Shown piece after piece: positions 1 to 45,034 of a stretch of DNA of 45,034 nt. The translations under genes were made by a program, and so were the position numbers. Source of the DNA: Desulfobacteraceae bacterium CG2_30_51_40 (GTDB taxonomy: Bacteria > Desulfobacterota > DSM-4660 > Desulfatiglandales > Desulfatiglandaceae); contig MNYJ01000123.1 of the NCBI GenBank assembly GCA_001874005.1, positions 1 to 45,034 of the forward strand, given 5' to 3'. A model generated the notes under the pieces. That model was not told the origin of the DNA. It did no database searches and saw nothing but the letters and a program-made list of their open reading frames with translations. Position 1 is the stretch's first letter. Every line of letters starts with the position of its first letter.

Positions 1-1
1 T

Positions 2-1288
2 GAACAGCTCGAAAGCGGCCCCTGGCCAAGCTTCGTTGCTGATGCAAAGAGGCTCGCCCTTCACAGAAGGAAGCTCAGCCAGGACAGGATGATGATTGAT
101 AGGGACGTTGTGGAGGATCTCCTCGGGCAGCTTGAGGTTTCTTTCAAGGACGGTGAGACCCACTGGAAACACGGTGGAATAGTAGGTGTTTTCGGTTACG
201 GAGGAGGCGTTATAGGAAGGTACTCTGACCTTCAGAAACAGTTCCCTTCTGTTGCACATTTCCACACAGTGCGAGTCAATCAGCCAGCAAGCAAATTCTA
301 TTCAAGCGATTATCTACGGTCTCTTTGCGATCTCTGGGAATATCGAGGAAGCGGCATGATGAACCTGCACGGCTCAACCGGTGATATCGTCTTTCTTGGA
401 ACATTTACAGAGCAGCTTGAGCCTATTTTTTACGAGCTTACCCATGTCATGCAGCAGGACCTCGGAGGCTCAGGATCAAACCTCAGGACCCCTTCTTGCT
501 GTATCGGTAAGGCCAGATGCGAATGGGCATGCATTGACACGCAGGATATGTGCTATGATTTCACCCAGCACTATCAGGATGAGCTTCATCGCCCTGCGTT
601 TCCTTACAAATTCAAATTCAAATTTGACGGATGCCCCAATTGCTGTGTTGCTTCCATAGCGCGCTCCGATATGTCATTTATCGGGACATGGCGCGACAAC
701 ATCCGCATAGACCAGGAGGCCGTACAGGCCTATATCGGTGGAGAGGTGCCGCCGAACGGCGGGGCCCACCAGGGAAGGGACTGGGGTAAATTCGACATCA
801 AGAAAGAGGTGTTGGATCTTTGCCCGACCCAGTGCATGTGGATGGAAGGCAAAAAGCTCATGATAGACGACAAGGAATGCACGCGCTGCATGCACTGCAT
901 AAACGTCATGCCGAAGGCATTGAGGCCCGGTAAGGATACCGGAGCGAGCATTCTTTTGGGAGCAAAGGCCCCGATACTCGAGGGTGCGCAGATGGCCACC
1001 CTGACGATTCCTTTCATCAAATGCGAGGCGCCTTATGACAACATCAAGGAAAAGGTTATAGAACCTATCTGGGACTGGTGGATGGAGGAAGGCAAGAACC
1101 GTGAAAGGCTGGGAGAACTTATCCAGAGGCAGGGAATCAGGAAACTGCTCCAGGTGCTAAATATACCTGCGATGCCTCAGGCAGTGAAAGAGCCGCGCTC
1201 CAACCCCTACATCTTCTGGAAAGAAGAAGATGTGCCAGGCGGATGGAAGAGAGATATCAAGGACTACCGCTCCAGACATGCGAGATAG
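2..1288 (+). CDS. dsrA: Dissimilatory sulfite reductase alpha subunit, 5' end cut by the window
   Basis: Catalytic-complex subunit that, with DsrB, reduces sulfite in the cytoplasm using siroheme and [4Fe-4S] clusters. The frame is open from base 2 (EQLESGPWPSF...), upstream of the first ATG at 89, so 428 residues are visible. Family members are about 437 long, so only roughly a dozen N-terminal residues are missing. Counting from the Met at 89, the siroheme-cluster cysteines have the classic spacing: C138-x5-C144 and C182-x3-C186. The inserted ferredoxin domain shows C245, C264, C267 and C270. The stop is followed 12 bp later by dsrB with an AGGAGG ribosome site. Identity is very secure. The reductive (not oxidative) type is inferred from the dsrD gene downstream. 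Confidence 0.97.
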   Translation, partial: EQLESGPWPSFVADAKRLALHRRKLSQDRMMIDRDVVEDLLGQLEVSFKDGETHWKHGGIVGVFGYGGGVIGRYSDLQKQFPSVAHFHTVRVNQPASKFYSSDYLRSLCDLWEYRGSGMMNLHGSTGDIVFLGTFTEQLEPIFYELTHVMQQDLGGSGSNLRTPSCCIGKARCEWACIDTQDMCYDFTQHYQDELHRPAFPYKFKFKFDGCPNCCVASIARSDMSFIGTWRDNIRIDQEAVQAYIGGEVPPNGGAHQGRDWGKFDIKKEVLDLCPTQCMWMEGKKLMIDDKECTRCMHCINVMPKALRPGKDTGASILLGAKAPILEGAQMATLTIPFIKCEAPYDNIKEKVIEPIWDWWMEEGKNRERLGELIQRQGIRKLLQVLNIPAMPQAVKEPRSNPYIFWKEEDVPGGWKRDIKDYRSRHAR

Positions 1289-1300
1289 GAGGTTTAACTG

Positions 1301-2491
1301 ATGGGACTTTCAACTAACAGGTTAGGACTTTACAATCCGGAAAAACCGATGGAAAACAGGCTCACGGATATGGGGCCGAGGCATTTTTGGCAGTATTTCC
1401 CACCGATTATCCAGAAGAATTACGGCAAATGGCTTTACCATGAGATACTCGAGCCCGGCGTACTTGTTCACGTGTCGGAGACGGGAGACAAGGTCTTTAC
1501 CGTGAGATGCGGCGGGGCCCGTTTCATGACCGTAGAGCACGTGCGTGAGATATGTGATATAGCCGACAAGTACTGCGGCGGCCATGTCCGTTTCACCACA
1601 AGAAACAATATAGAATTCATGGTGGAAAGCCTTGAAAAGCTGGATGCCCTCAAAAAGGATCTGACAGGCCGAAAGCATGTGACCGGAAGCCTCAAGTTCC
1701 CCATAGGCGGGACAGGCGCCGGTTTGACCAATATAGTTCACACACAGGGATATATCCATTGTCATACTCCGGCAACGGACGCCTCATCCATGGTCAAGGC
1801 TGTGATGGATGATCTGTTCGAATACTTTCAGGGTATGACCCTGCCTGCTCAGGTTAGGGTTTCAATGGCCTGCTGCCTCAACATGTGCGGCGCGGTTCAT
1901 TGCTCCGATATCGCCCTTCTGGGTTATCACAGGAAGCCCCCGATAGTGGACGCAGAGGTGCTGGATTCGGTATGCGAGATTCCACTGGTTATTGCAGCAT
2001 GCCCCACGGCGGCTATCAGTCCCACAAAGACTGAGACGGGCAAGAAGGCGGTAAAGATAAACGATGAACGCTGCATGTTCTGTGGAAACTGCTACACCAT
2101 GTGTATGGCCCTGCCCCTTTCTGATAGCCAGGGTGACTGCGTGACCATTTTGGCCGGCGGAAAGATTTCCAACAGGATCAATGCTCCCAGGTTTTCCAAG
2201 GTCGTCATTCCGGCACTGCCAAATAACTTCCCAAGATTCCCGGAGGTTTGTCAGTCGGTGAGGAAAATAATTGAAGTCTATGACTCCCATGCCAATAAGT
2301 ACGAAAGAATCGGAGACTGGGCCGCCAGGGTGGGATGGGAGAGATTTTTCGAGCTTTGCGACTTCCCGTTTTCCGAGCATCTTATTGATGATTACAGGCT
2401 TCAATACGATACCTATAGAACTTCCACCCTCTTTAAGTACTCTCCCGCTTCCTGGGAGGTCTCAAAGGCTGTCGGAGGCGTTGAGGATTAG
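1301..2491 (+). CDS. dsrB: Dissimilatory sulfite reductase beta subunit
   Basis: Partner of DsrA in the alpha2beta2 sulfite reductase; this subunit normally holds the catalytically active siroheme. It has 396 residues, slightly longer than the roughly 380 usual for the family. The siroheme/[4Fe-4S] ligands are visible as C154, C191, C192 and C196 (motif [12 protein letters not shown]). The ferredoxin domain follows with C234, C258, C261, C264 and C268 ([12 protein letters not shown]). The start is supported by AGGAGG at 1287-1292, 8 bp before the ATG. It is in one operon with dsrA and dsrD. No residue expected for catalysis appears to be lost. The downstream intergenic gap before dsrD is about 30 bp. 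Confidence 0.97.
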
Positions 2492-2523
2492 TTCGCTTAT
2501 TCATGGAACAAAAGGAGATGGCT

Positions 2524-2754
2524 ATGGAAGATATCAAGAAGGCGATTTTGGAGTTCGCTGAGACAAACAAAAAATCAAAGTTCTATTTCAGCGATATGGA
2601 AAAGGGCGTTAAGAAGATAAAAGCTGATGTCTCTACAAGGGACATAAAGAAGGCTGCTACCGCCCTGGTGAACGAAGAAAAGCTGATCTATTTTTCTACT
2701 GGAAGCAGCACAATGTATGGGCTGAAGGGAAGGGGTCAGACTGAGGATCACTAG
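2524..2754 (+). CDS. dsrD: DsrD, small winged-helix activator of DsrAB
   Basis: Small cytoplasmic protein with a winged-helix fold found next to reductive dsrAB; published biochemistry describes it as an allosteric activator of DsrAB. From ATG 2524 it is 76 residues, close to the roughly 78 of known DsrD. It shows the family's features: a KSKFYFSDM segment near residue 20 and a C-terminal STMYGLKG motif. Three in-frame ATGs exist (2503, 2518, 2524). The AGGAG at 2513-2517 lies directly against 2518 but 6 bp before 2524, so 2524 is chosen. Its presence argues for sulfite reduction rather than sulfur oxidation. A strong hairpin follows at 2791. Confidence 0.93.
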   Translation: MEDIKKAILEFAETNKKSKFYFSDMEKGVKKIKADVSTRDIKKAATALVNEEKLIYFSTGSSTMYGLKGRGQTEDH

Positions 2755-2790
2755 CAGATCTGGTGTATCTTAACTGATTAACTACTGCGG

Positions 2791-2819
2791 GAGGCCGTCT
2801 TTCTTTTGAAGGCGGCCTC
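2791..2819 (+). terminator. Intrinsic-type terminator after dsrABD
   Basis: GAGGCCG at 2791-2797 pairs with CGGCCTC at 2813-2819, and the stem extends inward to about 12 bp with G-T wobbles around a loop of about 5 nt. The trailing T-run is weak (TTCG), so some read-through into the TPR gene 25 bp downstream is possible. It separates the dsr operon from the next gene pair. Confidence 0.7.
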
Positions 2820-2844
2820 TTCGCATTATTAGCGGAGTGTGCGG

Positions 2845-3471
2845 ATGAAAGAACCGGAGTCGTCGGAGGCATTCATACAGAGGCAGAAGGAAATCCTTGC
2901 CGAGAACCCTGAGTGCGCCAACAGCCAGTATAATATCGGTGTTGTGCTCATGAAGGAGGGAAGGCTTGATGAGGCCATCAAGGCCTTTGATGAAGCTATC
3001 GCCAACAGCGCGAGGATGTTTGAGGCCTTTGTCAATCTGGGATATATCTATTTCAGCAGGGGCGAAGTGGAGAAGGTGCTGGATGTAAACAAAAGGGCAG
3101 TGGAACTGGAGCCCAGGTACGCAAGGGGATATGCAAATATAGGATTTGCGTATCTCCAGATGGGAAGATCGGATGAGGCAATAGAGGCCCTCAAAATGGC
3201 CGTTGAGCTTAATCCCGATATCGTTCAGGCCTATGCCAACCTCGTTAGCGCCTATCTGCAAAAAGGGGAGATCGAGACTGCGGTTGCTACCGGCGAGTCC
3301 CTCGTCGCAAAGGCCCCTGACTTTGCGCTCGGACAAAATAATCTTGCGAGCGCCTATTATATGAAGGGCGACTTCGCGAAGGCCGTGAAGCACCTCGATA
3401 AGGCCGTTGCCCTTGGATTTGATCCTCATCCTTTATTTTTGGAAAAACTCAAGGCATACAGGACCGCCTGA
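2845..3471 (+). CDS. Tetratricopeptide-repeat protein
   Basis: Soluble repeat protein of 208 residues made almost entirely of four to five TPR units. The repeats carry the usual pattern (for example YNIGVVLMKEGRLDEAIKAF, then YANIGFAYLQMGRSDEAIEA). No signal peptide or membrane segment is seen, so a cytoplasmic protein-interaction role is likely; the partner is unknown. A GTG at 2839 also opens the frame, but GCGGAG at 2832-2837 is 7 bp from ATG 2845 and only 1 bp from the GTG. The stop TGA overlaps the start ATG of the next gene (TGATG), so the two are probably translated together. Proximity to dsrABD is suggestive only, because a terminator lies between. Confidence 0.88.
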   Translation: MKEPESSEAFIQRQKEILAENPECANSQYNIGVVLMKEGRLDEAIKAFDEAIANSARMFEAFVNLGYIYFSRGEVEKVLDVNKRAVELEPRYARGYANIGFAYLQMGRSDEAIEALKMAVELNPDIVQAYANLVSAYLQKGEIETAVATGESLVAKAPDFALGQNNLASAYYMKGDFAKAVKHLDKAVALGFDPHPLFLEKLKAYRTA

Positions 3472-4091
3472 TGGCGAATGCTCTCTTTGAAGAATACGAG
3501 CGTCTGGTGAAGACGGCAGACGCCGCCTTCGCAAAGATCAGGACGGATTTCAGAGAAAAGGTTCGTTGCGCGCATGGTTGCGCGGATTGCTGCCATGCTG
3601 CCTTCGGTCTTTTCTTTGTGGAAGCGGCATACATTCGCATGCGCTTTCAGGAACTTGACAGGAAGAGAAGAAGGGCTATCCTGAACCGCTGCGCAAAGAG
3701 CGAACGGGAGATCGCAAGACTTTGGAAGAAAATGACAGGAACTTCCGGTGAAGCAGGGGCTGGAGAGGTGGATCTATCCACCATACGGATAAAGTGCCCG
3801 CTTCTTTCAGACGACCACCTTTGCGAGCTTTATTCCGCAAGGCCGATTACATGCAGGGTCTATGGGATACCTACGTCTTCGGGCGGGAAGGCAATGGTTT
3901 GCCCCAAGGCGGGCTTTGAAAAGGGATACGGCTATCCTGCTTTTGACCTGGGGGAGGCACAGCGTGTTCTCTATGATCTGTCAGTAAAGCTGCTTGCCTT
4001 GAAATCCGCCAGGGAAACAGCATCCCTGCTTATATCGGTCTCCAAGGCCTTGGCTACCCCTCTTGAAGACCTTATGGCCGGCAGGCTCTGA
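3471..4091 (+). CDS. YkgJ-family cysteine-cluster protein (putative Zn/Fe-binding)
   Basis: The 206-residue protein carries the CxxxCxxCC signature near the N terminus (C33, C37, C40, C41) and further cysteines around residues 104 to 145 (IKCPLLSDDHLCELYSARP, then CRVYGIP and MVCPKAGF). This is the pattern of the YkgJ/UPF0153 family, thought to bind a zinc or iron-sulfur centre; the biochemical role is not established. The start overlaps the TPR gene's stop by one base. The 3' end overlaps the convergent gene at 4072-5217 by 20 bp. Family assignment is good; function is unknown. Confidence 0.85.
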   Translation: MANALFEEYERLVKTADAAFAKIRTDFREKVRCAHGCADCCHAAFGLFFVEAAYIRMRFQELDRKRRRAILNRCAKSEREIARLWKKMTGTSGEAGAGEVDLSTIRIKCPLLSDDHLCELYSARPITCRVYGIPTSSGGKAMVCPKAGFEKGYGYPAFDLGEAQRVLYDLSVKLLALKSARETASLLISVSKALATPLEDLMAGRL

Positions 4092-5217
4092 CGGCTTCAT
4101 ACAGATCATGAGCATGATCTTCGATGCGGGCTGCGAGCAAATTGTAATCCTCAGGATTCTCGATGGAAATCATGTCCGCCACGGGCTCAAGAAGATTAAG
4201 AAATTCCTTTATCTCAAATGAGTTGAGAAGGGATACTATGTCAGTTAACTGAATGCCCTCAAGCCTGTCATTTGCTTCCAGCTCCTTTATCCCCTCAAGA
4301 AACCCGTCAACCGTCCCGTAACAGCCGACTTTGCCTGCCCAGGCCGAACTCCCTGTTCCTTCAAACCTGTCAATGCGCATCCTTACCGAAATCTCAATGA
4401 GAAAATAAACCAGAGCAACGATGGGTGAAGGCCGGGCGCTTAGCTGAAAAAGCGGAGAAGGGCTGTATCCCCTGGCGGAGACAAGCCTGATGTCTGTTAT
4501 GCCGTTTCTTATTCGCACGACGAAATCCCCCGCGGCATGATGCCACGGCCGGATCTGTGAAAAGGAAAAGACATCGTAGTAGAGGGTCAGGATTTTTGAG
4601 GAAAGCCGGAATATGTCATAGACCTCTTCACTGGAAGCCCTTCGGTACCCCGTCGTGGTATCCCATAGTGTGACAATATCTTCATTGCGCCAGTCCGTCC
4701 CGGTGAGGTGCCATTCATGATAGTCATCAAACCACCGGACAAGGGCAAAGAGGAAGTATTCTCCCTTCTTACCGACAGTTACTTTTGTCTTTCTAAGAGG
4801 CATTGGAATCAGGGAAGGATTAATTCTTGATGAGAGCAATTCAAGAGTCTGGTATTCATTTTCAAGCTGGGCGGCACCTGAGGAAGAAAGGGCTCCGTTC
4901 AGGCCCAGCCTGATCTTGCGTCCCTCAGCATGGATGTCTATGCTTGCAACGTGATAAACGGCTCCATGCTTTTCACTCCTTACTACAACCTTTTCTAGGT
5001 CTTTACGGGTGAAGCTCACCCCTGATAACGCCTCCAGACAGACAAGAAGAGGCTGTGTATCCTCTTCAAGCAGCGCGGAGGCTGCTGCTCTGAAATAGTC
5101 TCCAAGGGTCAAGAACGGATGCTCTTTAAAGTTGCCTACACGGTAAGGAAGGGCCAGTTCCTCCTCATCAATGCTCCTTTCTCCGCCGGGGCCTCCAAAG
5201 AGAAAGGAGATTTTCAT
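4072..5217 (-). CDS. Unknown conserved-looking protein with faint kinase-fold motifs
   Basis: I do not recognise this 381-residue protein. It has no signal peptide or clear membrane segment. The region from about residue 82 to 175 reads like a kinase N-lobe: alternating beta-type stretches, an ENEYQTLELL helix, then a FLFALVRWFDD segment where a hinge would be. Further on, PWHHAAGDFVVRI resembles the HxxxGD catalytic loop of aminoglycoside/fructosamine-kinase-like enzymes, and the TDIRLVSARGY stretch could sit where the metal-binding DFG-like segment would be. This is inference from pattern only. The ATG overlaps the upstream gene's TGA (ATGA), so it is translationally coupled to the zinc-ribbon protein, which probably works with it. 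The 3' end overlaps the YkgJ gene by 20 bp. Confidence 0.75.
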   Translation of the reverse strand: MKISFLFGGPGGERSIDEEELALPYRVGNFKEHPFLTLGDYFRAAASALLEEDTQPLLVCLEALSGVSFTRKDLEKVVVRSEKHGAVYHVASIDIHAEGRKIRLGLNGALSSSGAAQLENEYQTLELLSSRINPSLIPMPLRKTKVTVGKKGEYFLFALVRWFDDYHEWHLTGTDWRNEDIVTLWDTTTGYRRASSEEVYDIFRLSSKILTLYYDVFSFSQIRPWHHAAGDFVVRIRNGITDIRLVSARGYSPSPLFQLSARPSPIVALVYFLIEISVRMRIDRFEGTGSSAWAGKVGCYGTVDGFLEGIKELEANDRLEGIQLTDIVSLLNSFEIKEFLNLLEPVADMISIENPEDYNLLAARIEDHAHDLYEAVRACRP

Positions 5218-6317
5218 AACCGCTCAAGGGCTTCTTTCGCAAGAGCGCGCACAGTCACGGTTTCCATAGAACCTTTTTTATATACCTCAAGCTCTGAATC
5301 GTCCTCCAGTAAAGATTCGAGGTCTTCTCCGGCTTCAACTGCGCCGAGATTAGCAAGCAGAATAGCTGCCAATCCCCTTATCTCACTGGAAGGATCGCGC
5401 AAAAGAGGGATAAAGTGGTATGTGTATTTCCTCAACAGGCCGGGACTTGAGACGCTTATTGTCCCGAGTGCGGCTAGGACGTCTCTAAGCAGGATGCGAT
5501 CTCCGGACAACCTAAGGAGATGAGGCAGATAACCTCCGAAGCGTTTGGGGTTTGCGCCAATTATTTCACCTATGGCAGCAACCGATCCCCAGCTCGATGC
5601 TGCGGTGTCCGTAACGGATGTGATAAGCCCCTGAAGCAGGTTTATTACCACAGCGGGCTCCCTCTCGGCGATAACGGCAGCCGTCCTTCCCATGGCCTCG
5701 GAGGCTTTGCTGCGCATGATCGGGTCAACCGAATAAAGCATACGCTGAAGGGACCGGATGACCCTGGAGTCGAAGGCAGCTATTTCAAGCAGCGCCGCCA
5801 TATTGTAATCGCGGATATAGCCTTCTATCTCCCCTTTTGAATAGCTTCTCCTCAACCTTGACTTGCCTGCGGAATATGTACTGGATGTCCCTGGAACTTC
5901 CAATTTGGAGGATGGCAAGGGCTCCACTTCACAACTCCTGCTTTTCATAAGGATGAAGTAGAGGACTCCGGCGATCCTTCTGCCGTCATAGGTGCCTCCC
6001 GGCACGATGAGGTGGCTCTCGATATCATAGTTTTCAACCCTGTCTTGAAGATAATCTTCATCGGGCATGAGGTTCCAGGCCTTATCCCAATCTCCTCCAC
6101 AGCCATATACAAGTGCCTCGGACATGGCAGATCCAAGGTTGTGCCCGGTAGCGTCATGGGCGTACGTCGCCCCACACCGGCAGGTTCCTAATTCCATGCC
6201 CCTTGAGCTTATGCCTTCGACCTCGCAGGGCCTTTCCAAGGGGTTTCCGCAGAAAGGGCACTTGGGCTCCCTGACCAGCTCTCTGTTCGTGAATCTGCTT
6301 TCCATCAAATTTCTCAC
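5214..6317 (-). CDS. Zinc-ribbon plus HEAT-like repeat protein, function unknown
   Basis: The 367-residue protein starts with a cysteine pair (KCPFCGNPL) followed by TCRCGATYAHDATGHNLG, giving a likely zinc ribbon within the first 60 residues. A middle region (about 60-150) is unrecognised. From about residue 165 to the end there are helical repeats typical of HEAT/PBS-lyase-type proteins (for example SVDPIMRSKASEAMGRTAA and LRDPSSEIRGLAAILLANLG). The reading frame opens with GTG at 6317; an ATG lies 12 bp in. Neither has a strong ribosome site. It overlaps the start of the 381-residue partner by 4 bp. The combination suggests a scaffold or regulatory role, but no function is claimed. Confidence 0.8.
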   Translation of the reverse strand: MRNLMESRFTNRELVREPKCPFCGNPLERPCEVEGISSRGMELGTCRCGATYAHDATGHNLGSAMSEALVYGCGGDWDKAWNLMPDEDYLQDRVENYDIESHLIVPGGTYDGRRIAGVLYFILMKSRSCEVEPLPSSKLEVPGTSSTYSAGKSRLRRSYSKGEIEGYIRDYNMAALLEIAAFDSRVIRSLQRMLYSVDPIMRSKASEAMGRTAAVIAEREPAVVINLLQGLITSVTDTAASSWGSVAAIGEIIGANPKRFGGYLPHLLRLSGDRILLRDVLAALGTISVSSPGLLRKYTYHFIPLLRDPSSEIRGLAAILLANLGAVEAGEDLESLLEDDSELEVYKKGSMETVTVRALAKEALERL

Positions 6318-6328
6318 TGTCTAACCCT

Positions 6329-6387
6329 CATGCCCTGGCAGGGCACAACGAAGAAGTTCAAAGTTCAAAGTTCAAACTTCAAAGATC
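6329..6387. repeat. Partial REP-like element followed by GTTCAAA tandem words
   Basis: CATGCCCTGGCAGGGCACAA matches the left arm of the REP-like family at 12307 and 23475. It is directly followed at 6354-6387 by four near-copies of the word GTTCAAA. It lies between two minus-strand genes. Confidence 0.6.
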
Positions 6388-6636
6388 AAGCCCCATTTCC
6401 TCCGCTCGTTCGTCAAACTCAAAACCGACAATCTCAAATCCGGAGCCGGAAGAGCGAAATCGAAGAAGCCAGTTCCCATATTTTTCACCGGCAAAACCGC
6501 ATGTTATAATGCCGTTTCTGGCGTGCAACTTCTTTAACTTTTCAACGACCACGTCTTGAAACAGATCGCTTATGAGCAGAACGTCATCCTCATCAAGCGA
6601 AACTCCAGTCACGTTTTTTTGAATCAAAGGTTCCAT
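6379..6636 (-). CDS. Small unknown protein
   Basis: An 85-residue acidic protein (from ATG 6636; a GTG one codon upstream also opens the frame) without signal peptide or recognisable motif. It contains an EDDVLLISDLFQDVVVEKLKK helix-like stretch and ends in FEFDERAEEMGLDL. It lies 30 bp downstream of the FmdB zinc-ribbon gene on the same strand, so the two are likely co-transcribed. Codon-position bias looks like that of the neighbours and no competing frame exists. I do not recognise the family. Confidence 0.6.
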   Translation of the reverse strand: MEPLIQKNVTGVSLDEDDVLLISDLFQDVVVEKLKKLHARNGIITCGFAGEKYGNWLLRFRSSGSGFEIVGFEFDERAEEMGLDL

Positions 6637-6666
6637 CACGGCTCGAGGATCAACAAGAGACCTTTC

Positions 6667-6912
6667 TTAGCGTGAATGCCCCGGAAGATCGAGGGTTACA
6701 CATTGGTTGGAGCCGCCGCAAGACTTGGTGGTAATCTTTGGCTTTGCTCCGTTCGGACCCGGTCCCATGGCGTAATTTGTCGAACTTACGACTCGCCGGC
6801 AATTCTCCGCGCTGCATTTGGGGCAGGATAGATCAATGGAGTCCTCTGAGTGCAGAAAAAGTCTTTCAAACACTTCTCCGCATTCGAGGCATCTGAATTC
6901 AAATATAGGCAT
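6667..6912 (-). CDS. FmdB-family zinc-ribbon protein
   Basis: An 81-residue protein that starts MPIFEFRCLECGEVFERLF, the standard opening of the FmdB/CxxC_CxxC_SSSS zinc-ribbon family, with the second pair at SCPKCSAENC. The family is widespread and often called regulatory, but most members have no assigned role. The longer frame to 6933 is rejected because GGAG sits 7 bp before the ATG at 6912 and the family begins exactly there. The glycine- and lysine-rich tail (about residues 50-81) contains two extra cysteines that are not part of the core ribbon. Confidence 0.9.
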   Translation of the reverse strand: MPIFEFRCLECGEVFERLFLHSEDSIDLSCPKCSAENCRRVVSSTNYAMGPGPNGAKPKITTKSCGGSNQCVTLDLPGHSR

Positions 6913-7060
6913 TGGCTGACTCCAAGTTAACAATTTATTTCCTGGGACGTGAAATCATAACCGCTCAGGTTGTGAGATCCACGGTAAGTTGGATTTAGTT
7001 CTACATATTTATTGACATACTTGATGCATCCAGGCATGGAGCAAGTGTTCGGCGCTCTGT

Positions 7061-7087
7061 AACTTTGAACCCCTGAACTTTGAACCC
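7061..7087. repeat. GTTCAAAG-type dispersed words (complement strand)
   Basis: Two copies of AACTTTGAACCC lie in the 219-bp gap between the yjbQ-like and fmdB-like genes. The same word family occurs at 6354, 9326, 24449 and 38189. Confidence 0.5.
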
Positions 7088-7131
7088 GTGCAATTTTAAA
7101 AATTTAATCTCGGCGGAGACAAAGTCAAACA

Positions 7132-7524
7132 TCAGATGAACTGGATCAAGGCGCTGCGTGAGCGTGGTCCGTCAAATTCACAGAAAAATATGGACTGCCA
7201 TGTCCCGAGCAAGAGCTTTGCGTTTTGAATCGGTATTACGACTGAACTCCCGACAAGTGCAGCCTTGATATGGCTGTCGGAGTTGCCTTCAGCATGGCGA
7301 TAATTTCCGGTGGCCGGGACCATTTCGGAGAGCGCCGCCAGGATGTCGCTTTTGACATCCGGGTCCGCCCCTTCATTTATAGTAACTCCGGCAGTCGTAT
7401 GGGGGATATAGACAAGACACATTCCGTCTGCCTTGCCGGAATTATCAAGCTCCTTTTTGACAAGGGCAGTTATATCAACCATCTCACTTCTACCTCTGGT
7501 GCTGATCTTGATTGCGACAGCCAT
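7132..7524 (-). CDS. YjbQ/UPF0047 family protein
   Basis: A 130-residue protein with the family's hallmark HTTAGVTINEGADPDV (about residues 49-64), GNSDSHIKAALVGSS, and a C-terminal GTWQSIFFCEFDGPRSR. Proteins of this fold form trimers; they are often annotated as secondary thiamine-phosphate synthase because one member complements thiE, but the physiological role is uncertain. The frame can be extended to a TTG at 7551, but GAGG lies about 7 bp before ATG 7524, where the family normally starts. It is 32 bp downstream of the 395-residue protein gene and belongs to the pyrR transcription unit. Confidence 0.9.
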   Translation of the reverse strand: MAVAIKISTRGRSEMVDITALVKKELDNSGKADGMCLVYIPHTTAGVTINEGADPDVKSDILAALSEMVPATGNYRHAEGNSDSHIKAALVGSSVVIPIQNAKLLLGTWQSIFFCEFDGPRSRSALIQFI

Positions 7525-7556
7525 ATAATCCCTCGCTTGACTATTTTTCAAGTCCT

Positions 7557-8744
7557 TCAGGGTGCTAGTATGAGACCGCTTTCTGTATTTTCTTCAAGTT
7601 CCATGTCGGCGTCAGTCTCATCCGCATTGCTCTCCAAAACCCGGGAAACTAATAACCTTATGGCGGGGTTTGACATACCGCCTTCTCCCTCATCCATTTC
7701 CCTGGCGGCAGACAAGGCAAGCCTCTTAAGCCGATCTTCCCCTCTTTTACGGTGAAAGTAGGCGGTTTCATAAAGGATATCAGCGATGGAATTCCTTCTG
7801 TCAGGGGTAAATATCTCCAGGGCGAGCTTATCCTCGATCTCCCTTTCCCTGTCCCTGAGAAGCGCATTGGATAGCGTAAGAGGGCTCTGCCGCACTTCAT
7901 TGAGCTTATCCATATATGAAGCAACGGCATAATCTGCAGGGATCCACATATTCAGGGGCGCATTGGAAAAAAGCTCTTCGGCCTCAGAGGATGTCAATAT
8001 ATCCTTTCTTTGCCTGGATTCATCTCTAAGATCAGCGTGGATGGGACCTTCATAGCCCTGTACTCTGTTTAGAAGGAACGGCCTCATCTCCTTATAGGCC
8101 AATGCTGAGGGGGTTCCCTGACTGCCTGCAGTGCAGGCTGCTTCCATGATTGTAAAAAAAAGAGATAGATCAACCTCCACGAGCGGCCCGGCAGCGGAAT
8201 CAACCTCCTGTACCATGCTGCCTAAAAGTTTCTTCGGCAGGGGGCCGAATACGAACTCTCGAATTCCTTCTGTCGGTGATACCATCCCTATCCCTGCATG
8301 TATGCCTTTCACCGGCGAATGGCTTGTAAACAAAACCGCTCTTGTGCCTGCAATGTCCATTACGGGACCCATAGAGGCCGAAAGTTCATCACTGAATCTT
8401 TCCTTTTTCAGTAGAGAGTCGCCAACAGAAGCCGCATTAAGGGTTTCAACTTCTATCCCGGCATTCTTAAGTTTGAAGGCCAGGCGCCTGGCGGATTTCA
8501 TAACCGATTTATCGCAAAACTTCTCCGCAAGGGCGGACACGAGGGCTTCAGTTCCTGCGTATCCTGCAGGTATTGCTTCAATGAGGGCGCAGGCCTCATC
8601 AGGGTCACTTACCCTCTCGACAATCTGACCGACATCCGATGCGTCCATCTGAGAAGCTATGGCGGATATGTGTCCGCTTACTTGACTTTGTTTTTCATGG
8701 GACTTCTTACGTCTCAGGCCTGATCTCTTTCGATGTGTCGTCAT
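7557..8744 (-). CDS. Unknown 395-residue protein in the pyrR operon
   Basis: I do not recognise this protein. It has a strongly basic N terminus (about eleven Lys/Arg in the first 20 residues), then a mainly helical body. The segment KSVMKSARRLAFKLKNAGIEVE near residue 80 is a basic amphipathic helix. No signal peptide or membrane helix is seen. The second half is rich in EEL/REREIEDKLA-type helices, and the C terminus is very acidic. It starts one base after the pyrR stop, so it is almost certainly co-translated with pyrR. A nucleic-acid or ribosome contact through the basic N terminus is possible but is only inference. Confidence 0.8.
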   Translation of the reverse strand: MTTHRKRSGLRRKKSHEKQSQVSGHISAIASQMDASDVGQIVERVSDPDEACALIEAIPAGYAGTEALVSALAEKFCDKSVMKSARRLAFKLKNAGIEVETLNAASVGDSLLKKERFSDELSASMGPVMDIAGTRAVLFTSHSPVKGIHAGIGMVSPTEGIREFVFGPLPKKLLGSMVQEVDSAAGPLVEVDLSLFFTIMEAACTAGSQGTPSALAYKEMRPFLLNRVQGYEGPIHADLRDESRQRKDILTSSEAEELFSNAPLNMWIPADYAVASYMDKLNEVRQSPLTLSNALLRDREREIEDKLALEIFTPDRRNSIADILYETAYFHRKRGEDRLKRLALSAAREMDEGEGGMSNPAIRLLVSRVLESNADETDADMELEENTESGLILAP

Positions 8745-8745
8745 A

Positions 8746-9288
8746 TTAATCCTGTCTTCCTTCTACTGTAACACAGTCAGAAAAGCCAGCCTCCTCAAGG
8801 TAAACATTTACCGTCTCAAATGCTTTAGCGCTATAAATCATTCCAGCGTAGTTGGCCATGATAGGCAGTTCCCGACAGGCCTCACCCCTGTCCACCAATA
8901 CCGCCAGTTCTATTCTCTTAGGCCTGCCGTAATCCATAAGGGCATCCATCGCGGCCCTTACCGTCCGGCCGGTAAAGATGACATCATCAACGAGCACTAT
9001 TGTCCTGTCATCCACTCCGAACGAGATGTCCGTCTTCCTCACGACGGGGGCAGGCCCTATCCTTGTCCAGTCATCCCTGTAGAGGGTTATGTCCAATGTG
9101 CCTATAGAAGGCGCGCAGCCGCTCAAAGAGGTGAGTATCTTACTTAGCCTCATGGCGAGAAATGCCCCGCCGGTTATGATGCCTACCAGCACCAGATTTT
9201 TTTCATCAGGGTGCCTCTTTAAGATATTTTCCGCCATCTTCTGGAGGGCTTCACGTATTTCTCGTTCAGTGAGAAGTTTGTTCTTCAT
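8746..9288 (-). CDS. pyrR: PyrR, pyr operon regulator / uracil phosphoribosyltransferase
   Basis: The 180-residue protein has the PRPP-binding loop IVLVDDVIFTGRT at residues 97-109 and the PyrR-type TLDITLYRDDW stretch at about 64-74, which separate it from ordinary uracil phosphoribosyltransferases. In Bacillus, PyrR binds the pyr mRNA leader in the presence of UMP and also converts uracil and PRPP to UMP. Here it is not next to pyr biosynthetic genes; carB, pyrE and pyrG are elsewhere in the window. A good promoter lies about 260 bp upstream (9549-9578), leaving a long leader. The start codon has only a distant GGAG. Confidence 0.93.
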   Translation of the reverse strand: MKNKLLTEREIREALQKMAENILKRHPDEKNLVLVGIITGGAFLAMRLSKILTSLSGCAPSIGTLDITLYRDDWTRIGPAPVVRKTDISFGVDDRTIVLVDDVIFTGRTVRAAMDALMDYGRPKRIELAVLVDRGEACRELPIMANYAGMIYSAKAFETVNVYLEEAGFSDCVTVEGRQD

Positions 9289-9325
9289 AAGACGATGATC
9301 TCCATTAAAAAAAACTAACTACTCC

Positions 9326-9348
9326 AGGTTCAAAGTTCAAGGGTTCAC
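9326..9348. repeat. GTTCAAAG-type repeat, 23 bp identical to 38189-38211
   Basis: The 23 bases here recur without change at 38189-38211. They form part of a low-complexity family also seen at 6354, 7061 and 24449. Confidence 0.7.
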
Positions 9349-9548
9349 TGTTAACGGTTAGAAAGCGATGAAGATTAGACGGGCTACGGATATTGGGGCC
9401 TGGCAACCGGCACGTGAATTAACCCATAAAGTTTAGCATTTAACAAAGGAGCCAAGATTGACATTCGTTTATCCATCAACTATCTCAAGAAATATGAAAA
9501 GCCGACTAACCGTGAATCTGACAGCCGGAACAGTTACTTAAAAAAGAC

Positions 9549-9578
9549 AGTATATCAGTTCATAAAAAAAATAGTCAA
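9549..9578 (-). promoter_or_regulatory. Sigma-70-type promoter for pyrR
   Basis: Read on the minus strand: TTGACT at 9578-9573, an 18-bp spacer, TATACT at 9554-9549. It predicts a transcript start near 9542 and an untranslated leader of about 250 nt before pyrR. Confidence 0.6.
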
Positions 9579-9709
9579 TATATTTGTAGCCTTGCAGAGG
9601 TCTAAACCGATGTTGCGCCTGGTTAATTGTCTTTGCCGGTATTGACTTGAGGGAGAAGGGGAGCTAATGATGGATTTTAATGGCAGCATGGGGGTTAAAG
9701 GGAGATTAC

Positions 9710-10411
9710 TTGACGGAAGAGATACTAAAAAATCTTTACAATGAAATCGGATATGAATTTCGTAATCCGGAGATGGCAAGACAGGCCTTCCGGCATTCTT
9801 CATTCGTCCACGAGAACCCTGGTGATCTTAGGGGAGATAACGAGAGGCTTGAGTTTCTGGGAGACGCGGTCCTCGATCTTGCCGTGGGGCACATGCTTAT
9901 GAATCTTCTTCCTGAGGCCAGGGAAGGTGAACTTTCCAAGCTCAGGGCATCTGTTGTCAGTGAAAACGGGCTTAGCCGCGCTGCCAGGGAACTGAGGCTT
10001 GGAGAGATGATCCTTCTTGGAAAGGGTGAAGAGGCGAGCGGCGGAAAGGACAAGCCCTCCATAATGGCCGATACGCTTGAGGCATTGATAGGAGCCGTTT
10101 ATCTGGACGGCGGGCTTGACAATGCCATGGTGGTTATAGAGAGGATTATCGGCCCTCTTTTAAGACAGACGATTGAAAAGGGGCTTGCAGACGATTCCAA
10201 GAGTCTTCTTCAGGAATATACCCAGCAGAACTGCAAGTCGCTTCCGGCTTATCACCTGCTGGCCGAGAGCGGCCCTCCCCATGATAAGACCTTCAGGGTA
10301 AGCGTGTGGCTGAGTGGAAGGCTTCTTGCCGAGGGAATCGGGAAAAGCAAGAAAGAGGCCGAACAGGAGGCAGCAAAGGAGGCCTATTCTTGCCTGATCA
10401 ACCACCAGTGA
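9710..10411 (+). CDS. rnc: Ribonuclease III
   Basis: Endonuclease for double-stranded RNA that matures rRNA and some mRNAs. The signature NERLEFLGDAVLDLAVGH lies near residues 44-61 with the catalytic acidic residues, a second acidic motif appears at ADTLEALIGAVYLDGG, and the C-terminal double-stranded-RNA-binding domain ends KKEAEQEAAKEAY. From TTG 9710 the protein is 233 residues, typical of the family. The TTG has AAAGGGAG at 9697-9704, about 5 bp away, whereas ATG 9680 adds ten residues (MAAWGLKGDY) with no good site. The last codons overlap the next gene. The order rnc, radical SAM, era is compact and probably one operon. Confidence 0.95.
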   Translation: MTEEILKNLYNEIGYEFRNPEMARQAFRHSSFVHENPGDLRGDNERLEFLGDAVLDLAVGHMLMNLLPEAREGELSKLRASVVSENGLSRAARELRLGEMILLGKGEEASGGKDKPSIMADTLEALIGAVYLDGGLDNAMVVIERIIGPLLRQTIEKGLADDSKSLLQEYTQQNCKSLPAYHLLAESGPPHDKTFRVSVWLSGRLLAEGIGKSKKEAEQEAAKEAYSCLINHQ

Positions 10412-11421
10412 TAGTGCCTGTCTTTCTTCCTTTTCAGGGTTGTAAGGGCCGATGTGTATTTTGTGACCAAAAGGCCATAACCTCGATTGATGAAAAGGGT
10501 GTCAGCACCGAAACCATTGTCCGTTTTCTCAGTGATGCCTTTTCAAAGACGAGACGCCACGAGGGGAAAAAAGTAATAGTTGCCTTCTACGGGGGCACCT
10601 TCACAAATAATCCACTGCCTGTAATAAGGCAGATACTTGCTGCGACAAGCTCTTTTCGCGAGAAGGGGCTCTTTTCGTCCATACGAGTATCAACAAGGCC
10701 CGATTCCCTTGAAGAGGAGAAACTCCTTTTGATGAAGGAATACGGGGTTGATACGGTAGAATTGGGTGTCCAGTCAATGAACGATGATGTCCTTAACCGG
10801 GCTGGAAGAGGGCATAGTTCGGAGCATACCAGGGATGCTTTTTATCTCCTCAAATCGCTCGGCTTTGAAGTCGGTGCCCAGCTTATGGCGGGGCTTCCCG
10901 GGGATTCCCCTGCAATCTTTATGGATTCTGTCGAAGAGGTGATAGCCTTGAGGCCTTCAATGGTAAGGCTCTATCCTACCGTGGTCATTGAAGGAACCGC
11001 ACTGGCAGGTCTCTACGCCGGTGGTCGGTACACGCCTTTAGGGCTTGAAGAGACGGTAAGCCTCTGCGCGCAGGCCTTAGCCCGCTTTGAAGAGGAGCAA
11101 ATACAAGTAATAAGGATAGGGCTTGCCCCCTCTCAGGAGCTTATCGAAGGAAGAAGGATGATTGACGGCCCCTGGCACCCTTGCCTTGGTTTCCTGGTGA
11201 GGTCGCGTCATTATCTGCAAAAGGCAATAAAATCGCTTCCTTCTTCAGATTGGATGGGGCTTGATGTGCGTGTCAGAGTGCCCTCAAGAGAGATAACTCT
11301 TCTGAGAGGATTCAGAAATCAAGGCCTTTCTGCTCTGAAAGCCGCGCTGTCCGCAAAAACCCTTACAGTTACCCCTGATGATTCCATCGCCCGGGGTAAA
11401 TTGGTTGTGGAACCGATATGA
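10390..11421 (+). CDS. Radical SAM protein (Elp3/YhcC-like)
   Basis: A 343-residue radical SAM enzyme with the cluster motif GCKGRCVFC (CxxxCxxC) near residue 17-25, an AFYGGTF strand and an ELGVQSMNDDVLNRAGRGH segment. These are characteristic of the Elp3/oxygen-independent coproporphyrinogen oxidase-like branch. The substrate is unknown; tRNA modification is a reasonable guess from the Elp3 similarity and from its place between rnc and era. The frame extends upstream to 10306 inside rnc, but AAGGAGG at 10376-10382 is 7 bp from TTG 10390. A GTG at 10408, overlapping the rnc stop, is the alternative. The stop overlaps the era ATG by 4 bp. Confidence 0.88.
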   Translation: MPDQPPVIVPVFLPFQGCKGRCVFCDQKAITSIDEKGVSTETIVRFLSDAFSKTRRHEGKKVIVAFYGGTFTNNPLPVIRQILAATSSFREKGLFSSIRVSTRPDSLEEEKLLLMKEYGVDTVELGVQSMNDDVLNRAGRGHSSEHTRDAFYLLKSLGFEVGAQLMAGLPGDSPAIFMDSVEEVIALRPSMVRLYPTVVIEGTALAGLYAGGRYTPLGLEETVSLCAQALARFEEEQIQVIRIGLAPSQELIEGRRMIDGPWHPCLGFLVRSRHYLQKAIKSLPSSDWMGLDVRVRVPSREITLLRGFRNQGLSALKAALSAKTLTVTPDDSIARGKLVVEPI

Positions 11422-12302
11422 GCTTCCATTCTGGTTTCATAGGATTTCTGGGCCCTCCCAACTCCGGGAAATCAACCCTCTTTAACCGTATCCTCGGAAG
11501 GAAGCTTGCCATCGTTTCCCCGAGGCCGCAGACCACAAGAAACCGCATCATGGGTGTCCTCAACGGAGAGGATTATCAGATGGTCTTGGTGGATACCCCG
11601 GGAGTACACAGGGCGAAGAATCCGCTTCACAGGAGCATGGTTGACTCTGCCCTTGCTTCATGCAGGGAGGTGGATGCCCTTGTCCTTGTGGCCGAAGTGA
11701 TAGGCTTTCCGGTTGAGGAGATGGGTTCGATCTTAGGTGTCTTCAGGGAACTGACCAAGCCGGCAATGCTGGTGCTTAACAAGATTGATCTGATAGAGCC
11801 TATAGATCTGCTTCCCCTGATTGAGAAGGCCATGGACCTTTATCCCTTTGAAAGTATTGTGCCGCTTTCCGCCCGAACCGGGGACGGTATAGAAGGACTC
11901 CTTGAGGAATTGAGTAAAAGACTTGCAGAAGGGCCCAGGTTTTTTCCTGATGGAATCATAAGCGATCAGCCGGAGAGTTTTATTGTGGCAGAGACAATAA
12001 GGGAAAAGATATACTTTGTTGTGGGAGAAGAGCTGCCTTATTGCGCTGCCGTGACGGTTGAAGGCATTGAAAGGGATGGAAAAGGAGACCTCATCAAGAT
12101 ACGAGGTGTCATCCATGTTGAAAGGGAAGGCCAAAAGGCCATATTTATCGGAAAGGGCGGAAAGACCATAAAGACAATAGGGACAATGGCACGAAAAGAA
12201 TTGGAGCGTATGATGGATACCAGGATATTTCTGGATCTCTCGGTAAGGGTCGAAAAGAACTGGACGAGGGATGCGAGGGCGCTTAGAAGACTCGGGTACT
12301 AA
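11418..12302 (+). CDS. era: GTPase Era
   Basis: Ribosome-assembly GTPase that binds the 3' end of 16S rRNA. The 294-residue protein has G1 (GPPNSGKST, with Pro and Ser where most Era have Arg and Val), G3 (DTPGVH), G4 (NKID) and a C-terminal KH domain with FIGKGGKTIKTIG. The ATG overlaps the previous gene's TGA. Linkage of era to rnc is common in bacteria and supports both calls. The gene is followed by a REP-like repeat rather than a clear terminator of its own. Confidence 0.97.
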   Translation: MSFHSGFIGFLGPPNSGKSTLFNRILGRKLAIVSPRPQTTRNRIMGVLNGEDYQMVLVDTPGVHRAKNPLHRSMVDSALASCREVDALVLVAEVIGFPVEEMGSILGVFRELTKPAMLVLNKIDLIEPIDLLPLIEKAMDLYPFESIVPLSARTGDGIEGLLEELSKRLAEGPRFFPDGIISDQPESFIVAETIREKIYFVVGEELPYCAAVTVEGIERDGKGDLIKIRGVIHVEREGQKAIFIGKGGKTIKTIGTMARKELERMMDTRIFLDLSVRVEKNWTRDARALRRLGY

Positions 12303-12306
12303 CCGT

Positions 12307-12400
12307 CATGCCCTGAAAGGGACACAACGAAGCATGAAAATCACCCCCACCCCTCCCTCCCCCGTCGAGGGGGAGGGATTAAAGGAAGGGGCATTGTCAT
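12307..12400 (+). repeat. REP-like GC-rich element, copy 1
   Basis: It begins CATGCCCTGAAAGGGACACA and contains the palindrome CCCTCCCCCGTCGAGGGGG. The reverse complement of 23373-23475 matches it over about 95 bp with few differences. Partial copies are at 6329, 33334, 39636 and 41953. Confidence 0.8.
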
Positions 12401-12401
12401 A

Positions 12402-12439
12402 TAAAAAGAAAAGACCAACCGTTCATTGAACGGTTGGTC
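12402..12439 (-). terminator. Intrinsic terminator, minus strand
   Basis: A perfect 13-bp inverted repeat (GACCAACCGTTCA with its complement, one base between) is followed on the minus strand by TTTTCTTTTTAT. It is the best-formed terminator in the window and ends transcription from the regulator operon or from the candidate small RNA. Confidence 0.85.
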
Positions 12440-12580
12440 CCTTAGGAGGAAAGAGTATCTGTCTGGCCAATCATTGTAGCAATAAGCTTGCCAAAGGTCG
12501 CGCACCCCTGCACATTTCAGCAGAACTCAAACACGGTGCGCTTTTTCCGCTTAAACGGCCCTTGAGGCCAAAGGCAAGGA
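12402..12580 (-). ncRNA. Candidate small RNA upstream of a strong minus-strand terminator
   Basis: On the minus strand, the roughly 170 nt ending in the 12413-12439 terminator are rich in pairing potential. GCGCACC pairs with GGTGCGC, CTTGCC with GGCAAG, and GGCC-TCAAG-GGCC forms a small hairpin. The single-stranded stretch before the terminator contains TTTCCTCCTAAGG, which resembles the anti-Shine-Dalgarno tail of 16S rRNA. A promoter-like TTGGCG is found near 12617. It may be an independent RNA or the 3' untranslated region of the kinase-regulator operon. It does not resemble 6S, SRP or tmRNA as far as I can tell. Confidence 0.35.
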
Positions 12581-12686
12581 CAACACAAAAGTACAATTTT
12601 TTGTACCCAAAAAACGCCAAGATAGTATCATCTGTAGTTATTATTTTGATATTGCTTGTAAACTAAAGGTTCAAAATTCTAAACAA

Positions 12687-14051
12687 CTAGATTACAATTT
12701 CATACTTCTTGATCTTGTGCTGCATCAAGCTCTTTGTTATTCCAAGCATCTGAGCGGCATGGGCCTGAACGTTGTTGCAGTGGGTTAGTGCCCTCCTCAC
12801 AAGCCTTTCTTCAATGGTGTCGAGGGCCTTGTGCAAGGGGACATCAGGCGGTATAAAACGTTCCACCTCAAAGTCGGCGCTCTCTCCTCGCAGTTCCCGT
12901 GGGAGATCATCTGCCGTAATTGTTTGCCCGGTTTTCAAGACAAGGGCCCTTTCGATTATATGCTCAAGTTCTCTCACATTGCCTGGCCATTTGTGGTTGT
13001 AAAATACCTTCCACACCTCCTGGCTCACCTGAATCTTATCGGCATCCTGCTCACCGGAGTATTTTTCTATGAAATGCCTTACCAGAAGAGGCATGTCATC
13101 CAGCCTTTCACATAGCGGCGGAATCTCAAGATTTATAACATTAAGGCGGTAAAAGAGATCCTCCCTGAAATTACCTGCCGAGACCTCTTTTCTGAGATCC
13201 CGGTTGGTGGCCGATATTACACGCACATCTACCTTTATGGTTCTTGTCCCGCCTACCCTCTCAAAGGTCATTTCCTGAAGCACTCTTAAGAGCTTTACCT
13301 GGAGAGAGGCAGGCATATCTCCTACCTCATCCAGGAAAAGAGTGCCGCCGTCGGCCATCTCGAATCGGCCCTTTTTCATGGCGATGGCCCCGGTAAAAGC
13401 GCCCTTTTCATGGCCGAAGAGTTCGCTTTCAAGAAGGGTCTCAGCCAGCGCCCCGCAGTTAACGGTAACGAAAGGGCCGTCCTTTCTTGTGCTTCCATAA
13501 TGGATGGACTTGGCTATCAACTCCTTTCCGGTTCCGCTCGGCCCTGTGATGAGAACCGTTGCCTTTGATTGAGCTACCTTGTCAATCATGTCGTATATGC
13601 GGATCATGGGCTTGCTCTTTCCGATTATCATGCCGTGGCGGAAACGATCGGAAAGGGCCTGCCGAAGGAGCCTGTTTTCCTTCTCAAGGCGATGGGCTTC
13701 AAGGGCCTTTTTTACCGTCAGCTTGAGCTGCTCGTTTTGAAACGGCTTTGTGATATAATCGTAGGCATGTTTTTTCATGGCCTCGACGGCCATCTCAATG
13801 GTGCCGTAAGCGGTGAGGGTTATTACCGGGACATCGGGCTTGAGCCTCTCACACTCCTCCAATAGCTCCATCCCCGTCATGCCGGGCATCTTCATGTCCG
13901 TTATAAGAAGATCAACATCTGAGTTGCGCAGAATCTCCAGTGCGTCTTTGGCGCTTGAGGCGGTAAGGGTCTCATAGCCCTCCGTCCCCAGCAGGGCCTC
14001 AAGGAGCACCAGATAATTTTTTTCGTCATCAACAATAAGAATAGTCTGCAT
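12687..14051 (-). CDS. Sigma-54-dependent NtrC-family response regulator
   Basis: A 454-residue activator with three domains. Residues 1-120 are a receiver with the phospho-acceptor Asp in LLITDMKMPG (about D52). Residues about 140-375 are the AAA+ domain with Walker A GPSGTGKE and the sigma-54 contact loop GAFTGA. A Fis-type helix-turn-helix lies at the C terminus (HAAQMLGITKSLMQHKIKKY). It should activate transcription by sigma-54 RNA polymerase when phosphorylated by the kinase encoded just upstream. The frame opens at TTG 14054, but the ATG one codon later is the natural start. Target genes are not apparent; no clear TGGCAC-N5-TTGC site was found nearby. Confidence 0.95.
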   Translation of the reverse strand: MQTILIVDDEKNYLVLLEALLGTEGYETLTASSAKDALEILRNSDVDLLITDMKMPGMTGMELLEECERLKPDVPVITLTAYGTIEMAVEAMKKHAYDYITKPFQNEQLKLTVKKALEAHRLEKENRLLRQALSDRFRHGMIIGKSKPMIRIYDMIDKVAQSKATVLITGPSGTGKELIAKSIHYGSTRKDGPFVTVNCGALAETLLESELFGHEKGAFTGAIAMKKGRFEMADGGTLFLDEVGDMPASLQVKLLRVLQEMTFERVGGTRTIKVDVRVISATNRDLRKEVSAGNFREDLFYRLNVINLEIPPLCERLDDMPLLVRHFIEKYSGEQDADKIQVSQEVWKVFYNHKWPGNVRELEHIIERALVLKTGQTITADDLPRELRGESADFEVERFIPPDVPLHKALDTIEERLVRRALTHCNNVQAHAAQMLGITKSLMQHKIKKYEIVI

Positions 14052-14060
14052 CAAAAAGCT

Positions 14061-15488
14061 CTATATCCCTTTAGGCAAACTTATTTTCACATTCGTGCCG
14101 ACCCCTTCAAGGGTCTCTATCTCGACCGTCCCGTTATGCGACTCCACTATGTTTCTTACTATGGAAAGTCCCAGGCCGCTTCCCTTGTCCTTGGTGCTGA
14201 AAAACGGATCAAATATCCTGTCGAGATTTTCCTTCTTTATGCCGCAGCCGGTATCCTGTATGGAGACAAGATATGATTCCTTGGCATCTGATATATCTAT
14301 AGTAAGAAGCCTTCTCGTGTTTTCCATAGACTGCATGGCGTTTGCTATGACGTTCAGAAAGGCCCTGTAGAGCAGTTGCGGGTCTGCTTTTATCTGAAGG
14401 CTCCTATCTGATATGTTATGCCTTACGGTCACGTTCTCCTGTTCAAGTTGCGGCTTCAGGAACTGCAGGTTTCTCATGATGATCTCATCCAGGTTAACAT
14501 CCTGGAGATTAGGCAATTGTGGCCTGGCAAAATCTAGGAACTCGGTTACGATATTGTTGAGGCGGCCTGATTCTTCGATTATCATGGAAGAAAGCTTCTT
14601 CTGGGATTCCGTGCTGGTGCCTGTTGAGGCAAGGAGTTCCGCCGTGCTCCTGATTATGCCTAAAGGATTTCTGATTTCGTGAGATACTCCGGCGCACATC
14701 TGCCCCAGGGCGGCAAGCCTTTCAGACTGGTTGAGCTGTGCCTCCAGCTTTCTCTGTTCCTGGGCCCTCTGCGCCAGGATATTCTCCGCCCTGTGGACTA
14801 TGACAAGCAGGGCCACAAATATCAGGGCCATGATGGATGCGGAAAGCCCGAAGACCAGGTACTGAAACTTGACAAGTGATTGGTATTCCTGTGATAAATC
14901 CTGTATCAGCTCAAATACTCCCAGCAGAGGACCTTTCTCCCCTGTAAAGGGGTCCAGCCCCACAAACGGGATGAAGGTGCGCAGCTTCTTTTCCCCTCCC
15001 GGCAGTTCAAGCCCCATACCCAGAAAGTCATCCCATGTTGAAACAAGGCCCGAAAAATGCTCCCCCTTGACGGCCTTCTTGTACCCGAGGCTCTCCGGCA
15101 CCTCCTGGCCGACCATGGCTTGGTCCGTGCTATAGGCTATTATGCCTTTGCCGACGTCATAGATATTAACCAGATCAATCTTGAGGCTGTGAACCGTATT
15201 TCTGACTACCTGGTCCATCCACTCGAACTGCTCCTTTTCCCTCAGCTTGACCTTTCCGTAACGTCTCACTATCGGAAGCACGAAGTTCTGGAAGACCTGA
15301 TGATTGAGGTTCTCTCCGATAAGCAGGGCGTAGTTCTCATAGCTTTTCATGAGTATATCCTTTGCCTGCTGCGAAATGACGACTGAAAAAGGGAAGCTGA
15401 AGGCTATAAGGACTATGAAGCTTGCGTAAGCGAAAAACTTCGCCAGCCTGAACTGTTTTCCCTTTGATGGGATATCCGATCTTTTCAT
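14061..15488 (-). CDS. Sensor histidine kinase of the NtrB/ZraS type
   Basis: A 475-residue membrane kinase. It has a first transmembrane helix at about 17-38, an extracytoplasmic sensing domain of about 170 residues (CACHE-like in length and layout), and a second membrane helix at about 205-230. A coiled-coil linker follows (ILAQRAQEQRKLEAQLNQSE). The phospho-acceptor motif GVSHEIRNPLG and the ATP-binding boxes (NAMQSM, DTGCGI, GSGLGLSIV) come next. The regulator gene begins about 10 bp downstream, so the two form a cognate pair. The signal is unknown. About 130 bp separates it from the divergent radical SAM gene. Confidence 0.95.
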   Translation of the reverse strand: MKRSDIPSKGKQFRLAKFFAYASFIVLIAFSFPFSVVISQQAKDILMKSYENYALLIGENLNHQVFQNFVLPIVRRYGKVKLREKEQFEWMDQVVRNTVHSLKIDLVNIYDVGKGIIAYSTDQAMVGQEVPESLGYKKAVKGEHFSGLVSTWDDFLGMGLELPGGEKKLRTFIPFVGLDPFTGEKGPLLGVFELIQDLSQEYQSLVKFQYLVFGLSASIMALIFVALLVIVHRAENILAQRAQEQRKLEAQLNQSERLAALGQMCAGVSHEIRNPLGIIRSTAELLASTGTSTESQKKLSSMIIEESGRLNNIVTEFLDFARPQLPNLQDVNLDEIIMRNLQFLKPQLEQENVTVRHNISDRSLQIKADPQLLYRAFLNVIANAMQSMENTRRLLTIDISDAKESYLVSIQDTGCGIKKENLDRIFDPFFSTKDKGSGLGLSIVRNIVESHNGTVEIETLEGVGTNVKISLPKGI

Positions 15489-15621
15489 CGTGCCTCTTAT
15501 ATCGCCCTACACAAATGCCTTATGCTTATTGTATGCTCAAATGTCATTTCGGGTCAACCGGACTTAGCAGAATGAAAAATGTCCGGGCCAAGGCATGCGC
15601 TTAAGGGAGGGTATTTTTTTG

Positions 15622-16926
15622 ATGAAATATTTTAGATTTGATTCCGGTTTTGATGAACTTCCCTATCTTCTTTACGCAGATCAGAGCGGAAGGATCATCG
15701 AGCATCCATATCTGCGGATGGCGGGTCTTTCGGGAAAGATGCCTGTGATCCCGGATGATCTCCTGCCAATGCCTGAGTACAGCAAGCTTTTTTTCCTTCC
15801 TGACTGCCCTCCTTTGGGAATTGATCCGGAGAACGGGGAACTGGAAGTCGTTACCGAGATGGAAGACGGAGACGGAAAAACAGGGCCGTGCTTTGCCGTA
15901 GCGGCCTTTCCGGAGCCGGGATTTGTTAGAACCCTTCTGCCGGCGGCCATCTATGATCGGAAGAATTACACCCTTCCAATGTGGGCCTACACGGCGGTAG
16001 GCTACCGGGATGGAAAGTATTGGATCGCTGCCTTCAGGGTGGAAGACAACCCCAAGTGGGATCCGAGAAACTATGACGATAAGCTGCTTTTGCCTTCCAT
16101 AAAGAGCTTTACTAAGATCCACCGTGGCCCTCTTACCCGCCACCTGGTTCAGTGCGCGACAGTAAACCACTGCTTTGCTGCGAAGAATCTTTTTCTGAGG
16201 CGATGGGAGGCACCCATCCCTGTCAGCAGGAAGTGCAATGCCTCCTGCCTGGGGTGTCTTTCCCTCCAGCCTCATGATTCATGCGAGGCATCCCACAGCA
16301 GAATAGGTTTCAGGCCTTCAGCCGATGAGATAGTTTCAATAGCAGTGGAACACCTTGAGAGAGCGCCGGAGGCAATGGTCAGCTTCGGCCAGGGATGTGA
16401 AGGAGAGCCTCTCACCGAAGACGGACTTATCGCGGAAAGCATCCGCAAGATAAGGCTCAGGACTGCTATGGGCTCTATAAACCTCAATACCAACGGCGGC
16501 TATACGGATCGGCTGAGAACAGTTATCAAGAGTGGTCTTGATTCTGTGAGAATAAGCCTGAACAGCGCCAGACCTGAACTCTATTGCGCGTATTACAGGC
16601 CAAGGGGCTACGGCTTTTCAAATGTTGTTGACAGCATTAAGGCCGCGGTAGATGCGGGCATATTTACCATGATCAACTACCTGGTCTTTCCCGGCATTAC
16701 GGATCAGCCTGAAGAGGTTGAAGCCCTTAAGGGCCTTATAGTAAGAACCGGCATTGATTTTGTTCATCTCAAGAACCTCTGCATAGATCCCGAGCTTTAC
16801 CTGAGATCCATGGCAGTGGCGGAGGAGAAGGGTATAGGGATGGCAGCCCTGGCGGATCTTCTCAAAAATGAGTTTCCGCGTCTTGAGATAGGCTATTTCA
16901 ATAAGCGGCTCTCAGGGCGGGCATGA
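15622..16926 (+). CDS. Radical SAM protein, function unknown
   Basis: A 434-residue protein with the radical SAM motif SRKCNASCLGC (CxxxCxxC) near residue 205 and a downstream MGSINLNTNGGY and RISLNSARPELYCAYYRP region typical of the TIM-barrel core. Unusually, about 195 residues precede the core; this N-terminal domain is unrecognised and rich in aromatic residues (MKYFRFDSGFDELPYLLYAD). GGGAGG at 15605-15610 is about 11 bp from ATG 15622; the in-frame TTG at 15619 and ATG at 15595 are alternatives. It stands alone between a divergent kinase operon and the convergent purD, so context gives no hint of substrate. Confidence 0.88.
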   Translation: MKYFRFDSGFDELPYLLYADQSGRIIEHPYLRMAGLSGKMPVIPDDLLPMPEYSKLFFLPDCPPLGIDPENGELEVVTEMEDGDGKTGPCFAVAAFPEPGFVRTLLPAAIYDRKNYTLPMWAYTAVGYRDGKYWIAAFRVEDNPKWDPRNYDDKLLLPSIKSFTKIHRGPLTRHLVQCATVNHCFAAKNLFLRRWEAPIPVSRKCNASCLGCLSLQPHDSCEASHSRIGFRPSADEIVSIAVEHLERAPEAMVSFGQGCEGEPLTEDGLIAESIRKIRLRTAMGSINLNTNGGYTDRLRTVIKSGLDSVRISLNSARPELYCAYYRPRGYGFSNVVDSIKAAVDAGIFTMINYLVFPGITDQPEEVEALKGLIVRTGIDFVHLKNLCIDPELYLRSMAVAEEKGIGMAALADLLKNEFPRLEIGYFNKRLSGRA

Positions 16927-16969
16927 TGCGGCCCGGGTTTTCGTGTCCTCCCGCTACTGGGCGCTGGTG

Positions 16970-18256
16970 CTACTTCTCCCTTGCCACTGCCCTGTAGCCT
17001 ATATCTTTTCTGTAATATGCGTCCTCCCACTTTATGCCTCGGGCAAGGGCGTATGCGTTTTCCTTTGCCGTGCCTACCGAGGTTCCGAGGGCGGTAACGC
17101 ACAAGACCCTTCCCCCGCTGGTCAATACCTTTTTACCCTCAAGCCTTGTTCCGGCGTGAAAGACCTTGGCATCAGGCAAATCTTTCTCAGGAAGACCGTA
17201 AATGGGATAACCCTTCTTGTAGCTACCGGGATACCCTCCGGCCGCCATTACAACTCCGAGGGCCGGCCTTGGATCCCATAGGACCTCCACACCTGAGAGG
17301 TTCCCGGAAACGGCGGCAAGACACATCTCTACAATATCCGATTTAAGGCGCATAAGGATTGGCTGTGTTTCAGGATCTCCCAGCCGGCAGTTGAATTCAA
17401 GCACCTTGACTGAGCCCTCCTGTGTGATCATAAGCCCGGCATAAAGAAATCCCTTGTAATTGATTCCTTCTAGTGCCATTCCTGCGATTGTGGGCTCAAT
17501 TATATCCTTCATTATTCTGTCATGCATGGCGCGATCAATAACCGGGGCAGGCGAATATGCGCCCATTCCTCCCGTGTTGGGTCCTCTGTCCCCGTCGTCC
17601 CTTGCCTTGTGATCCTGAGAGGTGGCAAGAGGAACGATATGAAGACCGTCCGTCATGACTATAAAACTAGCCTCCTCTCCCACAAGGCAGTCTTCAACGA
17701 TGATCTTTTTCCCCGCATCTCCGAACGAACGGCGGATCAGCATGGAATCAACCGCATCAAATGCCTCCTCAACCGTTTCGGCGACGAGAACCCCCTTTCC
17801 TGCCGCAAGGCCGTCAGCCTTCACCACCAGGGGTGCCCCTTTGGAGACTACATATTCCTTTGCCTCTCTCGGATCGGTAAAGCATCTGAAGGAGGCTGTG
17901 TCAATCCTGTGCCTCATCAGGAATTCCTTGGCAAACACCTTTGATCCCTCAAGTTGGGCTGCAAGGCGGCCGGGACCGAAGCAAGGAATGTGCTCGGCCG
18001 ACAAAAGATCCGATAAGCCTGCCGTAAGCGGGGCCTCAGGCCCTATGATAACAAGGTCCGGTCTCTCCCTTAAGGCAAATGAAAGAAGTGAGTCGCTATC
18101 GTCGGCCGCGATTGCAACATTTTCAGCTTTGGGTTCAAGCGCGGTCCCGGCATTACCCGGGCACACTATGACCTTTCCGACAAGGGGAGATCGTGACGCC
18201 TTCCATGCTATTGCGTGCTCTCTTCCTCCCCCTCCTACAACCATTACCTTCATCAT
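16970..18256 (-). CDS. purD: Phosphoribosylamine-glycine ligase
   Basis: Second committed step of purine synthesis: joins glycine to 5-phosphoribosylamine using ATP. About 428 residues, the usual length. It starts MMKVMVVGGGGREHAIAWK and shows the ATP-grasp features VVKADGLAAGKGV (about residues 142-154), the GD(R)GPNTGGMGAYSP loop and LEFNCRLGDPETQ. The frame opens at GTG 18262, but GGAAGGG lies 5 bp before ATG 18256. It converges with the radical SAM gene, 43 bp apart. The downstream side of the operon, if any, ends here. No purH neighbour is present, so purine genes are scattered in this genome. Confidence 0.97.
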   Translation of the reverse strand: MMKVMVVGGGGREHAIAWKASRSPLVGKVIVCPGNAGTALEPKAENVAIAADDSDSLLSFALRERPDLVIIGPEAPLTAGLSDLLSAEHIPCFGPGRLAAQLEGSKVFAKEFLMRHRIDTASFRCFTDPREAKEYVVSKGAPLVVKADGLAAGKGVLVAETVEEAFDAVDSMLIRRSFGDAGKKIIVEDCLVGEEASFIVMTDGLHIVPLATSQDHKARDDGDRGPNTGGMGAYSPAPVIDRAMHDRIMKDIIEPTIAGMALEGINYKGFLYAGLMITQEGSVKVLEFNCRLGDPETQPILMRLKSDIVEMCLAAVSGNLSGVEVLWDPRPALGVVMAAGGYPGSYKKGYPIYGLPEKDLPDAKVFHAGTRLEGKKVLTSGGRVLCVTALGTSVGTAKENAYALARGIKWEDAYYRKDIGYRAVAREK

Positions 18257-18317
18257 GGGCACCCTTCCAGAGTTTGATCAAAATGCATTACCGGCGCAAT
18301 AAACTCGAAGACATTAT

Positions 18318-19097
18318 TCATTTGGGACGGCCGAGCGAAACCCCGTTGATTTCCTTTTCAATGGAGACAAGCTCCGCGACAAAGCTTCCCACTATGACCT
18401 TACTCTTGATTCTGACGGGGATAGCGTGTCCGTCTGCCGTCACCCACACAAATAGCCTTGCTCCCGGGCTCTTTTCAAAAATCCCTCTAACATGTTTCAG
18501 ATCAGGCTCCACGAGATAGGTTTCAAAAGAACCTGCAGGGACAGAAATCATTTCTTTCCTAAGAACCTTTACGTTTCCGGTGACGCACCTCTTACCGTCC
18601 GTCACCGGCGATGAAAGTTTAATGCCTTCAGAGAGCCGCTGGAGCCTGAAGGCATAAAAGATGCTTAGGGGATCGAGTGATCCCGGCCTAATGTCTATAG
18701 GTTCACGGGCCTTCTGGCCTTCTCTATATTGCGCCTTCAGGTTTGTCCAGTCGAATGTCACCTCTGAGAGTTTTTTTCTTCTCCCGGCTTTTTCAACCCG
18801 GTAGAGAAGGCTTCCCTTGAGGCCTTTGTCCGTGAAGGAGTCAACTCTGTCCCTGACTTTGTATATCAAATCAATAAGAGGATAGGTGGAGGCCTCAGCC
18901 GAGAAATGATAGCCGCTCGATCCATCTTTGAAAGACACCTCGGCAACCTGTAAAACGGCCTTTCCGGCCGGTATTATCCCCCAGCTTACTTCGAAGAAGA
19001 GTTTTTCTCCTGCCTCAAAAGGAACAAGGCCCGAAACAGCAGCGGAAGTTCCTGCGGATACTATCAGGCAGAATACAACCTGGAACAGCCGAATCAT
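18318..19097 (-). CDS. DUF3108 domain exported protein
   Basis: A 259-residue protein with an N-terminal signal peptide (hydrophobic residues about 3-20, ending SAGTSAA). The rest matches the DUF3108 pattern: opening VPFEAGEKLFFEVSWGIIPAGKA, a central YRVEKAGRRKKLSEVTFDW strand region and a C-terminal RLFVWVTADGHAIPVRIK. DUF3108 proteins are periplasmic or outer-membrane-associated beta proteins of unknown function. It lies about 60 bp upstream of purD on the same strand and 34 bp downstream of a small exported protein, so the three may be co-transcribed. Confidence 0.85.
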   Translation of the reverse strand: MIRLFQVVFCLIVSAGTSAAVSGLVPFEAGEKLFFEVSWGIIPAGKAVLQVAEVSFKDGSSGYHFSAEASTYPLIDLIYKVRDRVDSFTDKGLKGSLLYRVEKAGRRKKLSEVTFDWTNLKAQYREGQKAREPIDIRPGSLDPLSIFYAFRLQRLSEGIKLSSPVTDGKRCVTGNVKVLRKEMISVPAGSFETYLVEPDLKHVRGIFEKSPGARLFVWVTADGHAIPVRIKSKVIVGSFVAELVSIEKEINGVSLGRPK

Positions 19098-19131
19098 GGC
19101 TCTCTGCGAGATCAGAGGCTTCTCTGCCCGC

Positions 19132-19428
19132 CTAGATGTCGCCCAGCGGCCTTGAAAAGGTATATGCAGCGGGTTCAGCTACAAGCTTTTCGAAGGCCGA
19201 ATCCGTGTTTCCCCCCAGGGCGGAAAAGGGAAGAGATACTAGAAATACCAGCGCTCCGCCGGCAATGCCAAGAATACCAAGAGGCCTGACAATCAGTGCA
19301 TCCACAACCATCTTTTCAGTGGTACGCGGCTCAACAGCACCTGTCCACTCTTCAGCATGAGACCACGCAGGCCCCATAATGAAAGAGGCCACCATTATCA
19401 GGACTGCCATCTTATATAAGGATTTCAT
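19132..19428 (-). CDS. Small exported protein with one hydrophobic segment
   Basis: A 98-residue protein with a signal peptide (MKSLYKMAVLIMVASFIMG, cleavage likely after SHA near residue 25) and a second hydrophobic stretch at about 50-67 (ILGIAGGALVFLVSLPFSAL). ATG 19428 is chosen because AAGGAGGAGA sits directly upstream; the longer frame to 19524 has no such site. The C terminus (AYTFSRPLGDI) is short and polar. It is probably an inner-membrane or periplasmic protein. No family is recognised with confidence. Confidence 0.75.
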   Translation of the reverse strand: MKSLYKMAVLIMVASFIMGPAWSHAEEWTGAVEPRTTEKMVVDALIVRPLGILGIAGGALVFLVSLPFSALGGNTDSAFEKLVAEPAAYTFSRPLGDI

Positions 19429-19603
19429 ATTCTCCTCCTTAAAAGTTCTTTTCGTTTTTCTCAAGGGATCAAAGGCTTCCCCTCTCCAGCCCGGTTCAAG
19501 TGACCCCGCCGGAAAAGCCCTCAAATGAAAAAGTGCATTATGTGTATCATTATACTAATTTAAGAATTAACTCAAGAGTGCAAACCACCCTCGGCCTTTT
19601 CCC

Positions 19604-19632
19604 TTGACTGCCCTCCGACGTAACCCTATTAT
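19604..19632 (+). promoter_or_regulatory. Sigma-70-type promoter upstream of carB
   Basis: TTGACT at 19604-19609, a 17-bp spacer, TATTAT at 19627-19632. It predicts a start near 19639 and a leader of about 440 nt that runs through both repeat elements before carB. Confidence 0.6.
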
Positions 19633-19662
19633 TACCCTCACTTAAAGAAACCGTTATTTTTT

Positions 19663-19950
19663 AGTGTTTATCCATAAATGAGATAGTTTTGTCGAGATCA
19701 AGATGGGCGATAACCTTAACCGAAGAAACACATTAATTTCGAGGATTAAAATCTGAGACCAACGCCGAAATCGGTAAAAATAGCCATTTAGTGTCCATCC
19801 GGAAATGAGATAGTTTCTTCGAGTTCAAGGCGGGCGATAATTTTAACCACAGGAATACATTGACGTATTTCGAGGATTAAAATTTGAGCCCAACGCCGAA
19901 ATCGGTGAAAATAGCCATTTCCGGATGGACACTATTTATGGATGGTCACT
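19663..19950. mobile_element. Older, decayed MITE copy interrupted by a younger one
   Basis: The left end AGTGTTTATCCATAAATG and the right end ATGGATGGTCACT match the terminal repeats of the 144-bp family with several changes. Removing the inserted copy and its 4-bp duplication leaves about 140 bp. Flanks are TTTT and ATTT, so its own target duplication is no longer exact. Confidence 0.75.
19790..19933. mobile_element. 144-bp MITE, copy A (nested)
   Basis: Perfect 18-bp terminal inverted repeats (AGTGTCCATCCGGAAATG). Flanked by ATTT at 19786-19789 and 19934-19937. It contains no open frame. The two halves are imperfect complements along almost the whole length. Confidence 0.88.
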
Positions 19951-20079
19951 ATTTAATCTATCCTTATAAGACCACTGCACATATCAAGGCTTGAAAAGCG
20001 CTCAAGTCATACCTTGAGACTGCTCGGCATTAAGCCGTTTAAAGCCTTAGGCCGGTTAAGGAAATCCAAGGAGAAAGTT

Positions 20080-23000
20080 ATGCCTCGAAGAGAAGATATT
20101 CATAAGGTTATGATAATAGGTTCAGGGCCAATAATCATAGGCCAGGCCTGTGAATTCGATTATTCCGGAACCCAGGCCTGCAAGGCGCTGAGGAAACTGG
20201 GCTATGAGATCGTACTGGTCAATTCAAATCCCGCCACCATAATGACGGACCCCGGGATGGCGGATGTGACATACATAGAGCCGCTCAATGTTCAGACCAT
20301 GGCCGAGATCATTGAAAAAGAGCGGCCAGACGCGATACTGCCGAATTTGGGCGGCCAGTCGGGTCTTAACCTCTCCTCGGAACTTGCCAAGGCCGGAGTG
20401 CTGGACAAATTCGGTGTGAAGGTAATAGGCGTCCAGGTGGATGCAATTGAAAGGGGAGAAGACAGGATCGTATTTAAGGAAACCATGGGGCGTCTGGGAA
20501 TAGATATGCCGAGAAGCGCTCCTGCATTCACTGTCGAAGAAGCGGAAAAGGTCGCAGACGAAATAGGCTACCCTGTAGTGATAAGACCTGCTTACACCAT
20601 GGGAGGTACCGGAGGTGGGCACGTCTATAATGTGGAGGAACTCCGGATTGTAGCAAGCAGGGGGCTCAGCGCGAGTCTCGTGGGGCAGATACTCATTGAA
20701 GAATCGGTTCTGGGGTGGGAGGAACTTGAACTCGAGGTGGTTCGTGACGCCAAGAACCAGATGATAACTGTCTGTTTTATTGAAAATGTTGATGCCATGG
20801 GTGTTCATACAGGTGATTCCTACTGCGTTGCGCCCATGCTGACTATAGACCCTGAACTTCAGAAGAGACTCCAGAAATATTCCTATGACATTGTCGAGGC
20901 GATCAAGGTAATCGGCGGGACAAATATACAGTTTGCTCATGATCCTGCTACCGGAAGGGTGGTGGTAATTGAGATCAATCCGCGAACGTCCAGATCCTCC
21001 GCCCTTGCTTCCAAGGCTACCGGCTTTCCAATAGCGCTTGTGTCTTCAATGCTTGCGGGGGGTCTTACCCTTGATGAAATCCCTTACTGGAGAGATGGAA
21101 CTCTGGATAAGTACATCCCATGGGGAGACTATGTGGTGGTCAAGTTCGCGAGATGGGCCTTTGAAAAGTTTCCGGGCTCCCATGACGTCCTGGGCACACA
21201 GATGCGCGCCGTGGGAGAGGCCATGAGTATAGGCAAGAACTACAAGGAGGCCTTTCAAAAGGCCATAAGGTCTCTAGAGACAGGCAGATACGGGCTTGGC
21301 TTTGCCAGGGACTTCAACAAAAAGCCGCTTGAAGATCTTATGGAACTTCTGGCTGAGGCTACAAGCGAAAGACAATTCATAATGTATGAGGCCCTGCGAA
21401 AAGGGGCCAGCGTCCAGAGCCTCCATGAAAAGACCTATATCAAGCGCTGGTTTATTGAACAGATGAAGGAGTTGGTTGAGCTTGAGGAGGAAATACTCAG
21501 ATATCGAAACGGAACTGTGCCTGACAGCCTGCTTATCAAGGCAAAGAAAGACGGATTTGCAGATAGATATATCGCGAAACTGCTCGGAGTCAAGGAAGAC
21601 GATATAAGGGCCGGAAGAACCCGGCTTGAAGTGGTTGAGGCGTGGGAGCCGGTTCCGGTAAGCGGGGTTGAAAACGCGGCATACTATTTCTCCACTTACA
21701 ATGCCCCTGATGCCGTGGGGTCAAGTGACAGGCGTAAGGTAATGGTCCTGGGGGGAGGCCCCAACAGGATAGGCCAGGGGATTGAATTTGATTATTGCTG
21801 CGTCCACGCGGCCTTCACCCTTCGTGATGAAGGCTATGAATCAATAATGGTTAACTGTAACCCTGAAACGGTCTCAACCGACTATGATACCTCCGATAAG
21901 CTCTATTTTGAACCCATAACGGTAGAGGACGTTTTCAGCATTTACGAGAAGGAGAAGCCTGAAGGGGTGATAGTTCAGTTTGGAGGTCAGACGCCGCTCA
22001 ATCTTGCCAATGACCTTGCAAGGCTCGGTGTGAGGATATTGGGAACGCAACCGGACACAATAGACCTTGCGGAGGACCGTGACCGCTTCAGAAAGATGAT
22101 GAAAAACCTTGGAATCCCCATGCCGGAATCCGGTATGGCAAGCACGCTCGAAGAGGCGATAGCAATTGCGGGGAAGATAGGCTATCCCCTTATGGTGAGG
22201 CCATCCTATGTCCTCGGAGGCCGTGCCATGGAGGTCATCCATGATGAGGAGATGCTTAGGCATTATGTGGCGGCGGCAGTGGATGTTTCGCCTGAACGGC
22301 CCATCCTCATTGACAAATTTCTTGAAAACGCCATAGAGGCTGAGGCCGATGCCATCTCAGACGGAGAGGATGCCTTTGTCCCGGCGGTCATGGAGCACAT
22401 CGAACTTGCTGGTGTCCACTCTGGTGATTCAGCCTGTGTAATACCTCCTATCAGCATCCCCGCAAAACATCTTGAAACCATCAATAACTATACAAAGAAG
22501 ATAGCTCTTGAACTTAATGTAGTTGGGCTCATCAATATCCAGTATGCCATAGCAAAGGATGTGGTCTATATCCTGGAGGCCAATCCCAGGGCGTCAAGGA
22601 CGGTGCCTCTGGTCTCAAAGGTTTGCAATATACAGATGGCGAGGGTTGCCACTCAACTCATGCTCGGCAGGAAGCTGGCCCAGCTTGATCTCAAAAAGCG
22701 AGCCATAATGCACTTCGGGGTCAAGGAGGCGGTTTTTCCCTTTAATATGTTCCCGGAAGTTGATCCGCTTCTCGGGCCTGAGATGAGGTCAACAGGCGAA
22801 GTCCTCGGGCTTGCAGACTCCTTCGGGCTTGCCTATTACAAGGCCCAGGAGGCCGCTCAGCAGACTCTTCCCTCTGAAGGAAACGTGCTCATAACGGTGG
22901 TTGAGACAGACAGGCCGGAGGTGCTTGAGGTCGCAAGGCGTTTCAGTATGCTCGGATTCAATATAAGGGCTACAAACGGCACGAGAAGATTTCTCGAGGA

Positions 23001-23283
23001 GCACGGGATACAGGCCGATTTAGTTCTAAAAATGCATGAGGGTCGTCCCAATATAGTGGACGGAATAAAGAACCATGAGATACAGCTTGTCATAAATACC
23101 CCGAGCGGAAAGAGGAGTAAGTATGACGACTCCTATATCAGAAAGGCCGCTATCAGATATAAGGTGCCCTATATTACCACCCTTGCGGCAGCCACAGCCG
23201 CGGCAAGGGGTATAGAAGCGGTGAGAAAAGGGCATGGGGCGGTCAAATCACTCCAGGCCTATCATTCCGATATAACTGCCTGA
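20080..23283 (+). CDS. carB: Carbamoyl-phosphate synthase large subunit
   Basis: Makes carbamoyl phosphate from bicarbonate, ATP and ammonia supplied by CarA; feeds both pyrimidine and arginine synthesis. It has 1067 residues, matching the family (about 1070). Two homologous ATP-grasp halves are visible: the first starts with KVMIIGSGPIIIGQACEFDY and VIRPAYTMGGTGGG, the second with KVMVLGGGPNRIGQGIEFDY and MVRPSYVLGGRAMEV. The C-terminal MGS-like allosteric domain follows (NVLITVVETDRPEVLEVARR to the end). AAGGAG at 20068-20073 fixes ATG 20080; the frame opens at 20014. carA is not adjacent. The gene ends before a cluster of REP-like repeats. Confidence 0.98.
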   Translation: MPRREDIHKVMIIGSGPIIIGQACEFDYSGTQACKALRKLGYEIVLVNSNPATIMTDPGMADVTYIEPLNVQTMAEIIEKERPDAILPNLGGQSGLNLSSELAKAGVLDKFGVKVIGVQVDAIERGEDRIVFKETMGRLGIDMPRSAPAFTVEEAEKVADEIGYPVVIRPAYTMGGTGGGHVYNVEELRIVASRGLSASLVGQILIEESVLGWEELELEVVRDAKNQMITVCFIENVDAMGVHTGDSYCVAPMLTIDPELQKRLQKYSYDIVEAIKVIGGTNIQFAHDPATGRVVVIEINPRTSRSSALASKATGFPIALVSSMLAGGLTLDEIPYWRDGTLDKYIPWGDYVVVKFARWAFEKFPGSHDVLGTQMRAVGEAMSIGKNYKEAFQKAIRSLETGRYGLGFARDFNKKPLEDLMELLAEATSERQFIMYEALRKGASVQSLHEKTYIKRWFIEQMKELVELEEEILRYRNGTVPDSLLIKAKKDGFADRYIAKLLGVKEDDIRAGRTRLEVVEAWEPVPVSGVENAAYYFSTYNAPDAVGSSDRRKVMVLGGGPNRIGQGIEFDYCCVHAAFTLRDEGYESIMVNCNPETVSTDYDTSDKLYFEPITVEDVFSIYEKEKPEGVIVQFGGQTPLNLANDLARLGVRILGTQPDTIDLAEDRDRFRKMMKNLGIPMPESGMASTLEEAIAIAGKIGYPLMVRPSYVLGGRAMEVIHDEEMLRHYVAAAVDVSPERPILIDKFLENAIEAEADAISDGEDAFVPAVMEHIELAGVHSGDSACVIPPISIPAKHLETINNYTKKIALELNVVGLINIQYAIAKDVVYILEANPRASRTVPLVSKVCNIQMARVATQLMLGRKLAQLDLKKRAIMHFGVKEAVFPFNMFPEVDPLLGPEMRSTGEVLGLADSFGLAYYKAQEAAQQTLPSEGNVLITVVETDRPEVLEVARRFSMLGFNIRATNGTRRFLEEHGIQADLVLKMHEGRPNIVDGIKNHEIQLVINTPSGKRSKYDDSYIRKAAIRYKVPYITTLAAATAAARGIEAVRKGHGAVKSLQAYHSDITA

Positions 23284-23341
23284 TGACTTTCATTTACACC
23301 TGGATTCCGGATCAAGTCCGCAATGACTTGAGGAATTTTCA

Positions 23342-23475
23342 TTCTTCGTTGCGCGCCCCCAGGGCATCAGGGTTTATATGAAGATGCCCCTTCGCTTTAC
23401 TCCTCCCCCTCGACGGGGGAGGGATGGGTGGGGGTGATTTTCATCTTTCGTTGAGCCCCTTTCAGGGCATGACCG
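23342..23475 (-). repeat. REP-like GC-rich element, copy 2, with an extra partial arm
   Basis: Bases 23373-23475 are nearly the reverse complement of 12307-12400, including the CTCGACGGGGGAGGGA palindrome. Bases 23342-23370 repeat the element's end arm once more. It lies between convergent carB and the hydrolase gene. Confidence 0.8.
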
Positions 23476-23482
23476 TTAGAGG

Positions 23483-24208
23483 CTATAGAAGATAGCTCTC
23501 CCACTGTCTCGCGGTCTCTCTTATATAGCCGGGTTCAACCTTTGTCATGATCCGGTTGTGCCCCGGCAGCAGCACCTCTACGGCCAGATCAGCCAGGCGG
23601 AAAAGGGAGTCTCTATGCTGGCGCGCGTTTGCGCCGTGGAGATCGAATCTTCCTATGGCATAATCGGCATAAACCACATCCCCCGGGATCAGAACCTTTC
23701 CGTCCCGATTATATAGACCTATGCTCCCGGCCGAATGACCGGGGATGTGTATGCATTCCCATGCCATCCCCCCAAGTGAGAGTATTTCACCCCCTTCAAG
23801 CTTTTTCTGCACGGTAAATCGAAAGGCGTCCTCCGGGATACCGTACTGGGAAGCGCACATGGCTCGGAACATCTCCATTCCGTAAACTGTCCTGTCGTCT
23901 CCGGCCTCCAGGGCTTCGGCCTCGGACCTGTGGACCCACAGCTCGACGTTCGTCATTTCAGCATAAATCTCTCTGAGGCACCCTATGTGGTCGAAGTGGG
24001 TATGGGTCATGATGATGCGTTTTATGTCGGCCTGATCAATTCCAAGCTTTTTAATGGCCTGCAGTTTGTAACTTCCTTTCCCTGCCAGACCCGCATCCAC
24101 CATAGTCAGGTCGTGGGATGAAGGATCTCCTATAATATAAGCGTGGGAATCCGGCATGAATTCGTCCTGGCCCTGGATAAAAAATATCCCATCTGAAACC
24201 TTTTTCAT
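23483..24208 (-). CDS. Metallo-beta-lactamase-fold hydrolase
   Basis: A 241-residue protein with the metal-binding motif THTHFDHIG (about residues 68-76), a downstream HIPGHSAGS histidine, GDVVYADYAIGR aspartate and a C-terminal LLPGHNR histidine: all the ligands expected for a two-metal active site. The group includes glyoxalase II-like thioesterases, lactonases and others, and the substrate cannot be read from the sequence. The start ATG has AAGGAGTAATCTC before it. It stands alone, converging with carB. Confidence 0.92.
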   Translation of the reverse strand: MKKVSDGIFFIQGQDEFMPDSHAYIIGDPSSHDLTMVDAGLAGKGSYKLQAIKKLGIDQADIKRIIMTHTHFDHIGCLREIYAEMTNVELWVHRSEAEALEAGDDRTVYGMEMFRAMCASQYGIPEDAFRFTVQKKLEGGEILSLGGMAWECIHIPGHSAGSIGLYNRDGKVLIPGDVVYADYAIGRFDLHGANARQHRDSLFRLADLAVEVLLPGHNRIMTKVEPGYIRETARQWESYLL

Positions 24209-24348
24209 GAGATTACTCCTTCATTTTTAAAAATATAGAAAGTCTATGGCAATTTAAAAAAAACACTTTAATATTGCACCGTATCAGCTCAATCATTTGG
24301 GGGATGGCTTTGCGCAGATCAGGACATGCAGACCAGGAATCAGGGTCT

Positions 24349-24406
24349 GTAGGTGCGCCTTCATGCGCAGGGTGCATGGTTCCCGTGCGGCTGAAGCCGC
24401 ACCTAC
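24349..24406. repeat. REP-type palindrome (GTAGGTGCG...CGCACCTAC)
   Basis: The 9-bp outer arms GTAGGTGCG and CGCACCTAC are inverted. Inside, GTGCGGCTGAAGCCGCAC forms a second stem. It lies in the 267-bp gap between two minus-strand genes, next to a GTTCAAAG-like word at about 24449-24473. Confidence 0.65.
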
Positions 24407-24475
24407 CCCGAGTTCTTGAGTTCATACATTGCACCGTAAAAATATTAACACTGAACCACTTAACTTTGAACCTTA

Positions 24476-25111
24476 TCAGTTCAGATTTTTTTTCATAGAA
24501 AGCGCATCCTGTCCGCGGGGATAGAATGCCGCCCTGGATTCAAAAGTTATAAAGCCCTGTGACTTGAAAAACCCGACGGCCTGAAGGTTATCAACTGCCG
24601 TGTGAAGGAGAAGCGATCTGATTCCCATGGTTTTAAGGACCTTCTCAGCCCTGCTTAAAAGTGCACTTCCAACTCCGAATCCGTGCAAGACGGGTTCAAC
24701 CGCTAGAGCAAGTATCTCAACGTCCATATCAGAGGCGGAAACGCTTGGGTTCCCTATGAGTATGAATCCTATCCGGGCGCCCTTCTTCAAAGCTACAAAG
24801 GACATGCACGCCTCTTCTACGAACCATTGGTCCAGTATCTCATCATAAGGACCGTACACGGAGAAGACCTTTTGGCTCAAGGAACGCACAAAAACCCTAT
24901 CGCCGGGACTGCCGGCCCTGAGTTTGAAGTTGATGCCGGGAGTCGGACTTCTCCGCTTCCTGGCAGGCTCAGCCGATAATAGAGCCGAATGCTGCGCCTT
25001 CCCCCTGGCGGATAATGCAAGGCGTTCAAGGCGCTTAATCTCCCCGTATTTTCCAAATCTACCCCTGTTGCTCAAGCCTCTTTCCCCTTGGCCTTTTATA
25101 ATATGAACCAT
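24476..25111 (-). CDS. GNAT-family N-acetyltransferase
   Basis: The C-terminal 145 residues form a GNAT domain: INFKLRAGSPGDRVFVRSLS, a FVALKKGARIGFILIG strand pair, the acetyl-CoA loop EPVLHGFGVGSALLSRAEKVL and LHTAVDNLQAVGFFKSQGF. The substrate is unknown. The start is uncertain. The frame stays open far upstream, through the opposite strand of mdh to 26209, but only the part from about 25111 (ATG) downward is outside mdh and reasonable. A TTG near 25078 and an ATG at 25237 are other options. The N-terminal 65 residues before the GNAT domain are basic and unrecognised. Confidence 0.75.
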   Translation of the reverse strand: MVHIIKGQGERGLSNRGRFGKYGEIKRLERLALSARGKAQHSALLSAEPARKRRSPTPGINFKLRAGSPGDRVFVRSLSQKVFSVYGPYDEILDQWFVEEACMSFVALKKGARIGFILIGNPSVSASDMDVEILALAVEPVLHGFGVGSALLSRAEKVLKTMGIRSLLLHTAVDNLQAVGFFKSQGFITFESRAAFYPRGQDALSMKKNLN

Positions 25112-25318
25112 CCGCCATTCCAAGGCCAAAATGCCGCCCCGACGGAGGCAGGCCAAATCCATGCATTCTGCGGGGAGGATGTCAAGATTCCTTGACCCGA
25201 TGAGAGCCGGGCCATATAATGCCCGTAAAAAGCCCATTATCAATATATCGGGCGACCCCAGGATACAAAACTTCTTTTCACCTTTGGCGCGGAGAAGGAA
25301 TGTCTGGGGTGATGATGA

Positions 25319-26308
<990 letters not shown>

Positions 26309-26374
26309 TACGCTGTAGCTTATCTATGCGCCCCAATGCACCTCCGTGGCCTTGTTTGCCTTCGGAGTTAGAAG

Positions 26375-26638
26375 TTGGATGAAAAGACCCTCATGGCCGG
26401 GCTTGAAGAGCTTGCTGAAAAAGCCGGGGTTGATGTGCGCTATGAAAGAATGGCGGGGGATGTGGCCTTCTATCCCGGCGGATTCTGTAAGGTCAAGGGA
26501 AAACCTGTCATTATTATAAACAGCAGGATCACAGGCAAAGAGAGGCTCCAGATACTGGCAAGGGCCTTGAAGGGGTTTGATCTCAGAGATACCTATATAA
26601 AACCGGCCGTAAGGGAATTTCTGGAGAAGCAAAATTAA
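26375..26638 (+). CDS. Small conserved-looking protein after mdh
   Basis: An 87-residue protein (MDEKTLMAGLEELAEKAGVD...) with a strand-rich middle (GGFCKVKGKPVIIINSRITG) and a C-terminal helix pair. There is no signal peptide. It starts at TTG 26375 with GGAG 7 bp upstream; that GGAG can pair with CTCC at 26342-26345. The stop codon lies 2 bp before a remnant of the MITE family. Function is unknown; I believe similar short proteins exist near metabolic genes in related genomes but cannot name the family. Confidence 0.7.
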   Translation: MDEKTLMAGLEELAEKAGVDVRYERMAGDVAFYPGGFCKVKGKPVIIINSRITGKERLQILARALKGFDLRDTYIKPAVREFLEKQN

Positions 26639-26640
26639 TT

Positions 26641-26671
26641 TCGGTGAAAATAGCCATTTACGGATGGGCAC
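26641..26671. mobile_element. MITE remnant (right end only)
   Basis: TCGGTGAAAATAGCCATTTA and the following GGATGGGCAC match the last 30 bp of the 144-bp family. The left part is missing. It stands directly before a full copy. Confidence 0.7.
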
Positions 26672-26676
26672 AAGTT

Positions 26677-26820
26677 AGTGTCCATCCGTAAATGAGATAG
26701 TTTTATCGAGTTCAAGGCGGGCGATAATTTTAACCACAGGAATACATTTAGGTATTTTGAGGATTAAAATTTGAGCCCAACGCCGAAATCGGTGAAAATA
26801 GCCATTTACGGATGGACACT
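26677..26820. mobile_element. 144-bp MITE, copy B
   Basis: Perfect 18-bp terminal repeats (AGTGTCCATCCGTAAATG). AGTT flanks it on both sides (26673-26676 and 26821-26824). It sits between the small gene after mdh and the 3' end of the AsmA-like gene. Confidence 0.9.
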
Positions 26821-26829
26821 AGTTAGGGA

Positions 26830-29800
26830 TTATGGGAGAGGAACCCTTTCAGGGTCTTCATCAGGAGACAGCGGCCTGCCGTCTTCCATGCTCCGGACCG
26901 TCCTTGAAAGTTTTTTCAATATCCGGCGGGGAGTAAGAATGAGTCTGTGGAGTATTCCAACAGCGCCTGAGCCGAGGTTTTTGAAAGGCACATAGCTGAC
27001 CGAAGGTTCCCTTAAATGCCCTTCCACGTGGAAATAATATAGTACCAGGGTTCTGTCGTTTCCTGTAAGTATATAGCCCAGAAGCGGTATGCGGCCTGCT
27101 ATCGAATCCAGCGTTCCGAAAGGCTGAACTACCATCTCAGCCTTTACCGTGCCGGTTGCAAGATCGAAAGAGCCGGTTGATGCAACATTTATCACAGGGC
27201 TCTGCATGATGAGGTCTTCTGTTGAAATAATGCCGTTATCTATCATGAAGGCGCCCTGGATCCCATCAAAATAGAGTCCCTCTCGCGATAGATCCGGAGG
27301 GGGCCTTGAGAATATATTTTCAATACTCAAGAACCTGAGGATACTAAGCAAAACATGGGATTTTCTGATGGTCCCTTTACCTATCTCCAGATCCACTTCC
27401 CCACTCAGGTGACAGAGAAGATCATCAGTGCCGTCTCCGTGAGTGGCAAAATCGGCTGAGAGACTAAGAGGCCCTTCCATGTGATCAGGCTCAAAGCCTG
27501 CCATGGAAAGAACGCCTCCGGCGGGCTTGCCGTCTGCCTTGAGTGTTCCCGAAATGGATATCCGCGGGGACTTTTTGCCTCTAAATGCCGCCTGCAGATC
27601 TATTTCGAGGGAACCTGCCGGGCCTGAAAGCCCTGTGATGTTTATCATGCCTTCACTTACAGAGGCATTGCCGGCAAGCGGACCGAAGAAGACATCCCGC
27701 CATAGACCTCTCAGTGCCGCTACCTTGATTTCAATGTCCATATCTTCGGGCAGATCATGGGCGCGATCGGGATCAAGGGTTTCTTTGGCAAACAAGCTTG
27801 TGAAATCCGACATATCAAGGAAACCGTCAAGGAGAGTGATCCCACACTTGATGCCTTTGTAACGGCTTATATCGCCCTTTATACTGAAGTTGCTTTTTCC
27901 TGTTCTAAAGGCTGCGTAATCAATCTTCATACCCTCTTCTGAAAACCTCACGATAAAACCCCCGTCCTCAATCGGGATGGGAAGAATTCCTGAGGGGATA
28001 GATATAAGCGAGCCTTCAGCTCGGCCGACTGCCTCTTTAATGATCGGGCTTATTGGGCTGCCGGATGCGTTCTCCATGCGAAAAATATTCAAAAGCCCCG
28101 CGGGGAGGGGCGCTTTAATATCAAAGGCAAAGAGACCTGATGGTTTACGGCCGTCTTCCCCCAGGGCAAACCCTATATCGCCCAAAAAAAACCTCTCGCT
28201 TTTCAGAAGGATGATATCGGCACCGGGGTATTTTAACCCTGGCTCTGTCCGGATTTTGAGCACGGATGACCCCAGCATGAAATCGGCTGATTCGATAAGA
28301 AGGCCTTTTTCCTGTTCGATTTTAAAGGCAAAATCAAGGCGGTCCTCTTTTCCCTTTGATGCCAATACAATATCAGGGAATCGGGCGGAAAGGCCTTCCA
28401 GATTAAGGCTTCCTTTGCAGGAAACCGCCGGGCCGTTTATAGAAAGATTGATGGATGCAGGGAGTCTTTTCTCAGCCTTAATGGGGAGTGTTGCGTTTTG
28501 GGATAACCTCTTTAATGCCTCCTCGGGCGATATATCTAAACTCACAGTCGCCTTTACAACTGTGTTCATTCCCCATCCGCTATAAGATCCCGAGGCATCA
28601 ATAATGGAATCCGCTGATAATGCTGAAAGGGAAAACCTCCATGTGTCATTTTTCTGCATCAACGCTGATGCCCTCCGGATGTTGACCTCAAACGGAAATT
28701 TGGGATGTTCTACCACACAGTTGTTGAGGAAAAGCTCAGCCTTTTCAATTGAAAAGTTTTTTCGGCCGGAGTCCATCCGGAGAGATAGACGCATATCCAG
28801 AGTGCCCCTGTCAGTGGAGAACCATGAAATAGCCTCCTTTGCCTCCTCAGGAAACCATTTTAAGCGCCTGAGGGAAGCCATATCCTTTGTTGAGGCCCCC
28901 AGATGACCTGAGAAGGCATATCGGTGAGTGCCGTAAACCTCTGCAAGATTCATCGAGCACTCGTCCACATAAGACTCTCCCCATGAGCCATTGAGACCGG
29001 ATATGTAAAGCTCTCCCTTTTCAAAGAGAAGTTCTCCCGAAATACCGCTCATGGCCGGAGAGGATTTGCCCTCAAACAATTCCAGATCACTCCAGGAAAG
29101 TTTCAAGAATAAGACGCCTGGGTTTTTCTCGATATTACGGAGCTTTTCAAGAGAACCATCCAGCAGGAGTTTTTCAAGCCTCACTGTGCCGTGGGAGACA
29201 AGGGGGAGTATTTCTTCCCCCACCATATCCGGATACAGAAAGGCCGGCACTACCTCCCTTGCCGAGACTACGGAAATAGGAGGGCTTGAAAGGATAAGCT
29301 TGAGGCTTACCGCCCTATTGCTTTCTATCCGGATATATCCTTCGCCTTCAACCCTTACACCGTTTGATCTCACTGAGAGGGAGGTAACTGAAAGCCCTTT
29401 ATCGTCAAGGAGAGCTGTGAAATTTGCCTCCACGCCGGCTACGTCAATTTGCTTATCTCCTTTGTCCAGATGGAGATAAAGTCTCCTTGCCCTTATGGAG
29501 CACTCAAAAGAAATGTCGCCTTCACCGGTTGTCTTCATCCTCAGTGAGGCTTCGGCGCCGTCCTGCTTGACTACCGAGAGGAGATCAGAGTTCAGGATAT
29601 CTTCCGGAAATCCCATAAGATCAATACTTGCCTCCAGCGACGGAAGCGCGTTTAAGGTAGTTTCTCTACTTAGAGTACCTGAGATATGGAAAAATGAACT
29701 CCTGTCCGGGTCTGATACAATCGCTCCCCCTAGTTTGATCTCGAGGATGTCACTATCATGGGCGTAAATGGCTCCTTTAATCATGCGGGCTTCAACCTGA

Positions 29801-30315
29801 AGGCCTTTGACTGCTACCGCGGCGTTTTCAAAGGTTAGTTCAGATAATGAGATAGGATAGTAATTAAACACCTGAGACAAGACGGCATACAGGTAACCAA
29901 GGAAATGGCCCCCGTGCTCTGGTTCCTGCCGGCTTTCTGCCGGGATTTCTATTCCGGCAATTTCATCATCCAATACTATCCTTGGGCCTATAAGTGTGAC
30001 TGAAGTAGGGATAAATCGGCCTGAAAAAAGACTTGATCCATCAAGCGAGAGGTATAACTCCGGGATGGACAGGCTGTTTCCATCCTTAGTCGCTATCAGC
30101 ACTTGCAGGACATGAAGGGACGGGCCTCTCCTGAGGCTCACAAAGATACTTTCAGCGCTTACTTCATATCCGGTTGATCGGGATATCTGCCTCAAAAAAT
30201 AGGCCTGAATGCCGGGCTGCCTTATGAGTATATTTGCCGTTATGAATAATGCCAGGAAAAGGGCCGCCGCCAGCATAAGCCATTTGACGGCGGCTCTTAT
30301 AAACTTATCCTTCAC
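26830..30315 (-). CDS. Large AsmA-like / YhdP-type envelope protein
   Basis: A 1161-residue protein with one N-terminal membrane helix (about 10-28, WLMLAAALFLALFITANIL) followed by a very long beta-rich body. The C-terminal region (FDLATGTVKAEMVVQPFGTL, then AGRIPLLGYILTG) fits the AsmA_2 domain seen in YhdP and relatives. Such proteins span the periplasm and are implicated in moving phospholipid to the outer membrane; that role is inferred from the family. It starts with GTG 30315, overlapping the TGA of the CDP-alcohol transferase gene, which fits a shared role in phospholipid handling. No frameshift is seen across 3.5 kb. Confidence 0.9.
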   Translation of the reverse strand: MKDKFIRAAVKWLMLAAALFLALFITANILIRQPGIQAYFLRQISRSTGYEVSAESIFVSLRRGPSLHVLQVLIATKDGNSLSIPELYLSLDGSSLFSGRFIPTSVTLIGPRIVLDDEIAGIEIPAESRQEPEHGGHFLGYLYAVLSQVFNYYPISLSELTFENAAVAVKGLQVEARMIKGAIYAHDSDILEIKLGGAIVSDPDRSSFFHISGTLSRETTLNALPSLEASIDLMGFPEDILNSDLLSVVKQDGAEASLRMKTTGEGDISFECSIRARRLYLHLDKGDKQIDVAGVEANFTALLDDKGLSVTSLSVRSNGVRVEGEGYIRIESNRAVSLKLILSSPPISVVSAREVVPAFLYPDMVGEEILPLVSHGTVRLEKLLLDGSLEKLRNIEKNPGVLFLKLSWSDLELFEGKSSPAMSGISGELLFEKGELYISGLNGSWGESYVDECSMNLAEVYGTHRYAFSGHLGASTKDMASLRRLKWFPEEAKEAISWFSTDRGTLDMRLSLRMDSGRKNFSIEKAELFLNNCVVEHPKFPFEVNIRRASALMQKNDTWRFSLSALSADSIIDASGSYSGWGMNTVVKATVSLDISPEEALKRLSQNATLPIKAEKRLPASINLSINGPAVSCKGSLNLEGLSARFPDIVLASKGKEDRLDFAFKIEQEKGLLIESADFMLGSSVLKIRTEPGLKYPGADIILLKSERFFLGDIGFALGEDGRKPSGLFAFDIKAPLPAGLLNIFRMENASGSPISPIIKEAVGRAEGSLISIPSGILPIPIEDGGFIVRFSEEGMKIDYAAFRTGKSNFSIKGDISRYKGIKCGITLLDGFLDMSDFTSLFAKETLDPDRAHDLPEDMDIEIKVAALRGLWRDVFFGPLAGNASVSEGMINITGLSGPAGSLEIDLQAAFRGKKSPRISISGTLKADGKPAGGVLSMAGFEPDHMEGPLSLSADFATHGDGTDDLLCHLSGEVDLEIGKGTIRKSHVLLSILRFLSIENIFSRPPPDLSREGLYFDGIQGAFMIDNGIISTEDLIMQSPVINVASTGSFDLATGTVKAEMVVQPFGTLDSIAGRIPLLGYILTGNDRTLVLYYFHVEGHLREPSVSYVPFKNLGSGAVGILHRLILTPRRILKKLSRTVRSMEDGRPLSPDEDPERVPLP

Positions 30316-30989
30316 TTTCTATAATCCCTCATTTTATCGGAAGGAAACGGCCCGTTTCTCATTGTCATCTCCTTCCTCGTGTGCCTGATTCTCTCAATGA
30401 CGGTCAGGTTTGTAAGCACCGCGAGCAAGTAGATAGTTATCTTTACTGATACTAAACCTATTGCCGGTACAGAGCCTAGGAGAGAGCCCACTATTAGAAG
30501 AACCATACGCTCCGGTCGCTGCATAAGGCCATTAGTGCATGATATCCCCAGGGCTTCTGCCCTCGCGCGGGTGTAGCTCACCATGAAGGAGCCCTCGATT
30601 GCAAGGATGATGAAGATAACTATTATCGGGCTTTGATTTAAGTAGGCTGATCTGCTCGAGAAAAACCAGGCAAGACCAAGAAAAACAAATACCTCTCCTA
30701 GCCTGTCCAGGGTGCTGTCCAGAAATGCCCCGAAGCCTGATGCCTTTCCGGCTCTTCTTGCGACAAGTCCATCCAGGGAATCACAGATGCCTGATGCGGT
30801 TACCAGAAAGGCCGCGGACAGGAACAAACCCAGTGAATAGGCCAGGCCCGCTACGGCGCTAAGCAGGAGCCCGGCAAAAGAGATCGTGTTGGGGTTAAGA
30901 CCGGCACCGGCAAGGAGCCTTACCAGGGGGGAGAGAGAAGCAGTAAATATCTGCTTTATTCTTCCTTCAAGAAGAGGCCCCGCGCTCAT
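30312..30989 (-). CDS. CDP-alcohol phosphatidyltransferase family protein
   Basis: An integral membrane enzyme of 225 residues with the full signature DGLVARRAGKASGFGAFLD plus STLD, that is DG-x2-AR-x8-G-x3-D-x3-D, at about residue 70. Several hydrophobic helices follow. The family transfers a phosphatidyl group from CDP-diacylglycerol to an alcohol such as glycerol phosphate or inositol phosphate; which alcohol cannot be told. ATG 30989 is preferred over TTG 30995 because GGAG is 6 bp upstream. It overlaps the gene before (about 23 bp) and the AsmA-like gene after (4 bp), so the three form one operon. Confidence 0.92.
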   Translation of the reverse strand: MSAGPLLEGRIKQIFTASLSPLVRLLAGAGLNPNTISFAGLLLSAVAGLAYSLGLFLSAAFLVTASGICDSLDGLVARRAGKASGFGAFLDSTLDRLGEVFVFLGLAWFFSSRSAYLNQSPIIVIFIILAIEGSFMVSYTRARAEALGISCTNGLMQRPERMVLLIVGSLLGSVPAIGLVSVKITIYLLAVLTNLTVIERIRHTRKEMTMRNGPFPSDKMRDYRK

Positions 30990-31395
30990 CTGCAACTCCA
31001 GTCCCTTGCCCTCCTGCCGGAATTCGGGCTTTCCTTAGTCTTTGCCCGACTTCCCCTGCAATAATCTCATAGAGAGGAAGATTCCACATAGGATTTGATG
31101 GAGACGTAGCCTTTGTTCTTCTCCCGATTTCCTCCTTGCACAATACCTTTAAGAGGGTGATATCTCTTGGGCCGTCCTGGGGGCTCTGAGTCCTCCCCCC
31201 CAGTCTATAGGCAAAGGTAAGCATCGCTATGGCGGCTATGCTGCCTGCATCTCTTTGGTAATCTCGTATCGTCACGTCAACTGCCGCCAGCCTTCCGAGG
31301 AGTTCGTCAGGTATATCCGCCAAAGTCGTGGTCTTGTCAAAAGAGGTCGTCATCCATTCAAACGCCCTCTTTCCAATTTCAGCAACTATGTCCAT
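30967..31395 (-). CDS. Unknown protein upstream of the CDP-alcohol transferase
   Basis: A 142-residue, mostly helical, soluble protein without recognised domain. Its N-terminal part has the stretch FEWMTTSFDKTTTLADIPDE; a similar W-x-F-TTLADI pattern occurs in the unknown protein at 35630-36154. The 3' end overlaps the next gene by 23 bp. The Shine-Dalgarno region before ATG 31395 is weak. It is tied by position to phospholipid genes, but the role is unknown. Confidence 0.65.
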   Translation of the reverse strand: MDIVAEIGKRAFEWMTTSFDKTTTLADIPDELLGRLAAVDVTIRDYQRDAGSIAAIAMLTFAYRLGGRTQSPQDGPRDITLLKVLCKEEIGRRTKATSPSNPMWNLPLYEIIAGEVGQRLRKARIPAGGQGTGVADERGASS

Positions 31396-31558
31396 AAGCT
31401 CTGATCCAAAACATCATTATATTTATTCCAAAACCTTAAGGCCTTGTGATCAACTTGTCAACGCGCCTCAATCGGCTGGATTGTTTCTTCTGATTGACCT
31501 CTCTTTCAATCTGACATATTATCACGAGAAATTCATCTTTAATACCAGAGGTGTCTTC

Positions 31559-32002
31559 ATGAGGTTAATCCGTATAGCTTTAATGGTTTTCTTTAGCTTT
31601 CTTTTTTTCAGTGCCGATCTACTTGCTGTTCAAGATCAGTCCAGGCCTCCCACCAAGGAGCCTGATACCTCTCAAAATGCTCCGAAAGATTTGGAGATAC
31701 CAAACCAAATAAGGGAATTGGCCCCCGTCTATCCCGGGTCGAAGGTGCTTAAGGTTACCAATAACCAAAATAACTGCAACGTCGTAATAGAATTCAGGGG
31801 ATCTCCAAGGGACGTTATTGACCATTACAGGAAGTTCCTTGAGGAAAAAGGGTGGAAGCTGAGGCATGAAAGAGTTGAAGGACAATCCCAACGTCTTGTT
31901 ATGTTCCTGAATGAGAGACAATTCGGGATCGGCTCATGGCCCAGGCCAGGCGGAGGGGGGACAGTGGCATATATCAGCCTTATAGACACAACTCCCAAGT
32001 GA
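31559..32002 (+). CDS. Small exported protein of unknown function
   Basis: A 147-residue protein with a signal peptide (MRLIRIALMVFFSFLFFSADLLA) followed by a Pro/Lys-rich linker and a compact domain of about 90 residues (PVYPGSKVLKVTNNQNNCNV, VIDHYRKFLEEKGWKL). The latter resembles small alpha/beta domains in which a DVIDHYRKFLEEKGW helix packs on a sheet. ATG 31559 with AGAGGTG 5 bp upstream is preferred; the frame opens earlier at 31328 inside the divergent gene. It converges with der. Confidence 0.8.
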   Translation: MRLIRIALMVFFSFLFFSADLLAVQDQSRPPTKEPDTSQNAPKDLEIPNQIRELAPVYPGSKVLKVTNNQNNCNVVIEFRGSPRDVIDHYRKFLEEKGWKLRHERVEGQSQRLVMFLNERQFGIGSWPRPGGGGTVAYISLIDTTPK

Positions 32003-32008
32003 TAAAAC

Positions 32009-33322
32009 TTACTTCCTTTTTTCCCGTGCCACGATCTTTATCGGCGAGTGGGGCAGTTTCAGTTGCTCTCTAAGCCTGTTTATCAGGTAGCGCTCATAGG
32101 AGGCCGTCATGAGGTCCGGCTTGTTTACGAAAAGCACAAAGGTCGGTGGCCTTATCCCTGCCTGGGTTGCATAAGAAATCTTAAGACTGCCTTTGCCTGA
32201 GTGTACAGGCGGATGCTGAGATACTATTTCCTCAACTGCCTTGTTGACCGAAGCGGTGCTGATCCTGGTTGAGATCTCGGAGTAAAGACTGCTTAGCAGA
32301 TAAAATATCTTTCTTACGCCTTTTCCTGTCATCGCGGAAAGAAATATGGAGGGAGCAAAGGAGACGAATCTGAGCTGAAAAGACAGGCTGTCCTTGAGTC
32401 TCTTTATCTGATCTTTTTTCCCGTCAATAAGGTCCGATTTATTCACAGCGACAATCACTCCCTTTCCATCGCTAGCGGCAAGGCTTGCTATTCGGGCATC
32501 CTGTTCACTTACCCCTTCCTCCGCGTCAATCACTATCACGGCAATGTCGCACCGCCCAATACTCTCAAGGGCCTTGGCCACGGAAAACTTTTCGATCTTA
32601 TCCTTTACCCTGCCCTTTTTCCTTATGCCCGCAGTGTCAATAAAGATGAATTCGGTTCCTTGTGACTTGATGGATATGTCAACGGAATCCCTTGTAGTCC
32701 CTGGAAGTTCGCTTACAATAAGCCTTTCATCTTCCAGAATGCGGTTGATGAGAGAAGATTTTCCGACATTAGGCTTTCCTATTATTGCCGCGGAAATTCT
32801 CCTCTCCTGAGGCTCAATGCCTTCCGCATCCGGCAGGGTCTTGGCAATTTCCTCTACAAGTGAGGTTATCCCGTAGCCGTGAAGGGCTGAGACCGGAAAG
32901 ACTTTTTCCATCCCGAGGCTGTAGAAATCCCACATGAGGTGCTCAAGCTCGGGGCCGTCAATCTTGTTGGCAGCGATGAATATATTCTTGTTCTTGATCC
33001 TGAGTCTCTCAGCAACATCTCTATCGGCCGGCAAAAGCCCTTCACGCGCATCCGTTACCAGTATAACTGCTGCGGCTTCATTTATAGCGGTGTCGGCCTG
33101 GTTGCTCATCTGCCTGAGAAGAGGGTCTTCGGATATGGAGTCAAGTCCGCCAGTGTCAACAAGGGTCAAATCCCTTCCTTCAAAGACGGCCCCGGCGTAG
33201 ATACGATCCCTTGTGATGCCCGGCTGGTCATCAACCAGGGCGGCCCTTGACCTGGTTAACTTGTTGAAGAGGGTGGACTTGCCGACGTTGGGTCTTCCTA
33301 CTATGGCAACGATGGGCGGCAT
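32009..33322 (-). CDS. der: GTPase Der (EngA)
   Basis: Ribosome-assembly GTPase with two tandem G domains, 437 residues. The first domain shows GRPNVGKST, DTGG and NKID; the second shows GKPNVGKSS, DTAG and NKSD; the C-terminal KH-like domain follows (about 345-437, PPTFVLFVNKPDLMTASYERYL). AAAGGAG lies 4 bp before ATG 33322. It is a single gene on the minus strand, converging with the small exported protein gene. No anomaly is seen. Confidence 0.98.
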   Translation of the reverse strand: MPPIVAIVGRPNVGKSTLFNKLTRSRAALVDDQPGITRDRIYAGAVFEGRDLTLVDTGGLDSISEDPLLRQMSNQADTAINEAAAVILVTDAREGLLPADRDVAERLRIKNKNIFIAANKIDGPELEHLMWDFYSLGMEKVFPVSALHGYGITSLVEEIAKTLPDAEGIEPQERRISAAIIGKPNVGKSSLINRILEDERLIVSELPGTTRDSVDISIKSQGTEFIFIDTAGIRKKGRVKDKIEKFSVAKALESIGRCDIAVIVIDAEEGVSEQDARIASLAASDGKGVIVAVNKSDLIDGKKDQIKRLKDSLSFQLRFVSFAPSIFLSAMTGKGVRKIFYLLSSLYSEISTRISTASVNKAVEEIVSQHPPVHSGKGSLKISYATQAGIRPPTFVLFVNKPDLMTASYERYLINRLREQLKLPHSPIKIVAREKRK

Positions 33323-33333
33323 GAAACTCCTTT

Positions 33334-33395
33334 ATATGAAAATGCCCCTTACCTTTATCCCTCCCCCTTGACGGGGTAGTGAGGAGTGGGGGTGG
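33334..33395 (-). repeat. REP-like GC-rich element, partial copy
   Basis: TATATGAAAATGCCCC and CCCTCCCCCTTGACGGGG match the minus-strand form of the family at 23373, with decay in the second arm. Confidence 0.6.
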
Positions 33396-33603
33396 CCAAA
33401 TGCAACCCGGGAATGAACGTCAGGGCAGAAATCTTTGTAAAGACATAATGCTGTTGACTGATCAGTCCGCAGGCTGCCGGGTATTCAGGACGGCACGGTT
33501 CCACAGCCTTAAATCACAACATCCTGAGCCAATAGCAAAACTATGACCACTCGTCATTCCGGCGAAGCCTGTCCCGGAACCCTATCCGGGAGCCGGAATC
33601 CAT

Positions 33604-33678
33604 AACGCATTGATTCAAGGATAGACTGGATTTCCCGATCAAGTCTGGGAATGACGAAACTGCGAATTTTTCAATTGC
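33604..33678 (+). repeat. Dispersed CATTCCGG-type repeat, inverted relative to 39490-39562
   Basis: About 75 bp (ACGCATTGATTCAAGGATAG and onward) recur in reverse complement at 39490-39562 with few differences. A further short relative begins near 23303. Confidence 0.75.
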
Positions 33679-33739
33679 CTCTCCTGCAATCTATCTACCC
33701 TAGTAGTTTGAAAGGGTCAAGTTCTATTCCTGAGCCGAC

Positions 33740-33768
33740 TTGACCTCTGACCGGCTCTGGATTACCAT
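33740..33768 (+). promoter_or_regulatory. Candidate promoter for pyrG
   Basis: TTGACC at 33740-33745, a 17-bp spacer, TACCAT at 33763-33768. If used, the leader of about 265 nt would include the whole MITE copy C. Confidence 0.35.
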
Positions 33769-33872
33769 TCAACTCAACCGGAAATTTTCGGAGGGAACCC
33801 GGCGTTGTGCCCCAAAAGGGCATGGAGGTTACTAGGGATATTTTCACGGTATATAGTAATCGAAACCTATCT

Positions 33873-34016
33873 AGTGTCCATCCGGAAATGAAATAGTTTC
33901 GTCGAGTTCAAGGCGGGCGATAATTTTAACCACAGGAATACATAGACGTATTTCGAGGATTAAAATTTGAGCCCAACGCCGAAATCGGTGAAAATAGCCA
34001 TTTACGGATGGACACT
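33873..34016. mobile_element. 144-bp MITE, copy C
   Basis: 18-bp terminal repeats with one mismatch (left GG, right TA state at position 12). ATCT flanks it on both sides (33869-33872 and 34017-34020). The right end lies 24 bp before the pyrG start codon. Confidence 0.9.
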
Positions 34017-34040
34017 ATCTATTTTGGGAGGTCTTCTTCC

Positions 34041-35642
34041 ATGGCCATGAAATACATAATAGTTACTGGCGGCGTGCTCTCGGGGCTGGGCAAGGGGATC
34101 GCAGCAGCCTCCATAGGACACCTTCTCTCATCAAGGCTCAGAATCATACCCATCAAGTGCGACGGGTATCTCAATGTCGATCCCGGCACCATGAATCCGT
34201 TTGAACATGGAGAGGTATTCGTCCTGGACGACGGGGGCGAGGTTGACATGGACTTCGGCCATTATGAGAGATTCCTGGGTGTAACCTGCAAGTCCAAGTG
34301 GAACCTCACGATGGGTAAGGTCTTCGACATGGTGAGGCAGAAGGAAAGGCATGGGGACTATCTCGGAAAGACAGTCCAGTATATCCCCCATGTAACGGAC
34401 GTAATCAAGAACCATGTCAAGCAGATAGGGGCGGAGGAAAAGGCCGATCTTGTCATTGTGGAGATCGGGGGGACGGTAGGCGACATAGAAAATGAGCTTT
34501 TTCTGGAGGCCATGAGGCAGTTAAAGGAGGATGTCGGAAGGGAGAATATCCTTTACATCCACCTTACCTATGTCCCCATACCTTACGGGGTAAACGAACA
34601 GAAGTCAAAACCGACCCAGCAGAGCGTAAATCTTCTGAAACAGCGGGGCATATTTCCCGACGTCATCATCGGGAGATGTTCCCAGTTCCTGACAAAGGAG
34701 ATAAAGACAAAGATATCGAGATTCTGCGATGTCAATCCCGATGCGGTAATCACAGGCCTGGATGTGGAAGATATCTATGAGATACCCATCATATTTGAGC
34801 AGGAGGGGCTCCCCGCCATCATCCATAAAAAGCTCAACATTTACAGCCCGCCTGATCTAAGCCGCTGGAAGGCCCTCGTGGATAATCTGCGGAATCCCGG
34901 CCGCGAGATAACCGCAGCCATGTGCGGGAAATACACCAAACTCGAGGACTCCTACGCATCCATCATAGAGTCCTTCAATCATTGTTCGGCCCACCTCGGG
35001 GTGAAGGTCAATCTGCGATGGGTTGAAACTACAGACCTTAAAGATACATCCTTCATGGATGAGGTTGACGGGATAATCGTGCCCGGGGGGTTCGGCTCAA
35101 GAGGAACAGAGGGAAAGATCGAGGTTATAAGACAGGCAAGGGAGAGAGACATCCCGTTTTTGGGGCTGTGCCTCGGGCTTCAACTGGCCGTGATCGAATT
35201 TGCCAGAAACGTGTGCAATTTTGAGGGCGCAAACTCAACTGAAATTGATCCTGAAACGCCCTATCCCGTCATAGACATCATGCCCGAGCAGAAACAGATA
35301 AGCGAAAAGGGCGGAACCATGAGACTGGGAGCATACCCGGCCGTTCTTAAGCCGGGCACTGTTGTAAGGGATCTCTATGGAGCAGAGGTTGTCTCAGAAA
35401 GACACAGGCACAGATATGAAGTAAATCCCGCCTTCCACGGAATCTTGACCGAGCATGGCCTCGTCTTTTCAGGGGCGTCCATGGACGGAAAGCTTGTTGA
35501 ATTCATTGAACTAAAAGACCTGAAGTTTTTTGCCGCCACGCAGGCCCACCCTGAGCTGAAGTCCAGAATGGAGAGGCCCTCTCCACTGTTTTACGGTTTC
35601 GTGAAGGCCTGTATGGGGAAAGAAGAGAAATGCCGAGGGTAA
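34041..35642 (+). CDS. pyrG: CTP synthase
   Basis: Converts UTP to CTP with glutamine as the amino donor. It has 533 residues from ATG 34041. The amidoligase domain opens MKYIIVTGGVLSGLGKGIAA; the glutamine amidotransferase domain shows GGFGSRG, the nucleophile loop FLGLCLGLQLAV and a C-terminal HRHRYEVN with the catalytic His and the following acid. GGGAGG at 34026-34031 is 9 bp before ATG 34041. The open frame reaches 34008, but that extension is only the end of a mobile element. The stop overlaps the next gene by 13 bp. Confidence 0.98.
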   Translation: MAMKYIIVTGGVLSGLGKGIAAASIGHLLSSRLRIIPIKCDGYLNVDPGTMNPFEHGEVFVLDDGGEVDMDFGHYERFLGVTCKSKWNLTMGKVFDMVRQKERHGDYLGKTVQYIPHVTDVIKNHVKQIGAEEKADLVIVEIGGTVGDIENELFLEAMRQLKEDVGRENILYIHLTYVPIPYGVNEQKSKPTQQSVNLLKQRGIFPDVIIGRCSQFLTKEIKTKISRFCDVNPDAVITGLDVEDIYEIPIIFEQEGLPAIIHKKLNIYSPPDLSRWKALVDNLRNPGREITAAMCGKYTKLEDSYASIIESFNHCSAHLGVKVNLRWVETTDLKDTSFMDEVDGIIVPGGFGSRGTEGKIEVIRQARERDIPFLGLCLGLQLAVIEFARNVCNFEGANSTEIDPETPYPVIDIMPEQKQISEKGGTMRLGAYPAVLKPGTVVRDLYGAEVVSERHRHRYEVNPAFHGILTEHGLVFSGASMDGKLVEFIELKDLKFFAATQAHPELKSRMERPSPLFYGFVKACMGKEEKCRG

Positions 35643-36154
35643 TTGGCATGGAGCAGGGAAGGCTCCTTATTCTCATAAAAAAGGGCTTTCGAAACTGGGT
35701 AAGCCGCTTTGGGGAGCACTTCGACGCCGGTACCACCCTGGCCGATATTTCCATCAAGACCCTTTCATTCCTCGCCCAGGCCCAGGAAAAGGAAACCTTC
35801 TACCTCTATGACCTGATTATGAGCCTCAATGAGTGGGGATCGGGCTTTGAATTTAACGAACTGGAGCCCGCGCGGAAGATGGCCGTAATAGATCAATATC
35901 TCTTTCTGTTAGACCAGATAAGGTTTGAGTGCATGAGGAGACTTGGATGGCTTGAAAGCTATCCAGGCCGGAACACGGCCCTTGTTGATATGATCGTTCA
36001 ATTTGAAAGCCTGGGGCCTAGACTTCAGGCCCAGTTGCCGGTCTTGAGCAAGGGGCATCCCAGATATAAGGAGTATCTTGCATTGAACACATTCGACAGG
36101 GAATCCTTTGTAAGAAAACTTATACCTGATCTGTTAAGAGAACTCAGAGTCTAG
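35630..36154 (+). CDS. Unknown protein after pyrG
   Basis: A 174-residue, helical, soluble protein that I do not recognise. The N-terminal third has GFRNWVSRFGEHFDAGTTLADI, similar in layout to the unknown protein at 30967-31395. The remainder is rich in long helices (ARKMAVIDQYLFLLDQIRFECMRRLGWLE). Start codons ATG 35630 and ATG 35648 are both possible, the second having GAGGG 8 bp upstream. It overlaps the pyrG end by 13 bp, indicating coupling. Confidence 0.7.
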   Translation: MPRVIGMEQGRLLILIKKGFRNWVSRFGEHFDAGTTLADISIKTLSFLAQAQEKETFYLYDLIMSLNEWGSGFEFNELEPARKMAVIDQYLFLLDQIRFECMRRLGWLESYPGRNTALVDMIVQFESLGPRLQAQLPVLSKGHPRYKEYLALNTFDRESFVRKLIPDLLRELRV

Positions 36155-36182
36155 TCGGGGCCTCTCGGCCAGTTGAGGATAT

Positions 36183-38174
36183 TTGGGATCGCGTAAAGGG
36201 AAAAAAAGGTTCAAGGCTCAAGTCAAGACCCCCAAGTCTTACGCAGGGTTTTTTGCACTCGCCGCGATATGCCTTGCGGTTATCATAACCTATGCCAATT
36301 CACTTAACGGCCCTTTTGTGTATGATGATCTCAGGGCCATTATCCAGAATGAATCCATAAGGATTGAAAATCTCAGTCCTTCAAGCCTGAGCCTGGCAGC
36401 TTTTACGGGCGCTTCGGCCAGGCGCCCGGTCGCAGGTCTGACCCTGGCTCTTAACTATTACCTCGGGGGTTATTCGGTCAGGGGCTATCACGTTGTAAAT
36501 ACGATAATCCACATCTTGAACGGAATCCTTGTCTATTTTCTCTGTCTGGTTTTATTCAGGCGTTTCAGAATATCGGAAATAGAGGGCGACCCGGGATTTT
36601 TATCCCCGCTGAATGCGGGGGCCGTTTTCGCGTCTCTTGTTTTTGTCCTTCATCCAGTCCAGACACAGGCCGTGAGTTATCTGATCCAGAGGATGGCAAG
36701 CCTTTCAACCATGTTTTATCTCTTAAGCTTTATCTTCTATGCGGCAGGCCGTGAAAGAAGCGGACGATCCCGCTGGATTTTTCTTGGGGCCTCGCTGGTT
36801 TCATGGATCATGGCCCTGGGATCAAAGGAGATAGCGGCTGTTCTTCCTGCGGTAGTCCTGGCGTATGAATGGTTGAGGGGAAGGGCCGAAGAGGGCCGGA
36901 AGACAAGAAAGGTAGTTTTTCTTATTTCGGTTGCGGTCCTCGCGGCGGCTGTGCCGCTTTTTGTCTTTTTGGGAGGAGATCCGCTGGCTAAGATTCTGGA
37001 TACCTATAGGGGATATGATTTTACGCCGGGTGAAAGGCTCCTTACCGAGTTGAGGGTGGTGGTCTTTTACATGGGCCTCGTAGCGCTTCCCCTTCCATCA
37101 CGGCTTAATCTTGACCACTATTTTCCCGTTTCAAAGTCTTTTATTGATCCCCTGACCACATTGTTTTCCCTGCTTATCCTGGGTGCCGTCCTGGTATTTG
37201 CCCTTGCCTACAGACGAAAAACACCCCTGATATCTTTCTGCATACTCTGGTTTTTCATCAATCTTGCAATAGAATCTTCCGTGATAGGCCTTGATCTGGT
37301 ATTTGAGCACAGACTTTATCTTCCGATGGCAGGCGTCTGCGTAGGTCTTGGCTGGTGCCTTGTAAAGGCCCTTGGCAGGTTTCGCGGAAAGGCCCTTATC
37401 GCCGGCGGCATTATCCTGGTACTATTGGCGTGGGGTACGATCTCAAGAAACGCTGTCTGGCAGGACGAGGCGCGACTCTGGCAGGATGTAGTAACCAAGA
37501 ATCCTCATAGTTATTGGGCGAGAAACAGCCTGGGAATGGCCTACATGCGTTCAGGTGAACTCTCCGAAGCGGTCTCGAATTTCAAGGAGGCCCTGAAATT
37601 AAAACCGGATCATATTCCCACAATGATAAATATGTCTGTTGCCATGGCCGGCCAGGGTAACACCGGCGAGGCCCAGAGGCTTCTGGCGAAGGTACTGGAT
37701 TTTAACCCAAAGGATTTCGAAGCCCTCTACAATCTCGGACTGATGCTAGCTTCGGATCAAAGATTGGAAGACGCGGAAAGGTATTTCCAGAGGGCCGTTG
37801 AGATAAGGCCCTGGGCTCATCAGGCAAATATCGCGATGGGGAGGCTCAGGCTGACGCAGGGGAGGCTGGATGATGCCGGCAGATTCGCCAAAAAGGCCGT
37901 AAAGGCCGATCCGAGAAGCGCGGAGGGGCATCTTCTCCTTGCAGGAATCTATCTGCGCCAGGGTGATCTAAATAAATCCCTTGAAGAATATCAAAGGGCG
38001 GTTGAATTGAATCCCTTTGATCCTTCTGCTCAAGCTGCCATCGGAGAACTTCTGATCAGGATGGGAAAGACATCGGAAGGGCTTAAACACTATATGGACG
38101 CCCTCAAACTTCAGCCTGATGAGGGACTGCGCAGAAGGATAATTGAGGTGCTGGAATACAATAAATCCAAGTGA
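36183..38174 (+). CDS. Polytopic membrane protein with C-terminal TPR domain (TMTC-like)
   Basis: A 663-residue protein. The first about 420 residues contain roughly ten hydrophobic helices. Between the first two lies NSLNGPFVYDDLRAI, with the acidic pair typical of membrane glycosyltransferases of the GT-C fold; HPVQTQAVSYLIQRM follows. The last about 210 residues form at least six TPR units. This architecture resembles bacterial homologues of TMTC O-mannosyltransferases, so a role in lipid-linked sugar transfer to proteins or polymers is plausible but unproven. It starts at TTG 36183 with GAGGAT a few bases upstream. Confidence 0.85.
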   Translation: MGSRKGKKRFKAQVKTPKSYAGFFALAAICLAVIITYANSLNGPFVYDDLRAIIQNESIRIENLSPSSLSLAAFTGASARRPVAGLTLALNYYLGGYSVRGYHVVNTIIHILNGILVYFLCLVLFRRFRISEIEGDPGFLSPLNAGAVFASLVFVLHPVQTQAVSYLIQRMASLSTMFYLLSFIFYAAGRERSGRSRWIFLGASLVSWIMALGSKEIAAVLPAVVLAYEWLRGRAEEGRKTRKVVFLISVAVLAAAVPLFVFLGGDPLAKILDTYRGYDFTPGERLLTELRVVVFYMGLVALPLPSRLNLDHYFPVSKSFIDPLTTLFSLLILGAVLVFALAYRRKTPLISFCILWFFINLAIESSVIGLDLVFEHRLYLPMAGVCVGLGWCLVKALGRFRGKALIAGGIILVLLAWGTISRNAVWQDEARLWQDVVTKNPHSYWARNSLGMAYMRSGELSEAVSNFKEALKLKPDHIPTMINMSVAMAGQGNTGEAQRLLAKVLDFNPKDFEALYNLGLMLASDQRLEDAERYFQRAVEIRPWAHQANIAMGRLRLTQGRLDDAGRFAKKAVKADPRSAEGHLLLAGIYLRQGDLNKSLEEYQRAVELNPFDPSAQAAIGELLIRMGKTSEGLKHYMDALKLQPDEGLRRRIIEVLEYNKSK

Positions 38175-38188
38175 TATCGCAACTACTC

Positions 38189-38226
38189 AGGTTCAAAGTT
38201 CAAGGGTTCACAGATAACCGTGAACC
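38189..38226. repeat. GTTCAAAG-type repeat plus 7-bp hairpin
   Basis: 38189-38211 repeats 9326-9348 exactly. GGTTCAC at 38205-38211 pairs with GTGAACC at 38220-38226; it may act as a weak terminator after the TMTC-like gene. Confidence 0.6.
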
Positions 38227-38276
38227 TGATAACTTGGGCAGTCCTTATGTGAATTCAATTGAAGTGAGGTGAACGT

Positions 38277-39035
38277 TTGACCCGATATACGGAAAGACTT
38301 GCTGTAATGCTTGCAGAGACGGGCGCGCTTTTTTTCAAGAAGGGTCTGAGGCTCAAGGATGGCCGTCCCACTCCCTATTTTGTGAACATGGGCATGTTCA
38401 AGACCGGAAGATTGAGCCTTGAGATAGGATCAATCTTTGCGGCAATGATGGTTGAAAGGGGCATTTCCTCTGAAGCGGATATTATCCTGGGCCCTTCCTA
38501 CAAGGGAAGCGCCATAGCGCAGGCCGCCTCCATCGCCCTTTGGAAAGACTACGGCCTGGACATTCCCTTTGAATATGACCGCAAGGAGGCAAAATCCCAC
38601 GGCGAGACAAGCGGCGGGGGGAGCATGTTCGTTAATCAGACCTTCTTTGACGGATGCAGGATATTTGTGGTGGATGATGTCGCTACCTCCATGGCAACAA
38701 AATATGAACTTCTTGAAAAAATCGAGCTTGAGGCATCAAGGAAGGGGATAAAGACAAATGTGGCAGGTATCGGTATAGCGGTTGACAGAGAGCAGACATC
38801 CGCCGTCTATGACCGGGATGGAGGACTTATCGAAGGAGTGAAGGGCAAAAATGCCATCAATGAATTCGTCTCCCGGACAGGCATCCGGGTTCATGCGGTC
38901 GCAGGCATCAGAGAAGTCATCGGTTATCTCTACAAGTCCTCCACGCCGGTTCTCATAGAGGGCAAAAGAGCCGTCATAGGAGACGTGCTCATGGCGGAAT
39001 TCGAGGAGTATCTGTCTATTTACGGAGCGGTTTGA
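38277..39035 (+). CDS. pyrE: Orotate phosphoribosyltransferase (PyrE-like)
   Basis: A 252-residue phosphoribosyltransferase. It has the OPRT-like opening LFFKKGLRLKDGRPTPYFVNMG, the substrate loop GPSYKGSAIAQAA and the PRPP loop IFVVDDVATSMATKYE. The PRPP loop differs from the textbook EDVVTTGGS, having DDVATSMAT, yet keeps the acidic pair and Thr. The likely reaction is orotate plus PRPP to OMP. It starts at TTG 38277 with GAGGTGA a few bases upstream. The long C-terminal tail (about 205-252) is typical of relatives in Desulfobacterota as far as I recall, but the assignment to pyrE rather than another PRTase rests on the N-terminal half. Confidence 0.85.
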   Translation: MTRYTERLAVMLAETGALFFKKGLRLKDGRPTPYFVNMGMFKTGRLSLEIGSIFAAMMVERGISSEADIILGPSYKGSAIAQAASIALWKDYGLDIPFEYDRKEAKSHGETSGGGSMFVNQTFFDGCRIFVVDDVATSMATKYELLEKIELEASRKGIKTNVAGIGIAVDREQTSAVYDRDGGLIEGVKGKNAINEFVSRTGIRVHAVAGIREVIGYLYKSSTPVLIEGKRAVIGDVLMAEFEEYLSIYGAV

Positions 39036-39058
39036 GGCTGTCTTTTTGAATAATCTTC

Positions 39059-39087
39059 TTGCCAACCCCCTCAAAGTGTTTTAATAT
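39059..39087 (+). promoter_or_regulatory. Promoter of tRNA-Pro
   Basis: TTGCCA at 39059-39064, a 17-bp spacer, TAATAT at 39082-39087. Transcription would start near 39095, about 3 bp before the tRNA. Confidence 0.55.
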
Positions 39088-39097
39088 TACTGTGTGT

Positions 39098-39174
39098 CGG
39101 GACGTGGCTCAGTCTGGTAGAGCACCGCGTTCGGGACGCGGGAGTCGCTGGTTCAAATCCAGTCGTCCCGACCA
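39098..39174 (+). tRNA. tRNA-Pro, anticodon CGG
   Basis: 77 nt including an encoded CCA. The acceptor CGGGACG pairs with CGTCCCG; D arm GCTCAGTCTGGTAGAGC; anticodon stem CCGCG/CGCGG with loop TTCGGGA, giving anticodon CGG (reads CCG); T arm GCTGG-TTCAAAT-CCAGT. All stems close. The C1 start is the identity feature of bacterial tRNA-Pro. Confidence 0.97.
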
Positions 39175-39181
39175 TACCCCG

Positions 39182-39385
39182 CTAAACCCTCCTTTGCCGG
39201 ACAAGACCGGCAAAGTGCTCAAATGATCTGTCGTAGGTAGCCTCCGCGTCCTTCGGAAAACAACATGCCGGAAGCTCTCTTGATTTCAGGTGATATGACA
39301 GGCACCGGCAGCAGATTCCCTTTCTCGAACAAGGCTCATAGCTGCAGTTGCAATGGGTGAGGTTTTCTTCCTTTCTGCATTCCAT
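39182..39385 (-). CDS. DUF6485-type cysteine-rich small protein
   Basis: A 67-residue protein with eight cysteines in the first half ([19 protein letters not shown], then GICCRC) and a CCFP motif, the pattern of the small DUF6485 family found in anaerobic bacteria. It probably binds metal; no function is known. The open frame goes back to 39466, but the family starts with MEC, and AGGAG lies 9 bp upstream of ATG 39385. It runs toward the tRNA-Pro gene, ending 7 bp from it. A perfect 9-bp hairpin (39192-39215) falls within its last codons and may also serve as tRNA transcript end. Confidence 0.85.
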
Positions 39386-39469
39386 CTTAAGACGCTCCTG
39401 AAAAATAGTTAGTCTCCGCCCGTAAATAACAGTTTTTACCAGCATGGATGAGAGAAAAACTCTCACTTT

Positions 39470-39483
39470 TCCGGATGGACACT
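39470..39483. mobile_element. MITE remnant (14 bp of the right end)
   Basis: TCCGGATGGACACT is identical to the right terminal 14 bp of the 144-bp family. Short enough that chance is not fully excluded. Confidence 0.45.
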
Positions 39484-39489
39484 GGAAGT

Positions 39490-39591
39490 AATTGCAAAAT
39501 TCACAGTTTCGTCATTCCCCGACTTGATCGGGGAATCCAGTCTATCCTTGAATCAATGCGTCATTCCGGCTTTCGCCGGAATGACGCATTG
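39490..39591 (-). repeat. CATTCCGG-type repeat with perfect 17-bp stem-loop
   Basis: 39490-39562 is the reverse complement of 33604-33678. CAATGCGTCATTCCGGC at 39554-39570 pairs perfectly with 39575-39591 around the loop TTTC. Confidence 0.8.
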
Positions 39592-39635
39592 TCATAGTTT
39601 TGCAATTAGCTCACTGGTTAAAGAAATAGTTTACC

Positions 39636-39680
39636 GTGAAAATACACCCCCCACCCCGACCCTCCCCCGCGCGGGGGGCG
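39636..39680 (+). repeat. REP-like GC-rich element, partial copy
   Basis: CCCCCCACCCCGACCCTCCC followed by the inverted GGGGGGCGGG fits the centre of the REP-like family. The end arms are absent. Confidence 0.55.
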
Positions 39681-40133
39681 GGAAATCCTCGACCTCGCAG
39701 AGTGTAGAGCCGGAGGAGGATTTTCATTAGCGGGGGCGACAAAATATTTCTGTCATGAGCGTTTGATTATGACCATGCGATCAGAGGGAACCTCCTTCCA
39801 TTAAAGTATACCCCGATTATAGCGCCCGTTGACTAGGCCGGCAATGGCCGCTTTTCCTTCATCTCGAAATGGCCGTTAGATGAGTGAGCCAGCCACATGG
39901 CAAAATTATTGCATCCACCCTCTTCTGTTTTAAGAGGCGGTGTCAGACTCAGCGCACCTTGAGGGATGAACCGCAATGTGAGAAAGAACTCTGAGTTTGC
40001 GCGGGATCATGAGATTCACCTTGACACCCTGAGCCGGATGGTAAAGATTCCCTCTCAAGCGAGCATGCTCAATTATAGCTCTTATTATGTTGCTTCTGAG
40101 AATCACGGCCGATGATGAAAGGACAGCCTTATA

Positions 40134-40667
40134 ATGAATGGTGATGCTTCTCTCTCCATGGATGATCCCGGGAGATGGTACGCGCTTTATACCAGAAGCC
40201 GATTTGAGCATAAGGTTCACGATGGGCTTGACGGGAAATCCTTTACGGTATTTCTGCCTCAGATTCAGGTAATGAGCAGGAGAAAGGATCGCCACAAGAA
40301 GATACTTATCCCTATGATCCCTGGCTATGTCTTCGTGCGCTCCTGCATGGAGCCGGAGCAATACCACAGGATAATACGCACCCCGGGGGTTGTAAGGATG
40401 GTCGGCTTTGAAGGAAAGCCCATCCCTGTAAATGAAGGCGAGATCAAGTCCCTGATGATACTGGACGGAACGGACCGCACGGTTCAGAACAGGGCCTTTC
40501 TCAAGCGTGGAGAAAGGGTTATGATAATGGAAGGGCCGCTTGCGGGGCTTGTAGGGATATTTCTCAGACGAAAGGGCATGAAAGATAAGGTGGTTGTCTC
40601 GGTAGAGCTGCTCAAAAGGTCATTGGCGGTTGAGCTGGACGACTGGGCCCTTGAAAAGGTAGTTTAG
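40134..40667 (+). CDS. NusG-family antiterminator paralogue (UpxY/LoaP/RfaH type)
   Basis: A 177-residue protein. The NGN domain (about residues 14-105) begins GRWYALYTRSRFEHKVHDGL and includes PGYVFVRSCMEPEQYHRII; the KOW domain follows (FLKRGERVMIMEGPLAGLVG). It lacks genomic links to secE/rplK and therefore is a specialised paralogue rather than housekeeping NusG. Such proteins act in cis on polysaccharide or secretion operons, and the following gene is a nucleotide-sugar epimerase, so this locus probably depends on it. Start ATG 40134 is supported only weakly; ATG 40158 is possible. Confidence 0.9.
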   Translation: MNGDASLSMDDPGRWYALYTRSRFEHKVHDGLDGKSFTVFLPQIQVMSRRKDRHKKILIPMIPGYVFVRSCMEPEQYHRIIRTPGVVRMVGFEGKPIPVNEGEIKSLMILDGTDRTVQNRAFLKRGERVMIMEGPLAGLVGIFLRRKGMKDKVVVSVELLKRSLAVELDDWALEKVV

Positions 40668-40986
40668 TTCATTAAGCGGCATCTTCCGCAAAATGGTGCC
40701 GCCATGCCCGGCTGAGATCTGGGTAAAAAGCATATAAAACAAATTAGAATCAATTGGTTATGGCAATTATCAGTCTGTAACCGAAGGGGCGGAGCCATAG
40801 ATAGTGTCCATCCGTAAATGAGATATTTTTATCGAGTTCAAGGCGGGCGATAATTTTAACCACAGCAATACACTGACGTATTTCGAGGATTAAAATTTGA
40901 GCCCAACGCCTAAATCGGGGAAAATAGCCATTTACGGATGGACACTAGATATCTCAAGGCATAACGTCAACCGAGAAGGAGGATAC
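40668..40986. other. Intergenic region between the NusG paralogue and the epimerase
   Basis: It contains MITE copy D (40803-40946) and little else. No ops/JUMPstart-like element was recognised by eye. Confidence 0.6.
40803..40946. mobile_element. 144-bp MITE, copy D
   Basis: Perfect 18-bp terminal repeats (AGTGTCCATCCGTAAATG). AGAT flanks it on both sides (40799-40802 and 40947-40950). It lies 40 bp before the epimerase start. Confidence 0.9.
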
Positions 40987-41946
40987 ATGAAGGTCTTAAT
41001 AACGGGTGGTTCGGGATTCATAGGGTCTCATCTTGCCGAGCGGCTTATAGCGGCAGGAGAAGAGGTCTTTGTAATAGACAACCTATGGACAGGGAAACTT
41101 TCTAATATATCGGGGATACAGAGTAACAAGCGTTTTCATCTTGTGGTGGACACGATCCTCAATGAAGCGGTCATGAACGAACTGGTCTTTAAGGCAGACC
41201 AGATATATCACCTCGCAGCCGCTGTAGGGGTGAGAAACGTCATGGACCATCCGGTTGAGACCCTTGACATAAACGTCAAGGGGACGGAAACGGTACTGCG
41301 GCTTGCCAACAAATTCAAGAAAAAGGTCTTCATCGCATCCACATCGGAGATATACGGAAAACACGTAGAACACAGCCTCTCCGAAGACGACAACCGCGTC
41401 ATGGGAAGTGTAAAGAAGCGGCGCTGGGCCTACGCCTGTTCCAAGACCCTGGATGAGTTCCTGGGCCTTGCCTATCATGAAGAAAAAAAGCTTCCCGTGG
41501 TCATAGGAAGGCTCTTTAATACGGTTGGCCCCCGCCAGACAGGGCGTTACGGGATGGTGCTCCCCACCTTTGTGCAGAGCGCCCTTCTTGGAAGGCCGAT
41601 AACAGTCTATGGGGACGGAAATCAGACAAGGAGCTTTACCCATGTAATGGATGTGCTGGATGCCATTACCAGGCTTATGGCCGAACCGATGGCGGAAGGA
41701 GAAGTATTCAACATCGGAAGCGACAAGGAGGTCACCATCAATGAGCTTGCCCAAAGGGTAAAGGATCTTACCCAAAGTGAGTCTGAGATTGAACATATCC
41801 CCTATGAAAAGGCCTATGGGCCGGGTTTTGAGGACATGGAGCGCAGGTGCCCAAACATAACCCGGGTAGGAGATCTGATAGGGTTCAAGCCTTCCTACGA
41901 CCTTGATACTATAATAACGTCGGTGATCGAGTACTTTAAGCAATGA
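40987..41946 (+). CDS. NAD-dependent nucleotide-sugar epimerase/dehydratase
   Basis: An extended short-chain dehydrogenase of 319 residues with the NAD loop GGSGFIGSH at residues 7-15, a catalytic-type YACSK (Y and K three apart), and GRLFNTVGPRQ. Similar proteins make UDP-galactose, UDP-xylose or dTDP-sugars; the exact sugar cannot be assigned. The open frame reaches 40897, but that part is the reading of the MITE, and AAGGAGGATAC is directly before ATG 40987. It follows the NusG-type antiterminator, suggesting surface polysaccharide synthesis. Confidence 0.92.
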   Translation: MKVLITGGSGFIGSHLAERLIAAGEEVFVIDNLWTGKLSNISGIQSNKRFHLVVDTILNEAVMNELVFKADQIYHLAAAVGVRNVMDHPVETLDINVKGTETVLRLANKFKKKVFIASTSEIYGKHVEHSLSEDDNRVMGSVKKRRWAYACSKTLDEFLGLAYHEEKKLPVVIGRLFNTVGPRQTGRYGMVLPTFVQSALLGRPITVYGDGNQTRSFTHVMDVLDAITRLMAEPMAEGEVFNIGSDKEVTINELAQRVKDLTQSESEIEHIPYEKAYGPGFEDMERRCPNITRVGDLIGFKPSYDLDTIITSVIEYFKQ

Positions 41947-41952
41947 GCATTA

Positions 41953-42037
41953 CCGATATTCCTCCCCCTCGACGGGGGAGGGAGGGGTGGGAGTGATTTT
42001 AATGCTTCGTTGTGCCTGCTTCGGGCATGGGGGTTAG
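41953..42037 (-). repeat. REP-like GC-rich element, copy in front of gspE
   Basis: CCTCCCCCTCGACGGGGGAG and CGTTGTGCC...GGGCATG match the family in the 23373 orientation. It ends 3 bp before the gspE start, so its GGGGG tail may serve as the ribosome site. Confidence 0.75.
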
Positions 42038-42040
42038 ATA

Positions 42041-43558
42041 ATGAGCCAGCTTTCTTTTCAGGACTATCCACGTGAGCCGGTGGTTGTAGAAAACCTCTCC
42101 GTCAAATTCATGAAGCAGGGAAAATTCATCCCTCTTTCCCTCAATGGGACCGCGCTCAAGATCGCAATGGCCGACCCAAGGGACGTCTATCTTGTGGATG
42201 CCCTTAAAACGGCCTTCGGATTTGACGTGGAGGTTTGTTGGGGAAAGGAGGAAGACATCATCGAGTCTCTTGAAAGGGTCTATGGCACCGGAACTCAGAC
42301 CCTTGAGATGATAATAGAGGAGGCCGGAAAGGATGTTTACGACATAAGCAGGGGCGGCGATGAGGACGTGGATCACCTCAGGGACCTAGCCTCGGAGGCG
42401 CCGATTATCAGGCTTGTAAACAGGCTCATACTCAATGCGGTTGAGATCAGGGCAAGCGACATCCACTTCGAGCCCTTTGAAAATGAATTCAAGGTGAGAT
42501 ATCGCATAGACGGCATACTCCACGATGTGGAATCTCCGCCCAGACGACTCCAGGCAGCCATTATCTCAAGGGTGAAGATAATGGCGAAACTGGATATCGC
42601 CGAAAGAAGACTCCCGCAGGATGGAAGGATAAAACTGAAGATAGGGGATAAGGAGATAGACTTTCGTATTTCAACCATCCCTACCCTTTTCGGAGAAAGC
42701 CTTGTAATGAGGATTCTTGACAGGGATACCCTGATCCTTGATCTGGAAAAGCTTGGATTCCCCCAGCACATACTGCCCCAATACATGGAGCTTATCTCCC
42801 AGCCATACGGCATGATCCTGGTAACGGGGCCGACAGGAAGCGGAAAGACTTCCACCCTGTACACCACTCTCGCAAAGATAAATTCCTCCGAAAACAAGAT
42901 CATAACACTTGAGGAACCTGTAGAATATCAGTTGAGGGGGATAAATCAGATACAGGTAAACCCCAAGATAGGGCTCAGCTTTGCCAAGGGCTTGAGATCA
43001 ATTGTCAGGCAGGACCCTGACATCATCCTTGTAGGTGAGATAAGGGATAAGGAGACTGCTGAGATTGCCATTCAATCCGCGCTTACCGGGCATCTGCTAT
43101 TCAGTACCTTGCATACAAACGACGCTCCCGGCGCCGTAACCAGGCTCCTTGATATGGGCGTTGAGAACTTCTTACTAAGCTCCACTCTGCTGGGAGTCCT
43201 TGCCCAGCGTTTGGTAAGGGTCATCTGCGCAAACTGCAAGAAAGAGGTGATTCCGGAAAAGAGGCTCCTTCGCTCAATGGGTATGGAGCCGGACGAGGCT
43301 TTAAACCATACCTTTTATGAAGGCACTGGATGCGAGCTGTGCAGGGGAACGGGGTTCAGGGGAAGAACCGCTATATTCGAGTACCTCGGTGTGGATGACG
43401 ACATAAGGCGGGAGATCGTACAGAACGCCACCACGGAAAGGATAAAGGATATGGCGATCGGGAAGGGCATGATCACCCTGCGACAGGACGGATGGGGAAA
43501 GGTAATGGAGGGCACAACCACCATACAGGAAGTTTTGAGGGTTACCCTGGAAAAATAA
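42041..43558 (+). CDS. gspE: Type II secretion ATPase GspE
   Basis: Hexameric cytoplasmic ATPase that drives pseudopilus assembly. It has 505 residues. An N-terminal MshEN-like domain lies at about 1-110; the core shows Walker A GPTGSGKTSTLY, the Asp box (LEEPVEYQLRGINQ), Walker B DPDIILVGEIRD and the His box LFSTLHTNDAPGAVTRL. The zinc-binding CANC and CELC pairs fall in the C-terminal part, as in GspE and PilB. With gspF and gspG following, GspE is favoured over PilB. The start is ATG 42041 after GGGGGTTAGATA. It opens a cluster that continues past the window. Confidence 0.95.
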   Translation: MSQLSFQDYPREPVVVENLSVKFMKQGKFIPLSLNGTALKIAMADPRDVYLVDALKTAFGFDVEVCWGKEEDIIESLERVYGTGTQTLEMIIEEAGKDVYDISRGGDEDVDHLRDLASEAPIIRLVNRLILNAVEIRASDIHFEPFENEFKVRYRIDGILHDVESPPRRLQAAIISRVKIMAKLDIAERRLPQDGRIKLKIGDKEIDFRISTIPTLFGESLVMRILDRDTLILDLEKLGFPQHILPQYMELISQPYGMILVTGPTGSGKTSTLYTTLAKINSSENKIITLEEPVEYQLRGINQIQVNPKIGLSFAKGLRSIVRQDPDIILVGEIRDKETAEIAIQSALTGHLLFSTLHTNDAPGAVTRLLDMGVENFLLSSTLLGVLAQRLVRVICANCKKEVIPEKRLLRSMGMEPDEALNHTFYEGTGCELCRGTGFRGRTAIFEYLGVDDDIRREIVQNATTERIKDMAIGKGMITLRQDGWGKVMEGTTTIQEVLRVTLEK

Positions 43559-43560
43559 AA

Positions 43561-44790
43561 ATGCCGAAGTTCTCCTACAAGGCCGCCGGTTCAGCGGGAA
43601 AGGTGATACAAGGTCTCATGGAGGCCGGTGACAAGCAGGTGGTGGCCGCAAGACTCCAGGAGATGGGCATGATCCCCATGGAGATAAACCCCGCCAAGGG
43701 AAGTAGAAAGGCCATAGGATTTTCCCTTTCCCGCGGCCTGGGATCCCTCTTAAGCCGCATTTCGGGAAAAGATGTCCTTGTATTTACAAGGGATATTTCG
43801 GCTCTTTTGGAGGCCGGTCTTCCTGTTGACCGGGCCCTTTCCATCCTTATAGATGTCGCTGAAAAGGATAGATTTAAAGACGTGGTCAGAGACATCCTCA
43901 AGAGCGTCCAGGGTGGAGCGTATCTTTCAGACGCCCTTGCAAAACATCCCGGGGTGTTTTCAACGTTCTATATAAATATGGTGAGGGCAGGCGAGGCCGG
44001 TGGGGTCCTTGAGGCGGTTTTGGGAAGGCTTTCCCTCTTCCTGGAAAACGTCCAGGAATTGAAGGACTACATTAAATCATCAATGGTCTATCCCCTTTTT
44101 CTGGTTACGGTGGGAGGCGTTTCAATCATCATACTTCTTGCTTATGTAATTCCCAAGTTTTCCATAATCTTTGCCGATATGGGAAGCAACATACCGGTAA
44201 CGACCAAGATGCTATTGGGGCTAAGTGATTTCGTGAGGCTATACTGGCCTTTTTTCCTTGGCGCGATAGCGCTTGTGATTTTCCTCGTGAGAAGATACCT
44301 GAAGACTCCGGGCGGAAGACTCAGATTCGACGCCTTCCTGCTCGATATGCCTTTGGGAGGCGATATAGTCAGAAAGATCGAGGTTGCACGCTTTGCCAGG
44401 ACGCTGGGCACCCTGACAAAAAGCGGGGTTCCCATACTCCAGGCCATCAATCTGGTAAAGGAGATACTGGGAAATAAGATTGTGGCCAAGGCCATGAATA
44501 AGGTTTTTGACAGGGTCAAGGAGGGCGAAAGACTCTCAAGGCCTCTAGGAGATACCGGGATATTCCCCTCCCTTGCGATCCAGATGGTAACAGTGGGTGA
44601 GGAGACGGGCAGACTTGACGACATGCTCATCAAGATAGCGGAGAACTATGAAAAGGTCGTAAGGGACCTGGTAAAGAGGTTTGTGAGTCTCCTTGAGCCG
44701 GCCATGATACTTCTTATGGGTGTCATGGTGGGTTTTATCGTTATCTCCATGCTTATGGCCATATTCAGCATTAATGACATGCAATTTTAG
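43561..44790 (+). CDS. gspF: Type II secretion inner-membrane platform protein GspF
   Basis: A 409-residue polytopic protein with two T2SSF domains (about 75-195 and 275-400). Each carries the pattern of an amphipathic bundle followed by hydrophobic helices (YPLFLVTVGGVSIIILLAYV, and the C-terminal MILLMGVMVGFIVISMLMAI). ATG 43561 directly after the gspE stop is used; the longer frame to 43492 lies inside gspE. The start MPKFSYKAAGSAGKVIQG is typical for the family. It serves as the membrane anchor of the secretion motor. Confidence 0.95.
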   Translation: MPKFSYKAAGSAGKVIQGLMEAGDKQVVAARLQEMGMIPMEINPAKGSRKAIGFSLSRGLGSLLSRISGKDVLVFTRDISALLEAGLPVDRALSILIDVAEKDRFKDVVRDILKSVQGGAYLSDALAKHPGVFSTFYINMVRAGEAGGVLEAVLGRLSLFLENVQELKDYIKSSMVYPLFLVTVGGVSIIILLAYVIPKFSIIFADMGSNIPVTTKMLLGLSDFVRLYWPFFLGAIALVIFLVRRYLKTPGGRLRFDAFLLDMPLGGDIVRKIEVARFARTLGTLTKSGVPILQAINLVKEILGNKIVAKAMNKVFDRVKEGERLSRPLGDTGIFPSLAIQMVTVGEETGRLDDMLIKIAENYEKVVRDLVKRFVSLLEPAMILLMGVMVGFIVISMLMAIFSINDMQF

Positions 44791-44833
44791 CCGGGCGCCC
44801 TTCAGGAGCCATGTAACCTAACAAGGAGTGATA

Positions 44834-45034
44834 ATGATGGAAAAGAAGAAAAGGCGTGAAGGCTTTACCCTGATAGAGTTGCTTATTGTCATGGTAATCC
44901 TGGGACTTCTGGCCGCACTGGTCGGGCCCAGGATGTTCGGGAAGGTGGGGTCAAGCAAATTAAAGGCGGCAAAGGCCCAGATATCCCTTCTTGAGACTGC
45001 CCTTGATACCTACAGGCTGGATGTCGGTAAGTAC
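44834..45034 (+). CDS. gspG: Major pseudopilin GspG, 3' end beyond the window
   Basis: The first 67 residues are visible. After a short charged leader (MMEKKKRREG) comes the prepilin cleavage site and hydrophobic helix (FTLIELLIVMVILGLLAALV), then GPRMFGKVGSSKLKAAKAQI, which is characteristic of GspG. Peptidase cleavage would occur between G and F. AAGGAG lies about 6 bp before ATG 44834. Order gspE-gspF-gspG matches type II secretion operons. Confidence 0.93.
   Translation, partial: MMEKKKRREGFTLIELLIVMVILGLLAALVGPRMFGKVGSSKLKAAKAQISLLETALDTYRLDVGKY

Follow-up and report, generated by a model that had tools for sequence, protein, structure and literature searches.

Gene arrangement beside dsrABD

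The window analyzed here, a 45,034-nt stretch of contig MNYJ01000123.1 from Desulfobacteraceae bacterium CG2_30_51_40 (GCA_001874005.1), opens with a rightward series of genes. dsrA (89–1288, plus strand) is named by its position and its relatives beside dsrB rather than by a family-model scan, and is followed by dsrB (1301–2491, plus strand; 480 bits against TIGR02066, above the cut-off) and dsrD (2503–2754, plus strand; PF08679, 85.6 bits). Between dsrD and the last gene of the series lies a gene for a TPR protein, here called T (2839–3471, plus strand; TPR_1, 112 bits), and the last gene, CxxC (3471–4091, plus strand), encodes a putative metal-binding protein with a CxxCxxCC motif (PF03692, 26.7 bits against a cut-off of 23). 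The series converges on three opposite-strand genes, namely K (4072–5217, minus strand; a 381-aa ORF), H (5214–6317, minus strand; a 367-aa ORF with a GTG start), and p86 (6379–6639, minus strand), which encodes a small conserved protein upstream of H that has no Pfam or NCBIfam match.

The original prediction singled out K and H as a coupled pair joined by an ATGA overlap and located 1.3 kb from dsrABD. Both details can be read from the sequence, as the two minus-strand frames share the ATGA at 5217–5214, and dsrD ends at 2754, with K 1.3 kb away. On its other side, the tail of K overlaps that of the convergent CxxC gene by 20 bases. An Rfam scan of window positions 1–12000 returned zero matches, and a promoter and terminator scan of positions 1–7600 gave nothing useful. 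Farther along, between UPF0047 and PyrR-like genes, the window encodes a 395-aa protein without a Pfam or NCBIfam family (7557–8744, minus strand), relatives of which accompany K in 7 of the 80 loci analyzed as the best of at least 338 K relatives.

The zinc-ribbon protein H and the predicted kinase-fold protein K

H was predicted to combine a zinc ribbon with helical repeats, and both elements are borne out. Four cysteines of the zinc ribbon (Cys20, Cys23, Cys46, and Cys48) are invariant in 47 H proteins, and the repeats are of the HEAT type (PF13513, HEAT_EZ, 29.4 bits against a cut-off of 27). Residues 166–364 match NF045662, the “DVU0298 family”, with 144.9 bits against a cut-off of 75, and a search of 14 control genomes with NF045662 gave zero matches. 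H thus shares its HEAT domain with the DVU0298 family and differs from it by the added N-terminal zinc ribbon. The AlphaFold2 model of H has a pLDDT of 87.9 and a pTM of 0.60; a Foldseek search with the whole model matched only HEAT/armadillo-type proteins, so that the N-terminal part is left without an assigned fold. DVU0298 itself is tabulated as a carbon monoxide dehydrogenase gene in PMC2901600, an entry that, as it stands in the table, looks like a locus-tag slip.

In some sulfate reducers, such as G238, the two halves of H are encoded by distant genes, one for a separate zinc-ribbon protein (about 115 aa) and one for a HEAT protein of the DVU0298 type (L120, 3323–3988; L121, 3514–3861). 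The HEAT-domain relative in L120 weakly matches the bilin lyase CpeY (E 3e-4), and a fusion of H with the TPR protein S described below (L113) matches NblB (E 6e-4). These similarities hint at a possible handling of tetrapyrroles, or could reflect general HEAT similarity.

The kinase-like character that had been proposed for the 381-residue protein K is visible in the predicted fold only, and not by sequence methods. K has no Pfam or NCBIfam match at E ≤ 1 and no match to the APH profile (PF01636) above the gathering score, and APH is absent from the 15 Pfam families that are matched by any of 78 K members at E ≤ 0.1. A sequence search of the PDB with K found no relative, the best hit being a designed protein (E 0.47), and when the K profile was compared by hhalign with two APH proteins from the same genome, the probabilities were 0.3 and 0.2 percent. 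Three APH proteins were also aligned, but the quality of the result was too poor for use.

The AlphaFold2 model of K was built from an alignment of K with 77 relatives (78 sequences, taken from the best 80 of at least 338 K relatives) and has a mean pLDDT of 91.9 and a pTM of 0.91. A Foldseek search of the PDB with this model gave 45 matches at E ≤ 0.001, every one a kinase, with a best E of 6.3e-5. Upon realignment of the top 1000 chains, small-molecule kinases rank first among the structural matches; the highest Z scores are those of N-acetylhexosamine 1-kinase (Z 13.8, rmsd 4.2, 251 residues), homoserine kinase (Z 13.4, rmsd 4.0, 233 residues), and methylthioribose kinase (Z 13.2, rmsd 4.7, 251 residues), and Bud32 (Z 12.5, rmsd 4.8, 221 residues) and choline kinase (Z 11.8, rmsd 4.6, 255 residues) score lower. 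The model shows the two lobes that define the protein-kinase-like (PKL) superfamily, and the assignment of K to this fold is well supported by the prediction. With the small-molecule PKL kinases, K shares this two-lobed fold over residues 39–381 (Z 13.8 to 11), but it differs from them in lacking a Pfam or PDB sequence match, in its changed aspartate positions, and in its other invariant residues. The kinase fold is likewise shared with Bud32, the ATPase of KEOPS and a kinase-fold member of a multi-protein complex; genes for KEOPS partners were not noticed beside K, except for a Sua5-like gene (cluster c28) in four neighborhoods among the best 80 of at least 338 relatives. Apparent N-terminal extensions of K in two genomes (L119 and L125) have no Pfam match, may reflect wrong starts, and were set aside.

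The active site of K was mapped by predicted strands (β7, residues 232–237; β8, residues 240–245) and conservation. The HxxxGD-like segment noted in the original prediction is present as His226-His-Ala-Ala-Gly-Asp231, within a predicted catalytic loop that spans P224-W-H-H-A-A-G-D231; Gly230 and Asp231 are invariant, and His226 and His227 are each kept in 73 of the 78 K sequences. In a canonical kinase, the catalytic aspartate lies five residues ahead of the asparagine that precedes β7. In this strand-based mapping, the catalytic-aspartate (HxD) position of K is occupied by His226 and the position of the asparagine by Asp231 (78/78). The metal-binding aspartate of the DFG motif, expected after β8, corresponds to Ser247 in the window and to threonine in 72 of 78 sequences, and is followed by the invariant Arg249. 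Neither the catalytic Asp/Asn pair nor the DFG aspartate of active PKL kinases is therefore found at the positions assigned by the strands, and both catalytic aspartates of K appear to be replaced. At the same time, Asp231, Arg249, Glu168, His170, Arg281, and Asp283 are invariant in all 78 sequences, as are Gly85, Trp162, Trp185, and Trp225. If the mapping is correct, this pattern argues for a site that is under selection and is not an ordinary kinase site.

Linkage to dsrB and the conserved cassette

A presence profile against sulfite reductase genes, proposed as a check on the pair, reveals tight linkage. In a phylum survey of 296 genomes, for which a completeness of 90% or more was requested, K was found in 48 genomes by profiles derived from close relatives, which may overlook divergent K proteins, and dsrB was found above the cut-off in 145. 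dsrB is present in 47 of the 48 K genomes (Fisher p 9.6e-16; the exception is G143), and, at the level of the 96 families counted in the present analysis, in 20/20 families with K versus 30/76 families without it (p 2.4e-7). Full-length H occurs in 58 genomes of the survey, 57 of which have dsrB (exception G324). The distance between K and dsrB in the 47 genomes is 6 kb or less in 30; in 4, the two genes lie farther apart on the same contig (10 to 228 kb), and in 13 they lie on different contigs. K and H are thus almost confined to dsrB genomes, usually beside dsrB, a well-supported association that combines restriction to dsrAB with linkage to it. The converse does not hold: 98 of the 145 dsrB genomes have no detectable K, which argues against a strict requirement, and 62 of 145 have neither K nor full-length H. 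As many of the genomes are metagenome-assembled (MAGs), an absent dsrB or K may reflect an assembly gap.

Among the genome of the window and 60 relatives, K is present in 34 of 61. In the 29 loci of relatives, viewed with about 1.5 kb of flank, H is encoded in 26 and T or CxxC in 25, and the genes mostly converge as they do in the window. Of the 26 loci with both H and K, 18 show the identical 4-base overlap. A broader search of genome contigs yielded at least 587 candidate stretches and at least 338 K relatives, of which the best 80 loci were analyzed. Within these best 80, the 4-base overlap is found in 27 of 51 loci that carry both genes on the same strand; p86 is present in 24, CxxC in 49, and a TPR match in 54, of which a few are unrelated TPR proteins. 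K is neighbored by H and CxxC in 35 of these loci and otherwise by the TPR gene, BirA (cluster c26), or dsrA, dsrB, or dsrD. Relatives of dsrA lie beside dsrB in 53 of the 80. At least one of dsrA, dsrB, and dsrD is found no more than 5.5 kb from K in 57 loci, and no more than 2 kb away in 45. DsrN (cluster c5) is encoded in 39 of the 80 neighborhoods and DsrC (cluster c7) in 18. Together with T, CxxC, and p86, the H–K pair belongs to a larger conserved module, in which H–K faces the CxxC–TPR genes beside dsrABD. A RimK-like ATP-grasp protein of 286 aa (cluster c6; L045, 7286–8146) is also encoded near K in 23 of these 80 loci; no ORF was seen at the matching place in the window.

Where K does not adjoin H, a different gene usually does. 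Among H regions from 40 genomes, 2 have K downstream of H (G152 and G110) and 38 do not. Of these 38 genomes, 36 encode T upstream of H and a SNAP-like TPR protein, S (PF13424, PF14938), which either comes after H or, in 11 fusions, extends the C-terminus of H (for example L113, L114, L115, L118, and L133–L168). G047 and G062 depart from this pattern, and the contig of G062 is short. Conversely, S is found in none of the 41 loci with adjacent H and K drawn from the best 80 of at least 338 K relatives, and in none of 27 such loci from the search of relatives' genomes. The idea that K strictly replaces S was abandoned, as S follows H in five loci that have K at another place in the cluster (L036, L039, L041, L055, and L078) and L094 holds K together with an S-like gene. 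T and H look like the core, which is joined by K or S and sometimes by both. Since S usually follows H where K does not, the K step is not universal, which is more in keeping with a helper than with a catalyst of one of the steps in sulfite reduction.

The best 80 of at least 338 K relatives come mostly from Desulfobacterota MAGs, and further carriers among them are Nitrospirota, a Nitrospinota MAG, Desulfotomaculum copahuensis, a Peptococcaceae MAG, and a Desulfofervidaceae MAG. Named isolates with K are D. copahuensis (L073), delta proteobacterium NaphS2 (L066), and Desulfoferrobacter suflitae (L107), in which H was not seen within the K locus. K occurs in 4 of 148 Nitrospirota genomes, all four among the 73 with dsrB above the cut-off, and the association by count is weak because 69 dsrB genomes lack K; in all four, K lies 1.8–2.1 kb from dsrB, as expected if the island had moved as a whole.

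Twenty-five of the best 80 loci contain neither dsrA nor dsrB, and 24 of the corresponding genomes were searched with a dsrB search that had passed in 7/7 genomes already known to carry dsr genes. dsrB was found above the cut-off in 17 of the 24, a partial or linked sign of dsr in 3 (a broken dsr-like match in G346, dsrD near K in G357 (L081), and a sub-cut-off fragment in G361), and no dsrB in 4 (G351, G358, G359, and G360). K adjoins a radical-SAM-type gene in three genomes that lack a dsrB match (L068, 4628–7282, and L096, 1983–4451, pair c70; L116, 4170–6637, PF04055, E 3.6e-4), and these loci may represent another context in which the K family occurs. In L089 (8939–16140), on a 3.2-Mb chromosome of a genome without a dsrB match, K lies close to DsrC-type and DsrN-type genes.

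A possible accessory module for DsrAB

The original prediction proposed that the pair could be a modification or sensing module linked to sulfate respiration. Neither of the outcomes named there as refuting was observed, as the predicted fold is related to kinases and the pair occurs in close linkage with sulfite reductase genes. The link to dsr stands; a role in modification is doubtful, given His and Ser/Thr at the expected catalytic aspartate positions, and sensing is a possible role. The presence of the H–K pair with the sulfite reductase genes of several bacterial phyla suggests an unrecognized helper of this enzyme. We infer an accessory complex in which K would be a non-canonical kinase-fold subunit and which may help to assemble DsrAB, load its cofactors, or control its activity. 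An accessory complex, rather than a pathway step, is indicated by the HEAT, TPR, and zinc-ribbon scaffolds, the putative metal-binding CxxC protein, the DsrN and DsrC neighbors, the near restriction to dsr genomes, and the optional presence. Our preferred reading, held tentatively and at somewhat less than even confidence, is that K and H are subunits of a module of T, H, K, and CxxC that serves DsrAB by assembly or cofactor loading. In such a module, H and T would be docking scaffolds, and CxxC would handle a metal. K would bind a nucleotide or another anionic ligand in its remodeled kinase cleft and could give the complex its switch or its ligand-binding arm, and the module would load or assemble DsrAB, be it with siroheme amide, with Fe–S clusters, or by the docking of subunits. 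Assembly or cofactor loading is favored over a sensor or regulator and over an active phosphotransferase.

A sensory role is a lesser possibility, in which K, as a pseudokinase-type sensor, would bind a nucleotide or sulfur oxyanion and act through H to adjust how active DsrAB, DsrC, or DsrD is or how strongly it is expressed, with no part in building the enzyme. A kinase fold with both catalytic aspartate positions changed and yet an invariant polar set would suit such a sensor, as would the linkage of K and H to dsr, and zinc ribbons and repeat scaffolds, both present in the module, are common in regulatory complexes; Pfam and NCBIfam searches, however, did not reveal a DNA-binding domain, a receiver domain, or a second-messenger domain among the proteins of the module. 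A bolder form of the assembly reading appears unlikely as a whole, namely that K represents a new kinase-fold branch whose rebuilt loop (HHAAGD, then T-x-R) accommodates siroheme amide or a sulfur oxyanion, within an unnoticed DsrAB assembly machine (T, H, K or S, and CxxC) of several phyla.

More doubtful still is an active phosphotransferase with an unusual set of catalytic residues, whose substrate would be a small molecule or one of the Dsr-system proteins. The top-ranking small-molecule kinases among the structural matches and the invariance of Asp231 would agree with such an enzyme. So would two positions mapped by predicted strands only, position 103 (Lys or Arg in 65 of 78 sequences) and the acidic helix-C position 121 (Glu or Asp in 78 of 78), as their separation by 18 residues is the spacing of the β3 Lys/helix-C Glu pair in kinases. 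Position 103 is, however, Arg in the window and neither Lys nor Arg in 13 of 78 sequences, and the presence of His226 and Ser/Thr247 at the two expected catalytic aspartate positions makes ordinary phosphotransfer doubtful. That K and H are neighbors of dsr by shared history only, with a role unrelated to sulfite reduction, is highly improbable: a few K genes do stand at a distance from dsr or belong to genomes in which no dsrB match was found, and some of them adjoin a radical-SAM-like gene, but a genome whose K is distant nearly always has dsrB (as in G094, in which the H–K/CxxC–TPR cassette lies 228 kb from dsrB), and the proximity of K to dsr recurs in different gene orders.

The K module is encoded within the same gene islands as DsrD, DsrN, and DsrC. 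DsrN has an assigned role in siroheme amidation (PMC10504309), and no assigned role was found for K, H, T, or CxxC, which are absent from the available portion of that dsr synteny study. A description of the H–K pair or its module was likewise not found in the accessible parts of the open-licence literature, including PMC10102598, PMC10504309, PMC13293266, PMC6338057, PMC4215793, and PMC2901600. K and H, which track dsrAB and lie beside it also in Nitrospirota and Desulfotomaculum, supply named genes for the questions of how siroheme amide and Fe–S clusters enter DsrAB and which proteins other than DsrC and DsrD act on it.
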